NCBI RefSeq assembly: GCF_009498275.1
Contig: NZ_CP045643.1
Span: 1,178,001 to 1,242,000 of the forward strand
DNA: 64,000 nt
Direction of reading: 5' to 3'
Source of the DNA: Streptomyces fagopyri
GTDB taxonomy: Bacteria; Actinomycetota; Actinomycetes; Streptomycetales; Streptomycetaceae
Part shown: one piece after another, positions 1-64,000 of the stretch
How the letters are laid out: each line of letters begins with the position of its first letter
Numbering within the stretch: position 1 is the stretch's first letter
The notes under the pieces: model-generated
Told to the model about the DNA's origin: nothing
Seen by the model: the letters and a program-made list of their open reading frames with translations, nothing else
Database searches by the model: none
Made by a program: the position numbers and the translations under genes

Positions 1-641
1 TTGAGTTCGTCGAGGTAGGCGCGCAGCCGCCCGATGTCGTGCGGCGGGGTGGCCCGGGGCGGGGCATCGCTCCAGCTGGGCGGGTAGGTCCGCCTGCTGA
101 GGACGTGGCCGTCCTCGACGATGCGCGGGACGGGGTCGGCGTCGGTGATGACGGGTCCCCCCGGGTGGCGCGGGTCGGTGGCCACGACGAGTTCCGTGGC
201 GCTGCCGTCCGCGTGCCACCGCATCACCCGTTCCTCGGGCAGCGTCACCGCCCGCCGGGCGCCGGTGCCGGCCGTCATGGCCAGGCTCCAGGTCTGGACG
301 TGGGTGCCCTGGCGCAGCCGCAGGGAACCGTCGGCCGCCGCCCGTTCGGCGATCCGGTCCAGCGGCACGGGAGCGGAGCCGGACTCGATCATCAGGGGGC
401 GGGGCGCGGCCACCGCGGGGGTGGCGGCCGGCCCCGACAGCAGGAGCGTCAGGGCGACCACGCCGGCGGCGGCAGCGGTCCCGACACTCAGGACCCAGCG
501 GCGCAGCCGGCGCGGGCGTCCGCTGTGCAGCAGCTGGTTGAGGCGGCGCTCGGCGTGCTGGTCGAGCGGCCGGTCGTGGAAGCGGCCGTCGCCGGGCGGT
601 ACCGGGTTGGCGCGGCGCAGGAGGTCGAGCTCGTCAGCCAT
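1..641 (-). CDS. CU044_5270 family membrane protein (partial, C-terminus outside window)
   Basis: About 213 residues are visible; the gene runs off the left edge. The N-terminus (residues 1-45) is charged and cytoplasmic-looking, with HAERRLNQLL near residue 29 and an arginine cluster RPRRLRRW. A hydrophobic helix follows at about 49-70, and then an extracytoplasmic region with the strings GTHVQTWSL and SWSDAPPR seen in the CU044_5270 family. The ATG start overlaps the stop of the upstream ECF sigma gene (ATGGCTGA, 8 nt), so the two are translationally coupled. Such proteins regularly sit directly after ECF sigma factors in actinomycetes, and a role as membrane partner or anti-sigma-like sensor is inferred from position only. 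No enzymatic motif is seen. Confidence 0.8.
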   Translation of the reverse strand, partial: MADELDLLRRANPVPPGDGRFHDRPLDQHAERRLNQLLHSGRPRRLRRWVLSVGTAAAAGVVALTLLLSGPAATPAVAAPRPLMIESGSAPVPLDRIAERAAADGSLRLRQGTHVQTWSLAMTAGTGARRAVTLPEERVMRWHADGSATELVVATDPRHPGGPVITDADPVPRIVEDGHVLSRRTYPPSWSDAPPRATPPHDIGRLRAYLDEL

Positions 642-1197
642 GGCCGTGCTCCTTCGGGATGTCGTGGCGGGGCGTCGCGGTGGCGGGGACCGCGGTGAGG
701 TGCGGACGGTCGATCTCGGCTCTGAGTCGGCGGCGGGCGCGGTGCAGGCGCATCGCCGCGGCGCGGGTGCCGCAGCCGAGGGCGACGGCGACCTCGTCGA
801 CGCCGAGTTCCTCCCAGGCCGTGAGGCGCAGTATTTCCTGGTCCGCCGGTGAGAGCCGGACCAGTGCCTCGTGCACCCAGTCGCCCGGCGACCCTGAGTC
901 GGGGCTCTCGACCACCTGTCTGCCGTGCGCGCTCTCGTCGTTGCCGAGCCGGTCGAGGAGTCTGCGGCGCCGCCCGTAGCCGCGTACGGCGTTGGCCAGA
1001 CAGTGGCGTGCCACCCCGTACAGCCAGGGGAGCGGGAAGGGCGGAAGGTCGGACCGGCGCCGCCAGGCGACGGTGAAGACCTCCGCCACCACCTCCTCCA
1101 CATCACCGCTCCGGCCGTCCAGTCGCCTCGCCACGTAGCGGCTGACCGCCCAGTAGTGCTCGCGATAGGCAGCGGCGAAGGTCTCGTCGTTGCTCAT
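634..1197 (-). CDS. ECF-type RNA polymerase sigma factor (sigma-70 family)
   Basis: The 187-residue protein has sigma region 2 at about residues 10-75 ([46 protein letters not shown]) and region 4 at about 110-165 ([42 protein letters not shown]). It would direct RNA polymerase to a small regulon. The frame stays open far upstream, antisense to ctaD. The ATG at 1197 is chosen because it gives the normal ECF length and the typical [11 protein letters not shown] opening. It is co-transcribed with the CU044_5270 gene (8-nt overlap) and divergent from ctaD across about 105 bp. No classical zinc-binding anti-sigma factor is adjacent in the visible part. Confidence 0.9.
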
Positions 1198-1302
1198 GTT
1201 CCGTATCTGTCCGGCAGTCCTGCGAACGTCACCACCTCCGGTGTGACGCTCGTCGCTTGCCTCCAGTGTGACGCCGGCGCCGGCGCCGGACACAGGCGGG
1301 GC

Positions 1303-2988
1303 ATGGAGAGCACTACTGTCACGCCGCCGCCCGCAGCCGTTCCCGGGCCGGCGCCTCGTCCCGGAGCGGCCGCGGTGAAGTGGCTGACCACCACGGACCA
1401 CAAGACGATCGGCACGCTGTATCTGGTCACGGCGTTCGGCTTCTTCTGCGTCGGCGGCGTCATGGCGCTGCTGATGCGCGCCGAGCTGGCCCGGCCGGGA
1501 CTGCAGATCATGTCGAACGAGGAGTTCAACCAGGCGTTCACGATGCACGGCACGGTCATGCTGCTGATGTTCGCGACGCCGCTGTTCGCCGGCTTCGCGA
1601 ACTGGATCATGCCGCTGCAGATCGGCGCGCCGGACGTGGCGTTCCCGCGGCTGAACATGTTCGCGTACTGGCTGTACCTCTTCGGCTCGCTGATCGCCGT
1701 GGGCGGCTTCCTGACCCCGCAGGGTGCGGCCGACTTCGGCTGGTTCGCCTACGCGCCGCTCTCGGACGCGGTCCATTCGCCGGGCGCGGGCGCCGACATG
1801 TGGATCATGGGTCTGGCCTTCTCCGGCTTCGGCACGATCCTCGGCGCGGTCAACTTCATCACCACCATCATCTGCATGCGCGCACCCGGCATGACGATGT
1901 TCCGGATGCCCATCTTCGTCTGGAACGTGCTGCTCACCGGTGTCCTGGTGCTGCTCGCCTTCCCCGTCCTGGCGGCGGCCCTGTTCGCCCTGGAGGCGGA
2001 CCGCAAGTTCGGCGCCCATGTCTTCGACGCGTCGAACGGCGGAGCGCTGCTGTGGCAGCACCTCTTCTGGTTCTTCGGGCATCCGGAGGTGTACATCATC
2101 GCCCTGCCGTTCTTCGGGATCATCTCCGAGGTCATCCCGGTCTTCTCGCGCAAGCCGATGTTCGGATACATGGGCCTGATCGGCGCGACCATCTCGATCG
2201 CGGGCCTGTCCGTGACCGTCTGGGCGCACCACATGTACGTCACCGGAGGCGTGCTGCTCCCGTTCTTCTCCTTCATGACGTTCCTCATCGCCGTACCGAC
2301 CGGCGTGAAGTTCTTCAACTGGATCGGAACGATGTGGCAGGGCTCGCTCTCCTTCGAGACACCGATGCTCTGGGCCACCGGCTTCCTCATCACCTTCGTC
2401 TTCGGCGGTCTGACCGGAGTGATGCTCGCGTCGCCGCCGATGGACTTCCCCGTCTCGGACAGCTACTTCGTGGTGGCGCACTTCCACTACGTGATCTTCG
2501 GTACGGTCGTGTTCGCGATGTTCTCCGGCTTCCACTTCTGGTGGCCGAAGATGACGGGCAAGATGCTCGACGAGCGGCTCGGCAAGATCACCTTCTGGAC
2601 GCTTTTCGTGGGCTTCCACGGCACGTTCCTGGTCCAGCACTGGCTGGGCGCGAACGGCATGCAGCGCCGCATCCCCGACTACCTGGCCGTGGAGGGACTG
2701 ACCACCCTCAACACGGTGTCGACCATCTTCTCCTTCCTGCTGGGCAGTTCCCTCCTGCCGTTCTTCTACAACATCTGGAAGACCGCCAAGTACGGCAAGA
2801 AGGTCGAGGTGGACGACCCGTGGGGATACGGCCGTTCACTGGAGTGGGCCACGTCCTGTCCGCCGCCGCGCCACAACTTCCGCACGCTGCCGCGGATCCG
2901 CAGCGAATCCCCGGCCTTCGACCTCCACCATCCGGAGGTCGGCGCCGCGCGCCCGCAGTTGGAGGCGGCGCCGAGGCGACCGCGATGA
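1303..2988 (+). CDS. ctaD: Cytochrome c oxidase subunit I (extra CtaD paralogue)
   Basis: This 561-residue polytopic membrane protein is the catalytic subunit of an aa3-type oxidase, reducing O2 to water and pumping protons. The visible metal ligands are complete: His82 in FTMHGT for low-spin haem, His260 with Tyr264 in FFGHPEVY (the His-Tyr pair), His309-His310 in AHHMY for CuB, and His393/His395 in AHFHY for haem a3 and haem a. About 12 membrane segments are apparent. The ATG at 1303 follows AGGCGGGG and precedes the usual Pro/Ala-rich N-tail. No subunit II or III gene is adjacent, so this looks like an accessory copy that would need partner subunits encoded elsewhere. Its stop overlaps the next gene by four bases (ATGA). 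Confidence 0.95.
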
Positions 2989-3335
2989 CGGCCATGGACG
3001 ACCGCCCGATCGATCCGCGGGTCCTCATCAGCGAACTGGAAGGCCATCTGCTGATCGAGGCCACACGTGCCGAGGGGCGGACGGAGGCGGCTCGCTTCGC
3101 CCGGTCACTGCCCTGGCTGACGGACACCCAGCGGGAGGAGGTGGAGCAGGTCTACGCGCGTGACCACCTGGCGCTCTCGCGCCGTTCCTGGGAGCGGACG
3201 GCGCTTCGCGGCCGGGAACTGCGGGCCGAGTACGAGGCGGCGTACCGCGCGCTGCGGCGCCGGCTGTGCACCGCGTTCCTCCTCGGCGCCGTCGTCCTGG
3301 CCCTGGTGACGCTCACCTCGGTCAGCGCGCGCTGA
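2985..3335 (+). CDS. Small tail-anchored hypothetical protein coupled to ctaD
   Basis: This 116-residue protein of unknown function starts at ATG 2985 inside the ctaD stop (ATGA). The N-terminal 90 residues are hydrophilic, helical and highly charged ([37 protein letters not shown]). They end in one hydrophobic helix at about residues 92-112 ([19 protein letters not shown]), giving a C-tail-anchored topology with the bulk in the cytoplasm. I recognise no domain. Strict coupling to the oxidase subunit suggests an assembly or stability role at the membrane; that is inference from position only. Confidence 0.8.
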
Positions 3336-3388
3336 CAGGAGGGGGCGCGGGTGCCGTGGGAGCGTGCGGATGCGTGGCCGGGGCGGGT

Positions 3389-4906
3389 CTATTCGACCGC
3401 GGTCCAGTCGAGCGTCCGCCGCACCGCCTTCTTCCATCCCGCGTACCCCTCCTCGCGCCGGTCCTCGGACCACTGGGGCTCCCAGCGCCTGGACTCGTTC
3501 CAGTGGGTGCGCAGTTCGTCGGTGTCATGCCAGACCCCGGCGGCCAGGCCCGCCGCGTAGGCCGCGCCGAGGGCGGTGGTCTCGGCGACGACCGGCCGGC
3601 TGACCGGTACGCCGAGGACGTCGGCCTGGATCTGCATGCACAGGTCGTTGGCGGTCACACCGCCGTCGACCTTGAGCACGTCGAGATGGACTCCGGAGTC
3701 CTGTTCCATGGCCTCGACGACGTCACGGCTCTGGTAGCAGATGGCTTCCAGGGTGGCCCGGGCCAGGTGTCCGCTGTCGTTGTACCGGGCGAGGCCGACG
3801 ATCGCGCCGCGGGCGTCGGAGCGCCAGTACGGGGCGAACAGTCCCGAGAACGCGGGGACGAAGTACACGCCTCCGTTGTCCTCGACCGTACGGGCCAGCG
3901 TCTCGCTCCCGGCCGCGTTCTTGATGATCTTCATCTGGTCGCGCAGCCACTGCACCGCCGACCCGGTCACCGCGATGGAGCCCTCCAGGGCGTAGACCGC
4001 CGGGCTGTCGCCGAACCGGTAGGCCACGGTGGTGAGCAGGCCGTGTTGCGAACGGACCGGTTCCGTACCGGTGTTGAGGACGAGGAAGTTGCCGGTGCCG
4101 TAGGTGTTCTTGGCCTCGCCCGGCGCGTAGCAGACCTGTCCGACGGTGGCCGCCTGCTGGTCGCCGAGCACCCCGGTGACCGGGACCGAGGCCCGCAGGG
4201 GCCCGTCGGCGCGTGTCACCCCGTACGCCTCCGGGTGGGACGAGGCGTTGATGGTGGGCAGCATCCGCCGCGGGACGCCGAAGAAGCCCAGCAGTTCGTC
4301 GTCCCAGTCGAGGGTCTCCAGGTCCATCAGCATGGTGCGGCAGGCGTTGGTGACGTCGGTGGCGTGGACGCCTCCCCGCGGGCCGCCGGTGAGGTTCCAC
4401 AGGACCCAGCAGTCCGTGTTGCCGAAGACGGCGTGTCCCTTCTCCGCCGCCTCGCGGACGCCGTCCACGTTCTCCAGGATCCACTGGATCTTGCCGCCGG
4501 AGAAGTACGTCGCCGGCGGCAGACCGGCCTTGCGGCGGATGACGTCGCCGCGGCCCGAGCGTTCGAGGGCCGCGGCGATGGAGTCGGTGCGGGTGTCCTG
4601 CCAGACGATCGCGTTGTAATAGGGACGGCCGTTGCGCGGGTCCCAGACGACGGTGGTCTCGCGCTGGTTGGTGATGCCGATCGCCGCCAGGTCGGCCGCG
4701 GACAGGTTCCCGTGCCGCAGCGCGTTCTCCATCACCGCGTCGGTGCGCTCCCAGATCTCCACCGGATCGTGCTCGACCCAGCCGGAGCGCGGAAGGATCT
4801 GGGTGTGCTCCAGCTGGTGCTTCGCCACCTCGTTGCCCGCGTGATCGAAGATCATGAACCGGGTGCTGGTCGTCCCCTGGTCCACCGCGCCGACGAAATC
4901 AGCCAT
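3389..4906 (-). CDS. glpK: Glycerol kinase
   Basis: This 505-residue FGGY-family kinase phosphorylates glycerol to sn-glycerol 3-phosphate. The N-terminal phosphate-binding loop is visible as [13 protein letters not shown] (residues 8-20). The substrate-site string NQRETTVVW lies near residue 85, and the C-terminal ATPase segment [19 protein letters not shown] lies near residues 415-435. The length matches the family (about 500). It lies 24 bp downstream of the glycerol facilitator gene on the same strand, so the pair forms a glpF-glpK uptake-and-trap unit. The usual glycerol-3-phosphate dehydrogenase and IclR-type gylR regulator are not next to it here. Confidence 0.96.
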
Positions 4907-4930
4907 GGAGTGCCGCCTTCGACAGAGGTG

Positions 4931-5779
4931 TCAGCCCGCCTCGGAGGCCGGGACACGGCCGGGAGGCTCCGGCTCCGCGGAGGGCAGGAACCGGCCGACG
5001 ACGCCCTTGTACAGCGCCCCGCCGAGCAGACCGCCGACCAGCGGGCCGACGATCGGCACCCAGAAGTAGAGGTTTCCGTACTGGTCCCGCCACGCGCCCC
5101 GATACCCGGTGAGGAAGCTGGCCAGGCGGGGACCGAAGTCGCGCGCGGGGTTGATGGCGTAGCCCGCGTTGGTGCCCCAGGCCATACCGATGCCGACGAC
5201 GACCAGACCGGTGATGAAGGCACCCAGGTTGGCGCCGGGGGGTGTGTTGAGCATGTCCGTGATGGCCAGGATCAGGAGCAGCAGCAGGGCCGTGCCGATG
5301 ACCTGGTCGCGGAACGCGCCCCACTCGTGGACCGGCAGGTTCGGGTTGCCGTTGGCGGGCAGCGTGGAGAACACCGTCTGCGTCTTGATGGTGTGGCCGG
5401 GGTCGGCCTTCGCCAGTGCCTCGGTGTAGTTCCAGCGCACGAGCAGGGCCGCCACGAAGGCGCCGGCCGTCTGGGCGAGCGCGTACGGCGCCACCTTGCG
5501 CCAGGGGAATCCCTTGAACGTCGCGAGTGTCACCGTCACCGCGGGGTTGAGATGGGCGCCGCTGAGACGGGCCGCTACGTAGACGCCCATGGTGACGCCG
5601 ATGCCCCACGCCCAGGAGATGCTGTCGTGGTCGCCGAGGCCGCCCGGCGGGGTCGTGAGCGCGCCGCCGGCTGCGACCTGCGCCACCACGGCGCAGCCGA
5701 AGAGGATCAGCACCATGGTGCCGACGAATTCGGCGGCCATTTCACCGACCAGGCCCAGCCTGTTGAACCGCTCCGTCAT
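4931..5779 (-). CDS. glpF: Glycerol uptake facilitator (aquaglyceroporin, MIP family)
   Basis: This 282-residue membrane channel has six predicted helices and both half-helix NPA boxes: HLNPAVTVTLATFKG and AINPARDFGPRLA. The Asp after the second NPA-Arg is characteristic of glycerol-conducting rather than water-only channels. The protein lets glycerol diffuse in, and the adjacent kinase then phosphorylates it. It is the first gene of the glpF-glpK unit. The 180 bp upstream are less GC-rich than the surroundings and probably carry the promoter. Confidence 0.95.
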   Translation of the reverse strand: MTERFNRLGLVGEMAAEFVGTMVLILFGCAVVAQVAAGGALTTPPGGLGDHDSISWAWGIGVTMGVYVAARLSGAHLNPAVTVTLATFKGFPWRKVAPYALAQTAGAFVAALLVRWNYTEALAKADPGHTIKTQTVFSTLPANGNPNLPVHEWGAFRDQVIGTALLLLLILAITDMLNTPPGANLGAFITGLVVVGIGMAWGTNAGYAINPARDFGPRLASFLTGYRGAWRDQYGNLYFWVPIVGPLVGGLLGGALYKGVVGRFLPSAEPEPPGRVPASEAG

Positions 5780-5960
5780 GGACGCCCGCTTCCCGCCGGC
5801 TCGGAACCGGCCGTCGACTGCCCGAGCTTTTCCGACCTCAGCATAGGTCGATCATGGAATAACCGCATTTACGGGCAGATATGGGGCGTCACAGATGGTC
5901 ACCTTTCCTGGGTGACGGACCAAGGGCGACAGGCGACGGGTGACAAGCCCGCCGGCGCCA
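5780..5960 (-). promoter_or_regulatory. Probable glpFK promoter region and GH5 gene 3' end
   Basis: The segment between the GH5 stop and the glpF start is locally AT-richer around 5845-5885, which fits a promoter firing towards glpF. A short hairpin (GTCACC at 5898-5903 with GGTGAC at 5911-5916) lies just 3' of the GH5 stop on the minus strand and could weakly terminate it. No operator could be assigned with certainty. Confidence 0.3.
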
Positions 5961-7841
5961 TCAGCCGGTCGGCCGACCGGCCGCCGTGGCGGCCCATGAG
6001 GCCAGTTCGGAGCGGGCCGCGCTCAGCAGGGCGGCGGACGGTGCCGTCGCCCCGTTCGTGACCAGCGCGTAGTGCGGGGTCCCCGCGCCCGGCGCGGTGA
6101 GCAGCAGTCGGCGGGCGCCGGTGCCGCCCGGCTCCGGGGCCACGGCGATCGGCGTGCCCGTGCCGTAGGCGGGCGGGGAGTACGCGGTACCGAGGTCGGA
6201 CACCACCGTCGTGGCCGAGGTGGCGAAGGAGGCCGGGAGATGGAGTTCCGTGGGGGCGGCGCCGCCGTCCGAGCGCCAGACCAGCAGGCCGTACTGGCCC
6301 GGTCCCACGAGCTGGGAGACATGGGGCAGGGTGGACGGGACCGGGTTCCAGGTCAGGGTGGTGGAGCCGTCCCGGGAGCGGTCCTCGTAGGTGAAGGCGA
6401 GGGTGGTGCCCGCGGTCGCGCTCGGGTAGAGACGGTCCAGGAGGCGGCCGTCCTGGCGCAGGACGGCCGTGCCGGAGTCGTCGAGGCGTACGGCGGACAG
6501 ATCCTCGTCGTTCCAGGCGTCACCGGAGGTGCGGACCTTGCTCGCGTTGCCGTTCATCAGCTCGTGATGGCGGCCGCTGTAGAGGTCCCACTGCCACTGG
6601 GTGCCGGAGAGGACCGGCCCGGAGGCCGTCGGCCGGGACCACCAGCCGGCCCCCGGCAGACGGGAGTCCAGAGCCTGGTACATCGCCTTGAGGACCGTCG
6701 GGGCCTTGTCGGCGACCAGGCCCGACAGCGGGTGGCCGAACTCGCTGACGATCGCCGTCGTTCCCGCCGCCGCGGCACGGTCGCGCACCGTGGAGAAGTC
6801 GGTGGCGTACTGGCCGTCCCCCGCCTTGCCCCACATCAGGATGCCGGAGATCGCCTTCTGGTCGTAGAAGTGGGTGTTGAACACGTACCGCGGTCCCTGA
6901 GTGCCCGCGTCCAGCAGGCCGCCCTCCTGCTTCTGGGAGTCGATGTTCGCGTTCCAGAAGAGGTTCGGTTCGACGAAGGCGGGCTTGTCCTGCCAGCCGG
7001 CGGCGTCCATGCGGGCCCGGAACCGCACGTAGAACGGCCAGAGCAGGTCACGTTCCCAGACGCGGCTCGTCCGCCCTGGGTCGTAGCTGCCCGCGTACGG
7101 CTCGTTGAACGGGTCGAAGCCGACGACGCCCGCGAACTCGGCGGTGGTGAGGTGCTGTCGCACATGGGCCAGGGTGGCCTGGGCCATGGCCAGGAAGGCG
7201 TCCTGGAGGCCGTGGGCGTTGTGCCAGAAGTCGTACTGCGCCTGTGTCACCGCCCCGTTCTGGGTGATGTTCTGACCCCAGAAGAGACAGATCCCGCAGG
7301 ACTCACCCGGGTAGTTCCCCGCGTCCACGGCCCACTCGGGAGCGCCGTCGCCGGTGTACCAACTGCCCTCGCCGAAGAGGTGACGGGAGTAGAGGTCCTG
7401 GTGGAAGTCGGGGTACACGCGGATCCCGGCGTCCAGGAAGGCGCGCATCTGGTCGGTGGCCGCGTCGAGGTAGGCGGTGTCGACCTGTCCGCGTACGGGT
7501 TCGGCGTGGGCCCAGGAGAACAGGAAGCGCACGGAGTTGCCGCCGCCGAGGGCACGCAGGGCCCTCGCCGACTTCCTGGCGTCGGCGACCGAGGCGAAGG
7601 GGAGTCCGCCGTTCTCCTCCAGCTTCGTCTCGCCGGAGACGTTGTAGCCGCGCAGGACGACCTCACGCCCGAGCCCGTCGGTGAAACGTCCGCCGTCGAC
7701 CGTGAGGGTGGCGGCGGCGGGCGCGTCGAACCACAGGGAGTCGGGAAGCCCGTCCGCGGCGGCGGGTCGCGCGCCCGCCGCCGCGAGGAAGCCGGTGAGG
7801 AGTACGAGGACGCCGAGCAGACGCGCACGCAACTTCGCCAT
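5961..7841 (-). CDS. Secreted GH5 endoglycosylceramidase-like glycoside hydrolase
   Basis: The protein has 626 residues from ATG 7841, beginning with a signal peptide (MAKLRARLLGVLVLLTGFL followed by an Ala-rich cleavage region). The frame stays open to 7904, but that longer start has no signal-like N-terminus. The catalytic TIM barrel covers about residues 40-430. GFDPFNEPY carries the acid/base Glu and IVSEFGHP carries the nucleophile Glu, as in clan GH-A. The motifs VLRGYNVSGETKL, YPDFHQDLYS and FDPFNEP together resemble endoglycoceramidases, which cut the oligosaccharide-ceramide bond of glycosphingolipids. The C-terminal 190 residues form a beta-rich accessory domain. It is monocistronic; substrate is inferred from family resemblance. 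Confidence 0.85.
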   Translation of the reverse strand: MAKLRARLLGVLVLLTGFLAAAGARPAAADGLPDSLWFDAPAAATLTVDGGRFTDGLGREVVLRGYNVSGETKLEENGGLPFASVADARKSARALRALGGGNSVRFLFSWAHAEPVRGQVDTAYLDAATDQMRAFLDAGIRVYPDFHQDLYSRHLFGEGSWYTGDGAPEWAVDAGNYPGESCGICLFWGQNITQNGAVTQAQYDFWHNAHGLQDAFLAMAQATLAHVRQHLTTAEFAGVVGFDPFNEPYAGSYDPGRTSRVWERDLLWPFYVRFRARMDAAGWQDKPAFVEPNLFWNANIDSQKQEGGLLDAGTQGPRYVFNTHFYDQKAISGILMWGKAGDGQYATDFSTVRDRAAAAGTTAIVSEFGHPLSGLVADKAPTVLKAMYQALDSRLPGAGWWSRPTASGPVLSGTQWQWDLYSGRHHELMNGNASKVRTSGDAWNDEDLSAVRLDDSGTAVLRQDGRLLDRLYPSATAGTTLAFTYEDRSRDGSTTLTWNPVPSTLPHVSQLVGPGQYGLLVWRSDGGAAPTELHLPASFATSATTVVSDLGTAYSPPAYGTGTPIAVAPEPGGTGARRLLLTAPGAGTPHYALVTNGATAPSAALLSAARSELASWAATAAGRPTG

Positions 7842-8156
7842 GTCCACAACAATCGCCGCCGCCGGCGAAGGGGTCAATACATCTGACTCATGAGTAAGTC
7901 TCAACTCCGTGCGCCCGTCCGCCGTGTCCCCCGCGGTCGCGTCACGCGCCCGTCGCGTCGGCGGGCGGCGTCGCGTCAGCGCCCCTCGCGTCCGGCGGCG
8001 TTCCGGCGCACCTCGCGTCCGGCGGCGTTCCGGCGCACCTCGCGTCCGGCGGTGTTCCGGCGCACGGAGTCGGGTCAGGCTCCGCCCGTGTCCGACGGCG
8101 TCCCGTCGCGCACGGTCCTGTCAGGTGCCCGTCGTGTCACTCGCCGGACCCGCGCG
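7842..8156. other. Intergenic region with a 27-bp minisatellite; no gene
   Basis: This 315-bp gap lies upstream of the GH5 gene and downstream of the ribosomal-protection gene. Positions 7845-7905 are relatively AT-rich and probably hold the GH5 promoter. The rest is dominated by a three-copy 27-bp repeat and related CGCGTC-rich decay products. A plus-strand frame through here continues antisense into the next gene and is not credible as a gene. Confidence 0.6.
7984..8064. repeat. 27-bp tandem repeat, three copies
   Basis: Three head-to-tail copies occupy 7984-8010, 8011-8037 and 8038-8064. Copies one and two are identical; the third differs by a single C-to-T change in GGCGGCGTT. Each unit begins CCTCGCGTCCGG. 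Looser relatives flank the array on both sides, which suggests repeated slippage. No regular hairpin or inter-repeat spacer of the CRISPR kind is present. Confidence 0.9.
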
Positions 8157-10145
8157 TCACGGGCCGACCCTTCGTGTCACGTTCAGCAGGTACTCCTTCC
8201 GGTCGAGCGGGTTGAGATCGGTCCGCGGCCGGTCCGGGACCGCGCCCCGGGAGACCGGCGCGTAGTGGTCGAAGGCGCATTCCAGCTCGCCCTCACCGCG
8301 GGTCAGGCCCGGCAGCCGCTGCTGCAGCTCGTGGACCCGGGCGACCGGGATGCTGCCCTCCAGCACGTACACGGGCCCGCGCATCTCGGTGGTCCCCGGC
8401 ACGGCGTGCTGCCGCACCAGCAACGGGAGCACCGCCGCCAGCGTGTCGGCCGGAGCCTCCAGCCGGAACCGGTGCATCGGCTCGTACACCCGGCTGCCCG
8501 CCGCTCGCAGCGCGTCCATCACCACCAGCGGGGTCAGGCCCCGGAAGTCGGCCCCCGTACTGGACATGCTCTTGTCGAAGCCCTGATGGGCGTGGCTCTG
8601 CCGGGGCGAGTAGCCGGAGTGGGTCATCGTGACCGTGCAGTCGGTGACCTGCCAGCCGTGGATCCCCTGGGTCAGGGTCTCCCGCACGGTGTCCTCGACC
8701 GCCTTGAAGAACGCGTACGGCATCGCTCCGAGTTCGACCTCCATACGGAACTCCACGCCGGAGCCTGCCGGCGCCGGATCGATGCGCAGTCCGACCGTCG
8801 CGAGGAAGGGGTTGGGGTCCTTTCCGTTGAACTCGACCGCCGTGCCGCTGCCGACCGGGCGTTCGACGCACAGTGGCGTGGTCTCCCGGAACAGGACCTC
8901 GATGCCGAACTCGTCGGCCAGCGTCGCCTGGACGACCTCCTTCTGCACCTCGCCGTAGAGCGACACGGACACCTGCCCCCGCAGTTCGTCCTGGCGCAGG
9001 TTGATCAGGGGGTCCTGTTCGGCCAGTCGGGTGAGCGCGAGGTGGAGCGCGCCCCTGTCGGCCGGACGACGGGGGACGACGACGGTCTCGAGGGTCGGGG
9101 GTGAGAAATGGAGCTCGTCGTCCGAGGTCTTCCGCGGTACGCCGACGGTGTCGCCGACGCGGATGTCGTCCAGGCCCCGGAGCTTGCCGATCCGCCCCGC
9201 GGTCACGGCCGGTTCCGGCACCGCCGCGCCGCTGTCGAACACGCTGATCGCGGTGACCTTCGCCTCCTCGCCGTCGCGCAGGCACAGTCGGTCGCGGGTC
9301 CGCAGAGTCCCGGAGAACAGCCGGACGTAGGCGATCTTCTCCCCGGCCGGCCCGCGCTCCACCTTGAAGACCGTGCCCGAGACCGGGCCGTCGGCCGCTC
9401 CTCCGGCCGTCGGCAGCAGCTCCCTGATCCCCGCGATCAGCTCGTCGACACCCGCGCCCGTCATGGCCGAGCCGAAGAACACCGGGTGCGCCAGCGTCTG
9501 TCCGGTCTGGCGTACCAGGGCGTCATGGAACCGGTCGTGGGACACGCGGCCCTCGACGTACGCGGCCATGAGCGCGTCGTCGTGCTCGGCGAGCAGGTCC
9601 GACCGTGACGCGCGGAGCCGGTCGGCGCCGAACCGGACGAAACGCGCGTCCCGGGTGCCCGGTCCGGTCACCTCCCCCATCGGGACGATCGCCGGAGTGA
9701 GCCGCGCGGCGATGTTCTCCAGAAGGGGCTCGTACCGCGCGCCACCACGGTCGATCTTGTTCACGAAGACGAGGGTGGGAATCCGCAGCCGCCGCAACGT
9801 CCGCATCAGCACCCGGGTCTGCGCCTGTACGCCCTCCACGGCCGAGACCACGAGCACCGCGCCGTCGAGCACGGCGAGCACCCGCTCCACCTCGGCGATG
9901 AAGTCGGGGTGACCGGGGGTGTCGATCAGATTGACCGTGACGTCGTCGTCGATCGCGAAGGAGACGACGGCGGACTTGATGGTGATACCGCGCTGCCGTT
10001 CGAGCGCGAGGGAATCGGTCTGGGTGCTTCCGTCGTCGACGCTGCCGATCTCGTCGATGACCCCGACCGCGTGCAGCAGGCGCTCGGTCAGGCTTGTCTT
10101 ACCGGCGTCTACGTGCGCCAGGATTCCGAGGTTGAGCATGTGCAC
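8157..10145 (-). CDS. TetM/OtrA-type ribosomal protection GTPase (tetracycline-resistance family)
   Basis: This 662-residue translational GTPase resembles EF-G. Proteins of this group bind the ribosome and release tetracyclines. G motifs are intact: AHVDAGKTSLTERLL (P-loop), RGITIKSAVVSF (G2), LIDTPGHPDF (G3) and VNKIDRGG (G4). Domains IV-V follow, with the tail GLTPLVVMDALRAAGSRVYEP. The length matches OtrA/TetM (about 640-665). The start is GTG 10145 with a GAAGGA box about 11 nt upstream; ATG 10139 is an alternative. No antibiotic biosynthesis gene is nearby, so this looks like an intrinsic, orphan member. Whether it confers resistance or has a housekeeping translation role cannot be seen. 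Confidence 0.88.
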   Translation of the reverse strand: MHMLNLGILAHVDAGKTSLTERLLHAVGVIDEIGSVDDGSTQTDSLALERQRGITIKSAVVSFAIDDDVTVNLIDTPGHPDFIAEVERVLAVLDGAVLVVSAVEGVQAQTRVLMRTLRRLRIPTLVFVNKIDRGGARYEPLLENIAARLTPAIVPMGEVTGPGTRDARFVRFGADRLRASRSDLLAEHDDALMAAYVEGRVSHDRFHDALVRQTGQTLAHPVFFGSAMTGAGVDELIAGIRELLPTAGGAADGPVSGTVFKVERGPAGEKIAYVRLFSGTLRTRDRLCLRDGEEAKVTAISVFDSGAAVPEPAVTAGRIGKLRGLDDIRVGDTVGVPRKTSDDELHFSPPTLETVVVPRRPADRGALHLALTRLAEQDPLINLRQDELRGQVSVSLYGEVQKEVVQATLADEFGIEVLFRETTPLCVERPVGSGTAVEFNGKDPNPFLATVGLRIDPAPAGSGVEFRMEVELGAMPYAFFKAVEDTVRETLTQGIHGWQVTDCTVTMTHSGYSPRQSHAHQGFDKSMSSTGADFRGLTPLVVMDALRAAGSRVYEPMHRFRLEAPADTLAAVLPLLVRQHAVPGTTEMRGPVYVLEGSIPVARVHELQQRLPGLTRGEGELECAFDHYAPVSRGAVPDRPRTDLNPLDRKEYLLNVTRRVGP

Positions 10146-10453
10146 CGGGTGTCATGTCCTTCGAAGTGGGAGTGATTCCTTCCTGGGCGGACATGAACGG
10201 TGTGCGCATCGCTGCTCCTCGATCCCGGCGGATGTGTCCCTCGTAGTGCAGCAGCCGGCCTGGCCCGGCGGCAACGGATTAACGCTCAACCAATGCCCGG
10301 CGCCGCCCGGTCGCACCGCAACGGCTGGCGGTGGTGCGGGCGGGAGCGGACCCTTGAGGAGAAACGGGCCCTCGAAGGGGCCACGGTCCTCGATGAGCGA
10401 GTGCGCGGTGAGCGAGTGCGCGGTGAGCGGGTGCGCGGTGAGCGGAGCGAGCG
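10146..10453. other. Divergent intergenic region between ribosomal-protection gene and xdhC
   Basis: This 308-bp gap must hold both divergent promoters. In tetracycline-type protection genes such leaders can regulate expression, but I could not identify an attenuator or a clear -35/-10 pair here. The right end is a 15-bp tandem repeat that runs up to the xdhC start codon. No gene is seen. Confidence 0.5.
10395..10453. repeat. 15-bp tandem repeat abutting the xdhC start
   Basis: GAGCGAGTGCGCGGT occurs at 10395-10409 and 10410-10424, with a one-base variant at 10425-10439 and a truncated copy GAGCGGAGC at 10440. The truncated copy supplies the GGAG ribosome binding site (10444-10447), so repeat slippage here would move or duplicate the translation signal of xdhC. 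Confidence 0.9.
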
Positions 10454-11626
10454 ATGCGTGAGATCCTCCCGGCGCTGAACCGGTGGTACGCGGCGGGCTC
10501 CCCCTTCGGGCTCGCCACGGTGGTCGCGGTCAGCCGGAGCGCGCCCCGCGACCCGGGAGCGGCGATGGCCGTGGGGCCGGGCGACGAGGTGGTGGGCAGT
10601 GTGTCGGGCGGCTGTGTCGAGGGGGCCGTCTTCGAGCTGGCCCGGGAGGTGGTGGCGACCGGCGAGGCCCGTCTGGAGACCTTCGGCTACAGCGACGAGG
10701 ACGCGTTCGCCGTGGGTCTCACCTGCGGGGGTGAGATCAGCCTGCTGCTGCGCAGGGTGACGGCCCGCGAGGACCCCTCCTTCGGCGCGGTGGCCGAGTC
10801 GGTGGCCGCCGGGCGCGCGGTGACCGTGGCGACGGTGCTGGCGGGTCCCGCGCCGCTGGGCGCCGCTCTCGCCGTGTGGCCGGACGAGGTGGCCGGTTCG
10901 CTGGGCTCGACCGGCCTGGACGCGGCCGTCACCGCGGACGCCCGCGGCGAACTGGCCCAGGGCGCCACCGTTCAGCGGCACTACGGACCGCACGGCGAGC
11001 GCCGTGAGGACGCCGTGACCGTCTTCCTCCAGTCCTTCGCCCCGCCGCCGCGCATGCTCGTCTTCGGAGCGATCGACTACGCGGCGGCGGTGGCCCGCGT
11101 CGGGGACTTCCTGGGCTACCAGGTCACGGTGTGCGACGCCCGGCCCGTCTTCGCGACGGCCAAGCGGTTCCCGGCCGGCGTGGAGGTCGTCGTCGACTGG
11201 CCGCACCGCTATCTGCGCGACACGACGACCGACGCGCGCACGGTGATCTGCGTCCTCACCCACGATCCGAAGTTCGACGTTCCCCTGCTGGAGGAGGCGC
11301 TGCGCCGACCGGCCGCGTACATCGGCGCGATGGGCAGCCGCCGTACGCACGACGACCGGACGAAGCGGCTCGTCGAGGCCGGTGTGCCGGAGGACGAGCT
11401 GTCCCGGCTCCGCTCGCCGGTCGGTCTCGATCTCGGGGCGCGGACACCCGAGGAGGTGGCCGTCTCCGTCGCCGCGGAGATCGTCGCCCTGCGCTGGGGT
11501 GGCAGCGGGGCACCCCTGACGGCGACGGGCGGGGCGATTCATCCGAGACGCGTCGGTCCGGTGGGAGGAACACCAGGAGGAGCGCCGGGAGGGACGCCGG
11601 CGGGAAGAGAGGCGGCCGCACCCTGA
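10454..11626 (+). CDS. xdhC: XdhC/CoxI family molybdoenzyme maturation factor
   Basis: The 390-residue protein has an N-terminal XdhC/CoxI domain (about 10-90; ATVVAVSRSAPRDPGAAM, SVSGGCVEGAVF, GLTCGGEISLLLR) and a C-terminal Rossmann-type XdhC domain (about 205-350; VFGAIDYAAAVARV, PKFDVPLLEEAL, YIGAMGSRRT). Family members bind and sulfurate molybdenum cofactor before its insertion into xanthine dehydrogenase or CO dehydrogenase-like enzymes. No molybdenum hydroxylase gene is adjacent, so the client must be elsewhere. The C-terminal 30 residues are Gly/Pro/Arg-rich and probably disordered. GGAG six bases before ATG supports the start. Confidence 0.9.
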   Translation: MREILPALNRWYAAGSPFGLATVVAVSRSAPRDPGAAMAVGPGDEVVGSVSGGCVEGAVFELAREVVATGEARLETFGYSDEDAFAVGLTCGGEISLLLRRVTAREDPSFGAVAESVAAGRAVTVATVLAGPAPLGAALAVWPDEVAGSLGSTGLDAAVTADARGELAQGATVQRHYGPHGERREDAVTVFLQSFAPPPRMLVFGAIDYAAAVARVGDFLGYQVTVCDARPVFATAKRFPAGVEVVVDWPHRYLRDTTTDARTVICVLTHDPKFDVPLLEEALRRPAAYIGAMGSRRTHDDRTKRLVEAGVPEDELSRLRSPVGLDLGARTPEEVAVSVAAEIVALRWGGSGAPLTATGGAIHPRRVGPVGGTPGGAPGGTPAGREAAAP

Positions 11627-11699
11627 GTGCGCCGCTCCTGCCCCGTCCTGTCCTGCCTGCACCGCCCTGCACCGCCCGGTTCCGGCCCGCCCCAACCCG

Positions 11700-12236
11700 T
11701 CAGCCGCCGCCGTCCGCTCGGTTCGCCGTCCGGGGTGGCAGCCGGTGGAGCGTCAGGTCGGTGAGCCGGCCCTCGGCCACGGTCGCGGTCATGTACGTGC
11801 AGTGCGGCCGGCGTCGGCGGTCCGTCGGGGAGCCCGGGTTCAGCAGACGCAGACCGGTGCCGGTGGTGGTGTCCCAGGGGATGTGACTGTGGCCGAAGAC
11901 CAGGACGTCGAGGTCGGGGAAGCGCTCGGCGCAGCGCCGTTCGCGGCCCTGGGCCGGGCCGGTCTCGTGCACGACGCCGAGGCGCAGACCGTCCAGCTCC
12001 GCACGGGCGACCTCGGGGAGACGGCCGCGCAACTCCGGGCCGTCGTTGTTGCCGTGGACCGCGACGAGCCTGCGCGCCCGTTCCTCCAGCAGGTCGAGGG
12101 TGGCGGTGTCGACCCAGTCACCCGCGTGCACGACGACGTCGGCCAGCGGGAGTTCGGCCATCAGCGGCGGGGGCAGTTCCCTGGCCCGTGAGGGGAGATG
12201 GGTGTCGGACATCAGCAGCAGACGCACGGCGCCCAC
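11700..12236 (-). CDS. YfcE-type metallophosphoesterase
   Basis: The protein has 178 residues, and all calcineurin-like metal-binding blocks are visible: MSDTHLPS, VVHAGDWVD, VHGNNDGPEL, VVHETG and VFGHSHIPWD followed by LLNPGSP. This matches small bacterial MJ0936/YfcE phosphodiesterases, cytoplasmic dinuclear-metal enzymes whose physiological substrate is usually unknown. The start is GTG 12236; a second in-frame GTG lies nine bases downstream. It is convergent with xdhC across a 73-bp pyrimidine-rich gap with no obvious hairpin terminator. The upstream neighbour on the same strand is the SpoIIE phosphatase 76 bp away. Confidence 0.9.
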   Translation of the reverse strand: MGAVRLLLMSDTHLPSRARELPPPLMAELPLADVVVHAGDWVDTATLDLLEERARRLVAVHGNNDGPELRGRLPEVARAELDGLRLGVVHETGPAQGRERRCAERFPDLDVLVFGHSHIPWDTTTGTGLRLLNPGSPTDRRRRPHCTYMTATVAEGRLTDLTLHRLPPRTANRADGGG

Positions 12237-12312
12237 CCTATGGTCCGGACCCCGCGCCGAACCGTGCCCGGACGGCCGTTCGGCCCTGGCCGCCTCGGTC
12301 CGCCACGGCTCC

Positions 12313-14757
12313 TCAGTCCAGGAGCACCTCGCTCCACACCTGCTTGCCGCCGCTGACCGGCAGGCTCCCCCAGGCCGCCGACATGGCCTCGACCAGGAGG
12401 ATGCCGCGGCCGCCGGTGGCCTCCCAGCCGATGCTGGTGGGCTTGATGGGCGTACGGGGTGAGGAGTCGGCGACGGCGATGCGCAGGAGCCGGTTGATGA
12501 GGGTGAGATCGAGTCTGACCTGGCCGCCGGTGTGGACGAGGGCGTTGGTGACGAGTTCGGAGACGACGAGGAGCGCGGTGTCCATGCTCTCGTCGGTCAC
12601 GCCCCAGGACCGCAGCGTGCGCCGGGTGAACCGGCGTGCGTGCCGGACCGCCTCGGGGACACGCCAGATCGTCCAGCTCTCCCGCAGCGGGCGCAGCGAC
12701 ATGCCGTCGTAGCGCATCAGGAGGAGAGCGACGTCGTCGCTGCGGTTGGCGCCCGTGAGCAGTCTGTCTGCGACCATCCCGAGATGCGCGGGGTCGGCCG
12801 CGGCCAGCTCACCGGCCAGCCTGTTCAGTCCGTCCTCGATGTCGACCTCGGCGGACTCGACGAGCCCGTCCGTGGTCAGGGCGACGACCGTGCCGAGCCG
12901 CAGCCGGAGCGGGGTCATCGGGAACTCGGCCTGGGTGACGACGCCGAGCGGAGGTCCGCCGTCGGAGTCGGGGACCTCGGTGCTGCCGTCCGGGTGACGC
13001 AGCACCGGCGGATGGTGCCCGGCGCGTACGCACCACGCGGAGCCCTCCTCCATGTCGAGGTCGACATAGCAGCAGGTGACGAAGAGGTCGGTCTCCAGGT
13101 CCATGAGGAGCCGGTTGGCGCGCGAGACGACGACGTCGGGCGGGTGGCCCTCGACGGCATAGGCGCGAAGGGCCGTGCGCATCTGGCCCATGAGGGTCGC
13201 GGCCTGGGCGTTGTGGCCCTGGACGTCGCCGATGACGAGGGCGACGTGGTTCTCGGGCAGCGGGATCACGTCGTACCAGTCGCCGCCGACCTCCAGGCCC
13301 GCCGTGGTGGGCAGGTAGCGGGCGACGGCGACCGCGCCGGGGAGCCTGGGCAGCCGGCGGGGCAGCAGGGAGCGCTGGAGCGTGGTGACCAGTTCGTGTT
13401 CGGCGTCGAAGGAGCGGGCGCGGGTGAGTGCCTGGCCCGCGAGGCCCGCGGACGCGGTGAGCAGGGCGCGCTCGTCGGGGCCGAAGTCGTGCGGGGCGTC
13501 CCAGCCGATCAGACAGGCGCCGGCCATGTGTCCGCCGGCGGGCAGCGGCAGGATGGCGAGGCCGCCGGGGCCGACGTCGGCGAGCGCGGGTTCCAGCGGG
13601 GATCCGGCGGGCCAGACGGCCGGGCGTCCCTCACTGAGGGCCGCCGCGAGTGTCGGCATGGCGCGTACGGGCGCGTCGGGCCACTCCGAACGCCATTCGG
13701 AGCGCCACAGTTCCGGCCAGGCGGACGGTTCGGGCGGATCGAGGACGGTGACGACGAGGCGGTCGCCCTCCACCTCGGCGAGGGCGATCCGGTCGGCCCG
13801 CAGGGGCCGTCGCAGCGCGGCCACGACGGCCCGCCCCACGTCCCGGACGGTGCCCGCGGTGGCGAGGGCCGCGGCCAGCCGCTGTACGCGGGCCACGTCG
13901 CTGACGCCGGAACGGAGCTTCGAGGCGTCGGCGACCGTGCCGACCAGGCGGGCCGGGCGGCCGTCTCCTCCCGGCACCATGCGGCCGCGCAGCCGCAGCC
14001 ACTTCGGTCGGCCGGAGGGCTGGGTGATGCGGAACTCCAGCTCGCGTTCCCCGATGGACATGTGGTCCGCCTCGACCACGGACATCAGTGTCGGCAGGTC
14101 CTCGGGGACGGTGAGGGCCAGCAGCGTCTCGACCTTGCCGTCGAACTCGGCCGGATCCAGGCCGAACAGCTCCAGCATCTCGTCGTCGACCTCGACGTGC
14201 CCGGTGTCCATGGCGAGGTCGAAGGCGCTGGCGGCCAGGGCACCGGGGGCCGTCCCCGAGCCGGGCGCCGGGCAGACGGCGGCCTCGGCGACGAGGGCCA
14301 GACACTCCCTGTCCTCGGTGTCGAAGCCGCCGGGGTGCTCGCTGACCGCGACCAGGCATCCGGCGCCCTTCAGCGGCAGCACGGCCAGCCAGAAATCCTG
14401 GGACGGCAGCCGACGGGCTTCGGCACAACGGCCGATCTCCTCCGGGCCGAGCCACAGCGGACGGCCCGTACGGTGCGCGTCCACCGTGGGGGAACTGCCG
14501 GTGAGGACATAGCTGTCGCGCAGCCCGTAGAGCGTCCTGGGCACGCCCGCGGACTCGGCCAGGTGCAGTTCGCCGCCCTTCTTCGTCGGCGAGTACACCG
14601 CGACGACGGTCGCCCCGGCGAAAACGAGCGCCTGTTCGAGCACGCGACGGAGCCGTTCGCGCGGATCGAGGTCCGGCGTGGGGGTCTTCAGGGAGATTTC
14701 GGCACGCAACGTCCGCGTTCCGCGTTCCGCAGCGCGCTCACTGACCACGTCCGTCAT
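12313..14757 (-). CDS. Multidomain SpoIIE phosphatase with GAF, PAS and HATPase (RsbU/RsbW-like fusion)
   Basis: The 814-residue signalling protein has a GAF-like region at about 28-165, PAS at 185-285 (ELEFRITQPSGRPKWLRLRG), and a second GAF at about 295-440. A PP2C-type SpoIIE phosphatase follows at about 455-665 (metal motifs GGDWYDVI and VIGDVQGHNA, then TTDGLVES). The C-terminal GHKL ATPase at about 690-810 contains VVSELVTNALVHT and GRGILLVE. Family knowledge: the phosphatase dephosphorylates an STAS anti-anti-sigma factor, while the ATPase resembles anti-sigma kinases. ATG 14757 with GGAAG upstream is preferred over the more distal start at 14805. It is divergent from a second SpoIIE gene. 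No membrane segment is seen. Confidence 0.9.
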   Translation of the reverse strand: MTDVVSERAAERGTRTLRAEISLKTPTPDLDPRERLRRVLEQALVFAGATVVAVYSPTKKGGELHLAESAGVPRTLYGLRDSYVLTGSSPTVDAHRTGRPLWLGPEEIGRCAEARRLPSQDFWLAVLPLKGAGCLVAVSEHPGGFDTEDRECLALVAEAAVCPAPGSGTAPGALAASAFDLAMDTGHVEVDDEMLELFGLDPAEFDGKVETLLALTVPEDLPTLMSVVEADHMSIGERELEFRITQPSGRPKWLRLRGRMVPGGDGRPARLVGTVADASKLRSGVSDVARVQRLAAALATAGTVRDVGRAVVAALRRPLRADRIALAEVEGDRLVVTVLDPPEPSAWPELWRSEWRSEWPDAPVRAMPTLAAALSEGRPAVWPAGSPLEPALADVGPGGLAILPLPAGGHMAGACLIGWDAPHDFGPDERALLTASAGLAGQALTRARSFDAEHELVTTLQRSLLPRRLPRLPGAVAVARYLPTTAGLEVGGDWYDVIPLPENHVALVIGDVQGHNAQAATLMGQMRTALRAYAVEGHPPDVVVSRANRLLMDLETDLFVTCCYVDLDMEEGSAWCVRAGHHPPVLRHPDGSTEVPDSDGGPPLGVVTQAEFPMTPLRLRLGTVVALTTDGLVESAEVDIEDGLNRLAGELAAADPAHLGMVADRLLTGANRSDDVALLLMRYDGMSLRPLRESWTIWRVPEAVRHARRFTRRTLRSWGVTDESMDTALLVVSELVTNALVHTGGQVRLDLTLINRLLRIAVADSSPRTPIKPTSIGWEATGGRGILLVEAMSAAWGSLPVSGGKQVWSEVLLD

Positions 14758-15127
14758 TACAGCGCTTCCGGAGCCCCCGCGCAGCCCCTGTGACCGTTCC
14801 GGCACCGGCGGGCCTGCGGTGGAGCCCGGAAGCCGTACGGGATGCCGCGCGTGGCGCTCGCCGTGCGGCGGGAGCCGCCAAGGGGGAGCCTTAGATCATG
14901 TCCGACCCTGCGTGCCGGACCGGCGGAGGCCGCTCGGCGCGGTGCGTCGCAAGCGCGAAGGGTCACCCGTCCGCGACGTGTACGCCGTATACACCGCGTA
15001 CGCCGTGTATACGGGTGATCCGGCCACGCGGCGAGGGTGCGTGCCGGGCGCCGGCCGCCCGGCGGAAAGGGCCGGACACGACCTGGCCCCGGTAGCCATG
15101 GCGCGGCCCTGCGAGGAGGTGGTCGGC
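14758..15127. other. Divergent promoter region between two SpoIIE phosphatase genes
   Basis: This 370-bp region separates two oppositely transcribed regulators. Its centre (14963-15018) is crowded with GTATAC/GTACGCC words, including a perfect 10-bp inverted repeat with a 10-bp spacer and an outer 8-bp inverted repeat (TCACCCGT 14963-14970 with ACGGGTGA 15011-15018). That arrangement suits a shared operator. An in-frame extension of the right-hand gene through this region gives repetitive peptide (AVYTAYAVYTG) and is unlikely to be translated. Confidence 0.5.
14985..15014. promoter_or_regulatory. Perfect 10-bp inverted repeat, candidate operator
   Basis: CCGTATACAC (14985-14994) and GTGTATACGG (15005-15014) are exact reverse complements separated by CGCGTACGCC. 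The spacing between arm centres is 20 bp, about two helical turns, which favours a dimeric regulator binding one DNA face. It lies about 115 bp upstream of the GTG start of the right-hand SpoIIE gene and about 230 bp from the left-hand start. Confidence 0.6.
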
Positions 15128-17269
15128 GTGTCCGACTGGCGGGGATCCGTACAGGCACCGGCCGGCCCTCCCACCCGGGTCGGGCGGCCGCTGCTCTCGC
15201 TGACGCTGGCCTCGCTGGTGGACGAGGTGCACGCCCACTCGGGTGCGGTGTACCTGCTGGCGAGCGGCGAACCCGTGCTGGAGATGGCGGTGATGGCCGG
15301 TATGCCCCGCGCGTTCGCGGCACCCTGGGAACGGGTGGGGCTCAACGCTCCCATCCCGGTGGCCGTGGCGGTGCGCGAACGGCGGCTGGTCTGGGTCAGC
15401 GGCGGGGAGGAGATGGCCCGCCGCTTTCCCCGGATCGCCATGGTCCTGCCGTATCCCTTCGCGCTCGCCGCCCTGCCGGTGGCGACCTCGCGGACCACGT
15501 ACGGGGCCGTCTTCGTGACATGGCCCGGCTCTCACCCCCTGGAACTCGCCGAACGGGAGCGCGACCACCTCGTCGCGGCCTGCGACCGGCTCGCGCTGCG
15601 CCTGGAGCGGGCGGCGGCGGAGCACCGTACGGTCCGCCCGGAACCCGATCTGATCGCGCCGTCCCCCACACCGGCCCCCGGCACGCTCGGCAGCGTCGAG
15701 GCGGCGCGGATGGTGGCGCGGCTGCCGTACGGGCTGTGCGCGCTGGATCTGTACGGTCGGGTCAGTTACGCCAACCCCGCGACGGCCGAGATGCTCGGCA
15801 TGCCCGTCAGCGCTCTCCTGGGCACCCAGCTGTGGGCGTCGGTGCCCTGGCTCAACGATCCCGTCTACGAGGACCGTTACCGCGCCGCGCTGATCAGCCA
15901 GCACGTCACGTCGTTCGTCGCGCTGCGGCCGCCCTGCGACTGGCTGTCGTTCCGCTTCTATCCCAGTACGACCGGGCTGAGCGTGCGCATCTCCCCGGCC
16001 AGGGCGGTCGCACAGATGAACCGCTCGGGGTCGCAGCGCGAGGACGCGCCCCGCCTGGTGACCATCTCCCATGTACTGAGCCTCGCCGGCGCGCTCACCC
16101 AGGCGGCGGGCGTGCAGGACGTGGTGCAGCTGGTCGCGGACGAGATCGCGCCCGCCGTCGGCAGCAGGGCCCTGATCCTTCTCGGTTCACGGGCCGGCCG
16201 GCTGCACGTACTCGGCCACCGCGGGTACCCGGACACGCACACCGCGGAACACCTCGACGGGCTGCCGCTGAGCGCGCGGTCCCCCTGCACCCACGCCCTG
16301 AACACCGGGGTGCCGGCCTTCTTCGACTCACGCGCGGAGGTGGAGCGCCTGTATCCGTCCCGGGAGGCGACGTCCGACGGGATGGCCGCGTGGGCGTACC
16401 TGCCGCTGATCGCATCCGGACGTCCGCTGGGCACCTGCGTCCTCGCCTACGCGGAGCCGCACGCCTTCCCGACCGACGAGCGGGCGGTGCTGACGAGTCT
16501 GAGCGGGCTCGTCGCGCAGGCGCTGGAACGGGCGCTGCTCTACGACACCAAACTCCAGCTGGCGCACGGTCTGCAGGCCGCGCTGCTGCCGCACACCCTG
16601 CCGTCGCTGCCCTCCGTCGAGGCGGCCGCACGCTATCTGCCGGCCACCCAGGGCATGGAGATCGGCGGCGACTTCTACGACCTGGTGCCCTCGCACGGTC
16701 TGGCCTCGGCGGTCATCGGCGACGTCCAGGGCCACAACGTGACCGCGGCGGCCCTGATGGGTCAGGTACGGACCGCCGTCCGCGCGTACACCACCGTCGG
16801 CCAGCCGCCGGAGGAGGTGATGCGCAGCACCAACCGGCTGCTGATCGACCTGGGCACCGACCTTTTCGCGAGCTGCCTCTATCTGCGCATGGACCCCGAG
16901 CGCGAGGTCGCGGTCATGGCGCGCGCGGGTCATCCGCCCCCGCTGCTGCGGCGGCCGGACGGACGCGTGCGGGTGCTCGACCTGGCCGGTGGGCCGCTGC
17001 TCGGGATCGACGCGGACGCCACGTACCAGACGACCGAGGTCCCCCTGCTGCCCGGTTCGCTTCTCGTCCTCTACACCGACGGGCTGATCGAGTCCCCCGG
17101 TGTGGACATCGAGGACGCCCTGGCCGACCTCGGGCGGCGCCTCGGCGAGGCCCCCGAGCAGCCGCTCGACGAGCTGGCCGACAGCCTGGTGCGGCAGAGC
17201 GGGGCGCTGACGCAGGCCCGGCTCGACGACGTGGCGCTGCTCCTGCTGCGGGCACGCGCGCACGCGTGA
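15128..17269 (+). CDS. SpoIIE family phosphatase with GAF and PAS sensors
   Basis: The 713-residue protein has GAF-like input at about 20-165, PAS at about 190-290 (YGLCALDLYGRVSYANPATA), GAF at about 315-480 (DVVQLVADEIAPAVGSRAL) and a SpoIIE/PP2C catalytic domain at about 490-710 (EIGGDFYDL, VIGDVQGHNVT, YTDGLIESPGVDIEDAL). It lacks the GHKL ATPase found in the divergent neighbour. The start is decided by GAGGAGGT at 15113-15120, seven bases before GTG 15128; longer in-frame starts have no such signal. It presumably dephosphorylates STAS-domain antagonists in stress or development signalling. The two neighbours share architecture and are likely old paralogues. Confidence 0.9.
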   Translation: MSDWRGSVQAPAGPPTRVGRPLLSLTLASLVDEVHAHSGAVYLLASGEPVLEMAVMAGMPRAFAAPWERVGLNAPIPVAVAVRERRLVWVSGGEEMARRFPRIAMVLPYPFALAALPVATSRTTYGAVFVTWPGSHPLELAERERDHLVAACDRLALRLERAAAEHRTVRPEPDLIAPSPTPAPGTLGSVEAARMVARLPYGLCALDLYGRVSYANPATAEMLGMPVSALLGTQLWASVPWLNDPVYEDRYRAALISQHVTSFVALRPPCDWLSFRFYPSTTGLSVRISPARAVAQMNRSGSQREDAPRLVTISHVLSLAGALTQAAGVQDVVQLVADEIAPAVGSRALILLGSRAGRLHVLGHRGYPDTHTAEHLDGLPLSARSPCTHALNTGVPAFFDSRAEVERLYPSREATSDGMAAWAYLPLIASGRPLGTCVLAYAEPHAFPTDERAVLTSLSGLVAQALERALLYDTKLQLAHGLQAALLPHTLPSLPSVEAAARYLPATQGMEIGGDFYDLVPSHGLASAVIGDVQGHNVTAAALMGQVRTAVRAYTTVGQPPEEVMRSTNRLLIDLGTDLFASCLYLRMDPEREVAVMARAGHPPPLLRRPDGRVRVLDLAGGPLLGIDADATYQTTEVPLLPGSLLVLYTDGLIESPGVDIEDALADLGRRLGEAPEQPLDELADSLVRQSGALTQARLDDVALLLLRARAHA

Positions 17270-17583
17270 CGGTGTGCCGGTCCCGGAGATGTCACGCGGC
17301 GGACACCGGCCCGACGTCACGTGACGCACACCGAATCGGCGTCACGCGGCACACCACCGCGCCGACGGCACGCGGCACACACCGCGCCGGCGGCACGCGG
17401 CGCGAACCGGGTCGGCGTCACGCCGTGCACACCGGCCGGGCGCCACACGGCACCCGCCGACCGGGCGGCCTGGCCGGGGACGCGGTGCGGTCCGGCCCTC
17501 CCGCCGGAGGGCCGGACCTCCCACCTCCGGCCGGGACGGATGCTCCACGGCCGGGTCAGTGGCTCTGCGTCAGCTCAGAGGTG
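17270..17583. other. Convergent intergenic region with degenerate repeats and a terminator
   Basis: The 314 bp between the SpoIIE and S1 protease stops hold no credible gene. Positions 17290-17440 consist of diverged copies of a roughly 30-bp unit built from GTCACGCGGCACACC and GCGCCGACGGC words, too decayed to align exactly by eye. A strong hairpin at 17489-17518 closes the region. Confidence 0.6.
17489..17518. terminator. 13-bp perfect hairpin, bidirectional terminator candidate
   Basis: GGTCCGGCCCTCC (17489-17501) pairs perfectly with GGAGGGCCGGACC (17506-17518) around a CGCC loop. It sits between convergent genes, 66 bp 3' of the S1 protease stop. There is no U-tract, as is usual for Streptomyces intrinsic terminators. 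Confidence 0.75.
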
Positions 17584-18903
17584 TCACCCGTTGGAGCTCA
17601 CCATTCCGGAACCGTCGTCCGCGCCGGTGCCGGACTGGTCGGCGCCCGCGGCACCCGACTGGTCACCGCCGGCCCCCGACTGGTCGCCCGCGCCCGACTG
17701 GTCACCGGCCGCCGGGTCGCTCGCCGCGGGGTCGCTGGGCTCGGCGCCGGCCGTGGCGCTCGCGTCGCCCGCGCCGCCGGCACCCGCGCCGTCACCCGTC
17801 CCGAGCGTCGCGCCGGTCGCCGTGAGCGCGGTCGTCACCGGCTGGAAGAACGTCTCGCCGCCGACCGTGCAGTCGCCGCTGCCGCCCGATGTCAGGCCTA
17901 TCGCGCTGCCGTCCTGGGTGAAGAGCGAACCGCCGCTGTCGCCGGGCTCGGCGCACACGTCGGTCTGGATGAGTCCGGTGACCGTGCCCTCGGGATAGTT
18001 CACCGTGGCGTCGAGTCCGGTGACGTTGCCGTCGTTGAGTCCGGTGGTGCTGCCCATCCGGAAGACCTGCTGGCCCACGGCCGCGTCGGCGGCCTGGTTG
18101 ATGGCGACGGTCTGACCGTTGCCGACGTTGACCACACTGTTGGCCTGTGTGTTCGGGTCGTCGTACTTGACGAGCGAGAAGTCGCCGTCACCGGGGAAGG
18201 TGGCCTGGTCGACGGTGGCGATCGGGGCACCGTCCTGCGCGTCCGACCACTGCTTGGCCGCGACTCCGCAGTGCCCCGCGGTCAGGAACGCGGGACTGCC
18301 GTCGCTCGCGGTGACGTTGAACCCCAGCGAACAGCGGGCTCCGCCGCCGAAGATGGCGTCGCCGCCGTCCACGAACGTCTTGAAGGTGCCCGCGGACTTC
18401 TTCACGGTGGCCATGCCGGAACCCAGCGAGTCGACGGTCGACGTCAGCTTGTTCCAGTTCGCACCTGTGACTGTACTGTCGGCGATGACCCGGAGTTCGT
18501 TGGTCCTGGGGTCGACGGACCAGGCGGTGCCGGGGATGGTGGCGTCGGTCCTCAGCGTCCGGGCGGCGGACTTGAGCGCGGCGAGGCTGTTGTCGACGCT
18601 GCGGGGAACGGCGCCGGCCTTCTTGACCGCGTCCACCACGTTGTTGTTGTCACCGACGACGTTGACGACGACCTGCTGCTTGGCGGCGTCGTAGTACGCG
18701 CCTCCGTAGGCCTCACCGAGCTGGGTGGCGAGGAGCGAGGCGAGGTCCGAGGCGTCCGCGGCCTTCAGCGTCTTGGGAGCGGCGTCCTTCGCGTCGGTCT
18801 GCGAGGCGTTGGCGTTGGGCAGCAGGAGCGCCGCCGCTCCGAGCGCCGCGACGCTTCCCGCGGCGATGGCGGCCTTGCGCTTGGGAATCCTTTTGTGACT
18901 CAA
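17584..18903 (-). CDS. Secreted S1 (alpha-lytic/streptogrisin-type) serine protease with DQSG-repeat tail
   Basis: The 439-residue precursor has a signal peptide (SHKRIPKRKAAIAAGSV), a pro-region at about 45-165 (alpha-lytic protease prodomain style, HH-free) and a chymotrypsin-fold catalytic domain at about 165-350. The catalytic triad is visible as His in TAGHCG, Asp in GDFSLVKYD and Ser in EPGDSGGSLF. A Gly/Ala/Ser/Asp-rich tail of about 85 residues includes four DQSG units. The start is TTG 18903, placed six bases after AGGAGGT; the ATG at 18936 lies upstream of that ribosome binding site. The low-complexity acidic tail is unusual for streptogrisins and may be a cell-wall spanner or disordered linker; no LPXTG motif is present. 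Confidence 0.92.
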   Translation of the reverse strand: MSHKRIPKRKAAIAAGSVAALGAAALLLPNANASQTDAKDAAPKTLKAADASDLASLLATQLGEAYGGAYYDAAKQQVVVNVVGDNNNVVDAVKKAGAVPRSVDNSLAALKSAARTLRTDATIPGTAWSVDPRTNELRVIADSTVTGANWNKLTSTVDSLGSGMATVKKSAGTFKTFVDGGDAIFGGGARCSLGFNVTASDGSPAFLTAGHCGVAAKQWSDAQDGAPIATVDQATFPGDGDFSLVKYDDPNTQANSVVNVGNGQTVAINQAADAAVGQQVFRMGSTTGLNDGNVTGLDATVNYPEGTVTGLIQTDVCAEPGDSGGSLFTQDGSAIGLTSGGSGDCTVGGETFFQPVTTALTATGATLGTGDGAGAGGAGDASATAGAEPSDPAASDPAAGDQSGAGDQSGAGGDQSGAAGADQSGTGADDGSGMVSSNG

Positions 18904-19088
18904 CTCTTGACCTCCTGGGGACGGGGTCGATGCCACCGTCCGGCGACTGACTGGGGGGCGCCTGGATGCCTGTTGATACGTGTGAGTCGCGGGGGTTGTT
19001 CAACTCCTCCTAAGAAAGGCAGGAGTCAGCCCGGCGAAAGGCATGGATGACGAGGTGACCGCGTCGTTCCTCCGGCCGCCGGGGAACA

Positions 19089-19511
19089 ATGCCCCGTATG
19101 ACACTGAACCTTGCCGATGCCGACAAGATCCTCTCCGCTCACTTCGCTCCCTGGGTACTGGAGCTGGGCCTGTCGGTGACGGAGTTGGGAGAGGGCCGCG
19201 CGGTGCTGCGACTGCCCTGGTCCGCCCGGCTCGCCCGCGACGGCGGTTCGCTGTCGGGGCAGGCCCTGATGGCCGCCGCCGACACGGCGACCGTGATCGC
19301 GGTGTCGGCGGCGCGCGGCGCCTTCGTCCCGATGACGACCGTCCAGCAGTCCACCAGCTTCCAACGCGCGGTCACGGACGCGGACGTGCTGGTCGAGGCG
19401 GTCCTCACCAGGCTCGGCCGCCGCATGGCCTTCGCCGACATCACGATGACCGCCGACGGCTCCCGGGACGTCGCGGCGCGCGCGAGCACGGTCTACGCCC
19501 TGCTGGGCTGA
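19089..19511 (+). CDS. PaaI-type hotdog-fold thioesterase
   Basis: The 140-residue protein has the hotdog-fold signature of PaaI/YbgC acyl-CoA thioesterases: SARLARDGGSLSGQALMAAADTA, then FVPMTTVQQSTSFQRAV, then a beta-strand tail. It would hydrolyse acyl- or aryl-CoA thioesters in the cytoplasm; the substrate cannot be predicted. The usual His of the HGG catalytic loop is replaced by Asp (RDGG), as in one PaaI-like subgroup. Two in-frame starts (19089 and 19098) are equally plausible. It stands alone, with the peptide-export locus starting about 0.5 kb downstream. Confidence 0.85.
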   Translation: MPRMTLNLADADKILSAHFAPWVLELGLSVTELGEGRAVLRLPWSARLARDGGSLSGQALMAAADTATVIAVSAARGAFVPMTTVQQSTSFQRAVTDADVLVEAVLTRLGRRMAFADITMTADGSRDVAARASTVYALLG

Positions 19512-20011
19512 ACACCACCATCCGTGACGATCCTGTGACACTCCGTCGACGAACCGGACCGGAATCCTGGCTTCAGCGAATCTGCACATCGAATGCGCAG
19601 CCGCGTCACGGCGCGCGAGGGATCTGCACAGTCGTACGCCCCCACGCGCCGCCGGGAAGGGATTTTCCCTTGGGTCACCCGAGCGGCAAGGGTGGCGCCG
19701 AAACAATGCCGTGCAGCATGTGAAGAAGTGGCCGCAAAGACGTGCGCACGCCTGCACGGTTGAGCCGAAGCCCCGCTCAAGTTCCCAGGTGAGAGCCCTG
19801 GTTGATTGGATGCGTGCGCCGCGACCGTGCTTTGATCCGTGCACCGCGGAGGTCGCGGCACGCTTCCGGAGACGGGAGCCGCACGCTTCCGGAGACGGGA
19901 GCCGCACGGCTCCCGGAAACGGGGCTCGCACCCCCGCGGTGGCGGCCGTCATCTGTTCCCAGAGGGGGCCGCTCCCCCCTTATGAATATCCATACGAAGG
20001 GAAGTTCCCCC
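19512..20011. other. Upstream region of the peptide-export locus
   Basis: About 500 bp separate the thioesterase from the precursor peptide. It contains two exact 23-bp tandem repeats with a degenerate third copy (19858-19927), and a GC hairpin (AGGGGG 19963-19968 with CCCCCT 19975-19980) just before the first possible start. The 19700-19850 stretch is the least GC-rich and is the likeliest promoter area. No gene was supported. Confidence 0.5.
19858..19903. repeat. 23-bp tandem duplication upstream of the precursor peptide
   Basis: Two identical head-to-tail copies lie at 19858-19880 and 19881-19903, each starting GCACGCTTCCGGAGACGG. A third, diverged copy follows at 19904-19927. The repeat lies 85-155 bp upstream of the peptide start and could be a duplicated regulatory element or simple slippage. 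Confidence 0.85.
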
Positions 20012-20227
20012 ATGAACTCCACCCCCCAGGTTGCCACCGCCGAGATCTCGGACGCGGACCTCGACAACGTCTCCGGCGGCCTGTCGCTGAACGCCGTCGG
20101 CACCGTCACCGGCCTGGTCGACGGCGTTGCCCCGGTTTCCGGCATCGTGGGCACGGCCGTCGGCACCGTCGAGGGTGTGACCGGCCTGAACACCGCGCCG
20201 GTCACCGGCCTGGTCGCCGGTCTCTGA
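20012..20227 (+). CDS. Double-glycine leader peptide: glycine-zipper bacteriocin-like precursor
   Basis: This 71-residue precursor has a 23-residue leader ending ISDADLDNVSGG, the acidic double-glycine type recognised by C39 peptidases. The 48-residue core has 10 glycines spaced mostly four apart (GTVTGLVDG, GTAVGTVEG, GLVAG), giving repeated GxxxG packing motifs, and a repeated APV(S/T)G(I/L)V element. It has no Cys, Lys, Arg, His or aromatic residue, so lanthionine or thiazole chemistry on Cys is impossible; only Ser/Thr could be dehydrated. ATG 20012 is preferred because GAAGGGA sits nine bases upstream; an in-frame ATG at 19982 would add ten residues. The three export genes follow. Similar peptides are often labelled type A2 lantipeptide. 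Confidence 0.85.
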   Translation: MNSTPQVATAEISDADLDNVSGGLSLNAVGTVTGLVDGVAPVSGIVGTAVGTVEGVTGLNTAPVTGLVAGL

Positions 20228-20244
20228 CCGCGCCTCATCCCGCT

Positions 20245-20278
20245 GAGTCCCGGAACCACTCCCCCGGTTCCGGGGCTC
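20245..20278 (+). terminator. 13-bp hairpin between precursor and export genes (terminator or attenuator)
   Basis: GAGTCCCGGAACC (20245-20257) pairs with GGTTCCGGGGCTC (20266-20278), with one U-G wobble, around an 8-nt loop, 18 bp after the precursor stop. A partial terminator here would give more precursor than transporter mRNA, and the stem would protect the precursor transcript's 3' end. Confidence 0.7.
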
Positions 20279-20318
20279 TCGGATGCCGTAGATCTCTCCG
20301 ACAGGTGAGGGAAGTCCC

Positions 20319-21128
20319 GTGCAGTTCCGCCAACAGGCCCTCGCCAAGCTGCAGTCGACCGAAGAGCTCGACCTGCCGGTGCGCTTCGCCCGCCCCCAGG
20401 GCTGGCTCGTCCTGTCCGTGACAGTGGTCGTCATGGCGGCCGCCTCGGTCTGGGCCGTGACGGGCACGGTGGCCTCGACGGTCGGCGCCCCCGCCGTCCT
20501 CACGCACGCGCAGGGCAGTTACGTCCTGCAGAGTCCCGTCGCCGGCCAGGTCACCGCGGTCCTCGCCGAGGAGGGCGAACGGCTCGCCGCCGACGCCCCG
20601 GTGCTGAGGGTCCGTACCGCGCGAGGCGCGACGTCCGTCGTCCGTACCGTCGCCGCGGGCCGCGTCACCGCGCTCGCCGCCACCATCGGGGCCATCATCT
20701 CCACCGGCGCGAACATCGCCGCGGTGGAGAAGGTCGCGCACGCCGGCGACCCGCTCTACGCGACGGTGTACGTGCCCGCCGAGAGCGCCTCCACCATCCC
20801 CGCGGACGCGGCCGTCGACCTCACCGTCCAGTCGGTGCCGACCCAGCGGTACGGGGTGCTGCGCGGCCGGGTGAAGTCGGTCGGCCGGAGTGTGCAGACC
20901 CAGCAGCAGATCACTTCCTACCTCGGCGACGGCCAGCTCGGCGAGCAGTTCACCAAGAAGGGCAGGCCGGTGGCCGTCCTGGTCTCCCTCGACCGTTCGT
21001 CCCACACGAAGAGCGGCCTCAAGTGGTCCTCGGCGGACGGTCCTGCGTACCCGCTGACCTCCATGACCCTGGCCACGGGTTCGATCCGCCTGGCCGATCA
21101 GCGTCCCGTCGATTGGCTGCTGCCGTGA
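20319..21128 (+). CDS. NHLM-type bacteriocin secretion protein (HlyD-like membrane fusion protein)
   Basis: The 269-residue protein has a short cytoplasmic N-tail, one transmembrane helix at about 29-50 (LVLSVTVVVMAAASVWAV) and a lipoyl-like hairpin domain (SYVLQSPVAGQVTAVLAEEG at about 68-87). A beta-barrel segment runs to the C-terminus. This is the arrangement of the secretion protein in NHLM bacteriocin export systems, here in a Gram-positive host, where it must act as an extracytoplasmic adaptor. The start is GTG 20319 behind GTGAGGGAAG. It overlaps the C39-ABC gene by four bases (GTGA), so the export genes are translationally coupled. Confidence 0.88.
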   Translation: MQFRQQALAKLQSTEELDLPVRFARPQGWLVLSVTVVVMAAASVWAVTGTVASTVGAPAVLTHAQGSYVLQSPVAGQVTAVLAEEGERLAADAPVLRVRTARGATSVVRTVAAGRVTALAATIGAIISTGANIAAVEKVAHAGDPLYATVYVPAESASTIPADAAVDLTVQSVPTQRYGVLRGRVKSVGRSVQTQQQITSYLGDGQLGEQFTKKGRPVAVLVSLDRSSHTKSGLKWSSADGPAYPLTSMTLATGSIRLADQRPVDWLLP

Positions 21129-23347
21129 CCACCGCCCAGGACACCCGCGGCAGACGTCGCGCCGCGCCGCCGAAGCGCACGGTCCCCAGAAGCACACGCA
21201 AGACCGTCCGCACACCGACGGTGCTCCAGATGGAGGCCGTGGAGTGCGGCGCGGCCTCCCTCGCCATGGTGCTCGGCCACCACGGCCGGTACATCCCGCT
21301 GGAGGAACTCCGCATCGCCTGCGGCGTCTCCCGGGACGGCTCGCGCGCCAGCAACCTCCTGAAAGCGGCGCGCGGTTACGGCCTCACGGCCAAGGGCATG
21401 CAGATGGACACGGCCGCACTCGCCGAGGTCCGGGCGCCCGCGATCCTGTTCTGGGAGTTCAACCACTACGTCGTCTACGACGGCATGGGCCGCCGTTTCG
21501 GACGGCGCGGGGTGCACATCAACGACCCTGGCAAGGGCCGCCGTTTCGTGCCGATGGAGGACTTCGACACCAGCTTCACCGGCGTGGTGCTGGTCATGGA
21601 ACCGGGCCCCGACTTCCGTGCGGGCGGCCGCCGGCCCGGGGTCCTCGGTGCCATGCCTGCCCGGCTGCGCGGGACGTCGGGCACGATGCCCGCGGCCGTA
21701 CTGGCCAGCCTGCTGCTGGTCGCGGTCGGCGCCGCGGTGCCCGCTCTCAGCAGGACGTACATCGACACCTACCTGATCGGCGGTCAGACGTCGCTGCTCG
21801 GCGTGCTCTTCGCGTCGATGGGAGCCTGCGTCGCGCTGACCGTCCTGCTGACCTGGCTCCAGCAGGCGAACCTGCTGCACGGCCGGATCATCTCCTCGAC
21901 GCTCAGCAGCGCACGCTTCCTGCGCCATCTGCTGCGGCTGCCGGTCACCTTCTTCTCCCAGCGCAGCCCGGCCGACCTGGTGCAGCGGCTGCAGTCCAAC
22001 GACGCGGTGGCCGAGACCCTGGCCCGCGACCTCGCGGCGGCGGGCGTGGACGCGATCGTCGTGGTCCTCTACGCCGTCCTGCTCTACACCTACGATCCGC
22101 AGCTCACGGCCGTCGGTATCGGTGTCGCGCTGCTCAACGTGGTCGCGATGCGGGTGGTGATCCGGCTGCGCGCCACGCGTACGGCGAAACTGCGCGCGGA
22201 CAGCGCCCGGCTCACCAACACCGCTTACACCGGGCTCCAGTTGATCGAGACCATGAAGGCGACCGGTGGCGAGGACGGGTACTTCCGCAAGTGGGCCGGG
22301 CAGCACGCCACCACCCTGGAGGAACAGCAGCGCCTCGGTGTGCCGAGCGCCTGGCTGGGGGTGGTCGCGCCGACGCTCGCCACCCTCAACAGCGCGCTGA
22401 TCCTGTGGATCGGCGGCCTGCGGGCGATGGAGGGGCACATCTCGATCGGTCTGCTCGTGGCCTTCCAGGCGCTCGTCACCCGCTTCACCGCGCCGCTCAC
22501 CCGGCTCAACGGCGTGGCGGGCCGCATCCAGGACTTCGCCGCCGACGTGGCACGCCTCAAGGACGTCGAGAACTTCCAGGCCGACCCGCTCTACGCCCGC
22601 TCGGGCACCGGCGACTCCACCCGCAGGCTGCACGGCCATGTCGAGCTGGAGAACATCACGTTCGGCTACAGCCCGCTCGACAAACCGCTGCTCACGGGCT
22701 TCTCCCTGACCGTGGGTCCGGGCCGGCAGGTGGCGCTGGTGGGCGGCTCGGGCAGCGGCAAGTCGACGGTCTCCCGGCTGATCTCGGGCCTGTACACCCC
22801 TTGGGAGGGCACGATCCGCATCGACGGACAGCGCCTCGAGGACATCCCGCGCGGCGCGCTCGCGGCCTCCGTCTCCTTCGTCGACCAGGACGTCTTCCTC
22901 TTCGAGGGCACGGTCCGCGACAACGTGGCGCTGTGGGACCCGTCGATCCCGGACGACGCCGTCGTCACGGCGTTGCAGGACGCGGCCCTGTACGACGTCG
23001 TGGTGCGCCGTCCCGGTGGCATCCACAGCCGGGTCGAGCAGGACGGCCGCAACTTCTCCGGTGGCCAGCGCCAACGGCTGGAGATCGCGCGGGCGTTGGT
23101 GCGCAGGCCCAGCATCCTGGTCCTCGACGAGGTGACCAGCGCGCTGGACGCCGAGACCGAGCAGACCGTCATCGACAACCTGCGCAAGCGCGGCTGCGCC
23201 TGCGTGGTGATCGCGCACCGGCTCAGCACCGTGCGCGACAGCGACGAGATCGTGGTGCTCCAGCACGGCACGATCGTGGAACGCGGGCGGCACGACGCCC
23301 TGGTGGCGGCCGGCGGTCCGTACGCCGAGCTGGTCAGGGAGCGATGA
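21125..23347 (+). CDS. NHLM-type ABC transporter with C39 leader peptidase
   Basis: This 740-residue exporter has an N-terminal C39 peptidase: Cys41 in AVECGAASLAM, His114 in FNHYVVYDG and Asp134 in INDPGKG form the catalytic set. A six-helix transmembrane domain spans about 190-460. The ATPase domain spans about 500-740, with Walker A GGSGSGKST, signature FSGGQRQRLEIARAL and Walker B ILVLDEVTSALD. It should cut the precursor after Gly-Gly and pump out the core. GTG 21125 overlaps the secretion-protein stop (GTGA), and the next ABC gene begins one base after its own stop. All catalytic residues are intact, so the system looks functional. Confidence 0.93.
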   Translation: MTTAQDTRGRRRAAPPKRTVPRSTRKTVRTPTVLQMEAVECGAASLAMVLGHHGRYIPLEELRIACGVSRDGSRASNLLKAARGYGLTAKGMQMDTAALAEVRAPAILFWEFNHYVVYDGMGRRFGRRGVHINDPGKGRRFVPMEDFDTSFTGVVLVMEPGPDFRAGGRRPGVLGAMPARLRGTSGTMPAAVLASLLLVAVGAAVPALSRTYIDTYLIGGQTSLLGVLFASMGACVALTVLLTWLQQANLLHGRIISSTLSSARFLRHLLRLPVTFFSQRSPADLVQRLQSNDAVAETLARDLAAAGVDAIVVVLYAVLLYTYDPQLTAVGIGVALLNVVAMRVVIRLRATRTAKLRADSARLTNTAYTGLQLIETMKATGGEDGYFRKWAGQHATTLEEQQRLGVPSAWLGVVAPTLATLNSALILWIGGLRAMEGHISIGLLVAFQALVTRFTAPLTRLNGVAGRIQDFAADVARLKDVENFQADPLYARSGTGDSTRRLHGHVELENITFGYSPLDKPLLTGFSLTVGPGRQVALVGGSGSGKSTVSRLISGLYTPWEGTIRIDGQRLEDIPRGALAASVSFVDQDVFLFEGTVRDNVALWDPSIPDDAVVTALQDAALYDVVVRRPGGIHSRVEQDGRNFSGGQRQRLEIARALVRRPSILVLDEVTSALDAETEQTVIDNLRKRGCACVVIAHRLSTVRDSDEIVVLQHGTIVERGRHDALVAAGGPYAELVRER

Positions 23348-23348
23348 G

Positions 23349-26162
23349 ATGACGACGGTTCACGAGGGCGACGTCGTCCTCGGCGCGCTCGGCACCATGG
23401 GTACACCGGTCGACTGCGCCGGACTCAACCGCCTCGAACTGGAAGGGCCGCAGGTGCTGTGGCTGGTCGCCGCGGGTGCGCTCGACCTGTTCGCGGTGGA
23501 CGCCGCCCAGCAGGGCCACTGGCACCACCTCGGCCGCCTCGAAGCGGGCTCACTGCTGCTCGGCCCGGTCGCGGGTCCCCAGCACACCCTGGTGGGACGC
23601 CCGTTGCGGGACTGCGCGGTGCGCCGGATCGTGCTGCGCGAGCTGTACCAGCCGGTGCCCACCGAGACCTGGTCCTACGACGAGTACGGCAACCCCCAGC
23701 ACGTGCCGCCGACTTCGAGCCCGCTGGAGTACGCACTCGCCCTCGGCGTCGGCCGCAGCCTCTCCATCCTCTTCCAGGCTCCCACGGCCACGGAGAACGC
23801 GGCCGCGCTCACCGACGACGACGTCTTCTGGATGCAGGTTCCGCCGGGAAGCGTGCAGTACGGCTCGCTGTACGGGGCGGAGGCGGCGGCGGACCTGCTG
23901 ATGGACTCGGGTGTCTGGCAGGGCATGGTCGACCAGCAGTACCGGCTGCTGGCCACACTGGACCGCTGGATCGAGCAGTTGGAGGCCCGGCACGAGGACC
24001 GGACGGCGGCGGGCATCAAGGCGGGCGAGGCCGTCCGCGCCCAGGCCGACCGGACCCTGCTGGCGTCCATCGGCACTCCCTCGAAGCGTCCTACGCCGGC
24101 CGACACCGACGCCACCTACGCGGCCTGCGCGCTGGTCGCCCGCGCGTCCGGGATCGCGCTCGCCGAGCCGGCGCAGAGCGGCACGGAGAGCGACCGGCTC
24201 GACCCGGTGGAGCGGATCGCGCTGGCCTCCCGCGTCCGCAGCCGCGCGGTGCGCCTGGACGGGCACTGGTGGCGGGACGACATCGGTCCGCTGGTGGGCC
24301 GGCGTGCGGTGTCGGGCAGCCCGGTGGCACTGCTGTGGCGGCGCGGCGGCTACGTGGCCGTACAGCCGTCGTCCGGGCGGGAGACACCGGTCGAGAAGGC
24401 CAACGCGGCCGAGTTCGAGGCGCGGGCGGTGATGTTCTACCGGCCGCTGCCCGAGCGCCGGCTGAGCCCGTTGCGACTGGCGCGGTTCTGCCTCCAGGGC
24501 ACGGGCGGCGATCTGCGCAACCTCGCGGTCAGCGCTCTCGTCACCGTCGCGATCGGCGCCCTGGTTCCGATCGCCACCGGCAAGGTGCTCGGCGAGTACG
24601 TGCCGAAGGCCCAGCACGGACTCATCGTTCAGGTCTGCCTGGCGATCATGATCACCAGCGTGGTGTCGGCGGCGTTCATGCTGCTGCAGAACCTCACCCT
24701 GCTGCGCATGGAGGGCAGGATCGAGGCGACGCTCCAACCGGCGGTGTGGGACCGGCTGTTGCGGCTGCCGACGACGTTCTTCACGTCCCGCTCGACCGGT
24801 GAACTGGCCAGTGCGGCCATGGGCATCAGCGCGATCCGCCGCCTCCTCGCGGGCGTCGGCCCCACGCTCGCGCAGGCCGGCACGGTCGGCGCGATGAACC
24901 TGGGGCTGCTGCTCTGGTACAGCGTGCCCATGGCGCTGGCCGCGGTCGTCATGCTCGTCGTCATCGCCGCCGTGTTCCTGGGGCTCGGCCTGTGGCAGGT
25001 GCGATGGCAGCGCCGGCTGGTCGTGCTCGGCAACAAGCTGAACAACCAGGCGTTCCAGACCCTGCGCGGACTGCCCAAACTGCGGGTCGCGGCGGCGGAG
25101 AACTACGCGTACGCCGCCTGGGCGGGCGAGTTCGCGCGCAGCCGTGAACTCCAGCGGAAGGTCGGTCGCATCAAGAACCTCACCACGGTGCTCGGAGCGG
25201 TCTATCTGCCGCTCTGCTCCCTGCTGATGTTCATGCTGCTGGCCGGCCCGGCGAGCGGTTCGCTGTCGGCGGCGGACTTCCTCACCTTCAACACCTCGGT
25301 GACCATGCTGCTGACCTCGGTCACCCAGCTGACCGGCGCCTTCGTCTCGGCGGCGGCCGCGCTGCCGATGTTCGAGGAGATCAGGCCGGTGCTCGACGCC
25401 ACCCCGGAGGTCCGGGTGGCGAGCACGCGCCCCGGCGTGCTGTCCGGGTCCGTCGAGGCCCGGGGGCTCTCCTTCCGGTACGCCGAGGACGGCCCGCTCG
25501 TCCTCGACGACGTGTCGTTCGACATCCGGGCGGGTGAGTTCGTGGCGATCGTCGGGCCCAGCGGCTGCGGCAAGTCCACTCTGCTGAGGCTGCTGATCGG
25601 CTTCGACAAGCCGGTCTCGGGCAGTGTGCTGTACGACGGTCAGGACCTGGCGGCCCTCGACCGGTCCGCCGTACGCCGTCAGTGCGGTGTCGTGCTCCAG
25701 CACGCGCAGCCGTTCACCGGTTCCGTCCTCGACTGCATCTGCGGCACCGAGCCGTACACGCCCGAGGAGGCGATGGCGGCGGCCGAGATGGCGGGCCTGG
25801 CCGAGGACATCAGGCGGATGCCGATGGGGCTGCACACGATCGTCTCCGGCAGCGGCGCGGTCTCGGGCGGCCAGCGACAGCGCCTGATGATCGCCCAGGC
25901 GCTGATCCGCCGCCCGCGCATCCTCTTCTTCGACGAGGCCACCAGCGCCCTGGACAACGAGACCCAGCGCACGGTCATCGAGAGCACCCGCGCGCTCAAC
26001 GCCACCCGGGTCGTGATCGCGCACCGGCTGTCCACGGTCATGGACGCGGACCGTGTGATCGTGATGGAGGACGGCCGGGTCGCCGAGCAGGGGCCTCCGG
26101 CGCGGCTGCTCGCGGACAGGGACGGGCGGCTGCACGAGCTGGTGCGGCGGCAGTTGGCGTGA
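23349..26162 (+). CDS. NHLM-type ABC transporter, large ATP-binding subunit without peptidase
   Basis: The 937-residue protein has an N-terminal accessory region of about 390 residues that lacks the C39 Cys/His. It is probably a degenerate peptidase or cupin-like domain, as in the second NHLM ABC subunit. Transmembrane helices lie at about 395-660 and the ATPase at about 690-937, with GPSGCGKSTLL (Walker A), VSGGQRQRLMIAQAL (signature) and ILFFDEATSALDNE (Walker B). It probably pairs with the C39-bearing transporter as a heterodimer. It follows that gene after one base and is convergent with the SRPBCC gene across a 4-bp gap. Confidence 0.92.
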   Translation: MTTVHEGDVVLGALGTMGTPVDCAGLNRLELEGPQVLWLVAAGALDLFAVDAAQQGHWHHLGRLEAGSLLLGPVAGPQHTLVGRPLRDCAVRRIVLRELYQPVPTETWSYDEYGNPQHVPPTSSPLEYALALGVGRSLSILFQAPTATENAAALTDDDVFWMQVPPGSVQYGSLYGAEAAADLLMDSGVWQGMVDQQYRLLATLDRWIEQLEARHEDRTAAGIKAGEAVRAQADRTLLASIGTPSKRPTPADTDATYAACALVARASGIALAEPAQSGTESDRLDPVERIALASRVRSRAVRLDGHWWRDDIGPLVGRRAVSGSPVALLWRRGGYVAVQPSSGRETPVEKANAAEFEARAVMFYRPLPERRLSPLRLARFCLQGTGGDLRNLAVSALVTVAIGALVPIATGKVLGEYVPKAQHGLIVQVCLAIMITSVVSAAFMLLQNLTLLRMEGRIEATLQPAVWDRLLRLPTTFFTSRSTGELASAAMGISAIRRLLAGVGPTLAQAGTVGAMNLGLLLWYSVPMALAAVVMLVVIAAVFLGLGLWQVRWQRRLVVLGNKLNNQAFQTLRGLPKLRVAAAENYAYAAWAGEFARSRELQRKVGRIKNLTTVLGAVYLPLCSLLMFMLLAGPASGSLSAADFLTFNTSVTMLLTSVTQLTGAFVSAAAALPMFEEIRPVLDATPEVRVASTRPGVLSGSVEARGLSFRYAEDGPLVLDDVSFDIRAGEFVAIVGPSGCGKSTLLRLLIGFDKPVSGSVLYDGQDLAALDRSAVRRQCGVVLQHAQPFTGSVLDCICGTEPYTPEEAMAAAEMAGLAEDIRRMPMGLHTIVSGSGAVSGGQRQRLMIAQALIRRPRILFFDEATSALDNETQRTVIESTRALNATRVVIAHRLSTVMDADRVIVMEDGRVAEQGPPARLLADRDGRLHELVRRQLA

Positions 26163-26166
26163 GGGG

Positions 26167-26703
26167 TCAGTCGATCCCCGGTACCCGGGCGCCGGAGGGG
26201 ACACCGGCGTCGAGGTAGGCGCGGTAGATCTCCGGCCAGGGCGCTCCGGCACCGGCGTGCGGACCCGGGGAGTGTCCACCGCGGGCCTTCGTGTCGAGGG
26301 CGGCGAGGCACACCTCCCAGCCTGCGCCGTTGCGGGCGGCGGTGTCCTCGGCGGCCAGCACGTCGGTGAGCGTCAGGTGCGTGCGCTTCTCGTCGAGGGC
26401 TTCCAGGTCGAAGCGCAGCTCGTCACCGCCCCAGTCGAAGGAGAGGTGCCGGGGCGGGTCGACGGCGAGGACGCGGCCCGTGGAGTCGGAGGTGTTCGGG
26501 TCGCCGCTGAACCTGATGGTGCCACCGGGGCGCAGCTCGATCTCCGCGCGGGACGGGAACCAGCCGGCCAGTTCCTCCGGGTCGGTCACGAACTGCCAGA
26601 CGCGGGCGATCGGGTGGTCGTAGGTACGGCTGAAGCGGACGGCGGGGCGGCCGTCGTCGAGGGTGAGGTACGTGCCGGTGAGGGCGGTGCGTTCGGCCGA
26701 CAT
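26167..26703 (-). CDS. SRPBCC/AHSA1 family protein
   Basis: This 178-residue helix-grip protein of the AHSA1 branch shows VRFSRTYDHPIARVWQFVTD, PEELAGWFPSRAEIELRPGG and GRVLAVDPPRHLSFDW, which line the hydrophobic pocket in this fold. The function is unknown; family members bind small ligands or chaperone partners. The ATG at 26703 lies six bases after the stop of the ArsR-type regulator, so the pair forms a two-gene unit. This regulator-AHSA1 pairing is frequent in actinomycetes. The C-terminus is Gly/Pro-rich and shows no motif. Confidence 0.88.
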   Translation of the reverse strand: MSAERTALTGTYLTLDDGRPAVRFSRTYDHPIARVWQFVTDPEELAGWFPSRAEIELRPGGTIRFSGDPNTSDSTGRVLAVDPPRHLSFDWGGDELRFDLEALDEKRTHLTLTDVLAAEDTAARNGAGWEVCLAALDTKARGGHSPGPHAGAGAPWPEIYRAYLDAGVPSGARVPGID

Positions 26704-26709
26704 GGTGGC

Positions 26710-27063
26710 TCAGTCCTTCGTGGAGGGGGTTTCGGGCTCGTCCGACGACTCCCCGGCCGCCTCGTCCAGACGGCGTCCGAGCCTGTCGAGGCTGTCGTTC
26801 CACAGCGTGCGGTAGGGGGCGAGCCAGGCGTCGAGCGCGGCGATCGGGGCCGGATCCAGCGCGTAGACGCGGCGCTGCGCGTCCTGGCTGACCCGGACCA
26901 GGCCCGCGTCCCGCAGCACCCGCAGGTGCTTCGAGGTGCTCGGCTGGCTCAGTCCGCAGGCCGCCACGATCTCTCCGACGGGGCGCGGGCCTTCCCGCAG
27001 CAGACCGACGATCGCGCGGCGGTGCGCGTCGGCGAGGGCGGTCCAGGGAGTGACGTCGGGCAT
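26710..27063 (-). CDS. ArsR-family winged-helix transcriptional regulator
   Basis: The 117-residue protein (ATG 27063) has a single winged helix-turn-helix: RRAIVGLLREGPRPVGEIV, then the recognition region CGLSQPSTSKHLRVLRDAGLV, then a wing ending RRVYALDP. Two of its Cys/His positions do not form the classical metal site CVC, so it is a non-metal ArsR member, as usual for AHSA1-linked regulators. A TTG nine bases upstream (27072) could extend it by three residues. It probably represses its own two-gene operon; its upstream region is shared with the DHA2 efflux gene. Confidence 0.88.
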   Translation of the reverse strand: MPDVTPWTALADAHRRAIVGLLREGPRPVGEIVAACGLSQPSTSKHLRVLRDAGLVRVSQDAQRRVYALDPAPIAALDAWLAPYRTLWNDSLDRLGRRLDEAAGESSDEPETPSTKD

Positions 27064-27161
27064 GCGTTTCAATATGCCGCTTCGGTTATATGCCGGTCAA
27101 GGCATACACGGATCCCACCCCGGGACTCACGGTGTGACGGGTACCTCACCCGACACCCATA

Positions 27162-27221
27162 GCGAAACGTTGCCGTTTCGCAGACGGTGCCTTACCGTCG
27201 ATGTGTACGAAACAGTTTCGT
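27162..27221. promoter_or_regulatory. Two GAAAC/GTTTC palindromic operators upstream of the DHA2 pump
   Basis: The first site is GCGAAAC (27162-27168) with GTTTCGC (27175-27181) and a 6-bp spacer. The second is ACGAAAC (27207-27213), A, GTTTCGT (27215-27221). Centres are about 42 bp apart, four helical turns. They lie 47-106 bp before the pump's ATG. Such sites are typical of TetR-family control of drug efflux genes. Confidence 0.75.
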
Positions 27222-27267
27222 TTATGTCTCCGTCACCCCGAACGACTTTCCCTGGAGTGGTTCTCCC

Positions 27268-28767
27268 ATGTCCCAGACCCTGACCGAAGGTGCCCGCAAG
27301 GGTTCCGTGGACTCACCGTCCGCGCCGTCGCCGAGGCGGTGGTGGATCCTCGCGATCATCGGCATCGCGCAGCTGATGGTGGTCCTCGACGCCACCATCG
27401 TGAACATCGCCCTGCCGTCCGCACAGGCGGGCCTCGGCTTCTCCGACGGCAACCGGCAGTGGATCGTCACGGCGTACTCACTGGCCTTCGCGTCCCTGCT
27501 GCTGCTCGGCGGACGCATCGCCGACCTCTTCGGGCGCAAGCCCGCCTTCCTGATCGGCGTCGCCGGATTCGCCGGCGCCTCCGTGCTCGGCGGCACCTCC
27601 ACCAGCTTCGGCATGCTGGTCACCGCGCGCGCCCTCCAGGGTGTGTTCGGCGCACTGCTCGCCCCCGCCGCGCTCTCCCTGCTGAACACGACGTTCACCG
27701 ACGCGAAGGAACGCGCCAAGGCCTTCAGCGTCTACGGCGCGATCGCCGGTGCCGGTGGCGCGGTCGGTCTGCTGCTCGGCGGTGTGCTGACCGACGCGCT
27801 CGACTGGCGCTGGACGCTGTTCGTCAACCTCGTCTTCGCGCTCGTCGCCTTCGCCGGCGGCTGGGTCCTGCTGAGCGCTCACCGGGACGCCGCGAACTCC
27901 AGGCTCGACCTGCCGGGGACGCTGCTCGTCTCCTCCGGCCTCTTCGCCCTGGTCTACGGATTCTCCAACGCCGAGACACACGACTGGAGTTCGCCGCTCA
28001 CCTGGGGCTTCCTGGCCGCCGGTGGCGTCCTGCTCAGCGCTTTCGCCCGGTGGCAGACCCGCGCGGAGCACCCCCTGCTGCCGATGCGCGTCCTGCTCGA
28101 CCGCGACCGCGCCGCCTCCTTCGTCACCGTGCTGATCACCGGTGCGGGCATGTTCGGTGTCTTCCTCTTCCTCACCTACTACCTCCAGCTGAACCTGGGC
28201 TTCAGCCCGACCAGGACCGGTGTCGCCTTCCTGCCGATGATGGCGGCCCTGATGATCATGGCTCAGGTGTCCACCACCGTCCTGGTGCCCCGCATCGGCC
28301 CGAAGATCATCATCCCGGCGGGCTTCGCCATCGCCGTCGCCGGAATGGCCTGGCTGACCGGCATCGGGGTCGGCTCGGACTTCTCCACCGCCGTGCTGCC
28401 CCAGCTGCTCCTGATCGGCTCGGGCCTCGGCATCGTGATGCCGCCCGCCATGTCGCTGGCCACCAGCGGGATCGCGGCCGAGGACGCGGGTGTCGCCTCC
28501 GCGACGGTCAACACGATGCAGCAGGTGGGCGGTTCGATCGGTACCGCGCTGCTGAACACGCTCGCCGCGAGCGCCGCGACCAGCTACCTGGCCGGCAAGG
28601 ACGCCACGGACAAGCTGGTCAGGGCGCAGTCGACGATCGAGAGCTACACCACCGCCTTCTGGTGGTCGGCGGGCTTCTTCGCCGCGGGCGCGGTCATCGC
28701 CTTCCTGCTCTACCGCCCCGGCGCCCAGCGGCAGGACCCGGACGCCGTGCGCGCCGTCCACATGTAG
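27268..28767 (+). CDS. DHA2-family MFS drug efflux transporter (EmrB/QacA type)
   Basis: The 499-residue protein has 14 predicted helices. Motif D1 (LDATIVNIALPSAQ) in helix 1 and motif A (GGRIADLFGRKPAF) between helices 2 and 3 mark DHA2 proton-drug antiporters. The ATG at 27268 is preceded by GGAG ten bases upstream; the longer frame from 27187 crosses the operators and is not credible. It is divergent from the ArsR regulator and preceded by two palindromic operators, indicating inducible expression. No TetR gene is adjacent, so the cognate repressor is elsewhere or is the ArsR protein. The substrate cannot be told. Confidence 0.92.
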   Translation: MSQTLTEGARKGSVDSPSAPSPRRWWILAIIGIAQLMVVLDATIVNIALPSAQAGLGFSDGNRQWIVTAYSLAFASLLLLGGRIADLFGRKPAFLIGVAGFAGASVLGGTSTSFGMLVTARALQGVFGALLAPAALSLLNTTFTDAKERAKAFSVYGAIAGAGGAVGLLLGGVLTDALDWRWTLFVNLVFALVAFAGGWVLLSAHRDAANSRLDLPGTLLVSSGLFALVYGFSNAETHDWSSPLTWGFLAAGGVLLSAFARWQTRAEHPLLPMRVLLDRDRAASFVTVLITGAGMFGVFLFLTYYLQLNLGFSPTRTGVAFLPMMAALMIMAQVSTTVLVPRIGPKIIIPAGFAIAVAGMAWLTGIGVGSDFSTAVLPQLLLIGSGLGIVMPPAMSLATSGIAAEDAGVASATVNTMQQVGGSIGTALLNTLAASAATSYLAGKDATDKLVRAQSTIESYTTAFWWSAGFFAAGAVIAFLLYRPGAQRQDPDAVRAVHM

Positions 28768-28778
28768 GACCCGTGTGA

Positions 28779-30359
28779 TCACCCCGGAACCGAGGGGCCG
28801 CCGTCCGCAGGGGGACGGCGGCCCCTCCTCCCGTTCCGCCGGCCGCCGGCCGGGACGGCCCGCCCGCTCTGCCCGGCGTTCGTGATCCGCTCCGCCGCGG
28901 GCCGGTACACGACGAGCGCGTGCCGCTCCTTCTCCAGCCTCAACCCCGTTGGGGCGGGGATGACTTCACCGTCGTACGCGAGCGTCCGCGTGCCACCGAG
29001 CCCCTCCAGCCCGACCCGGGGCACCGCCTCGGCGCGGTACACACGCGAGCGCCCGAGGGTGCCAGCGAGGGCGGAGACCACCAGCCGGGTGCGGGCGAGG
29101 CGGTGGGCACCGTCGATCAGTCGCAGATCGAGGAGTCCGTCGTCCAGGCGGGGCCGGAAGACCGGCGCGAAACCCTCCGGCTCATAGCGCCCGTTGCCCG
29201 CGAAGAGCAGCCACAGACGTCGGTCACGGCCGTTGACGCGCAGTTCGACGGGGGTCGCGGTGCGCAGGACCCGTACCAGGGCGATGGCCGCGGCGGTCCG
29301 CTTGCCCCAGTGATCCTCCAAGCCCTCGCGGATCCGGACGAGTTCGGGGTACAGGCCGATGCTGAAGGTGTTGAGGAACCGTACCTCGCGACCGGCTCCC
29401 GGCCTCGCCACGCCCAGGTCCACCCTCACCGCCTCACCGCGGCCGACCGCGCCGGCGGTGTCCTCGAAGCCTGGTACGCCCACGTCCTGGGCGAAGTGGT
29501 TGAGAGTGCCGCCGGGGAACACGGCCAGCGCCAGCCCGCGTTCGGCGGCCACCCGTGCGGCGGCGTTGACACTGCCGTCACCCCCGCACACCCCGAGCGC
29601 GCCGCCCGACTCCGTGGCTCTCGTGACCGCACGGTCGAGCAGCGCGGCGAAGTCGTCGTCCGGGCCGCGCTCGATCAGTTCGGCGGCGGGCAGCAGCTCG
29701 CGGAGCCGCTCGACCGGCGACGACTTCCCGGGATCGGCCGGCCCCGCCCCGCGGTTGACGAGGACCACGAGTCCCGTGCCGCGGGGCAGCGCCGGGGCGG
29801 ACACCGAGGGACGTTCGGGCTCCGGGAGCGCGGGACGCGGTGGCCACCAGCGGGTGGTGAGGGCGGCCGCCCCGACTCCGATCGCCACGCCGGCCAGCAC
29901 GTCACCGGGGTAGTGCACCCCCACGTACACCCGCGAGAAGGCGACCGCCGCGGCGAAGGGCGCGACCAGCGCGCCGTGTCCGGCCGACTCCAGCGCGACC
30001 GCGGTGGCGAAGGCCGCGGCCGAGGCGGAGTGCCCGGAGGGGAAGGAGGTGGTGTGCGGCTGGCGGGTCAGGCGCCTGATCGGCGGGACGAGGTCCAGCA
30101 GCGGGCGGGGCCTGCGGGTGCTCCACTTGGCCACGGTGTTGACGCTCAGCGAGGCCAGCGCGAGCGAGCCCAGACCCCGCAGCGCCGCCCGCCGTCCGGT
30201 GACACCGCCCGCGAGCGCGAGGCCGGCCGCCGCGCCGAGCCACAGCCGTCCGTGGTCGGCGCAGTGGCTCAGGCGTCTCAGCGCCGGATCCGCGCCGGGC
30301 AGCCGCGTCGCCGCCACACGCCGGAACAGCCGTCGGTCCGTCTCACCCAGAACACTCAT
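28779..30359 (-). CDS. PAP2 phosphatase / diacylglycerol kinase fusion protein
   Basis: The 526-residue protein has an N-terminal PAP2 membrane phosphatase (about 30-170) with KWSTRRPRP, FPSGHSAS and SRVYVGVHYPGD, the three motifs of type 2 phosphatidic acid phosphatases. The C-terminal lipid kinase domain (about 190-490) contains VLVNRGAGPADP, the catalytic loop GVCGGDGSVNAAA and VFPGGTLNHFA. It could interconvert diacylglycerol, phosphatidate or related isoprenoid or diacylglycerol pyrophosphates at the membrane. Such fusions are known in actinomycetes. The last 25 residues are basic and Gly-rich, and their codons lie in a strong terminator hairpin. Confidence 0.92.
   Translation of the reverse strand: MSVLGETDRRLFRRVAATRLPGADPALRRLSHCADHGRLWLGAAAGLALAGGVTGRRAALRGLGSLALASLSVNTVAKWSTRRPRPLLDLVPPIRRLTRQPHTTSFPSGHSASAAAFATAVALESAGHGALVAPFAAAVAFSRVYVGVHYPGDVLAGVAIGVGAAALTTRWWPPRPALPEPERPSVSAPALPRGTGLVVLVNRGAGPADPGKSSPVERLRELLPAAELIERGPDDDFAALLDRAVTRATESGGALGVCGGDGSVNAAARVAAERGLALAVFPGGTLNHFAQDVGVPGFEDTAGAVGRGEAVRVDLGVARPGAGREVRFLNTFSIGLYPELVRIREGLEDHWGKRTAAAIALVRVLRTATPVELRVNGRDRRLWLLFAGNGRYEPEGFAPVFRPRLDDGLLDLRLIDGAHRLARTRLVVSALAGTLGRSRVYRAEAVPRVGLEGLGGTRTLAYDGEVIPAPTGLRLEKERHALVVYRPAAERITNAGQSGRAVPAGGRRNGRRGRRPPADGGPSVPG
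28792..28827. terminator. 15-bp perfect hairpin, terminator inside the 3' end of the PAP2-kinase gene
   Basis: GAGGGGCCGCCGTCC (28792-28806) pairs exactly with its complement at 28813-28827 around GCAGGG. It lies 25 bp after the DHA2 pump stop on the plus strand and overlaps the last codons of the convergent PAP2-kinase gene. Confidence 0.8.
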
Positions 30360-30740
30360 GATCCAGGGCTACGGTATCGGGCCGGACCCGGCATCCCCGA
30401 AGACTCGTACCGGTGACCCCACTGCTCCGCGCGGCGCCTCCCGCGCGGGCGGCGCCGGCCGGACCCGGTGCGCGGGGCGGCCTCATCCACCGCTCAGGGC
30501 CGGGGCGCCGTCCGCGCGGCTTCCACCACCCGAAGTGCCGCCTCCGTGGACCGAGTACCGTACGGGAAAGCCGACTTGAGTCCTTCCGGGCGGACCCGGA
30601 ACATGCCGAGGGCCGACCGGAGGCCCCACTCCGCCCGGCCGACCCTCGGTGCGAGATCGCGCTGCGCTCCGCGACGGGGCTCGCACTCCCCAGCTACGCG
30701 CCCCGATCGATGCTCACGAAAAGCGCGCGATCCCGGTCTC
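30360..30740. other. Intergenic region downstream of the SSI gene; no gene seen
   Basis: The 381 bp hold no supported gene. A long imperfect stem (GTGCGAG 30649-30655 with CTCGCAC 30680-30686, plus inner ATCGCG/CGCGAC pairing) lies 55-90 bp after the SSI stop and may terminate it. The PAP2-kinase promoter should lie at the left end near 30360-30420. Confidence 0.4.
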
Positions 30741-31187
30741 TCAGAACGTGAAGACGGTCGTCCCGTAGGAGTTCTTCACGCACTCGTTCGCGAAGGTCCG
30801 TTCGTACGCGACCCGCTTGCCCTGCCAGACACCCGCGACCGTCACGACCACGGGATCGAACTGCTTCGTGCACAAGGCGCCGCCTCTGACCGACAGGGCG
30901 TCGAAGTCGCCTCCGGCTCCCCGGAGTTCGGCGCAGGCCTGGACGGCGGCGGGATGGGTGCCGGAGGCGGTCGGCGCGCAGTTCAGCGTGACCGCGCGTT
31001 CCGGTGTGGCGGTGTCGGCGCTCTGTCCGTGCCCCGTGGTGAGCACCAGGGCCGAGGGGGCGTACAGCCCGGCGGGGGCGAGGGCGGGGGCGTGGGCCGG
31101 GGTGGCGAGGGCGGACCCTCCGAGGGGCCCGCAGACGGCGGTGGCCGCGAGGGTGAGAGTCGCTGCCCAGCGCGCGGTGTTCGGCAT
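30741..31187 (-). CDS. SSI-family secreted serine protease inhibitor (Lys-Gln reactive site)
   Basis: The 148-residue precursor has a signal peptide of about 30 residues and a mature domain opening [14 protein letters not shown], the hallmark of Streptomyces subtilisin inhibitor proteins. Four Cys (LNCAP, ACAEL, LCTKQ, NECVK) can form the two conserved disulfides. The reactive loop reads CTKQFDP, giving Lys at P1 and Gln at P1', as in plasminostreptin, which predicts inhibition of trypsin- and plasmin-like as well as subtilisin-like proteases. ATG 31187 is chosen because GGAAGG lies nine bases upstream; an ATG at 31196 would abut that box. It may control the host's own extracellular proteases. 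Confidence 0.93.
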
Positions 31188-31537
31188 TGTGTGCATCCTT
31201 CCGCTCGGTTGAATGCGGCACCGGCTCGGTGTGTGTCGGTGCGGCGAGCGCGAGTCTGCCGAGTCCACACCGGAAACACACATCGACCCCACACGTTTCG
31301 GTAACTTTGAGTATTGAATCACTGGCGCGAAGTAACGAAGCTCGAACGTTCGAGCCCCACAACGGCACGGCCGTTGATCGCCCGGGGCACCTTCCTGGCC
31401 GGATTCACCCGGCTCCGCAATAGGCCTGAAACATTCCGCTCAGCGCTCCGCAGGGCCCCGCCCCGCCCTCTTCAGCCCACGGCGGACACCGCCCCGCATC
31501 CCTTGCGCATCCATCACGCCGGAGTAATCGTCATTAC
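31188..31537. other. Divergent intergenic region upstream of the SSI gene
   Basis: 350 bp. An unusually AT-rich stretch at 31297-31325 (GTAACTTTGAGTATTGAATC) is the likely SSI promoter region. A perfect 16-bp palindrome lies at 31340-31355. The remainder before the hypothetical gene at 31538 shows no further structure. Confidence 0.5.
31340..31355. promoter_or_regulatory. Perfect 16-bp palindrome GCTCGAACGTTCGAGC
   Basis: The sequence is self-complementary without mismatch or spacer and lies about 150 bp upstream of the SSI start, next to the AT-rich promoter-like stretch. It is a candidate binding site for a dimeric repressor; no regulator gene is adjacent. Confidence 0.5.
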
Positions 31538-32128
31538 ATGATTACCGCAGAGCAACGCGAGCAGGTGCGCGGCTGGTTCGCCGGCCGCCTTCCCGACGAT
31601 CTCTTCGAGAGCCTGACCGACGTGACCGTCGACCGCGAGGAGATCACCGTCGTCGGCCGCGTCCCGGAGCCAAGGCTCGCCGAGGGCGCCTCCGGCGCCG
31701 AGCGGGAGGCGGCCGTCAAAGCACGTGTCCAGGAGTTCCGTGAGCGCACCCGCGACGACCGGGTCGCGGTCGCGCGCGAGGCGGAGCACCGCTTCCGCAG
31801 GAAGGTGTCCTGGGGCGTGGAGTGCGGGGGCGAAAGCGCGCTGTTCACCCACGTCGCCGCACCCGTCATGACCCGGCTGCGCCAGCCCGAGCGCCAGGTG
31901 CTCGACACCCTCATCGCGGGCGGCGTGGCCCGCAGCCGCAGCGACGCGCTCGCCTGGTGCGTCCGCCTCGTCCAGCGCCACACCGACGACTGGCTGACGG
32001 AACTGCGCGACTCGCTCGAACACGTCGAGCGGGTCCGGGCCCAGGGACCGGACGCCGGCCCCAGGGACGCCGCGGCCGCCGGCACCGAAGCGGCACAGGA
32101 AGGGAGCCCTCAGGAGCGGGAGGAGTGA
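31538..32128 (+). CDS. Conserved hypothetical protein, Arg/Glu-rich
   Basis: The 196-residue cytoplasmic protein has no recognised domain. The N-terminal half has the pattern REQVRGWFAGRLPDDLFESL followed by a short beta segment (EEITVVGRVPEP). The middle contains FRRKVSWGVECGGESALFTH, and the helical part includes RQVLDTLIAGGVARSRSDAL followed by AWCVRLVQRHTDDWL. That last stretch resembles a ribbon-helix-helix-like or DNA-binding helical unit of the kind annotated only as conserved in Streptomyces. The C-terminal 30 residues are acidic and probably disordered. Coding bias is normal and the start is the first ATG after a CGGAG box. A small regulator is possible but unproven. Confidence 0.7.
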   Translation: MITAEQREQVRGWFAGRLPDDLFESLTDVTVDREEITVVGRVPEPRLAEGASGAEREAAVKARVQEFRERTRDDRVAVAREAEHRFRRKVSWGVECGGESALFTHVAAPVMTRLRQPERQVLDTLIAGGVARSRSDALAWCVRLVQRHTDDWLTELRDSLEHVERVRAQGPDAGPRDAAAAGTEAAQEGSPQEREE

Positions 32129-32372
32129 ACGGGGGGTGACGCCGTAGCGACGGACCGCTCACCACTGTGGAGGAATCGTCCCGCGGCGGCCCGGAAGGTG
32201 GATGATCCGTCCTCTGGTGTCCGTGTTCCGCGACACCTTAACGTCGGCACACCCCACGAGGACGGCCTCCGCTCACGCCGCACACCCCAGCGGCGACAAC
32301 CGGCCATCCCTCCCCCGGCGCCACCACGCGCTCCTCCGCCCGTCCGGGTACAGGTACTTCGCAGGAGCACTC

Positions 32373-33980
32373 TTGTCCGACAACTCTCCGACCGCCTCTC
32401 CGTCCGCCTCTCCGTCCCTCACCGAGGTCGAGACCTACGGTGTCGAACGGATCCCCGACGCGGACCGCAGCGCGTCCCCGCTCGACCTGTTCCGGGTCGC
32501 CTTCGGCGGCGCGAACACCTTCTCCACCTGTGTCCTCGGGGCCTTCCCCATCCTCTTCGGACTCTCCTTCTGGCAGGGGCTCGCGGCCACGCTCCTCGGC
32601 GTGGTGGTGGGCGCGCTGATCCTCTGCCCGATGGCGGTGTTCGGCCCGGTCAACGGCACGAACAACGCCGTAGCCTCGTCCGCGCACCTCGGGGTGCACG
32701 GCCGTGTGGTCGGCTCCTTCCTCTCCTTGCTCACCGCCATCGCCTTCTTCTCGATCTCGGTGTGGAGCTCCGGCGACGCCCTGGTCGGCGGCGCGCACCG
32801 GCTCTTCGGCCTGGAGCGCAGCAATCTGTCGTACGTCGTCGCGTACGCGCTGTTCGCCGGGCTGGTGCTCGCCGTGTGCGTCTACGGCTTCCGGTTCATG
32901 CTCTTCGTCAACAAGATCGCGGTGACCTCGGCGACGGTGCTCTTCCTGCTCGGCGCGGTCGCCTTCGCCGGTGACTTCGACCCCTCGTACGCGGGCGTCT
33001 TCACCGCCTCGGCGGACGCGGCCACCCAGTCGCTGTTCTGGCCGTCCTTCATCGGTTCGGCGCTGATCGTGCTGTCGAACCCGGTGTCCTTCGGCGCGTT
33101 CCTCGGCGACTGGGCGCGTTACATCCCGGCCGACGCGCCGCGCCGCAGGGTCGTCGGCGCCGCGTTCCTGTCGCAGATCGCGACCCTGCTGCCGTTCGTC
33201 TTCGGCCTCGCCACCGCGAGCATCATCGCGACGAAGGCTCCGAAGTACGTCGACCCGGGCGCCCCCGACTTCGTCGGCGGGCTGCTGGCCATCTCCCCGA
33301 GCTGGTTCTTCCTGCCGGTGTGTCTGCTCGCGCTGATCGGCGGCATGTCGACGGGCACGACCTCGCTGTACGGGACCGGGCTCGACTTCTCGTCGGTGTT
33401 CCCGCGGCTGTCGCGGGTCCAGGCGACCCTGGTGGTGGGGGTGCTGTCCATCGCCTTCATCTTCATCGGCCGCTTCGGTCTGAACCTCGTCCAGTCCATC
33501 TCCACGTTCGCCACGATGATCATCACCTGCACCACCCCGTGGATGGTCGTGATGATGCTGGGCTTCTACACCCGGCGCGGCTGGTACGACCCCGACGCGT
33601 TGCAGGTCTTCAACCGCCGCCAGCGCGGCGGCCGTTACTGGTTCTCCCACGGGTGGAACTGGCGGGGCATGACGTCGTGGTGGGTGGCCGCGGTGATCGG
33701 TGTGCTGTTCACCGACATCCCGGGGCAGTTCGTCGGACCGCTGGGCGACCTGGCGGGCGGCGTCGACATCAGTCTGCCGCTGTCGCTGGCCGTCGCCGCG
33801 GTGCTGTTCCTGACGCTGCTGCGGGTCTTCCCCGAGCCCCGGGCCGTGTACGGGCCGCGGGGCGCGCGACTGGCCCGTACGGTCGACGTCCCGGTCCCGG
33901 CCATCACCGGGCCCGGCGCGGAGACGGACGGCTCACGGCCGGACGGCTCGACGCCGGTCCTCGCCGCCGAGGGCAGCTGA
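32373..33980 (+). CDS. NCS1-family purine/cytosine-type permease
   Basis: This 535-residue transporter has 12 predicted helices. NCS1 features include FRVAFGGANTFSTCVLGAFP in helix 1, GPVNGTNNAVASSAHLGVHG and FLGDWARYIPAD. NCS1 proteins import nucleobases, hydantoins, allantoin or thiamine-like heterocycles with cations. TTG 32373 is chosen because AGGAG ends five bases before it and the protein then begins SDNSPTASPSASPS; the longer frame from 32202 is arginine-rich and atypical. It overlaps the cyclase-family hydrolase at TGATG, so uptake and ring opening are coupled. Confidence 0.88.
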   Translation: MSDNSPTASPSASPSLTEVETYGVERIPDADRSASPLDLFRVAFGGANTFSTCVLGAFPILFGLSFWQGLAATLLGVVVGALILCPMAVFGPVNGTNNAVASSAHLGVHGRVVGSFLSLLTAIAFFSISVWSSGDALVGGAHRLFGLERSNLSYVVAYALFAGLVLAVCVYGFRFMLFVNKIAVTSATVLFLLGAVAFAGDFDPSYAGVFTASADAATQSLFWPSFIGSALIVLSNPVSFGAFLGDWARYIPADAPRRRVVGAAFLSQIATLLPFVFGLATASIIATKAPKYVDPGAPDFVGGLLAISPSWFFLPVCLLALIGGMSTGTTSLYGTGLDFSSVFPRLSRVQATLVVGVLSIAFIFIGRFGLNLVQSISTFATMIITCTTPWMVVMMLGFYTRRGWYDPDALQVFNRRQRGGRYWFSHGWNWRGMTSWWVAAVIGVLFTDIPGQFVGPLGDLAGGVDISLPLSLAVAAVLFLTLLRVFPEPRAVYGPRGARLARTVDVPVPAITGPGAETDGSRPDGSTPVLAAEGS

Positions 33981-34693
33981 TGGACTCCTGGATCGATCTG
34001 TCCGTGCCCGTGGTCACCGGGATGCCCGTCTATCCCGGTGACCCGCGGGTCGAGGTGACCAGGGCGCTGACGGTCGCCGAGCACGGTGTCAACGTCCTGC
34101 GGCTGCACATGGGTTCGCAGTCGGGGACGCACGTGGACGCGCCGTACCACGTGGACGAGTCGTGGCCCGCGCTGGACGATCTGCCGCTGGAACGGTTCGC
34201 GGGTGCGGCCGTGGTGGCCGACGTCCGGGGTCTGGCGGCACGCGAGCCGATCACCCCGGACCACCTCGCGCCGGCGCTCGGTCTCCTCGGGCCGGGACCG
34301 GCCGGGATCCTGCTGCTGGCCACCGGGTGGTCGGCGCACTGGGGCACGGACCACTACGCGGCGCACCCCTGGCTCACGCCGGAGTCCGCCCAGGCCCTCG
34401 TCACCGCGGGCGTGCGCACCGTGGCCGTCGACGCCCTGAGCGTGGACCCCACGGGCGGGGCGGAGCTGCCCGCGCACCGTGTGCTGTGCGGCGCGGGTGG
34501 GGTCATCGCCGAGAACCTGACCGGACTCGACCGGCTCGCCGAGGCGCAGGCGGCGGGCCGGCCGGTCGAGGTCTTCCTGTTTCCGCTGCGCCTGCCGGGA
34601 GCGGACGGCGCACCGGTCCGGGCCGCGGCCCGCGTCGGTGACCCGGTCCAGGGGACCCGGCCGGGGGGCGGTTCACCTCAGCTACCGGGCTGA
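33980..34693 (+). CDS. Cyclase-family (arylformamidase/isatin-hydrolase-like) metal hydrolase
   Basis: The 237-residue protein of the cyclase family opens WIDLSVPVVTGMPVYPGDP and carries the signature SGTHVDAPYHVDE, whose His/Asp residues hold the catalytic metal (HxGTHxDxPxH type). Relatives include arylformamidase KynB and isatin hydrolase, which open amide bonds of small rings or N-formyl compounds. ATG 33980 overlaps the permease stop (TGATG). It probably acts on the imported heterocycle. The last 20 residues are disordered. Confidence 0.88.
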   Translation: MDSWIDLSVPVVTGMPVYPGDPRVEVTRALTVAEHGVNVLRLHMGSQSGTHVDAPYHVDESWPALDDLPLERFAGAAVVADVRGLAAREPITPDHLAPALGLLGPGPAGILLLATGWSAHWGTDHYAAHPWLTPESAQALVTAGVRTVAVDALSVDPTGGAELPAHRVLCGAGGVIAENLTGLDRLAEAQAAGRPVEVFLFPLRLPGADGAPVRAAARVGDPVQGTRPGGGSPQLPG

Positions 34694-34717
34694 CGGGTCT
34701 GAGCGGCGGGACCCGGC

Positions 34718-35899
34718 TCAGGGCCTGATCGTGCGGGCGATGTCCAGGGTGAGCCGTTGCCAGGCGTCGCGCGGGTCGCGGTCCGTCAGTTCGCGGATGC
34801 GGCGCAGGCGGTAGCGCAGGGACTGGGCGTGGAGATGGAGTTCGCGTGCGGCGGCGTTCGCCGAACCCGTGTCGAGGTACGCGGTGAGCGCCGCCAGCAG
34901 GTGTCCCTGCCCCGGATCGGTGAGCGGCCCGAGCACCAGGCGGGCGATGGTGTCGGGGGGCGCGGCCGGGTGGCCGCCGAGCAGCGCGAGGACATGGGCG
35001 TCGGCGTCGGTGAGGAGGCGGCCTCCCCGGTAGGCGTGGCCGGGTGCCGTGTCGAGGGCGTCGGCCGCCAGCCGGTGGGCGACGGCGATCCGGTCCGGGC
35101 TCTCCGCCGTGATCGCGCAGCCGCGCAGGTCCAGTGCGCGCAGCGCCGTCCCGGCCCTCGCGGCGGCAGCGGCGGGCAGCAGCAGGACGGCGCGGTGACC
35201 CCGTACGGTCGTCGGCGAGGTGACGTCGGGGGCGCCGGTGGTGCCGAGCGCGTCCAGCAGGGCCGTCACCACGTCGTGGGTCATGTCGGGGCGGTCCGGG
35301 CCCGCCGGCTCCGCCACCAGCAGGCACGCGGGGCCGGGGAGCTGGACGCCCAGCCGGGCCGCGCGGTCGGTCAGCGCGCCCGCCGTGGCGTGCCGCCCCG
35401 CGATCAGGTCGTCCAGGAGCAGTCGCAGCGCCCGGTCACGGTCCGCGGTGAGGTCCTCGCTGGTGGCGGCGTACGCGGTGGCCATCTCCTCGGAGAGGGT
35501 GTCGAGCGCGGTCAGCAGCATCCTGGTGAGCGCCAGGGCGTCCGTCGCGGTCAGCCCTGGCGCGCGGGCGGCGATCTCGTCGGTGAGGACCGTCGCCGCG
35601 ACCCGGTAGGCGCGCAGCACCGCCCGCACGGGGCGCCCGTCGGCCGCGCGGGCCGCCGCGATGCCCCGGAAGCGCCGCAGGTCCGACGGTCCGAGGCCGG
35701 CGTCGGTGGCCCACAGGTGGAGCAGCCGCTCCAGCCCCCAGGCCGCGATGGCCCGTACTTCCGGCAGCCGGCTGTCGTCGAGGGCGGCGTAGGCCGGGAC
35801 CTGTTCGTGCACGGCGGCGACGACCGCCTCCACGACACGCGGGTCGGCGACCATCTCCTGCCGGACACGTTCCCTGACGTCCACGGGCCTCTTTGTCAC
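34718..35899 (-). CDS. PucR/CdaR-family transcriptional regulator
   Basis: The 393-residue protein has a helical N-terminal ligand-sensing region (about 10-165), a middle GGDEF-like degenerate region (about 165-290) and a C-terminal PucR helix-turn-helix (about 335-390) with YLDTGSANAAARELHLHAQ and RYRLRRIRELT. PucR-type proteins sense purine or sugar-acid metabolites. It starts at GTG 35899 and is divergent from the 2-hydroxyacid oxidase across about 113 bp, and convergent with the permease-cyclase pair after 24 bp. It therefore most likely controls both flanking units of this catabolic cluster. GTGATGATCTCAGC-type dyads in the intergenic gap are possible operators, but not clear. Confidence 0.88.
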   Translation of the reverse strand: MTKRPVDVRERVRQEMVADPRVVEAVVAAVHEQVPAYAALDDSRLPEVRAIAAWGLERLLHLWATDAGLGPSDLRRFRGIAAARAADGRPVRAVLRAYRVAATVLTDEIAARAPGLTATDALALTRMLLTALDTLSEEMATAYAATSEDLTADRDRALRLLLDDLIAGRHATAGALTDRAARLGVQLPGPACLLVAEPAGPDRPDMTHDVVTALLDALGTTGAPDVTSPTTVRGHRAVLLLPAAAAARAGTALRALDLRGCAITAESPDRIAVAHRLAADALDTAPGHAYRGGRLLTDADAHVLALLGGHPAAPPDTIARLVLGPLTDPGQGHLLAALTAYLDTGSANAAARELHLHAQSLRYRLRRIRELTDRDPRDAWQRLTLDIARTIRP

Positions 35900-36012
35900 C
35901 TGGTGATGATCTCAGCCGCGCGATGTGCGCACCATGGTGGACGGGCCTTGTCACACTCGCCAGGATCGACGGCGTACAGCGCGATCTCAGGGACGAGAGG
36001 CGGGACGTACGG

Positions 36013-37182
36013 ATGGCGAAGCACTGGGCCGATTTCCAGTACGAGATCTATCTGAACGGAATGACGGGCGCCGTGCCGCGGCTGCCCACCGATCTGACCC
36101 GGCTGGAGGAGCTCACCGAGCAGCGGCTCGGCCCCGGTCCGGTCGGCTATGTGGCGGGCAGCGCGGGCAACGGCAGCACCGCGCGGGCGAACCGGGCGGC
36201 CCTCGACCGCCGCCGGATCGTGCCGCGCATGCTGCGGGACGTGCACGAACGCGACCTGTCCGTCGAGGTGCTGGGGCGCGCGCTGCCCGCGCCGCTGGCG
36301 CTCGCGCCGGTGGGCGTGCTCTCGATCATGCATCCGGACGCGGAGTCCGCCGCCGCGCGGGCCGCCGCCGCACAGGGTGTCCCGTACATCCTGTCGTCGG
36401 CGTCCAGTACGCCGATGGAACAGGTCGCCGAGACGATGGGCGACGCGGAGCGCTGGTTCCAGCTGTACTGGGCGAAGGACCGCGAGGTCACCCGGAGCTT
36501 CCTGGACCGGGCGAAGGCCGCCGGATACACGGCCCTGTTCGTCACGCTGGACACTCCGTTGCTGGCCTGGCGTCCGCGCGACCTCGACCAGGCGTATCTG
36601 CCGTTCCTGCACGGCGTCGGCACCGCGAACCACTTCTCCGACCCGGCGTTCCAGGCGGGCCTCGCCAAGCCGGTGCACGAGGACCCGAACGCGGCGGTGA
36701 TGCACTTCGTGGGGATGTTCGCCGACCCCGCGAAGACCTGGCCGGACCTGGCCTTCCTGCGGGAGAACTGGGACGGTCCCATCGTCCTCAAGGGCATCCT
36801 GCACCCCGACGACGCCCGGCGCGCGGCCGACGCGGGAATGGACGGCGTGGTGGTCTCCAACCACGGTGGCCGGCAGGTGGCGGGTTCGGTGGGGGCCGCG
36901 GACGCGCTGCCCCGGGTGGTCGAGGCGGTCGGTGACCGGCTGACCGTCCTGTTCGACAGCGGCATCCGCACCGGTGACGACATCTTCAAGGCGCTCGCCC
37001 TCGGCGCGCGGGCCGTCCTCGTCGGACGGCCGTACGCCTACGGGCTCGGTCTCGACGGGCAGGCGGGTGTCGAGCACGTGATCCGCTGTCTGCTCGCGGA
37101 GTTCGACCTCACCCTCGCCCTGTCCGGACACTCTCGCCCCGCCGGTCTCGGCGCCGACGACCTGATCGAGGAAACACTGTGA
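36013..37182 (+). CDS. FMN-dependent 2-hydroxyacid oxidase, lactate 2-monooxygenase-like
   Basis: This 389-residue TIM-barrel flavoprotein carries the active-site string VVSNHGGRQ with the catalytic His, VLKGILHPDD with the flavin-contacting Lys, and FDSGIRTGDD and LVGRPYAYG for phosphate binding. The opening YEIYLNGM, the FQLYWAKDRE segment and the FPFLRG-like YLPFLHGVGTAN loop are those of lactate 2-monooxygenase, which converts L-lactate to acetate, CO2 and water. An oxidase acting on another L-2-hydroxy acid is possible. The start at ATG 36013 matches the family N-terminus. Its stop overlaps the dehydrogenase start (GTGA). Confidence 0.9.
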   Translation: MAKHWADFQYEIYLNGMTGAVPRLPTDLTRLEELTEQRLGPGPVGYVAGSAGNGSTARANRAALDRRRIVPRMLRDVHERDLSVEVLGRALPAPLALAPVGVLSIMHPDAESAAARAAAAQGVPYILSSASSTPMEQVAETMGDAERWFQLYWAKDREVTRSFLDRAKAAGYTALFVTLDTPLLAWRPRDLDQAYLPFLHGVGTANHFSDPAFQAGLAKPVHEDPNAAVMHFVGMFADPAKTWPDLAFLRENWDGPIVLKGILHPDDARRAADAGMDGVVVSNHGGRQVAGSVGAADALPRVVEAVGDRLTVLFDSGIRTGDDIFKALALGARAVLVGRPYAYGLGLDGQAGVEHVIRCLLAEFDLTLALSGHSRPAGLGADDLIEETL

Positions 37183-38147
37183 AGAACGTACTCGCCGTGG
37201 TCTCGGCGCATGTGGGCGGTCGCGCCGCCGGAGCCGCGCTCGCCGGCGTGTTCCCCGGAGAGGCCCGGGTCACCGTCGTCGAGACGACCGACGAGGACCC
37301 CGGCGCGCTGCGCGAGGCCCACGTCGTCATCACCGGCCTCGCCCCCGTGACCGCCGAGCATCTCGCCGCCGCGCCGGACCTCGAACTGGTGCAGTGCGCC
37401 AGCCACGGCTTCGACTACGTGGACCTGGACGCCGCACGCGCCAAGGGGGTACCGGTGTGCAACATCGGCTCCAGCGGCGCCGAGAAGCAGAACGTGGCCG
37501 AGCAGACCTTCGCCCTCATGCTCGCCCTCGCGAAGCAGTTGATCCCGGCGCACACCGCGCTGGTCGACGCCGACTGGGCGCTGCCGAGGCTGCAACGGTC
37601 CATCACCGAGCTGTCCGGCAAGACCCTCGGCATCGTCGGGCTCGGTCACATCGGCGAGGAGGTCGCCCGCCGCGCGGTCGCGTTCGACATGTCGATCGTG
37701 TACGCCGGTCCGCAGTCCGTCGGCGCGGAGGCGGAGGCCCGGCTGGGTGGCGCCCGCCATGTCGAACTCGACGACCTGCTGCGGATATCGGACTACGTCA
37801 CGCTGCACGCGCCGCTCACCGATACGACCCGTCATCTGCTGAACGCCGAACGCCTCGCGCTCCTGAAGCCCACCGCGTTCGTCGTCAACACCTCGCGGGG
37901 CGCCCTGATCGACCAGGACGCCCTCGCGGACGCGCTCGACGCGGGTGCCCTGGCCGGCGCGGGTCTCGACGTCTTCGACCCCGAACCGCCCACGGCGGCC
38001 CTGCGGTTGCTCAAGGCCCCGAACGTGGTGCTCTCGCCGCACGTCGCGGGCGTCACGCGCGAGACCCTGGTACGGATCGCGCTGGCCGCGGTCCAGAACG
38101 CCGCCGACTTCGTGGCGGGCAAGCCGCCCCGGGACGTGGTGTCGTAG
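37179..38147 (+). CDS. D-isomer-specific 2-hydroxyacid dehydrogenase
   Basis: The 322-residue NAD(P)-dependent reductase has a substrate domain at about 1-100 and 290-320 and a Rossmann domain between them, with GIVGLGHIGEEVARR for dinucleotide binding. The catalytic triad is visible as Arg in NTSRGALID, Glu in DVFDPEP and His in LSPHVAGVT. It would interconvert a D-2-hydroxy acid and a 2-oxo acid. GTG 37179 overlaps the oxidase stop (GTGA). Paired with the flavin enzyme, it could process both enantiomers, or feed the oxidase, within the same pathway. Confidence 0.9.
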   Translation: MKNVLAVVSAHVGGRAAGAALAGVFPGEARVTVVETTDEDPGALREAHVVITGLAPVTAEHLAAAPDLELVQCASHGFDYVDLDAARAKGVPVCNIGSSGAEKQNVAEQTFALMLALAKQLIPAHTALVDADWALPRLQRSITELSGKTLGIVGLGHIGEEVARRAVAFDMSIVYAGPQSVGAEAEARLGGARHVELDDLLRISDYVTLHAPLTDTTRHLLNAERLALLKPTAFVVNTSRGALIDQDALADALDAGALAGAGLDVFDPEPPTAALRLLKAPNVVLSPHVAGVTRETLVRIALAAVQNAADFVAGKPPRDVVS

Positions 38148-38594
38148 GCGGCCCGGACCGTTCCCACGACGCGGCGCCGCACGCGACCCGGGCCATTCCC
38201 ACGACGCGGCGCCGCACGCGGCTCGGACCGTTCCCGCGACCCGACCCGTCCTCACGACGCGGCCCGTTCCCGCGACCTGGCCCGCCGTCGCGACGCGACC
38301 CGTTCCCGAGACACCGCCCGCCCGACGGGCCGGTTCTCCCCGACGGGCGATCACCTCGCGCGGGCCCAGCACCTCAGGTGGGGGCCACCATGGCGGGCGG
38401 GCCGAGCACGTCGGACGGGTCCGTCCAGCCGGGTGGGCCCAGCGCCTCGGGCGACCCGACGACGACATGTGGGCCCATGATGCCGGCCGGGCCGACCGAG
38501 CCGGGCGGGGCGAGCACGTAGGCCGAACCGGCCCCTCGCCTTGCGGTGGGTCGCGGCCCCCCGGCGGCTCGTGCCCGCCGGGGGACCGCGACCG
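38148..38594. other. Intergenic region with 35-bp-period repeats; no supported gene
   Basis: The 447 bp begin with degenerate repeats (38150-38310) of GACGCGGCCCGTTCCCGCGA-like words. A second stretch follows (38360-38520) where GGGCCCAGC/GGGCCGAGC recurs about every 40 bp. Open frames exist on both strands but encode low-complexity peptides and have no ribosome binding site. It lies between a plus-strand and a minus-strand stop, so no promoter is needed here. Confidence 0.5.
38161..38220. repeat. 25-bp direct repeat with 35-bp period
   Basis: An identical 25-bp word beginning TTCCCACGACGCGGC occurs at 38161-38185 and 38196-38220. Shorter, diverged relatives (GTTCCCGCGACC) continue to about 38310. 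Confidence 0.85.
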
Positions 38595-40559
38595 TCAGAG
38601 GACCGGCTCGGCCGCCACCGTGGGAAGTCGCGCGGGCGGTGGGGTCACGGCATCGGAGTTCGTCCGGTCGTCGGCGCCCCAGCGGGGTTCCCCAGGTGCG
38701 TCCGGCGAGGTCGCCCCCGGGGCGTCGGGTCCGGCCGCCCGCTGCTCGCCGGACGAGTCGCCCGGCTGTCGGCCCCGCTGTCCGCCCGTCGTGTCGCCGG
38801 CGGACGCCGGTTCGGTGACGGGACGCGCCGCCGTGCTCGCCGTACCTGCCGTACCTGCCGTCCCCGCCGTGCCCGCGATCGACAGCGACCGGGGGGCGGC
38901 CGGCGAGGAGTCGGTCCGCCAGCGCTGCGCGTCCGTAGCGCTCCGGTCCTTGACGACGACATCGGCGTCCGGGTCGGTGGAACCGGGCGCGACCGCGAGG
39001 CCGCCGCGTGCGCGAGGCAGCAACTCGCCCCGCACAGTGAGGTCGTAGCGGACGTCGTCACCGTGCGCGTCCCGCGGACCGACGCAGCGGCTCAGCGCGA
39101 CGACACCGTCGACCGCCCCGGAGTCCAGGCACATCCCGGGGTCGGCGGCACTGCGCAGCAGCCCGTCGTCCTCGTACGACCACCGCTGGGTCCGGGCGGA
39201 GGAACACGCCGCCAGCTCGGTCTCCGCGCCGGACGTCGCCCTGCCGCCCCGGATGTCGAGGCACAGGCCGGCGGCGAGGTTGCGCAGCCGCGTCCGCTCG
39301 GTACCGGTGGGCAGTCCCGCCGTCGTCGGGGGCGAGGAACCCGGGGCGGCCGGAACGGTGTGGCTGCTGCCGACGCCCGTGGAGGCGGTCGGGTCGGCAC
39401 CGCCGCCGTCGGAGGACCACGGGCTCGCGCCGAGCACGGTCACCAGCACCAGGGCCGAGACGGTGCCCGCCCCCGTGAGCAGGGCCTTGGAACGTGTCTG
39501 TCCGGCCGGGATCCGGCGGCCCGGCACGGGAATCCCCGCCAGCAGCCGATGGCGTCCACCGCTCCCGGGACGCCCGCCCGTCGCGGGACCTCCTTCACCG
39601 CCCGGATCTCCGTGACCGTCCGCGCCACCGCGGGGGCCGCCGGGAACCCCGGAACCACCGGGAACCCCGGGAACGCCGGGACTTCTGCCGCCGAAGGCCG
39701 GCCCACCCAGGGGGCGGACACCTGGCCGCGCGCCCCCCGTGCGGGAGTCGAGATAGCGGCGCGCGCCCCAGCCGAGCACAGCTTCGGCCAACAGGACACC
39801 CAACTCACTTTCGCAGTAACTGAGTTGCTCATCCGCGTGTCGGCAGTGGGCGCAGCCCGCGAGGTGCTGGTGGTCTTCCGGCAACAGTGCGCCGCCCCGA
39901 CGCGTGGGGGCATCCAGCAGCCGGTTGCGGAAGGTGCATTCCTCACTCGGCGCGAGTTCCCGATGGGCGCGCACACAACCCTGGCGGAATTGCTCCCGGG
40001 CCCGCTCCAGAGCGGCCGTCGCGGTCCCGATGTCCATGCCCGACAGACCGGCCGGTACGGATATGGGATCGGCCTCGACCTCGGTGTGCCACAGCAGACA
40101 CTGGGCGGAGCCCGTCAGCGCGTGGAAGGAACGCTCGGCGAGCTTCCGGTTTTCGGCCGTCATGGATCCCGCCACCCGCATACCGCGGCCACCGGCGGGT
40201 TTCCCCAAGTCCGGCAGAACACCGGATATCCGGTCCTCCGCGGACCATTCCTTGACGGTGTCCCGCACCGTCACGAGGAGCCGGGGCCGCAGGGCCGCCC
40301 CGGACTCGCCGCGCGCCAGGCAGTCGAGCGCGTAGTGGAAGGAGGTCGCGGCGATCATCGGGGCGACGTGCGACGAAGAGGCGAGGCAGATGACCGAGTA
40401 GTCGTACGTCGACTGCCAGTGCCGCGCCATCAGCAGGGCGACGGACCGCGTGGCCCCGCCCTCCGGTCGGCCTCTCAGCCGGGCGGCGAGACTCTCGTCG
40501 CATTCACCGAGAGCGCCGCCGGGAGGATAGGCGGGACGAGGGGGGTGGGGGGTGGGCAC
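38595..40559 (-). CDS. Membrane-anchored ricin-type beta-trefoil lectin protein with sigma/zinc-finger-like N-terminus
   Basis: The 654-residue protein has an N-terminal helical region (about 10-190; ARHWQSTYDYSVICLASSS, FHYALDCLARGE) reminiscent of the sigma-70-like domains in Streptomyces regulators. A HQHLAGCAHC zinc-finger-like motif lies near residue 220, as in anti-sigma factors. A Gly/Pro-rich linker leads to one transmembrane helix near 340 (LLTGAGTVSALVLVTVLG), then a ricin B-type lectin domain (about 400-540) with QxW motifs TQRWSY and AQRWRT and paired Cys. The topology suggests a cytoplasmic regulatory part linked to an external sugar-binding part. GTG 40559 with GGAAGGA nine bases upstream is preferred over ATG 40601. 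Confidence 0.8.
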   Translation of the reverse strand: MPTPHPPRPAYPPGGALGECDESLAARLRGRPEGGATRSVALLMARHWQSTYDYSVICLASSSHVAPMIAATSFHYALDCLARGESGAALRPRLLVTVRDTVKEWSAEDRISGVLPDLGKPAGGRGMRVAGSMTAENRKLAERSFHALTGSAQCLLWHTEVEADPISVPAGLSGMDIGTATAALERAREQFRQGCVRAHRELAPSEECTFRNRLLDAPTRRGGALLPEDHQHLAGCAHCRHADEQLSYCESELGVLLAEAVLGWGARRYLDSRTGGARPGVRPLGGPAFGGRSPGVPGVPGGSGVPGGPRGGADGHGDPGGEGGPATGGRPGSGGRHRLLAGIPVPGRRIPAGQTRSKALLTGAGTVSALVLVTVLGASPWSSDGGGADPTASTGVGSSHTVPAAPGSSPPTTAGLPTGTERTRLRNLAAGLCLDIRGGRATSGAETELAACSSARTQRWSYEDDGLLRSAADPGMCLDSGAVDGVVALSRCVGPRDAHGDDVRYDLTVRGELLPRARGGLAVAPGSTDPDADVVVKDRSATDAQRWRTDSSPAAPRSLSIAGTAGTAGTAGTASTAARPVTEPASAGDTTGGQRGRQPGDSSGEQRAAGPDAPGATSPDAPGEPRWGADDRTNSDAVTPPPARLPTVAAEPVL

Positions 40560-41107
40560 GGAGCGGGTTCCTTCCACGGTGCGAGGTGGCACACAGGCCA
40601 TTTCGGGCCGACGAAAAGCAGCCCTGCCTGATGCGTTCCTTTTGAGCGACGCGCCAGGAGAACAGCGGGCGGGAAGTTCGGCGAAGACCCTGTTCCGGAA
40701 TCTTCGGATCTCACCGGCGGTCCGAAATGACGAACACGGATTTCACACCCGGCCATTGACCACGCGCAGTAAGTTCACCCTCGCACAACACACTCATGAC
40801 CAACAAGGCGCCCAGCGACATCCGCGCTTTTGAAAGATGGTCAATTGCCTGGGCAACTCGGTTCACTCGCACCGGCTTTCGAAATTCGACGCGCCCCGTG
40901 TGAACCCCGCGCTCACTCCGGAGCCCGTCGCACGCTCCCGGCGCAGTGAACCCGGTGGTCGACTGGAACCCGGCCCTTCTCGGAGGCCCCGCGCAGGACG
41001 GCGGCTCTCCCGCGCGAAACCGGCCGCCGGCCCCGATCCCTCCGCCCTCGGCCGGCGGCCCCGGGCGGCCGGACGGAGCCGGAGCCCCGTCCGATCGCCC
41101 TCCGGGT
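40560..41107. other. 548-bp intergenic region; promoter of the lectin gene, no gene seen
   Basis: Positions 40690-40870 are clearly less GC-rich than the surroundings (for example GCAGTAAGTTCACCCTCGC and AAAGATGGTCAATTGCC) and probably hold the promoter for the lectin-like gene. Possible short plus-strand frames have no start signal and atypical composition. A terminator-like stem lies at 41022-41060. Confidence 0.5.
41022..41060 (-). terminator. 11-bp hairpin downstream of the hemerythrin gene
   Basis: GGCCGCCGGCC (41022-41032) and GGCCGGCGGCC (41050-41060) are exact complements around a 17-nt loop, 48 bp after the hemerythrin stop on the minus strand. The loop is long, so it is only a moderate terminator candidate. 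Confidence 0.5.
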
Positions 41108-41725
41108 TCAGGCCCGCCACAGCCCGCGTCTGCGGTAACCCGCCTCCCAGAACAGCCGGTTGAGGACCCGCACGGGCGGTGGCAGCGCGCCGAGGAACCG
41201 GGTCCGGTCGGCGGCGGGAGCGCCGTCGACGATCCACGGCACGAAGAGCGCGGCCCCGCGCAGGCCCTGCGCCTCGCGGATCCGCCCGGTGAAGGCGCCC
41301 CAGTCCGCCGGTGTCAGTACCTCCTGGACGAGCGGCAGGGCGCTGTCCTCCTCGTGGGTGAGGTGGTCGTCGAGGGCCGCCGCCAACGCGCCGACACACG
41401 ACAGGAGTTCGGCCGACCGGTCCCGCAGTGCGGTGTCGACGGCCGCCAGCAGGGCGGCCAGGCCGGCGTGTTCCGCCTCCATCGCGGCCAGCAGGGCCAC
41501 GTCCCTGGGCCGCCCCGCCGCCCCGCGCTCCACGCGCGGCCACAGGTCGCTGTCCTCGGCCGTGTGGTGGATGTGCAGCTGGTGCTTGAAGTTGTCCCAC
41601 CCCGCGCGGACCTGGGGAGAGGACGCGGTGCCGTCCGCCGCGGCCCCGGCGAGGCGCCCCAGGTCGCGCCGGAACGCGTCGTGGGCCGCGTACATGACGG
41701 TGAGGTCGATGGTGTCGGTGGTCAT
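41108..41725 (-). CDS. Hemerythrin-domain protein
   Basis: This 205-residue four-helix-bundle protein carries the iron-ligand pattern of HHE domains: MYAAHDAFRRDL, HIHHTAEDSDLWP, MEAEHAGL and DDHLTHEEDSALP. Such proteins hold a diiron centre and bind or sense O2, NO or related oxidants. ATG 41725 overlaps the stop of the upstream DHA2 pump (ATGA), so the two are translationally coupled. The C-terminal 60 residues are outside the core. A redox or nitrosative-stress role for the pair is possible but unproven. Confidence 0.92.
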   Translation of the reverse strand: MTTDTIDLTVMYAAHDAFRRDLGRLAGAAADGTASSPQVRAGWDNFKHQLHIHHTAEDSDLWPRVERGAAGRPRDVALLAAMEAEHAGLAALLAAVDTALRDRSAELLSCVGALAAALDDHLTHEEDSALPLVQEVLTPADWGAFTGRIREAQGLRGAALFVPWIVDGAPAADRTRFLGALPPPVRVLNRLFWEAGYRRRGLWRA

Positions 41726-43335
41726 GAGGCCGCTTCCTCCAGTTCGGGTTCGTACACGGGCAGGGCGTGCGGGTTGGCCGACGGGCCGCGGTGGCGGCGT
41801 ACGGCGAGACAGGCGAGCGCGCCGGCCAGCAGAACGGCGGCGGCGACCAGGACCGCGGGGCCCATCGCGTCCACGAAGCCGTGACCGAAGACCTGGCCGC
41901 CCAGTTCACGCATGCGGTCGGCGACGTCGCGCGGGACACCGTCCGGCACCCGTGCCGACCGCCCGGCGTCCACGTCGGCCTCCCCCCTGGAGAAGGCGCC
42001 GACGAAACCGTCGCGGTACGCGACGGGCAGCCCGCCGGCGCGCTCCCGGGCCTGCTCCGCCAGCGAGGCCGCCAGCCGGGCCTGGAGCACCGCGCCGACG
42101 ACGGCACCCGCGAGCACCGAACCGACCTGCCGGAGTGCGTTGTTGAGGCCGGACGCGGCTCCGGAGAGCTTCGTGGGCACGTTGCGCATGACCTCGGTGG
42201 CCATCGGCGCGAAGGTGAAGCCTGCTCCCAGGCCCGCGAGCAGGAGCGGGAGGGCGACCGCCGTCCAGCTCGACCCCACGTCCACCGCGGCCACGATCCA
42301 CACCAGGGCCGCGGACCAGGCCAGCAGCCCGGTCATCAGGATGAACTTGCCGCCGACCTTGTCCGCGAGCACTCCGGCCGGCCCCGCCGTCACGAACGAG
42401 CCGAGCGCGAGCGGCAGCAGGACGAGCCCGGACTTGAGGGCGCTGAAGCCCAGCACGGACTGCAGGTAGATCGTCAGCGGCAGGAACATCCCGATCACGC
42501 CGAAGGACACCGTGACGCCCACGAAGTTGATGAGGGTGAAGTTGCGGTCCCTGAAGAGCGAGAACGGGACGAGCGGATCGTCGCCCTGCCGGCCGCGCTC
42601 ATGGCCGAGGAACCCGGCGAAGAGCAGCGCCGCGGCACCGAACAGGGACAGGATCCAGCCGTTCCAGTCGTAACGCTGCCCCTCCGTCAGCCCGAAGGCC
42701 AGGCAGAACAGGGCACTTGAGGCGAGCAGGACGCCGGGGGTGTCGAAGCGGTGGCGAACCGTGCGGCGTGAGGCCGGGATGATCGCGACGGCGAGCACCG
42801 TCACCAGCGCCCCCAGCGGCAGGTTCACGAAGAAGATCCAGCGCCAGTCCAGGTGCGTGATCAGCGCGCCGCCGATGATCGGGCCGAGCGCGCCGGAGAC
42901 CCCCGCGACCCCGCCCCAGACACCCATCGCGGCGCCGCGCCGGTCGGCCGGGAACACCTCGGCGATGATCGACAGGGTCTGCGGCATGAGCAACGCGGCG
43001 CCCAGGCCCTGGACCGCACGGAACGCGATCAGCTGGGCCGGGTCCCGTGCGAGGCCGCAGGCGAGGCTGGCGAGGGTGAACAGGGCGACGCCGGCGAGGA
43101 AGAGGGCGCGTTTGCCGCGCAGGTCACCGAGGCGGCCCGCGGTGATGAGCAGCACGGCCAGCGCGAGCGTGTAGGCGTTGACGACCCAGAGGATCTCGTC
43201 CAGTGAGGCGTCGAGGTCCCGTCCCATGTCGGGGATCGCGATGTTGACGATGGTCAGGTCCAGCAGGGTCATGAAGAAGCCCAGGGAGAGCGTGATGAGG
43301 ATCGCCCAGGGGTTGCCGTGCCATTTCTTGAACAC
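41722..43335 (-). CDS. DHA2-family MFS efflux transporter
   Basis: The 537-residue protein has 14 predicted helices, with the DHA2 signatures LDLTIVNIAIPDMG in helix 1 and GRLGDLRGKRALFL between helices 2 and 3. A long extracytoplasmic loop (SRGEADVDAGRSARVPDG) precedes the last helix, and the tail is hydrophilic. It is probably a proton-coupled exporter of lipophilic drugs or lipids. It is divergent from sigJ across 187 bp, which makes it a candidate member of the sigJ regulon, and it is coupled to the hemerythrin gene. Confidence 0.92.
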   Translation of the reverse strand: MFKKWHGNPWAILITLSLGFFMTLLDLTIVNIAIPDMGRDLDASLDEILWVVNAYTLALAVLLITAGRLGDLRGKRALFLAGVALFTLASLACGLARDPAQLIAFRAVQGLGAALLMPQTLSIIAEVFPADRRGAAMGVWGGVAGVSGALGPIIGGALITHLDWRWIFFVNLPLGALVTVLAVAIIPASRRTVRHRFDTPGVLLASSALFCLAFGLTEGQRYDWNGWILSLFGAAALLFAGFLGHERGRQGDDPLVPFSLFRDRNFTLINFVGVTVSFGVIGMFLPLTIYLQSVLGFSALKSGLVLLPLALGSFVTAGPAGVLADKVGGKFILMTGLLAWSAALVWIVAAVDVGSSWTAVALPLLLAGLGAGFTFAPMATEVMRNVPTKLSGAASGLNNALRQVGSVLAGAVVGAVLQARLAASLAEQARERAGGLPVAYRDGFVGAFSRGEADVDAGRSARVPDGVPRDVADRMRELGGQVFGHGFVDAMGPAVLVAAAVLLAGALACLAVRRHRGPSANPHALPVYEPELEEAAS

Positions 43336-43522
43336 GATGTCTTCCTCCTAGTAGGGGAGTTGGATGCCGAGTGGTGCCCGGGGGCATCGACTTCGCGTTC
43401 AAGAGGGCGGGGCGCCGGGACCGCGTGACACCGTGAGACGTACGTCACTTTTCGGTCTCCGCATGTCACATTCGGACCGTCCTTGGGGCTCGCAGTGGTG
43501 AGCGCACCCAGGGAGGAATGGC

Positions 43523-44482
43523 ATGTCCGAGAGGACCGAGAGCGCCACGCAGGTGTTCGTCGACCATCGCGAGCTGCTCTTCGCGATCGTCTACAACATT
43601 CTCGGCAGCGTCGCCGACACCGAGGACGTCCTCCAGGAGACCTGGCTGTCGTGGACGGGTCGTGCCCGGCGGGCGCCGCTGGACGCGATCACCAACCCGC
43701 GCGCCTACCTCGTACGGATCGGTGTGAACCACGCGCTCGCGCGCCGTGCCGCGATCACCCGGCGCCGGGAGACGTATGTGGGGCCCTGGCTGCCGGAGCC
43801 GCTGCTCGACGAAGCGGCCCCCGACGACTCGGCCGACCGCACGCTGCGCACCGAGTCGGTGTCGCTGGCGATGCTGGTGGTCCTGGAGTCGCTCACCCCG
43901 CTGGAGCGGGCGGTCTTCGTCCTCAACGAGGTGTTCGGCTACGCGCACACCGAGATCGCGGAGGTCATCGACCGCAGTCCGGCGGCGGTGCGCCAGCTCG
44001 CGCACCGGGCGCGGGAGCACGTGCACGCCCGCCGGCCGCTCTACCGGGCCCATCCCCGTGTCCGCCGCCAGGCGACCGAGCGCTTCGTGGAGGCCGCGCT
44101 CGGCGGTGACATCGCGGCGCTGATGGAGATCCTCGCGCCGGACGTGACCGTCTGGACGGACGGCGGCGGCAAGGCGTCGGCGGGGCTGCGGCCGGTGCGC
44201 GGCCGGGACAGGGCGGCCCGGCTGTTCGCCGGTTACGCGGCGCGGCGCGGCAGTGGCCTCGACATCCGCTACCGGCGGGTCAACGGCGACGACTCCGCGG
44301 TGCTCTTCGCGGGTGAGTCACCGTACGCGGTCATGGTCATGGACCTCACTCCGGACGGTGAGCGGGTGTCCGACGTCTACATCGTCACCAACCCCGAGAA
44401 GCTCGCGCGCGTACGGCGGGACGACACCGAGAACACCGAGGCGACCGAGGCGACCGAGGCGACCGAGGAGGAGCACGCATGA
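43523..44482 (+). CDS. sigJ: ECF41-group RNA polymerase sigma factor SigJ with SnoaL-like extension
   Basis: The 319-residue protein has sigma region 2 at about 10-75 (DTEDVLQETWLSW), region 4 at about 110-165 (LTPLERAVFVLNEVFGY, then AEVIDRSPAAVRQLAHRAR) and a C-terminal SnoaL-like domain at about 180-295. The three ECF41 hallmarks are visible: WLPEPL in the linker, DGGGK in the extension and NPEKL (usual NPDKL) near the end. In ECF41 the extension acts as a built-in switch instead of a separate anti-sigma factor. The last residues carry an EAT repeat from a 9-bp DNA repeat. The start ATG is behind GGGAGGAATG. The stop overlaps the cytochrome b start (ATGA). Confidence 0.93.
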   Translation: MSERTESATQVFVDHRELLFAIVYNILGSVADTEDVLQETWLSWTGRARRAPLDAITNPRAYLVRIGVNHALARRAAITRRRETYVGPWLPEPLLDEAAPDDSADRTLRTESVSLAMLVVLESLTPLERAVFVLNEVFGYAHTEIAEVIDRSPAAVRQLAHRAREHVHARRPLYRAHPRVRRQATERFVEAALGGDIAALMEILAPDVTVWTDGGGKASAGLRPVRGRDRAARLFAGYAARRGSGLDIRYRRVNGDDSAVLFAGESPYAVMVMDLTPDGERVSDVYIVTNPEKLARVRRDDTENTEATEATEATEEEHA

Positions 44483-46026
44483 CGGACACCGGGAGCGCGT
44501 CGGGGAGGGCGTCCTCGGGCGAGCGCCTCGCCGACTGGTTCGACGGCCGTGTCGGCCTCCACACCCTCGGCAGGCGGTATCTGCGCAAGGTCTTCCCGGA
44601 CCACTGGTCCTTCCTGCTCGGCGAGATCTGCCTGTACAGCTTCGTGGTGCTGGTCCTCACCGGCGTGTACCTGACGCTGTTCTTCCATCCCTCCATGAAC
44701 GAGGTGACCTACCACGGCGGTTACGTCCCGCTGAACGGCATCCGCATGTCGGAGGCGTACGCGTCCACCCTCGACATCAGTTTCGACGTGCGCGGCGGGC
44801 TGCTGATCCGGCAGATCCACCACTGGGCCGCGCTGATCTTCCTGGCGGCGATGCTGACGCACATGATGCGGCACTTCTTCACGGGGTCCTTCCGCAAACC
44901 CCGTGAGCTGAACTGGGTGTTCGGCTGGACACTCCTGCTCCTCGGCATGTTCGAGGGCCTGTTCGGCTACTCGCTGCCGGACGACCTGCTGTCCGGCACG
45001 GGGCTGCGGTTCGTGGACGGCGCGCTGCTGTCGGTGCCGGTCGTCGGCACGTATCTGTCGTTCTTCCTGTTCGGCGGGGAGTTCCCCGGCCACGACATCG
45101 TGTCCCGCTTCTACGCGCTGCACGTTCTGCTGATCCCGGGGATCATGGCGGCGCTCGTCGTCGCGCATCTGATCCTCGTCGTGTACCACAAGCACACCCA
45201 GTTCGCGGGACCGGGAAGGACCGAACGCAACGTGGTGGGGACGCCGTTCCTGCCGGTGTACCTGGCGAAGGCGGGGGGTTTCCTCTTCCTGGTGTCCGGC
45301 GTGATCACGCTGGTCGCGGCGGTCGCGAGCGTCAACCCGGTCTGGGCATACGGCCCCTACCGCGCCGACCAGGTGTCGACGGGCGCCCAGCCCGACTGGT
45401 ACCTGGGCTTCGCCGAGGGCCTGGTCCGTGTCATGCCGGGCTGGGAGGTCGATGTCGCGGGGCACACGCTGGTGCTCGGTGTGCTCGTCCCCGTCGTGGT
45501 CTTCCCGCTGCTCCTGGTCGCCATCGGCGTCTACCCGTTCGTGGAGGCCCGGTTCACGGGGGACCGGCGTGAGCACCATCTCCTGGACCGTCCGCGCAAC
45601 CGGCCGGTGCGTACGGCGATCGGGGCGGCGTGGATCAGCCTGTACCTGATCCTGCTGGCGGGCGGTGGCAACGACATCGTGGCGACCCGTCTGCATCTGT
45701 CCATCAACAGCGTGACCTGGGCCGTGCGGGTCTGCCTGTTCGTCGTCCCGGTCCTCGCCTTCGTGGTGACGCGCCGCCTCTGTCTGGGGCTGCGGGAGCG
45801 GGACCGCGAGCTGGTGGCGCACGGCCGTGCGACCGGCGTGATCACACGCCTGCCGCACGGCGAGTACGTCGAGGTCCACCGTCCGCTCGGCCCGGCCGAA
45901 CTCCACACGCTGACCGAGCACGAGCATCGCGGGCGGTCAGACGGCCGGGACCTCCAGCCGGCTGATGCGCAGCGCGCCGTCGGCGGCTCCGGGGTGTCCG
46001 CTGGTCAGGAGGATCCGCAGCCGTGA
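44479..46026 (+). CDS. qcrB: Orphan cytochrome b subunit (QcrB-like) of a bc1-type complex
   Basis: The 515-residue membrane protein carries haem b ligands in IHHWAALIFLAAMLTHMMRHF (second helix) and YALHVLLIPGIMAALVVAH (fourth helix), as in actinobacterial QcrB. QPDWYLGF stands at the position of the Qo-site PEWY motif. About nine helices are predicted. No QcrA Rieske or QcrC cytochrome c gene is adjacent, so it is an extra, solitary paralogue. The four-base overlap with sigJ implies co-expression. The hydrophilic C-tail overlaps the convergent GH2 gene by 90 bp, and the tail from about residue 485 looks non-conserved. Confidence 0.92.
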   Translation: MTDTGSASGRASSGERLADWFDGRVGLHTLGRRYLRKVFPDHWSFLLGEICLYSFVVLVLTGVYLTLFFHPSMNEVTYHGGYVPLNGIRMSEAYASTLDISFDVRGGLLIRQIHHWAALIFLAAMLTHMMRHFFTGSFRKPRELNWVFGWTLLLLGMFEGLFGYSLPDDLLSGTGLRFVDGALLSVPVVGTYLSFFLFGGEFPGHDIVSRFYALHVLLIPGIMAALVVAHLILVVYHKHTQFAGPGRTERNVVGTPFLPVYLAKAGGFLFLVSGVITLVAAVASVNPVWAYGPYRADQVSTGAQPDWYLGFAEGLVRVMPGWEVDVAGHTLVLGVLVPVVVFPLLLVAIGVYPFVEARFTGDRREHHLLDRPRNRPVRTAIGAAWISLYLILLAGGGNDIVATRLHLSINSVTWAVRVCLFVVPVLAFVVTRRLCLGLRERDRELVAHGRATGVITRLPHGEYVEVHRPLGPAELHTLTEHEHRGRSDGRDLQPADAQRAVGGSGVSAGQEDPQP

Positions 46027-49000
46027 CCCGCGGGCCCGGTCGAAGGTGATCACGGTCGGGAGGTCGGACACGGTGGCCCAGTCGACGGCCGTTCCCTTCA
46101 CCGGCACGTAGCGCTCGCCGTCCCACACCGAGACCTCGGCCGAGGCGGGCAGGGCGTGCGTCGCGTCGACGGTGAAGGAGACCTCGACGCGGTCGACGGC
46201 CCGAGGACGTGCCCAGGTGACCGAGACCCAGTCCTCGGGGCGGGCCCCGCTGAAGGCGGGCAGCAGGGCCGTGGCCGACTTGTAGAAGGCGTTGGACCAG
46301 CCGGTCGCCGCGTCGCCGTCGAGCATGGCGGCCGGCAGGGAGTCCGGGCGCCCCGAGTAGCCGGCGTCCGCGAACGGGTGGGCGGGGGCGCCGGGTCCGG
46401 GGTCCGGTTCGAACCGGGCGGCCGCAGTGGTCGCCCTCGTGCGCGCCGTGGTGGCCGCCACGGAGACGGTGGCGCTCCGCAGCCCTTCGGAGCGGGCCGT
46501 CACCCGCAGCGTTCCCGGGTGTGTGCCGCTGCGGACGATCGCGAGGGCCTTGCCGTGGAAGGCCGTCCGGGTGCTCGCCTGATAGCGCTCGGCGCTCTCC
46601 TCCTGGCCGTTGTCGAGACCGGCGAGCGAGCCGCCGTGCGCGTCGAACGCGATCAGGTGCTGGGCGTCGGGCACGACCACACCCCGGGCGTCGACGACCT
46701 CCGCGGTCACGAACACCAGGGAACGGCCGTCCGCGGGCGTTGAATCGCGGTCCGCGGTGAGGCGGATCCGGTGCGGCGCTCCCGCGGTGCGCAGCACGTC
46801 GGTGGCGACGGCCCGGCCGTCACGGCGGGCGACCGCCTTCAACTCACCCGGCGCATAAGGCACGTTCCAGGTCAGGTGGAGTTTCCCCGCGCTGCCGTTC
46901 GGGCTGGTGTAGCTGCCCGGGTAGGGGCCCGAGGTGAACGTCTTGTCGTCGCCGGTCGCCTCGGTGGTCTCCAGATAGGTGCGGCCGTCGACGGTCCTCT
47001 TCGTGTCGAACTTCCGCGTGCCCAGGGACTTTCCGTTGAGGAAGAGCTCTACGGTGTCGACGTTCGCGTACGCCCACACCTCGACCGTGTCGCCCGTCCC
47101 GTGGTTCCAGGTCATGGGCACCAGATGGACCATGGGTTCGCTCACCCACTGGCTCCGGAAGAGGTGGTACATGTCCTTGGGGAAGCCCGCCGTGTCGACC
47201 GCGCCGAAGAAGGACGCCTTGACCGGGAAGACGTCGTAGGGCGTGGGTTCGCCGATGTAGTCGATCCCCGACCAGAGGAACTGGCCCGCGAACCACTTGC
47301 GGTCCCGGTCCTTCTTGTGGCCGTACTCGCCGCTCATGGTCCAGGAGGCGAGGTTGTTGTCGTACGAGGAGGTCGCGCGCCGGCCCGGCGTGTGGTTCTC
47401 GCCGGTGTTGAGGTGTCCCGGCTCCTGGTAGGTGCCGCGGGAGGAGGTCTCGGAGGACGACTCCGACTCGAAGAGGAAGAGGTGGGGGTAGGCGGCGTGC
47501 AGCGCGTCCACCGACTGCGCGGTGTTGTAGTTGAGGCCGAGCCCGTCCAGTTTGGCGAGCATGAGGTCGGCCGCGGACCCCTTGGCGGGCGGGCGGCGGT
47601 ACTTGTCGGAGCCGATGACCAGCGGGCGGGTGTCGTCGGCGGCCCTGATGGCGCCGATGACGCGGTCGGCCATGGCCAGTCCGGCGGTCGAGGTGGAGTC
47701 GGGTACCTCGTTGCCGATCGACCACAGGACCACCGCGGGCGAGTTGCGGGCCGCGAGGACCATCTCGGTGGCGTCCTTCTCGCACCACTCGTCGAAGAAG
47801 CGGCCGTAGTCGTACCGCGTCTTGCCGGTCCGCCAGCAGTCGAAGGCCTCCACCATCATCACGATGCCCAGTTCCTCACAGACCTGGATCATCTGTGGGG
47901 AGGGCGGGTTGTGGGAGGTGCGGAAGGCGTTGACGCCCATCGACTTCATGACGGTCATCTGCCGGCGCACGGCGTCGACGCTGATCGCCGCGCCGAGGGC
48001 GCCCTGGTCGTGGTGGAGGTCGACGCCCTTGATCTTGGCGTGGGTGCCGTTGAGATGGAATCCCTCGTCCGGGTCGAAGCGGAACGAGCGGATGCCGAAT
48101 GACGTGCGGCACGTGTCGACGGCTCTGCCGCCGACACGTAGCTCGGTCTCCAGCGTGTAACGGTGACCGGGGGTCGCGAAGTCCCACAACTTCGGGTGCT
48201 CGACCGTGAGTTCGTGGGCCTCTTCGGCACGGTCGCCGACCGTGGCGGTGGTGGACGTGCGGGCCGCCGTCCGGCCGTCGGGGTCGACGATCCGCGAGAT
48301 CACCTGGACCTCGGCCGCGGCACCGGTCCGGTTGACCACGGTCGTCCGGGCCCGGACGACCGCGCGCCGCGCGCTGACGTCGGGCGTGGTGACGTAGGTG
48401 CCCCAGCGCTCGACGTGCACCGGTTCGGTGATCACGAGACGGGCCTCGCGGTAGATGCCGCTGCCCGAGTACCAGCGGCTGCTGGGGAGTCGGTTCTGGA
48501 CCTTGACCGCGATGACGTTGGCGGTCGTGCCGTCGGTGTGCACCAGGTCGGTGAGGTCGAAGGCGAACCCCGTGTATCCGTAGGGGTGATGGCCGGCCTC
48601 GGTGCCGTTGCAGTGGACGTACGAGTCCATGTAGACGCCGTCGAACTCCACCGAGATCCGCTTGCCGGCGACGGCGGGCGGCAGGGTGAAGGCAATGCGG
48701 TACCAGCCGAGGCCGCCGGGGAAGAAGCCGGTGCCGCTGGTGGTGCCGTGCTCCGTGGTGGGCGTCTGCTCGATGCTCCAGTCGTGCGGGACGGCCACCT
48801 CACGCCAGCCCGCGTCGTCGTAGCCGGGCTGTGCCGCGCCGTCGTACGCCCCGGTCGGGTCGGTGATCCCGCCCGGGTCGACCAGGGCGAAGCGCCAGCC
48901 GTCGTGGAGTTCGACGGTGCTGCGGCCCGTCGCGTGCCCGGACGAGGCCGCCCGGGCGTCCGCGGCGCCCACGAACGCTCCGGCCGTGGGTGCGGCGGTT

Positions 49001-49035
49001 CCTGCGATCAATACCGATCTCCGAGTGACCGTCAA
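45937..49035 (-). CDS. Secreted glycoside hydrolase family 2 enzyme (beta-galactosidase-like) with F5/8-type C-terminal domain
   Basis: The 1032-residue enzyme has a twin-arginine signal (TRRSVLIAG) and a GH2 sugar-binding domain at about 40-200 (PHDWSIEQTP, GLGWYRIAFTLP). An immunoglobulin-like domain follows, then a TIM barrel at about 320-620: HHDQGALGAA, TSHNPPSPQM, LWSIGNEVPDS with the acid/base Glu, and FLFESESSSETSS with the nucleophile Glu. DUF4982-type and Ig-like beta domains come next. A discoidin-like carbohydrate-binding domain ends the protein (about 880-1032; WSNAFYKSATALLP, WDGERYVPVKG). TTG 49035 behind GGGAG is chosen. Beta-galactosidase or beta-glucuronidase-type activity is plausible. 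The 3' end overlaps qcrB convergently. Confidence 0.9.
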   Translation of the reverse strand: MTVTRRSVLIAGTAAPTAGAFVGAADARAASSGHATGRSTVELHDGWRFALVDPGGITDPTGAYDGAAQPGYDDAGWREVAVPHDWSIEQTPTTEHGTTSGTGFFPGGLGWYRIAFTLPPAVAGKRISVEFDGVYMDSYVHCNGTEAGHHPYGYTGFAFDLTDLVHTDGTTANVIAVKVQNRLPSSRWYSGSGIYREARLVITEPVHVERWGTYVTTPDVSARRAVVRARTTVVNRTGAAAEVQVISRIVDPDGRTAARTSTTATVGDRAEEAHELTVEHPKLWDFATPGHRYTLETELRVGGRAVDTCRTSFGIRSFRFDPDEGFHLNGTHAKIKGVDLHHDQGALGAAISVDAVRRQMTVMKSMGVNAFRTSHNPPSPQMIQVCEELGIVMMVEAFDCWRTGKTRYDYGRFFDEWCEKDATEMVLAARNSPAVVLWSIGNEVPDSTSTAGLAMADRVIGAIRAADDTRPLVIGSDKYRRPPAKGSAADLMLAKLDGLGLNYNTAQSVDALHAAYPHLFLFESESSSETSSRGTYQEPGHLNTGENHTPGRRATSSYDNNLASWTMSGEYGHKKDRDRKWFAGQFLWSGIDYIGEPTPYDVFPVKASFFGAVDTAGFPKDMYHLFRSQWVSEPMVHLVPMTWNHGTGDTVEVWAYANVDTVELFLNGKSLGTRKFDTKRTVDGRTYLETTEATGDDKTFTSGPYPGSYTSPNGSAGKLHLTWNVPYAPGELKAVARRDGRAVATDVLRTAGAPHRIRLTADRDSTPADGRSLVFVTAEVVDARGVVVPDAQHLIAFDAHGGSLAGLDNGQEESAERYQASTRTAFHGKALAIVRSGTHPGTLRVTARSEGLRSATVSVAATTARTRATTAAARFEPDPGPGAPAHPFADAGYSGRPDSLPAAMLDGDAATGWSNAFYKSATALLPAFSGARPEDWVSVTWARPRAVDRVEVSFTVDATHALPASAEVSVWDGERYVPVKGTAVDWATVSDLPTVITFDRARGSRLRILLTSGHPGAADGALRISRLEVPAV

Positions 49036-49340
49036 GGCAGCTCTCCCTCATCAAGGGCCCATAACTCATCACAACTGATCGTGAACAAACAGATTCTGAC
49101 GGGATGACACTTGCGGCCGTCAAGGGGCGGACACCCACTTCCGTCCCGGATGCCACATCGGCCGGAACGCGTCGCGCCGATACGCCCCCGGCCGGGCCGA
49201 GTGCGGAGTGGGTGGCGCGCCGCCCGCGCACGGGGCTGAGACCCCGGACGCGTGTTCACTGCTGGACGCCCCGGAGCATGGACGCGAACCCCCGCCGGGG
49301 CACCGCCCACGCCCGTCGCCCTGCGCCGCGCCGGGTCCGC
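49036..49340. other. GH2 upstream region; promoter-like at the left end
   Basis: Positions 49055-49105 are AT-rich (CATAACTCATCACAACTGAT and GTGAACAAACAGATTCTGAC), the clearest promoter-like segment upstream of the GH2 gene. To the right the sequence is GC-rich and non-coding on both strands, with no ribosome binding site, up to the ATPase remnant. Confidence 0.45.
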
Positions 49341-49508
49341 GCCGGGCCGGGACCTTCGACGAGGGCGGCCGCGGGCTGTTCCTCGTCGCCCGGCTCACCC
49401 GGCGGTGGGCTGTTCCTCGTCGCCCGGCTCACCCGGCGGCGGAGCAGCCGGCACACGCCCGACGGAGAGGCGATCCGGGCGGAGCTGAGCCTGCTCCCCG
49501 AGGTCTGA
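49341..49508 (+). pseudogene. Remnant of a GHKL (RsbW-like anti-sigma/SpoIIE-linked) ATPase, C-terminal part only
   Basis: Only about the last 45 residues of an ATP-binding anti-sigma-type protein are left: FDEGGRGLFLVARLTRRW in one frame, then FLVARLTRRRSSRHTPDGE and a C-terminal IRAELSLLPEV in another. GRGLFLV is the G2 box of the fold. A 34-bp tandem duplication (copies at 49373-49405 and 49407-49439) shifts the frame between the halves. The N-terminal kinase region (N box and G1 box) is absent upstream, so the gene is dead. Confidence 0.6.
49373..49439 (+). repeat. 34-bp tandem duplication in the ATPase remnant
   Basis: The 33-nt word beginning GGGCTGTTCCTCGTCGCC occurs at 49373-49405 and, after one extra T, at 49407-49439, giving a 34-bp period. 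As 34 is not a multiple of three, the duplication changes the frame of the remnant gene. Confidence 0.9.
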
Positions 49509-49639
49509 CCGGCCCCGGGTCCGATCCGCCGTCAGATGTCCGACGCGCTCACGGAGGTCTGACCGCGTCCCGTCGGGGCAGGTGGTGCGGCATCTGATGT
49601 GATGGACGGGCACCCGATCGTGCCCTGGAGGACCGAACC

Positions 49640-50896
49640 CTGAACACCCCGCTCGCCGAAACACTGTCCGTCGTGCTGCTCGCCGCCGTGCTCGTCTGCG
49701 CGGTGGTGCGGCCGTTCGGCTGGCCCGAGGCGGTCGTCGCGGTGCCCGCCGCCCTGCTGGTGATGGCCACCGGCGCGATCTCCTGGGGGCATGCCCGCGA
49801 GGAGGCCGCGCACCTGGGTCCCGTGATCGGCTTCCTGGCGGCCGTACTGGTCCTCGCCCGGTTCTGTGACGACGAGGGGCTCTTCCACGCGTGCGGCGCC
49901 TGGATGGCGCGCTGGGCGGCGGGCCGGCCCCGGCGTCTGCTCACCGCGGTCTTCGCGCTCGCCTCCGCGATCACCGCGGTGCTCAGCCTCGACGCCACCA
50001 TCGTGCTGCTCACGCCCGTCGTCTTCGCCACCGCGGCCCGGATGGGCGCCCGCCCCAAACCGCACGTGTACGCCTGCACCCATCTGTCGAACACGGCCTC
50101 GCTGCTGCTCCCGGTCTCCAACCTCACCAACCTGCTGGCCTTCACCGCGAGCGGACTGAGCTTCACCCGGTTCGCCGCGCTGATGGTCCTTCCGTGGCTG
50201 GTCGCGATCGGCGCCGAGTACGTCGTCTTCCGGCGTTTCTTCGCCCGCGACCTGGCGGCCGCCGCTCCGCAGCCCACCCTCGACGCGCCGCCGGAGCTTC
50301 CGCTCTTCGCGCTGGTCACGGTGGGATGCACCCTGGCCGGGTTCGTCGTCGCCTCCGCGGTCGGGATCGATCCGGCGTGGTCGGCGGCGGCCGGGGCGCT
50401 GGTGCTCGCCGTCCGGGCGATGGTGCGCGGGCGCGCCACCGTGCTGACCGTCGTCCGGGCCACCGCTCCGGCCTTCCTGGCCTTCGTCCTCGCCCTGGGC
50501 GTCGTCGTGCGGGCGGTGGTCGACAACGGACTCTCCGACGCCCTGGGCCGGATCCTGCCGGACGGCAGCGGGCTGCCCGCGCTGCTCGGGATCGCCGCGC
50601 TCGCCGCCGTCCTGGCCAATCTGATCAACAACCTGCCCGCGGTCCTGGTGCTGCTGCCGCTCGCCGCCACGTCCGGTTCCGGCGCGGTACTGGCGGTGCT
50701 GCTCGGCGTCAACATCGGACCCAACCTCACCTACGCCGGTTCCCTGGCGACCCTGCTGTGGCGGCGTATCGTCCACGAACACGAACACGGCGTCGACCTC
50801 AAGGAGTTCACCCGGCTCGGCCTGATCGCCGTGCCGGCCGCGCTGGTCCCCGCCGTACTGGCACTGTGGACCTCGCTCCACGTCATCGGAGGCTGA
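49640..50896 (+). CDS. ArsB/SLC13-type ion transporter, probable CTG start
   Basis: The membrane protein has 418 residues from 49640, with about 11-12 predicted helices and the ArsB/NhaD-type motifs LSLDATIVLLTPVVFATA and NLINNLPAVLVLLPL, each with the Asp/Asn dyads typical of the ion transporter superfamily. It may move arsenite, sulfate or dicarboxylates. The ribosome binding site GGAGG lies about eight bases before the codon CTG 49640, and the encoded N-terminus NTPLAETLSVVLL fits. The only canonical in-frame start is GTG 49673, which has no ribosome binding site, and there is an in-frame stop at 49595. It is followed after 16 bp by a universal stress protein gene. Confidence 0.85.
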   Translation: MNTPLAETLSVVLLAAVLVCAVVRPFGWPEAVVAVPAALLVMATGAISWGHAREEAAHLGPVIGFLAAVLVLARFCDDEGLFHACGAWMARWAAGRPRRLLTAVFALASAITAVLSLDATIVLLTPVVFATAARMGARPKPHVYACTHLSNTASLLLPVSNLTNLLAFTASGLSFTRFAALMVLPWLVAIGAEYVVFRRFFARDLAAAAPQPTLDAPPELPLFALVTVGCTLAGFVVASAVGIDPAWSAAAGALVLAVRAMVRGRATVLTVVRATAPAFLAFVLALGVVVRAVVDNGLSDALGRILPDGSGLPALLGIAALAAVLANLINNLPAVLVLLPLAATSGSGAVLAVLLGVNIGPNLTYAGSLATLLWRRIVHEHEHGVDLKEFTRLGLIAVPAALVPAVLALWTSLHVIGG

Positions 50897-50912
50897 ACGG
50901 AGGACGCTGCCC

Positions 50913-51404
50913 ATGCGGGTGATCGTCTGGCTCGTCGAAGGGACCTGGCCGGCGTGTGTGGACGCGGTGCGCGAGCACGCGCCGCGCGCGACGGAGGTCG
51001 TTCTGCTGCACGTCAGCGAGCCGGGGGTGGCCGGGCTGGCGCACGGCGCCTTCGCCGGACTGCTCGGCCGGGGGCACCGGGAGCGCGATCCCGAAGTGCT
51101 GCTGGAGGGCCTCGGCGCCTCCTCGGCCGTACAGCTGCTCGACGCGGCGGCCGAGCGGCTCGGCCGGCCCTGCGAACGTCTGGAGCGCGCCGGCCGCGCC
51201 GAACGCCAGGTGGTCGCCGCCGCCGACGGCGCCGACCTGCTCGTGCTCGCCCGCGACGGCGACCGGGCCCGCCTGGGCCCGCACAGTCTGGGCCCGGCGG
51301 GGCGGTTCGTCGTCGACCACGCGCCCTGTCCGGTACTGCTGGTCTGGCCGGAGTCGGCCCCGGACGTCACGACCTTGCCGCCGCCTCCGCCGCACCACCC
51401 CTAG
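50913..51404 (+). CDS. Universal stress protein (UspA family)
   Basis: This 163-residue UspA-fold protein has beta-alpha repeats and a C-terminal nucleotide-binding-like region ending FVVDHAPCPVLLVWP, the usual UspA closing strand. The Gly-rich phosphate loop is abbreviated (RLGPHSLGPAGRFVV instead of G-2x-G-9x-G-S), so ATP binding is uncertain. It lies 16 bp after the transporter gene and is probably co-transcribed. The Pro/His-rich last 12 residues are disordered. The role is probably modulation of the transporter or stress response; this is inference from linkage. Confidence 0.85.
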   Translation: MRVIVWLVEGTWPACVDAVREHAPRATEVVLLHVSEPGVAGLAHGAFAGLLGRGHRERDPEVLLEGLGASSAVQLLDAAAERLGRPCERLERAGRAERQVVAAADGADLLVLARDGDRARLGPHSLGPAGRFVVDHAPCPVLLVWPESAPDVTTLPPPPPHHP

Positions 51405-51522
51405 GCCGCAGGCCCGTCAGGGAGCGGTGCCCGGTGTGGCGAGCGGGAGTACCTCCGACGCTCCTGAGGCAGTGGGAGAACGTGCCTCGCGTCGCGACGG
51501 GCCGGTCGTCACCGCTCCCGGC

Positions 51523-51570
51523 ACCGGGTCGCGTCCGACCGTGCGCACCGGGTCGCGTCCGACCGTGCGC
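51523..51570. repeat. 24-bp tandem duplication
   Basis: Two identical 24-bp units, each starting ACCGGGTCGCGTCCGACC, lie at 51523-51546 and 51547-51570. A third, shortened relative begins at 51571. Confidence 0.85.
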
Positions 51571-51621
51571 ACCGGATCAGCGGGCGGTGCCCGGCCAGGC
51601 GCCTCGCGAGGCCGCGGATCT

Positions 51622-51648
51622 CCCGCGTACCCCGCGTACCCCGCGTAC
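51622..51648. repeat. 9-bp tandem repeat CCCGCGTAC, three copies
   Basis: Exact copies lie at 51622-51630, 51631-51639 and 51640-51648. Confidence 0.9.
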
Positions 51649-51918
51649 CCGGGTGGCCCGGCAACGCGGCGGAGCGCCGTGCCGACCGCCCGACGCGGGA
51701 AGGAGCGGGCACCGGCCGAGGGCTGTCACGCGACCCCGGTGGATCGGCGCCCGGCGCAGGCCCGGGACTGCCCCGCGATCCCCGGTGGATCCGGAGGCGT
51801 CGGCGCACGGTGCGGGGTCGTCCTCGTACTCCGCCTGTGGGGGCGGTCCGGCGACGCCGCGAAGTGCCGCGGCTGTCGTCGCCGTCGTCGCGCGCGCCCG
51901 GGAGCATCGGGACCGCGC

Positions 51919-52809
51919 TCAGCGGACGGCGCGGCGGTAGCCGCCCGGAGGGGTCCCGTAGTGCTGCCGGAAGGCCCGGTGGAAGTGCGGGGCGCTGGTG
52001 AATCCGGAGGCCGCGGCCACCCGTTCCACCGGGAGCCCGGTGGCCTCCAGGAGGCGCGCCGCGTGCAGCAGCCGGGCCTCGCGCAGCGCCCGCATCGGGG
52101 AGCGGCCGAGCTGCTCGGTGAAGAGGTGGGCGAACCGCGACGGCGAGAGCGCGACCGCCGCGGCCAGCGAGCGGACGGTGTGCGCGGCGCCCGGGTCGGC
52201 GGCGATCAGCGCCTCCGCCCGCAGCACCCGGGCGTCCGTCCCGGGCCGGCCGCGCTCCGCCCGGGCGGTGGCGAGCAGCACGATCTCCTCCAGGGAGCAC
52301 AGGGCCAGTTCCCTGGCCGCGGCGCCGTGCGCGACCGCGACCACGCCCGCGCCGGGTTCGGCGCCGTCGGGCGGCTCTCCGTCCCCCGTCCAGCGGGCGT
52401 CGGCGAGCATCCGCCGGAACGCCGAAGCGATGCGTTCCCGGCTCCGCGCGGAGCGCACGGCGTACACCCCGTCGCCGAGGGCGTACGGCCGCAGCCACCG
52501 GTCCCAGGACGGCCTGGCCCGGCAGTGGGTCCACCAGAACGCCCAGTGGTCCGCGCCCGGTTGGACGCCGTAGCGGTGCGGTACGCCGGGTCCCAGGACG
52601 ACCAGGTCGCCCGCGCCGGCCGTCGTCCCGGTCGCGCCCTGCCGAAGGCTCCCGCGTCCGGCCGTGGTCCAGGTGAACAGCCGGCTGTCGCTGCCGTGCG
52701 GGCGGTGGACGCGGTAGCCCGGTCGCTGGTCGTAGCGCCCGATGGTCACCAGGCCCGGCGGCGGGGACGGGACAGCAGGCTCGGGCAGGGCGTCGGCACG
52801 CACGGGCAT
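51919..52809 (-). CDS. AraC-family transcriptional regulator
   Basis: The 296-residue protein has an N-terminal cupin-like sensing domain (about 25-150; GDLVVLGPGVPHRYGVQPG, WAFWWTHC) and a C-terminal double helix-turn-helix at about 195-290. The first helix pair is LAAAVALSPSRFAHLFTEQ and the second is VAAASGFTSAPHFHRAFRQH, followed by the family closing motif GTPPGGYRR. Sugar-responsive AraC regulators have this layout. It is divergent from the phytanoyl-CoA dioxygenase-type gene across 64 bp and most likely controls it. The start is ATG 52809. Confidence 0.92.
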   Translation of the reverse strand: MPVRADALPEPAVPSPPPGLVTIGRYDQRPGYRVHRPHGSDSRLFTWTTAGRGSLRQGATGTTAGAGDLVVLGPGVPHRYGVQPGADHWAFWWTHCRARPSWDRWLRPYALGDGVYAVRSARSRERIASAFRRMLADARWTGDGEPPDGAEPGAGVVAVAHGAAARELALCSLEEIVLLATARAERGRPGTDARVLRAEALIAADPGAAHTVRSLAAAVALSPSRFAHLFTEQLGRSPMRALREARLLHAARLLEATGLPVERVAAASGFTSAPHFHRAFRQHYGTPPGGYRRAVR

Positions 52810-52873
52810 CCTCCCGGAGGGGTCGTCGGCCTAGCGTGGGGCACCTCGCACCCCGAGCGGAAGGGACGGTCGG

Positions 52874-53695
52874 ATGACGGTCACGGACAGGAGCGGGCGG
52901 CGCCCGCGCGCGTGGGAGCACGAGTTCACGGAGAACGGCTTCGTGGTGGTCCGCGGGCTGTTCACCGGCGCCGAGATCGACGAGTTGTGCGCGGAGTTCG
53001 CGGCGCTGCACGCCGCCGGGCCGGTGCCGGGGCACTTCGAGCCCCGCCCGACGCGGACCGGCGACCCGGCCGACCCCCTGCACGGGCACCCCCGGGTGAT
53101 GCATCCGCACCGCGTCAACGCGCTGTCCCGGCGCAGGCTGCTCGATCCCCGGCTGCGGGAGATCCTCGAAGTCCTGCTGGGCGAGGAGGTCCTGGCCGCG
53201 CAGAGCATGTTCTACTTCAAACCGCCCGGTGCCCGAGGCCAGGCGCTGCACCAGGACAACTTCTATCTGCGGGTGGAGCCGGGCACCTGCGTGGCCGCCT
53301 GGATCGCCTGCGACACGATCGACCGGGGCAACGGCGGTCTGGAGGTCGTGCCGGGCACCCACCGGATGGAACTCTTCTGCCCCCAGGAGGCGGACGAGGA
53401 GCTGTCCTTCGTGCGCGAGTACGTGCCGCCGCCGCCCGGTCTGGCGGCCGTGCCGGTCGACATGGCGCCGGGTGACGTGCTGTTCTTCAACGGCAGTCTG
53501 GTGCACGGATCGGGTCCCAACCGCAGTGCCGACCGCTTCCGCCGCTGCTTCATCGGCCACTACGTCGGGCGGTCCACGGCCCGCGTCGGCGGCCACTACC
53601 GCACCCTGACGATGAGCGGCGAGCCGGTCGCCCTGCCGGAGAGCGAGGGCGCCGGCCCGTGCGGCGACGAGTTCTCCGCCGTGTCCCCCCACTGA
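52874..53695 (+). CDS. Phytanoyl-CoA dioxygenase family protein (Fe(II)/2-oxoglutarate oxygenase)
   Basis: This 273-residue double-stranded beta-helix protein carries the iron triad: His and Asp in LHQDNFY and the distal His in LVHGSGPNRS. The Arg for 2-oxoglutarate follows as in FRRCFIGHY. It would hydroxylate or epimerise an unknown small molecule in an O2-dependent reaction. GAACCC-like promoter elements could not be assigned, but GGAAGGGACGG lies just before the ATG. It is divergent from the AraC regulator and convergent with the alpha/beta hydrolase with only 2 bp between the stops. Confidence 0.92.
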   Translation: MTVTDRSGRRPRAWEHEFTENGFVVVRGLFTGAEIDELCAEFAALHAAGPVPGHFEPRPTRTGDPADPLHGHPRVMHPHRVNALSRRRLLDPRLREILEVLLGEEVLAAQSMFYFKPPGARGQALHQDNFYLRVEPGTCVAAWIACDTIDRGNGGLEVVPGTHRMELFCPQEADEELSFVREYVPPPPGLAAVPVDMAPGDVLFFNGSLVHGSGPNRSADRFRRCFIGHYVGRSTARVGGHYRTLTMSGEPVALPESEGAGPCGDEFSAVSPH

Positions 53696-53697
53696 CC

Positions 53698-54648
53698 TCA
53701 CTCCCCCGGTTCGGGCAGCGCGTACCGGAGAGGGGCCGAGGGCGATCCGGTGAGCGCTTCGGCGGCGAAGGCGAGGATCGCGTCCGCGACCGCGCCGGGG
53801 TTCTCGAGGAGCATCGCGTGCGTGCCGTCGATCCCGACGACGCGCACCTGGGCCCGCTGCTCGGCCAGTGCGGCGAGATCCCTGGTGAGCCCCTTCCCGT
53901 AGGCCGTCATCAGGTCGTCGAACCACTCCTTGCCCGGGACCGGGGGTACGGGGCGCAGCGCGCGCCCGAGCAGCAGCGGGCGGTCCATCCGCGCGAAGAG
54001 GGCGAACAGGTCGAGCGAGTCGATCTCCGCCAGCATCTCCAGCGCGTGCTCACGCCGTGGCCTCAACTCCAGCCGCCCGTCCGGGGCGTGGCCCACCGAA
54101 CGCAGCAGTGCCGCCTCCAACAGTTCGTAGGGGACGCCGAGTTGTCCGGACAGGGCGCGCTGCTGGGCGAGCAGTGTCTGCAGGCCGTCGACCGGCAGCG
54201 GGAGCCCGGGCAGTGCCGCCGTCGCCGACTTCCGTACCTGGACGAGCCGTTCGGCGACCTGCGCCGGGTCGAGGTCCACGTACTGGTCGGGGCGGCCCCA
54301 GCCGTATCCGTCCAGGTTCGCCGCGCCGGGCGTGACCCGTGGATGGTCCAGCGCGTACCGCACCGCGACCATCCCGCCGAGCGAGTGTCCGACCGGGAGC
54401 GCGCCGGGGAGACCGTACTCCTTTAGGACCCCTTCGATGTCCTCGATCACCCGGGGCAGGCTCCAGGTCCCGGAGGGCGAGAGACCGTGTCCGCGCAGGT
54501 CGACGGCGAGCACCCGGTGACGGGAGGTCAGGAGCGGGGCGACGGCGGCCCAGTCGGCCAGCGTGCGGCCGGCTCCATGCAGCAGGAGCAGCGGCGGGCC
54601 GTCGCCCCCGTGGTCGTGGACGGCCAGTTCGATACGGTCTCCGTTCAT
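53698..54648 (-). CDS. Alpha/beta hydrolase
   Basis: This 316-residue hydrolase has the oxyanion strand LLLLHGAGRT, the nucleophile elbow VGHSLGGM and the catalytic His in GIDGTHAMLLENP (the acid residue likely lies in a loop before it). The cap domain spans about 130-220. The substrate is unknown; it is a typical esterase or epoxide-hydrolase-like fold without signal peptide. ATG 54648 gives the usual length; the longer frame to 54996 is antisense to upstream sequence and improbable. It is monocistronic and convergent with the dioxygenase-family gene. Confidence 0.9.
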   Translation of the reverse strand: MNGDRIELAVHDHGGDGPPLLLLHGAGRTLADWAAVAPLLTSRHRVLAVDLRGHGLSPSGTWSLPRVIEDIEGVLKEYGLPGALPVGHSLGGMVAVRYALDHPRVTPGAANLDGYGWGRPDQYVDLDPAQVAERLVQVRKSATAALPGLPLPVDGLQTLLAQQRALSGQLGVPYELLEAALLRSVGHAPDGRLELRPRREHALEMLAEIDSLDLFALFARMDRPLLLGRALRPVPPVPGKEWFDDLMTAYGKGLTRDLAALAEQRAQVRVVGIDGTHAMLLENPGAVADAILAFAAEALTGSPSAPLRYALPEPGE

Positions 54649-54740
54649 GTCCTGACAGTAGGGCCCGGGGCGGGTCCGCAGGAGGACGTCGAGCGCCGGT
54701 GGCGGCCTCCCGCGCAGGCGTGGCCTTGACGCGGACGGCG

Positions 54741-54754
54741 TCGAAGCGCTTTGA
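54741..54754. promoter_or_regulatory. LacI-type operator TCGAAGCGCTTTGA
   Basis: The 14-bp sequence is a near-perfect palindrome centred on the CpG step typical of LacI-family sites, with one mismatch between the half sites. It lies about 140 bp upstream of the GH114-like gene, in the position expected for repression of the sugar operon. No LacI-family gene is nearby. Confidence 0.5.
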
Positions 54755-54892
54755 TCCTGGCGTGCCGAGGCGTGCAGCCGGGCACCCAGAGGTACGCCCA
54801 GCCGGTAACGGACACGGTTCAAGTCCGGCCAAAGTCGCCAGGATCGCGGGAGCGTCCGAGGCGGGGTCGTACTCGCGATTGATGGAGCGGAC

Positions 54893-55744
54893 ATGCCCGT
54901 CAAACGTGTTCTCCGCGCCGCCGGTCCGGGGGCGGCCACCGCCCTGGTGGCGCTCGTGACACTGGTGAGCTGTGCTTCCGCACCGGCGAAGAGCACCCAG
55001 CACAGGCACGGGTCCCCGGGTCCGAGCCCACGGACCGTGCGGCTCCCCCCGCTCCACGCGGGATTCGACTACCAGATCGGCGGCGCCTACCGGCCGCCGT
55101 CGGGTGTCGGCATCGTCAGCCGCGACCGTACGGCGACGCCCGCGCCCGGCCTGTACAACATCTGCTACGTCAACGCCTTCCAGGTCCAGCCGGGCGAGGA
55201 ACGGGACTGGCCCGCCGACCTGCTGCTGCGGGACGCGCACGGCGAGGTGGTCGTCGACCGCGACTGGGACGAGGCACTGCTCGACATCGGTACCCCGGAC
55301 AAGCGCGAACGGGTGGCCGCGCGGGTCGGCCGGTGGATCGACGGCTGCGCCGACAAGGGTTTCGACGCGGTGGAGCCGGACAACTACGACAGCTACACCC
55401 GCTCCCGCCATCTGCTGGGCGCCGACGACGCCACCGCGTTCATCACGCTGCTCTCCGCCCGCGCGCACGCCCGCCACCTCGCCATCGGGCAGAAGAACAC
55501 CGCGGAGCTGGCCGGGCTGAGGGCACGGACCGGCCTCGACTTCGCGGTGGCGGAGGAGTGCGGCGAGTACGACGAGTGCGGCACGTACGCGAACGCGTTC
55601 CACGACCGGGTCGTCGTCATCGAGTACACCGACAGCGGGCTGCGCAAGGCCCGCGCACGGTACGGGAAAAGGCTGAGCATCGTGCGCCGGGACGTGGACG
55701 TCTCGACCCCGGGCAGCGCGGACTACGTTCGCCGGACGCGTTGA
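54893..55744 (+). CDS. GH114-like endo-alpha-1,4-polygalactosaminidase-type lipoprotein
   Basis: The 283-residue protein has a lipoprotein signal ending LVSCAS, placing it on the outer face of the membrane. The rest is a TIM-barrel of the GH114/polygalactosaminidase type: HAGFDYQIGGAY, YNICYVNAFQVQPGE, DAVEPDNYDSY with acidic active-site residues, AIGQKNTAEL and FAVAEECGEYDECG. Such enzymes cut alpha-1,4-galactosamine-containing exopolysaccharides. It precedes a decayed sugar-uptake operon and may be its last working gene. GTG 55753 of the next (decayed) gene begins nine bases after its stop. The start ATG follows GATTGATGGAGC with a weak GGAG. Confidence 0.88.
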   Translation: MPVKRVLRAAGPGAATALVALVTLVSCASAPAKSTQHRHGSPGPSPRTVRLPPLHAGFDYQIGGAYRPPSGVGIVSRDRTATPAPGLYNICYVNAFQVQPGEERDWPADLLLRDAHGEVVVDRDWDEALLDIGTPDKRERVAARVGRWIDGCADKGFDAVEPDNYDSYTRSRHLLGADDATAFITLLSARAHARHLAIGQKNTAELAGLRARTGLDFAVAEECGEYDECGTYANAFHDRVVVIEYTDSGLRKARARYGKRLSIVRRDVDVSTPGSADYVRRTR

Positions 55745-55752
55745 CGGGGGCC

Positions 55753-56788
55753 GTGCTGACCTCCTCGATCGCACGTCGCGCGCTGCTCGCCGGCGCGGCC
55801 GCCGCCCCGTTCCTCGCCGCCTGTGGTGCCGGCGCCTCCGACGGCGTCGGGGCCGACGGCACCGTGACCGTCGAGTTGTGGCACGGGCGGAGCGACACGG
55901 GCAGGAAGGCCGTGGAGTCGCTCGTCGCCGAGTTCAACCGCACCCATCCGCGTATCCGTGTCGACAGCGCGGGCGGTGGTGTCCTGTCCGACGCGATGCT
56001 CCAGAAGGTGACGGCCGCGCCGGCCTCGGGCTCCTGTCCGGACGTCGCCTACATCTTCGGCTCGGACCTGGCCAGCATCGCGCGCAGTCCCCGCGTCGTC
56101 GATCTGACGTCCGCGCTGCACGCGGGCCCCACCCCGTGGCGCTCCCTCTGGGCCCCGGTGCGGGAGGGGATCACCGTCAACGGCAGGGTGCGGGCCGCCC
56201 CGGCGCTGCTCGACTCCCTGGCCGTGGTCTACAACAGGAAGCTGTTCCGGCAGGCCGGGGTGCCCTTCCCGCGGCCCGGCTGGACCTGGGACTAGTTCAC
56301 CGACACGGCGAGGAGACTGACCACGCCCGGCCGCGGTGTCTTCGGTACGGGCTGGCCCGGGACCGGCGACGAGGACACGGTGTGGCGGCTGTGGCCGATG
56401 GTCTGGGACCTGGGCGGTGACGTGGTGGCCGCCGACGGCAAGCACATCGGCTTCGCCGACAGGGCGTACGGGCCCTGGAGACCCTCGCCCGGCTGCACCG
56501 TGACAAGAGCGTGTACGTCGACCCGAAGCCCGGCGGCGAGCAGATGTACCAGGTCTTCATGGCCGGCCGGACGGCCATGGTGGGGACCGGCCCCTGGCAG
56601 CTCCCGGACATCATCGGCGCCGGGGTCGACTACGACGTCGTGCCGCTGCCGACCTACAGCGGACGGCCGGTCACCATCTCGGGCCCGGACACCTGGACGG
56701 TGTTCGACAACGGCCCGGCCCGTTCGCGGGCGGCCGTCGAGTTCGTGCGCTGGATGATGCGGCCCGCCCAGGACGCCCGCTGGGCGTC
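55753..56788 (+). pseudogene. Decayed sugar ABC transporter substrate-binding lipoprotein
   Basis: The N-terminus is intact (lipobox LAAC, then TVELWHGRSD and NRTHPRIRVDSAGGG) and matches MalE/MsmE-type binding proteins. An in-frame TAG at 56293-56295 interrupts it after PGWTWD, where homologous proteins read on into FTDTARRLT; that continuation is present after the stop. A second lesion, an indel between about 56461 and 56466, moves the frame from FADRA to VRALETLARLHRDK. The last recognisable residues are RPAQDARWA at 56786. The C-terminal end is missing and the sequence passes directly into permease coding sequence. This is a pseudogene with at least three lesions. Confidence 0.9.
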
Positions 56789-57211
56789 GGTTTCTGCGTG
56801 GTCGTCCACCTCGCCGCGCTCCAGGACGTGCCGCCCGAACTCGTCGAGGCGGCGCGCATCGACGGGGCGGGCCGCGCGCTGATCCTGCGTCACATCGTGC
56901 TGCCGACCCTCACACCGGTCACGGTGTTCCTGTTCCTGTTCCTGTTCCTGTTCCTGTTCCTGTTCCTGTTCCTGTGGCAGGTGATCACGGCGCTCCAGGT
57001 CTTCGACCTGATCTATGTGACGACCAAGGGCGGGCCCCTCGGCTCGACCACGGTCGTCGTCTACTTCGTCTGGCAGCAGGCCTTCCAGACGTTCACGGCC
57101 GGGTACGGGGCCGCGGCGGCGTACGTACTGGCGGCGGCCCTGATGGTGGTGGGCGCGGCGCTGCGGGTCGTACGCCGGCGCCGGAGCAGTACGGAAGGAG
57201 TCGTCCGATGA
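56783..57211 (+). pseudogene. Sugar ABC permease 1 remnant (MsmF/UgpA type), N-terminal half lost
   Basis: From about 56783 the sequence encodes GVGFCVVVHLAALQDVPPEL and the EAA-loop EAARIDGAG, then the last helices and the stop at 57211. Helices 1 to 3 are gone, deleted together with the end of the binding-protein gene. The eight-unit TTCCTG repeat (56927-56974) gives an FLFLFL stretch inside a membrane helix. A nominal GTG start at 56798 exists but would give a non-functional 137-residue protein. Downstream, the second permease begins at the overlapping ATG 57208. Confidence 0.88.
56927..56974 (+). repeat. Hexanucleotide microsatellite TTCCTG, eight copies
   Basis: Eight exact TTCCTG units encode eight Phe-Leu pairs inside a transmembrane helix of the decayed permease. 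Normal relatives have only one or two such pairs. As the unit is six bases, expansion does not change the frame. Confidence 0.95.
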
Positions 57212-58025
57212 GGACGCGAAAGATGAGCGGCTGGCATCTGCTGCTGGCGCCGCTGCCCCTGTGCTTCGCGCTGCCGCTGGTGTGGCTGGTGCTCAGCTCC
57301 TTCATGACCAACGCGGAGATCAACCGGTTCCCGCCCGCGCTGTGGCCGAAGGGGATCGACCTCGGCGGGTACCGCTATGTGCTCGGCAACGCGCTGTTCC
57401 CGCGCTGGCTCGCCAACTCCCTCCTGGTCGCCTCGGTCGCGGTGGGATCGAATCTGCTGTTCGGGGCGCTGGGCGGCTACGCGTTCGCGCGGATGCGGTT
57501 CGCCGGGTCGCGGCTGCTGCTCGGGCTGATGCCGGCGACCATGGTGATCCCGTTCCAGCTCACCATGATCCCCACCTTCCTGGTGATGAAGGAGCTGGGT
57601 CTGATCGACACGCTCGGCGCGCTGATCGTGCCGTCGCTGGTGACCCCGTTCGCGGTCTTCCTGTTCCGGCAGTTCTTCCTCTCGCTGCCGCGGGAGATGG
57701 AGGAGCCGCCTGGATCGACGGGTGTTCGCGGCTGCGGGTCCTCTTCTCGATCGTGCTGCCGCTGGCCCGGCCCGCGCTGGCCACCGTCGCGGTGCTGACG
57801 TTCCTGTCGACCTGGAACGCCCTGTCATGGCCGCTGATCGCGCTCAACCACGACACGCGGTACACGCTCCAGCTGGGGCTGACCACCTTCCAGGGGCAGC
57901 ACCACACCCGGTGGTCGGCGGTGACGGCGGGGAACGTGATCACCGTCCTGCCGGTCCTGGTGGCGTTCCTGCTGGCGCAGAAGACGTTCGTGCAGTCGCT
58001 CACGTCGAGCGGTCTGAAGGGGTGA
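57208..58025 (+). pseudogene. Sugar ABC permease 2 (MsmG/UgpE type) with a single-base frameshift
   Basis: The gene begins at ATG 57208 (MRTRKMSGWHLLL) and runs as a normal carbohydrate-type inner-membrane permease. At 57703-57706 the EAA loop should read EEAAWIDG, but the sequence gives GAGGAG followed by CCGCC, one G short, so frame 1 ends at 57798. The continuation AAWIDGCSRLRVLFSI is intact in the next frame to the stop at 58025. The lesion is in the conserved ATPase-contacting loop, so the gene should be dead unless read by frameshift. The rest retains codon bias, implying recent loss. Confidence 0.88.
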
Positions 58026-58030
58026 CGGCC

Positions 58031-59306
58031 GTGCGGATTCTCGACGCGGTGGTGGCCGGCGCCGCGCATCCTGACGTGGTGGCCGCTCCCCCGTCCGGGC
58101 CGCGTGCCCTCGGCCGGCGTGGACGGTTCGCCACGGACGCCGGGCCGGTGCCCGGCGGGTCCGCGGCGATCACGGCGCCACCGGCACGCGCCGCGGCCCG
58201 CGGCGCGCTCCCCCCACACGGTCACGACCGTACGGCGGCGCAGCCCACGGAGGACGTGGCCCGCGCCGCCACGCGGGTCGACTTCGAGATCCCGGCCCCG
58301 CCACGGTCTGCGCCAGGCCATCGGCGACACGCTCGGCATCGGAGGCATCTTCCGCGCCCTGCGCACCTTCCCGGTCCTGCGCGCGCTGGCCGAGGACAGG
58401 GCCGAACTGTGCCCGGACGCGCTGCTGCTGAACTGCACCAACCCCATGGCGATGAACGTCCTCCATCTCAGCCGTATCGCCCCGGACCTGCGCGTGACGG
58501 GCCTGTGCCACTCGGTGCACTGGACGATGCACGACCTCGCCGCACTGGTCGGCGTGCCCTTCGAGGACGTGTCCTATCTGGCGGCCGGGGTCAACCACCA
58601 GTCCTGGGTGCTGCGCTTCGAACGCGCCGGCCAGGACCTCCACCCGCTGCTGGACGAGGCGATCGCCGGGGATCCCGGCCTGTTGCGACGGGTCCGCGTC
58701 GACATGTACCGCAGGCTCGGCCACTACCCCACCGAGACCAGCGAGCACTCCTCGGAGTACGTGCCTTGGTATCTGCACCACGACAGCGAGATCGAGCGTC
58801 TCAGGCTGCCGGTGGGCGCCTATCTGGAGATCATCGAGGAGAACACGGCGAGCTACGAGCAGACGCGCGACGCCCTGGCCAGGGACGCGCCGCTGCCGGT
58901 CGAGGGCACACTGGAGTACGCCCCGCAGATCATCCACAGCGCCCTCACCGGCACGCCGCGCACGATCTACGGGAACGTCCCCAACCGCGGCCTGATCGAC
59001 AACCTGCCGGCCGACTCCGTGGTCGAAGTTCCCTGCCTGGTCGACGCGCTGGGCGTCCAGCCGACCCGCGTCGGCTCGCTCCCGCCGCAGTGCGCGGCCC
59101 TCAACGGCGCCTATGTCGCCGTCAACGACCTGGTCGTACGGGCCGCCACCGACCACGATCCGCGCCACATCCGGCACGCCGCCATGGCCGACCCCGCGAC
59201 CGCCGCCGCGCTGCCCGTCGAGCGGATCTGGGATCTGTGCGACGAGCTCGTGCGCGCCCACGGCGCCCTGCTCCAGACGGAACTGCGGGCCGAGCTCGGC
59301 CACTGA
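58031..59306 (+). pseudogene. GH4 alpha-galactosidase (MelA-like), N-terminal domain degraded
   Basis: From about 58300 the frame encodes a well-preserved GH4 enzyme: HGLRQAIGDTLGIGGIF, LLNCTNPMAM (metal and NAD region), TGLCHSVHWTM, AAGVNHQSWVL and HYPTETSEHSSEYVP, ending at 59306. These match alpha-galactosidase/6-phospho-glucosidase family members that need NAD and Mn. Upstream, GTG 58031 starts a plausible frame, but the N-terminal GAGS nucleotide-binding segment is missing. One extra C near 58300 then shifts the frame between VDFEIPA and RHGLRQAIGD. The gene is a pseudogene in the same operon as the permeases. Confidence 0.85.
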
Positions 59307-59419
59307 GCGGGCCGTCCGGCCGCGCCGCGCCACGGCCGGATGGTCCGCGAGGCGCGCACGCGCGGAAACCGGGCCGTGTCGGATGAGCGGCAGGCCACCG
59401 GGCGGACGTATCAAGAGGC

Positions 59420-61135
59420 ATGTCGACCTCCATGGCGGACAGGCGGGAAAGCCGCCTGCCGACGAGCACCACCGAGCCGCCGCGACGGTTCGCACGACTG
59501 CGGCGGCACCGGCGGTGGCTGCTCGCGCTCGCCGTGGCCGCCCTGCTGGCACAGATGGCGGTGGCGATGGTCACGGCCGCCGTACGCCAGACACCGACGA
59601 TCGACGAGCCGGTGTACGTGGGCACGGCGGTGGTCTACACGCGGGAGCACAGCCTGCGCTACAACCCCGAGCACCCGCCGCTGGGCAAACTGATCATCGG
59701 CGCCGGGCTGGTGTTCGCCCACCCCCACCTCGATGCCCACGCCACCGACGATCAGACGGCGCTCGGACGGCGGTTGCTGTACGAGTCGGGCAACGATCCC
59801 TGGCGGGTGATGTTCTGGGCGCGGCTGCCGGTCATCGTGCTGACGCTGCTGTTCGGCCTGGTCGTTCTCGCGTTCGCCTGTGAACTCGCCGGTCCGGTCG
59901 GCGGGTTGGTGGCGCTCGCTCTGTACACGCTCTCCCCCGACGTGATCGCGAACGGCTCGCTGGCCACCCTCGACGTACCGGCGGCCGGATTCGTGCTGAC
60001 GTCGGCGTGGCTGGTGTGGAGGGCGCGGCACGGGCGGCCGTCACCGCACCTCGCGCTCGCCGCGGTGGCACTCGGCGCGGCGCTCGCCACCAAGATGAGC
60101 ACCCTGCCCGCGGTCCCGGCGCTGCTGCTCCTGGCGGTCCTCTCCCGCTCCCACGCCCGCCGCGCCTCCGGCTCCGGCTCCGGCCCGATCGCCCGGCGGC
60201 GGCTCGTCGCCGTGGGCGTGGCCGCGGGCGTGGCGGTCGGCATGGCGTTGCTCGCCCTCACCGTGGTGTGGGCGACGTACCTCGTCGTCGACCCGCGACT
60301 GCGCTGGGCCACGCCCGCGGACGTGCCGGCCGTGCACGGTCTGCGCGGACTCGCCCTGCACTGGCTGCCCCTCCCCCGGCCGTACCGCGACGGGATGCGC
60401 GTTCAGTTCGGCTTCGAGAACGCGACGTGGAGCGGTTTCCTCTTCGGCAGGGTCTACCGCGGTTCGCTCTGGTACTACCTGCCGGCCGCGCTGCTGGTGA
60501 AGACGCCGCTCGGCGCGCTCGCGCTCTGGCTGACCGGCGCGGCCACGATGCTCGGCGTGCCCCGGCTGCGCGCCGCCGCCCCCTACGTCCTCCTCCCGCC
60601 GGCCGTGCTGCTCGCCGTGGCCATGACGGGCTCGCGCGATCTGGGCGTCCGGTACGCCCTGTTCGTGCCGGTGTTCCTGGCGGTCGCGGCGGCCGGGGTC
60701 GTCGCGCTGCGTCCCCGCCCGGCCCGTCTCACCGCGGCGGCGGCGGTGTTGTTCGTCGCGGTCAGTTCCTTGCGCGCGTTCCCGTACTACCTGCCGTACT
60801 CGAACGAGGCGTTCGGCGGACCGTCGATGACCCGTCTGCGGCTGCACGACTCGAACGTCGACTGGGGGCAGGACCTGGGACGGCTCGCCGACCGCCTGTC
60901 CGAGCGGTATCCGGGCGAACGGGTCTGGCTCGTCTACAAGGGCAGCGGGGTGCCCTCCGCCTACGGGATCGAGGCGGCCGATCCGCGCAAGGCTCCGCCG
61001 GGCGAGGTGCACGGCCTGCTCGCCGTCTCGGACTCCTCGGTCGCGAAGGCGGACGGCCGTCTGGCGGCGCTGCTGGACGGCAGTACGCCCGTCGACGACG
61101 TCGGCCACTCGATCACGGTCTTCCGCAGGCCTTAG
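59420..61135 (+). CDS. GT39-type (ArnT/PMT-like) membrane glycosyltransferase
   Basis: This 571-residue protein has about 11-12 predicted helices and the N-terminal acidic loop TIDEPVYVGTAVVYT before ...HPPLGKLI, which matches the DE-containing active loop of GT39 transferases using polyprenyl-phosphate sugars. A second signature is YLVVDPRLRWATPADVPAV. The C-terminal part is a soluble extracytoplasmic domain (GQDLGRLADRLSERYPGE). It probably transfers a mannose- or arabinose-type sugar outside the membrane. ATG 59420 has AAGAGG directly before it; an ATG at 59432 is also possible. No partner gene is adjacent. Confidence 0.87.
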   Translation: MSTSMADRRESRLPTSTTEPPRRFARLRRHRRWLLALAVAALLAQMAVAMVTAAVRQTPTIDEPVYVGTAVVYTREHSLRYNPEHPPLGKLIIGAGLVFAHPHLDAHATDDQTALGRRLLYESGNDPWRVMFWARLPVIVLTLLFGLVVLAFACELAGPVGGLVALALYTLSPDVIANGSLATLDVPAAGFVLTSAWLVWRARHGRPSPHLALAAVALGAALATKMSTLPAVPALLLLAVLSRSHARRASGSGSGPIARRRLVAVGVAAGVAVGMALLALTVVWATYLVVDPRLRWATPADVPAVHGLRGLALHWLPLPRPYRDGMRVQFGFENATWSGFLFGRVYRGSLWYYLPAALLVKTPLGALALWLTGAATMLGVPRLRAAAPYVLLPPAVLLAVAMTGSRDLGVRYALFVPVFLAVAAAGVVALRPRPARLTAAAAVLFVAVSSLRAFPYYLPYSNEAFGGPSMTRLRLHDSNVDWGQDLGRLADRLSERYPGERVWLVYKGSGVPSAYGIEAADPRKAPPGEVHGLLAVSDSSVAKADGRLAALLDGSTPVDDVGHSITVFRRP

Positions 61136-61177
61136 GCGGCGGACCCGCCCGCCGTCCCGCCGCCGTACCGTCCGCCG

Positions 61178-61726
61178 TCAGGCGCGGGGGGCGAGCAGGT
61201 CCAGCACCCGCTCCCAGCGGAACTCCGGGCGCCGTCCGTCCGCGTCCGGCTCCCCCGAGTACCGGTCCCCGAACCGGACGCCCATGCCGCGGAGCCGGTC
61301 GAGGCTCGCGCCGTACGCGGGGTGGGCCGCCAGCGCGTCGCTCACACAGGGCAGGACGGCGATCGGGACGCCGAGACCGTACGCCTCGCACAGGGTGCCC
61401 AGGGCGAGGGTGTCCGCTGTGCCGGCGGCCCACTTGTTCACGGTGTTGAAGGTGGCCGGGGCGACGGCCACCGCGTCGGGGGCCGGAAAGGGGCGCGGGT
61501 CGCCCGGGGCCCGCCACGCGGACCTGATCGGACGGCCGGTCCGCGCCTCGACCGCCGCCGTGTCGAGGAACCCGAGTCCCTGCGGGGTGGCGATGACGCC
61601 GGCCTCCCAGCCCCGCTCCCGCGCGGCGGCGATCAGCCTGCCGACGTCCTGCGCGATGCCCGCCGCGCAGACGACGACGTAGAGGAAGGGCTTGGCGGCG
61701 GGGGTCTTCCCGCTGTCTCCGGTCAC
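61178..61726 (-). CDS. Flavoprotein of the HFCD/phosphopantothenoylcysteine decarboxylase-like fold
   Basis: The 182-residue protein has the HFCD features FLYVVVCAAGIAQDVGRLI, then VIATPQGLGFLD. DAVAVAPATFNTVNKWAAGT follows, in which PATFNTVNKWA matches the flavin-binding PxxANxxxK motif of CoaC/EpiD enzymes. It lacks the catalytic His context of true CoaC, so it is a stand-alone flavoprotein of unknown reaction. Homologues are common in Streptomyces. It is convergent with the glycosyltransferase across 42 bp. Confidence 0.85.
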   Translation of the reverse strand: MTGDSGKTPAAKPFLYVVVCAAGIAQDVGRLIAAARERGWEAGVIATPQGLGFLDTAAVEARTGRPIRSAWRAPGDPRPFPAPDAVAVAPATFNTVNKWAAGTADTLALGTLCEAYGLGVPIAVLPCVSDALAAHPAYGASLDRLRGMGVRFGDRYSGEPDADGRRPEFRWERVLDLLAPRA

Positions 61727-61752
61727 CCCGGAACCCTAAAGGGGCCGCCCCT

Positions 61753-61803
61753 GGAACCCGGCGCCGTCCCGGGAACCCGGCTCCGTCCCGGGAACCCGGC
61801 GCC
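61753..61803. repeat. 19-bp tandem repeat, about 2.7 copies
   Basis: The unit GGAACCCGGCGCCGTCCCG occurs at 61753-61771, with a one-base variant at 61772-61790 and a partial third copy at 61791-61803. It lies just upstream of the flavoprotein start and may displace its promoter. Confidence 0.8.
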
Positions 61804-61895
61804 ACCCCCCCCCGATCCCGGGAGGCCGTTCCGTGTTCTCCTGGCCGGAGCCGCGGTGCCCACCGGAGCCGCCGGACCCCCTCGCGGTCGCGGCC

Positions 61896-62354
61896 CTACC
61901 GCAGCGGGAGGGACGCCCCGCGTTCGGCGTCGGAGCGCGGGCCGAAGAGCCGGCGGTCCTTCTCCTCGATGGGCACGTCGTCGATGCTCGCCTCGCGGCG
62001 GGTCATCAGCCCCTGGCCGTCGAACTCCCAGAGTTCGTTGCCGTACGAGCGCCACCACCGGCCGTCCGCGTCGCGGGACTCGTACTGGAAGCGGACGGCG
62101 ATGCGGTTGCCGTCGAAGGACCAGAGGTCCTTGCGCAGGGCGTACTCCCGCTCGCGCTCCCACTTCGCGGTGAGCAGTTCGACGATCGCGGCGCGGCCGG
62201 TGACGAACGTGTCGCGGTTGCGCCAGACCGAGTCCTCGGAGTACGCGAGCGAGACCTTGTGGGGATCGCGGGTGTTCCAGGCGTCCTCGGCGGCCCGGAC
62301 CTTCTGGAGGGCGGTCTCACGGGTGAAGGGCGGCAGGGGCGGGCGTGCGGACAT
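61896..62354 (-). CDS. Nuclear transport factor 2-fold protein of the DUF1348 family
   Basis: The 152-residue single-domain protein has the DUF1348 pattern: [20 protein letters not shown], then [20 protein letters not shown] and [16 protein letters not shown]. Cone-shaped NTF2 folds bind small hydrophobic molecules; no reaction is established for this family. ATG 62354 with AAGGAAG upstream is preferred over longer starts. It is divergent from a TetR gene, with two GAGAAC-N4-GTTCTC sites between them, so it should be the repressed partner. Confidence 0.88.
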
Positions 62355-62391
62355 GGGCGGCTTCCTTTGCGGACGCGCGGTACGACGAGAG

Positions 62392-62443
62392 GGAGAACGT
62401 GCGTTCTCCAGACTGGCTGCTAACCTAGAGAACGTTGGTTCTC
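62392..62443. promoter_or_regulatory. Twin TetR operators GAGAAC-N4-GTTCTC
   Basis: GAGAAC-GTGC-GTTCTC lies at 62393-62408 and GAGAAC-GTTG-GTTCTC at 62428-62443; both half sites are exact and the centres are 35 bp apart. The sites sit between the divergent DUF1348 and TetR starts and can repress both. Confidence 0.8.
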
Positions 62444-62464
62444 GCGTCAAGGAGCCCCCTGCCC

Positions 62465-63079
62465 ATGGACATCACGAGCGCGCACGGACAAGCCCTCGCA
62501 CAGGCCCGGGAACAGGCGCTGGACGCCGCGGAGGAGCTGTTCTACGCGCGCGGCATCCAGACCGTCGGGATGGACGACGTCCGGGGCGCCTCAGGTGTCT
62601 CCCTCAAGCGGCTCTACCAGCTCTTCCCCGCGAAGGAGCTGCTGGTCGAGGCCTACCTGGAGCGGCGCGACCTCCGCTGGCGGGGCCGGCTGGCCGAGCA
62701 CGTCGACCGGCACGAGGAGCCCGAGCGACGGATCCTGGCCGTGTTCGACTGGCTCCGGCTGTGGTTCGAGGAACCGGACTTCCACGGGTGCGCCTGGATC
62801 AACTCCTACGGCGAACTCGGCGCCACCTCACCGCGCGTGAGCGTCCAGGTCCGCGCCCACAAACAGGCGTTCAGGGACTATCTGGACGGCCTGGTGACAG
62901 CCGCGGGGCTGCCGGGCTCCCTCACCGACCAGGTGTATCTGCTCGCCGAGGGAGCCATGGTCACCGCGGGCATCACCCGTGAGGCGCGGGCCGCCGGGCA
63001 CGCGGCAGCGGCGGTCTCGACGCTCATCTCGGCCGGCCGCCGCGCCGGTTGCGCGGAGACGGACCCGACGGCGTCCTGA
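62465..63079 (+). CDS. TetR-family transcriptional regulator
   Basis: The 204-residue repressor has an N-terminal helix-turn-helix at about 14-60 ([19 protein letters not shown], then [21 protein letters not shown]) and a helical ligand-binding domain to about 195. ATG 62465 is preceded by AAGGAG; the longer frame from 62435 would run through the second operator and is rejected. It is divergent from the DUF1348 gene, and the two GAGAAC palindromes lie between their start codons. Autoregulation plus repression of the neighbour is the likely circuit. Confidence 0.92.
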
Positions 63080-63118
63080 CCGGCGGGAAGCCGAGGCGAC
63101 CGGTTCGGGGCAGGCCCC

Positions 63119-63174
63119 GAAGCCGGGAAGTCGCGAAGCCCGGAAGTCCCGAAGCCCCGAAGCCCCGAAGCCCC
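63119..63174. repeat. 8-bp tandem repeat, seven units
   Basis: Seven head-to-tail 8-mers of consensus GAAGCCCC occur: GAAGCCGG, GAAGTCGC, GAAGCCCG, GAAGTCCC, then three exact GAAGCCCC. They lie 3' of the TetR gene; the following 63180-63287 holds GTGTCCTCGGGTCC-type diverged repeats and no gene. Confidence 0.9.
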
Positions 63175-63287
63175 GACGGACGGACCCGAGGACGGTGTCC
63201 TCGGGTCCACGGGAGGGTGTTCCGGGTGTTCCGGAGCCCAGGTTCCGGGGCCCACGGCAGGTTTTCTCGGGTCCGCGGCCGGTGTCC

Positions 63288-63509
63288 TCAGGTCCGCGAG
63301 AGGTGTCCTCCGCTCTCGGTGACGGTGATGGCGCCCACCGGGCAGGCCCGCGCGGCCTCCCGGACCAGTGGGTCACCGTCGCCGTCCGCGCGGCCGGGGA
63401 GCACCTCGCTGAATCCGTCGTCGTCCTGCGTGAAGACGCTCGGTGCGGTCAGCGCGCACTGTCCCGCGCCGATGCAGACGTCCTTGTCGATGGCGATGTC
63501 GATGGTCAT
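63288..63509 (-). CDS. 3Fe-4S ferredoxin
   Basis: The 73-residue protein has Cys12, Cys18 and Cys56 in DVCIGAGQCAL and ARACPVGA, the three-Cys pattern of actinobacterial 3Fe-4S ferredoxins; the missing fourth Cys position is Ala21. It lies 13 bp downstream of the cytochrome P450 gene on the same strand, so it is the likely electron donor to that enzyme. A GTC/TGG-type linker of acidic residues (DGDGDP) separates the two cluster halves. The start is ATG 63509. Confidence 0.92.
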   Translation of the reverse strand: MTIDIAIDKDVCIGAGQCALTAPSVFTQDDDGFSEVLPGRADGDGDPLVREAARACPVGAITVTESGGHLSRT

Positions 63510-63522
63510 GCCTGTCAGCCTC

Positions 63523-64000
63523 TTACCAGGTCACGGGGAGTTCCAGCATCCCCTGGATCGTGTCGCCGGGTTTGAAGGGAATGTCATCCGCGGGGGCGTC
63601 CAGCCGTAGTCCGGGCAGCCGGTCGAACAGCGACAGCAGGGCGATCTCCATCTCGGCACGCGCGAGGTTCTGGCCGAGGCACTGGTGGATGCCGAAGCCG
63701 AACGCGACGTGGTGACGGGCCGAACGGTGCCAGTCCAGGGCGTCCGGCTCCGGGAAGGTGTGCTCGTCACGGTTGATGACGGAGGTCGAGAAGACGACTC
63801 CGTCGTCGGCGCGGATCGTCGCCCCGGCCACCTCGATGTCCTCGGTGGCGACCCGCAGCAGCCCGTCGGCGATGGAGAGGAAGCGCAGCAGCTCCTCGAC
63901 GGCGGCGGGGACGAGCGTCGGCTCCGTGCGCAGCTCCGCCAGTTGCTCCGGGTGCCTGAGCAGGGTGAACGTGCCGAGCGAGATCATGTTCGCGGTGGTC
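63523..64000 (-). CDS. Cytochrome P450 (partial, N-terminus outside window)
   Basis: About 159 C-terminal residues are visible; the gene continues past the right edge, and a TTAN-type I-helix end precedes MISLGTFTLL. The K-helix ExxR is in EELLRF, and the heme-binding loop FGFGIHQCLGQNLAR carries the Cys ligand. Such enzymes are often paired with a small ferredoxin, and one follows 13 bp downstream. The substrate is unknown. Confidence 0.93.
   Translation of the reverse strand, partial: TTANMISLGTFTLLRHPEQLAELRTEPTLVPAAVEELLRFLSIADGLLRVATEDIEVAGATIRADDGVVFSTSVINRDEHTFPEPDALDWHRSARHHVAFGFGIHQCLGQNLARAEMEIALLSLFDRLPGLRLDAPADDIPFKPGDTIQGMLELPVTW

Follow-up and report, generated by a model that had tools for sequence, protein, structure and literature searches.

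A four-gene Streptomyces locus predicted to export an unmodified cysteine-free peptide, and dispersed genes that share its leader

Introduction

SapB/RamS and the chaplins are secreted hydrophobic surface peptides of Streptomyces, SapB being a lanthipeptide and the chaplins using Sec. Class II two-peptide bacteriocins (TIGR03949) combine a double-glycine leader, C39-ABC export and GxxxG motifs, and export guided by such a leader is also used by peptide pheromones.

The closest described locus is SCO0753–0756 of S. coelicolor. In the study of this locus, which also names both SapB/RamS and the chaplins, SCO0753 is the most over-expressed gene upon activation of Sco5282/Sco5283, in a strain with dispersed growth: upon kinase activation it is up by log2 6.3 and SCO0754–0756 by 4.25–4.4, whereas in the null strain they are almost silent. 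SCO0757 is called an exopolyphosphatase, and the conservation of SCO0753–0756 in many Streptomyces is noted (Arroyo-Perez et al., 2019, PMC6629963). Precursors of NHLM export systems may lie far from the export genes (Haft et al., 2010, PMC2887384).

Here, we analyze a related locus in a stretch of 64,000 nucleotides from Streptomyces fagopyri (hereinafter, the window).

Results

The precursor gene (Table 1) starts with the ATG at 20012, ends with the stop codon at 20225–20227 and encodes 71 amino acids. An earlier, sequence-only reading had described a 71-residue precursor with a double-glycine leader, which stands, but had placed the start at 19982, an in-frame ATG ten codons upstream; the start at 20012 is preferred, since GAAGGGAAG (19996–20004) lies directly 5' of it and most homologues, among the database matches listed, are 71 aa long. 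The 23-residue leader ends in VSGG, and the 48-residue core, with seven Thr and two Ser, has an average unmodified mass of 4375.0 Da; to our knowledge, it has had no mass-spectrometric sighting. The translation, re-read, contains no C, K, R, H, W, Y or F in the core, as had been stated.

Absence of core conservation outside the leader had been named as an argument against an unmodified zipper peptide; in fact, the core is conserved across relatives. In the diverged alignment, L24, P41, V42 and G58 are invariant and G51, V53, E54, T57, L67 and G70 are kept in at least 90%, the constraint being only moderate (pN/pS of 0.49 in the core vs. 0.30 in the leader). The precursor does not match the NHLP and Nif11 leader models (presumably, TIGR03793 and TIGR03798), its two NCBIfam matches at E 0.1 being others; a match to the FapA model (18.1 of 100 bits, E 0.0025) was judged compositional. 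AlphaFold2 gives helices for the linked precursor family at low confidence (pLDDT 59.4), too weak a basis for a judgement on helix packing, self-assembly or pore formation.

Table 1. Features of the locus in window coordinates.
Feature	Coordinates	Strand	Comment
Conserved upstream block TGTGAAGAAG...CGCCTGCAC	19719..19758	+	ahead of box; consensus of 23 linked upstream regions
Bipartite promoter-like box, GTTGATTGGAT (19801-19811) and CGTGCTTTGATCC (19826-19838)	19801..19838	+	
Tandem 23-bp duplication	19855..19900	+	presumed 5' part of transcript
Precursor peptide, 71 aa	20012..20227	+	leader 1-23, core 24-71
13-bp stem hairpin	20245..20278	+	between precursor and membrane fusion protein
Short membrane fusion protein (MFP), HlyD type, 269 aa	20319..21128	+	PF13437; TIGR03794 142 bits
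C39 peptidase-ABC exporter	21125..23347	+	TIGR03796; PF03412; similarity to 6mpz and 4ry2
Second ABC permease/ATPase	23349..26162	+	TIGR03797 892.2 bits

The claim of a full NHLM-type export set holds for the two ABC proteins, which exceed their family cut-offs: 1014.7 bits vs. 853.3 (NCBIfam) for the C39-ABC protein, and 892.2 vs. 709.4 for the second ABC, where residues 254–936 are matched and about 250 residues precede the match. The MFP, a short protein, falls below the cut-off of its top family match (142 vs. 156.2 bits), the best stretch aligning residues 97–269 with positions 245–417 of the 421-position profile. The C39 domain can be aligned to a double-glycine protease of known structure, 6mpz_A, and retains all three residues that we take to be catalytic: Cys in ECGAAS, His in FNHYVV and Asp in INDPGKG. 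Hence, the active site appears to be intact, as had been suggested; the ABC proteins are likewise intact in sequence.

The 11 neighbouring genes (12.3–34.0 kb) encode, according to Pfam, two SpoIIE phosphatases, an S1 protease, a thioesterase, AHSA1 (the gene following the export set), ArsR, MFS, PAP2/DAGK, SSI, a cytosine permease and one protein with no match. There is no RiPP enzyme among them, in agreement with the claimed absence of a nearby modification gene.

The order precursor, MFP, first ABC (ABC1), second ABC (ABC2) is observed in 20 out of 20 loci chosen over a range of identity, the window included. The same order holds for 80 named loci; in two of these the contig ends within ABC2, and in a third it does not reach ABC2. 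The two sets have one locus in common (100 loci, 99 distinct), and all 99 retain the four genes, three being cut by contig ends. Conservation beyond these genes declines with relatedness; among five diverged reference loci, one outside frame was matched (35% identity) in two others. A modification enzyme consistently encoded near the homologues had been named as evidence against an unmodified zipper peptide; when frames of 70 aa or longer were compared, just the four genes turned out to be conserved.

These comparisons bear on the possibility of an unmodified bacteriocin of class II type, with GxxxG helices that would insert into target membranes. In its favour are the double-glycine leader, the C39-ABC export and the GxxxG steps, and the leaders of orphan genes (see below) show weak similarity to TIGR03949 and TIGR01847, with every score under the cut-off. 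At the same time, class IIb operons encode a pair of peptides together with an immunity protein, whereas here there are four genes only and no conserved adjacent immunity-type gene among the compared frames of at least 70 aa; the window precursor matches no curated bacteriocin model at E 0.1; and 193 of the 295 Streptomyces genomes retain it, while bacteriocin cores change fast. Nor are the glycine steps conserved. The five GxxxG steps noted earlier are real in the window core (0.95% of shuffles of this core reach five), but this number is reached by only four of the 87 distinct coding sequences, with 38 at four, 37 at three and eight below that; Gly47 is glycine in 16 and Gly66 in 43 of the 87. 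Thus, we rejected the glycine zipper as a family trait, and consider a bacteriocin unlikely.

Many homologues are labeled type A2 lantipeptide by NCBI, which implies a RiPP, in this case modified in trans by an enzyme encoded elsewhere. In favour of this are the Thr and Ser of the core and the NHLP and N11P precursors described as distant from their modification genes (PMC2887384). A class II (type A2) lanthipeptide, however, requires Cys in addition to Ser/Thr in the core, and Cys is absent from the precursors of all 100 loci, the window included, which bears out the claim that this core cannot form lanthionine. At E 1e-60, LanM was not found in the window genome; it is present in 49 of 218 genomes with the leader and in 30 of 77 others. 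Hence, LanM is not positively associated with the leader and is rarer with it, and modification in trans, judged genome-wide from LanM, seems quite improbable. Together, the intact gene set, the Cys-free precursors and the lack of LanM in the window genome and in 169 of 218 leader genomes support the proposed export of a probably unmodified, non-lanthionine peptide.

Leader and exporter co-occur, as the earlier reading had asked to be checked: out of 295 Streptomyces genomes, 218 have leader matches, 218 have TIGR03796 over the cut-off, and 214 have both. In three of the four leader-only genomes the exporter gene is in two pieces, and the remaining one is 79% complete; in three of the four exporter-only genomes ABC1 is diverged (49–56% identity), and the fourth has the gene at the very start of a contig. 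The window ABC1, used as a uniform query, was found in 221 genomes (E 1e-120), so that leader-less genomes hide no split copies at this threshold. The exporter is present in each of the 97 genomes with at least two leader matches (split into two pieces in one of them), and the 74 exporter-less genomes have one leader match in total. Among 345 genomes of the class (126 genera), leader matches occur in 26, all of them Streptomyces; within the family, A1 was matched by 70 of 150 genomes and 8 of 17 genera.

The motif [AG]TGNTTTGATY, representing the bipartite box, precedes 23 of 26 linked and 18 of 24 orphan Streptomyces genes (hence absent from three and six, respectively). In 60 loci (2.13 million positions) it occurs 43 times, 41 of them ahead of linked or orphan genes; in the 80 named loci there are 63 occurrences, all ahead of the precursor, the box being absent from 17. 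All ten genes from other genera lack it. The window genome has three occurrences of TGCTTTGATCC, the GATTGGA half being present only at the precursor locus; one of the others is followed, 37 bases downstream, by a 355-aa frame, and the third is near no convincing start. As a wider regulator site in this genome, the box yielded no further member. The box-to-start distance is 185 in the window vs. mostly 137–143 in named relatives. We infer a promoter or activator function for the box; the conserved block ahead of it is a possible activator site.

Downstream of the precursor, 97 of the 100 loci (99 distinct) have a hairpin with a stem of 10 bp or more, compared to 20 of 500 simple shuffles. The hairpin shows paired changes, e.g., AACC/GGTT to AGCC/GGCT, and may serve as an attenuator or an mRNA-stability element. 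A sub-threshold Rfam mraW match on it (21.1 of 50 bits, E 0.95) was taken as chance.

In Streptomyces, unlinked orphan genes also carry this leader, ahead of different cores that mostly lack cysteine; in the window genome there are none, the remaining matches having E above 1. These genes could be inert duplicates of promoter and leader rather than exported cargo: leader and box in common are what duplication would give, and several orphan cores are unrelated. Still, in the second orphan batch, picked from the strongest matches, one core type occupies 14 of 17 places, mostly in different neighbourhoods, and is found in 120 database proteins (62–100% identity) among the matches listed; moreover, genomes without the exporter are almost free of the leader. 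Inert duplicates are hence a doubtful explanation, albeit one to be weighed. The AlphaFold2 model of the orphan family is poor (pLDDT 54.8).

Finally, export with a double-glycine leader, as in peptide pheromones, would suit an extracellular signal sensed by kin, and the orphans and one diverged linked precursor match the VP1 pheromone model weakly, with scores well short of its cut-off. Given the long hydrophobic core and no receptor gene conserved nearby among the compared frames, a signal is very improbable.

Discussion

Based on gene order, and on the exopolyphosphatase gene that comes next in species close to S. coelicolor, the window locus is judged orthologous to SCO0753–0756, and as such is not new. 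A Ppx/GppA gene directly follows the set in S. tendae and S. coelicoflavus (Pfam PF02541), and, at sight, in S. parvulus and S. mutabilis. What is new, at the level of sequence comparison, is the conservation of the four genes and the core, the dispersed leader-sharing orphans, the shared upstream box and the post-precursor hairpin.

We propose, with a probability of about 0.6, that the operon comprises a precursor and an NHLM-type exporter that would cleave the leader and secrete the core in unmodified form, the hyphal surface being its likely destination, where it would change envelope or aggregation properties. Transcription may respond to an envelope-type signal via Sco5282/Sco5283, the system reported to act on the S. 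coelicolor orthologue, and the hairpin would allow for more precursor than exporter to be made. The surface role is guilt by co-regulation, since no SCO0753 mutant was found in the available part of PMC6629963 and lower matB could, according to its authors, explain the activation phenotype. In genomes having unlinked orphan precursors, one exporter might serve them all. The chances seem even that this constitutes a genus-wide regulon, with one NHLM exporter, a dedicated promoter box, and linked glycine-rich and changing unlinked unmodified peptides with the same leader and box, jointly tuning the hyphal surface.

These results remove a misleading type A2 lantipeptide label from a peptide family that some two thirds of the Streptomyces genomes sampled encode, and link it to a published morphology regulator. 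The leader and the upstream box provide a search key for small peptides invisible to modifying-enzyme mining, and, if the cargo coats hyphae, there would be a bearing on fermenter pelleting and aerial growth.

In the literature searched, which lacked most subscription journals, we found no description of unlinked Streptomyces orphan genes with a common leader. As for known systems, class II two-peptide bacteriocins resemble the window system in the double-glycine leader, the C39-ABC protein and GxxxG, but the window locus has no conserved partner peptide or immunity gene and no model match. In contrast to SapB and the chaplins, the window core lacks Cys and adjoins a C39-ABC gene. The two ABC protein families are the same as in NHLM systems, and the MFP has its best match, below the cut-off, in the third; however, the leader has 23 aa, while Gly-Gly of NHLP and Nif11 precursors is at average positions 83 and 70 (PMC2887384), and, unlike those precursors, the window precursor matches no family model and no modifying enzyme is seen beside it. 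The available part of PMC6629963 covers the single S. coelicolor locus, with no orphan precursors, shared box or hairpin; that locus resembles the window in its four genes, their order and the hydrophobic cysteine-free peptide (Arroyo-Perez et al., 2019).

Locus and Export Proteins

The reported locus is real and already known, and the sequence-only reading of it was mostly right. In this single-contig genome of 8.88 Mb, the precursor gene is followed after 91 bases by the gene of the membrane fusion protein (MFP), and then by the C39-ABC (ABC1) and second ABC (ABC2) genes; the MFP and C39-ABC genes overlap by 4 bases. Both ABC proteins exceed the NCBIfam NHLM cut-offs, and the top match of the MFP (269 aa), TIGR03794, is below the family cut-off, its best stretch covering only profile positions 245–417. 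Such a short adaptor would suit single-membrane export. The active sites had been described as intact, and Cys, His, and Asp of the C39 domain match those of 6mpz, a double-glycine protease of solved structure.

As had been claimed, no modification enzyme is encoded nearby: none of the 11 neighboring genes scanned (12.3–34.0 kb) is a RiPP enzyme. The locus comparisons covered frames of 70 aa or more, up to about 10 kb away. With the window locus as the reference, the MFP, ABC1, and ABC2 were matched in 19/19 other loci, the upstream S1 protease in 12/19, and the remaining neighbors in fewer, a pattern that tracks relatedness; with five diverged loci as references, a single outside frame was matched, in two others, at 35% identity. 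The precursor, MFP, and ABC1 are present in 80/80 named relatives, which rank as the top 80 among 429 confirmed stretches and are therefore close ones (one locus is shared with the 20-locus set); a contig end cuts ABC2 in two of them, and it is off-contig in one. In the surroundings, the called starts of two back-to-back phosphatase frames overlap, and an alpha-lytic-type protease and an SSI gene lie 12 kb apart.

Features of the window and invariant positions of the precursor core
Feature	Position	Strand	Description
Phosphatase frame	12313-14805	-	GAF/PAS-SpoIIE
Phosphatase frame	14678-17269	+	GAF/PAS-SpoIIE
Protease	17584-18936	-	alpha-lytic type, with prodomain
Precursor gene	20012-20227		71 aa
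SSI gene	30741-31322	-	subtilisin-inhibitor-like
Invariant core positions	P41, V42, G44, T52, E54, G55, T57, G58, L59, P63, V64, L67, V68, G70		87 sequences

With G-U pairs counted, 97/100 loci (99 distinct) have a stem of 10 bp or more within 90 bases 3' of the precursor, vs. 20/500 simple shuffles, and paired base changes are seen in it across loci. The hairpin likely yields precursor in excess over the exporter.

Peptide Core

The precursor retrieved 691 proteins at E 0.01 (many of the 120 listed are called type A2 lantipeptide) and matched in 193/295 Streptomyces genomes at E 0.001. The core had been noted as free of Cys, Lys, Arg, His, and aromatic residues, and this holds across 100 loci (82 distinct), with Cys in 0/100 precursors and K, R, H, W, Y, F in 0/100 cores cut after residue 23. 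Among 87 distinct, all close, 71-codon coding sequences, 14 core positions from P41 on are invariant, and pN/pS is 0.30 in the leader and 0.49 in the core; in the more diverged alignment A1, invariance within the core is limited to L24, P41, V42, and G58. The proposed five-step glycine zipper does occur, but Gly47 and Gly66 are not conserved, which makes it a trait of few strains.

Co-occurrence of Leader and Exporter

Among 295 Streptomyces genomes, the leader model A2 matched in 218 at E 1e-4, and TIGR03796 was above the cut-off in 218, the two occurring together in 214. In three leader genomes, the C39-ABC gene is split in two pieces (L189/L191 in G119, L190/L192 in G180, L185/L193 in G279), with the leader genes kept, which may reflect decay or sequencing error. 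The leader-only genome G001 is 79% complete, and in the exporter-only G120, the exporter gene is at a contig start. Leader-less G028, G188, and G038 carry a diverged ABC1 (L186, L187, and L188, respectively; 49–56% identity), perhaps of a different Streptomyces NHLM system. A search with the window ABC1 at E 1e-120 retrieved 221/295 genomes, that is, the 218 and the three with split genes, and the leader is present in 217/221 of them vs. 1/74 others. At least two leader matches were found in 97 genomes, all within the 221 (Fisher P 6e-16), and LanM is rarer with the leader (49/218) than without it (30/77; Fisher P 0.007, kinship not corrected); these P values overstate independence because the genomes are related.

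Orphan Leader Genes and the Upstream Box

The family-wide search also found leader-only matches elsewhere in the same genomes. The first 20 places fetched comprise eight linked precursors of diverged relatives (in L145, the ABC2 match is in pieces) and 12 orphans, whose fetched flanks lack MFP or C39-ABC genes, with generic ABC genes near three; the next 20 comprise 17 orphans, picked from the strongest leader matches, and three linked genes. These 29 orphans are the inspected part of the extra matches, and the 3' flank is under 5 kb in L142, L143 (1.2 kb), and L173. One Cys each occurs in 4/29 orphan cores, and Trp in 0/29. A second core type (SPxxG...GPTA...QYHQ) is common to 14/17 second-batch orphans, with divergent forms in L170 and L180. 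Used as a query, one such orphan retrieved 405 proteins at E 0.01; those listed (120) span 62–100% identity. Neighbors were assessed from shared frames and by eye: of nine displayed loci, only L172 has a run of them in common with another locus, L181; in the first batch, L134/L136 have four genes in common and L142/L143 two. The solitary 67–74 aa peptides with the precursor's leader (L164, L166, L169, L170, L172–L181) lie in varying neighborhoods, and the matches listed for them are mostly labeled hypothetical, once class IIb bacteriocin.

The box [AG]TGNTTTGATY, a pattern picked after viewing these same genes, lies 58–185 bases 5' of the start in 23/31 linked and 18/29 orphan genes; of its 43 occurrences in 2.13 million positions of the 60 loci, 41 are at that site. 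All carriers among these genes are from Streptomyces (23/26 linked and 18/24 orphan genes), vs. 0/5 linked and 0/5 orphan genes from other genera. In the 80 named loci, which played no part in finding the box, yet are related to the discovery loci, 63/63 occurrences are 5' of the precursor, and 17 loci have none. The box forms the 3' part of a bipartite element, whose other half, GATTGGA, lies about 20 bases 5' and is looser in orphans; TGNTTTGAT could be an extended -10.

Comparison With Published Data

According to the accessible parts of the papers cited here, SCO0753, the S. coelicolor ortholog, has 77 aa and no cysteines, and is the top over-expressed gene under Sco5282-D125G, its operon being near-silent in the null mutant (PMC6629963). 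The authors propose its export and a possible hyphal-surface effect, a test of which was not found in the accessible part of that paper. SCO0753 is also up in an aor1 deletion, alongside SapB cluster genes (PMC5733086), and Sco5283 is classed as OmpR type (PMC9739842). The lantipeptide label is repeated in PMC13047742, and NHLP precursors are known to possibly sit apart from export genes (PMC2887384). Against this background, what is new, as judged from sequence comparison, is the dispersed leader family, its link to the exporter, and the common box.
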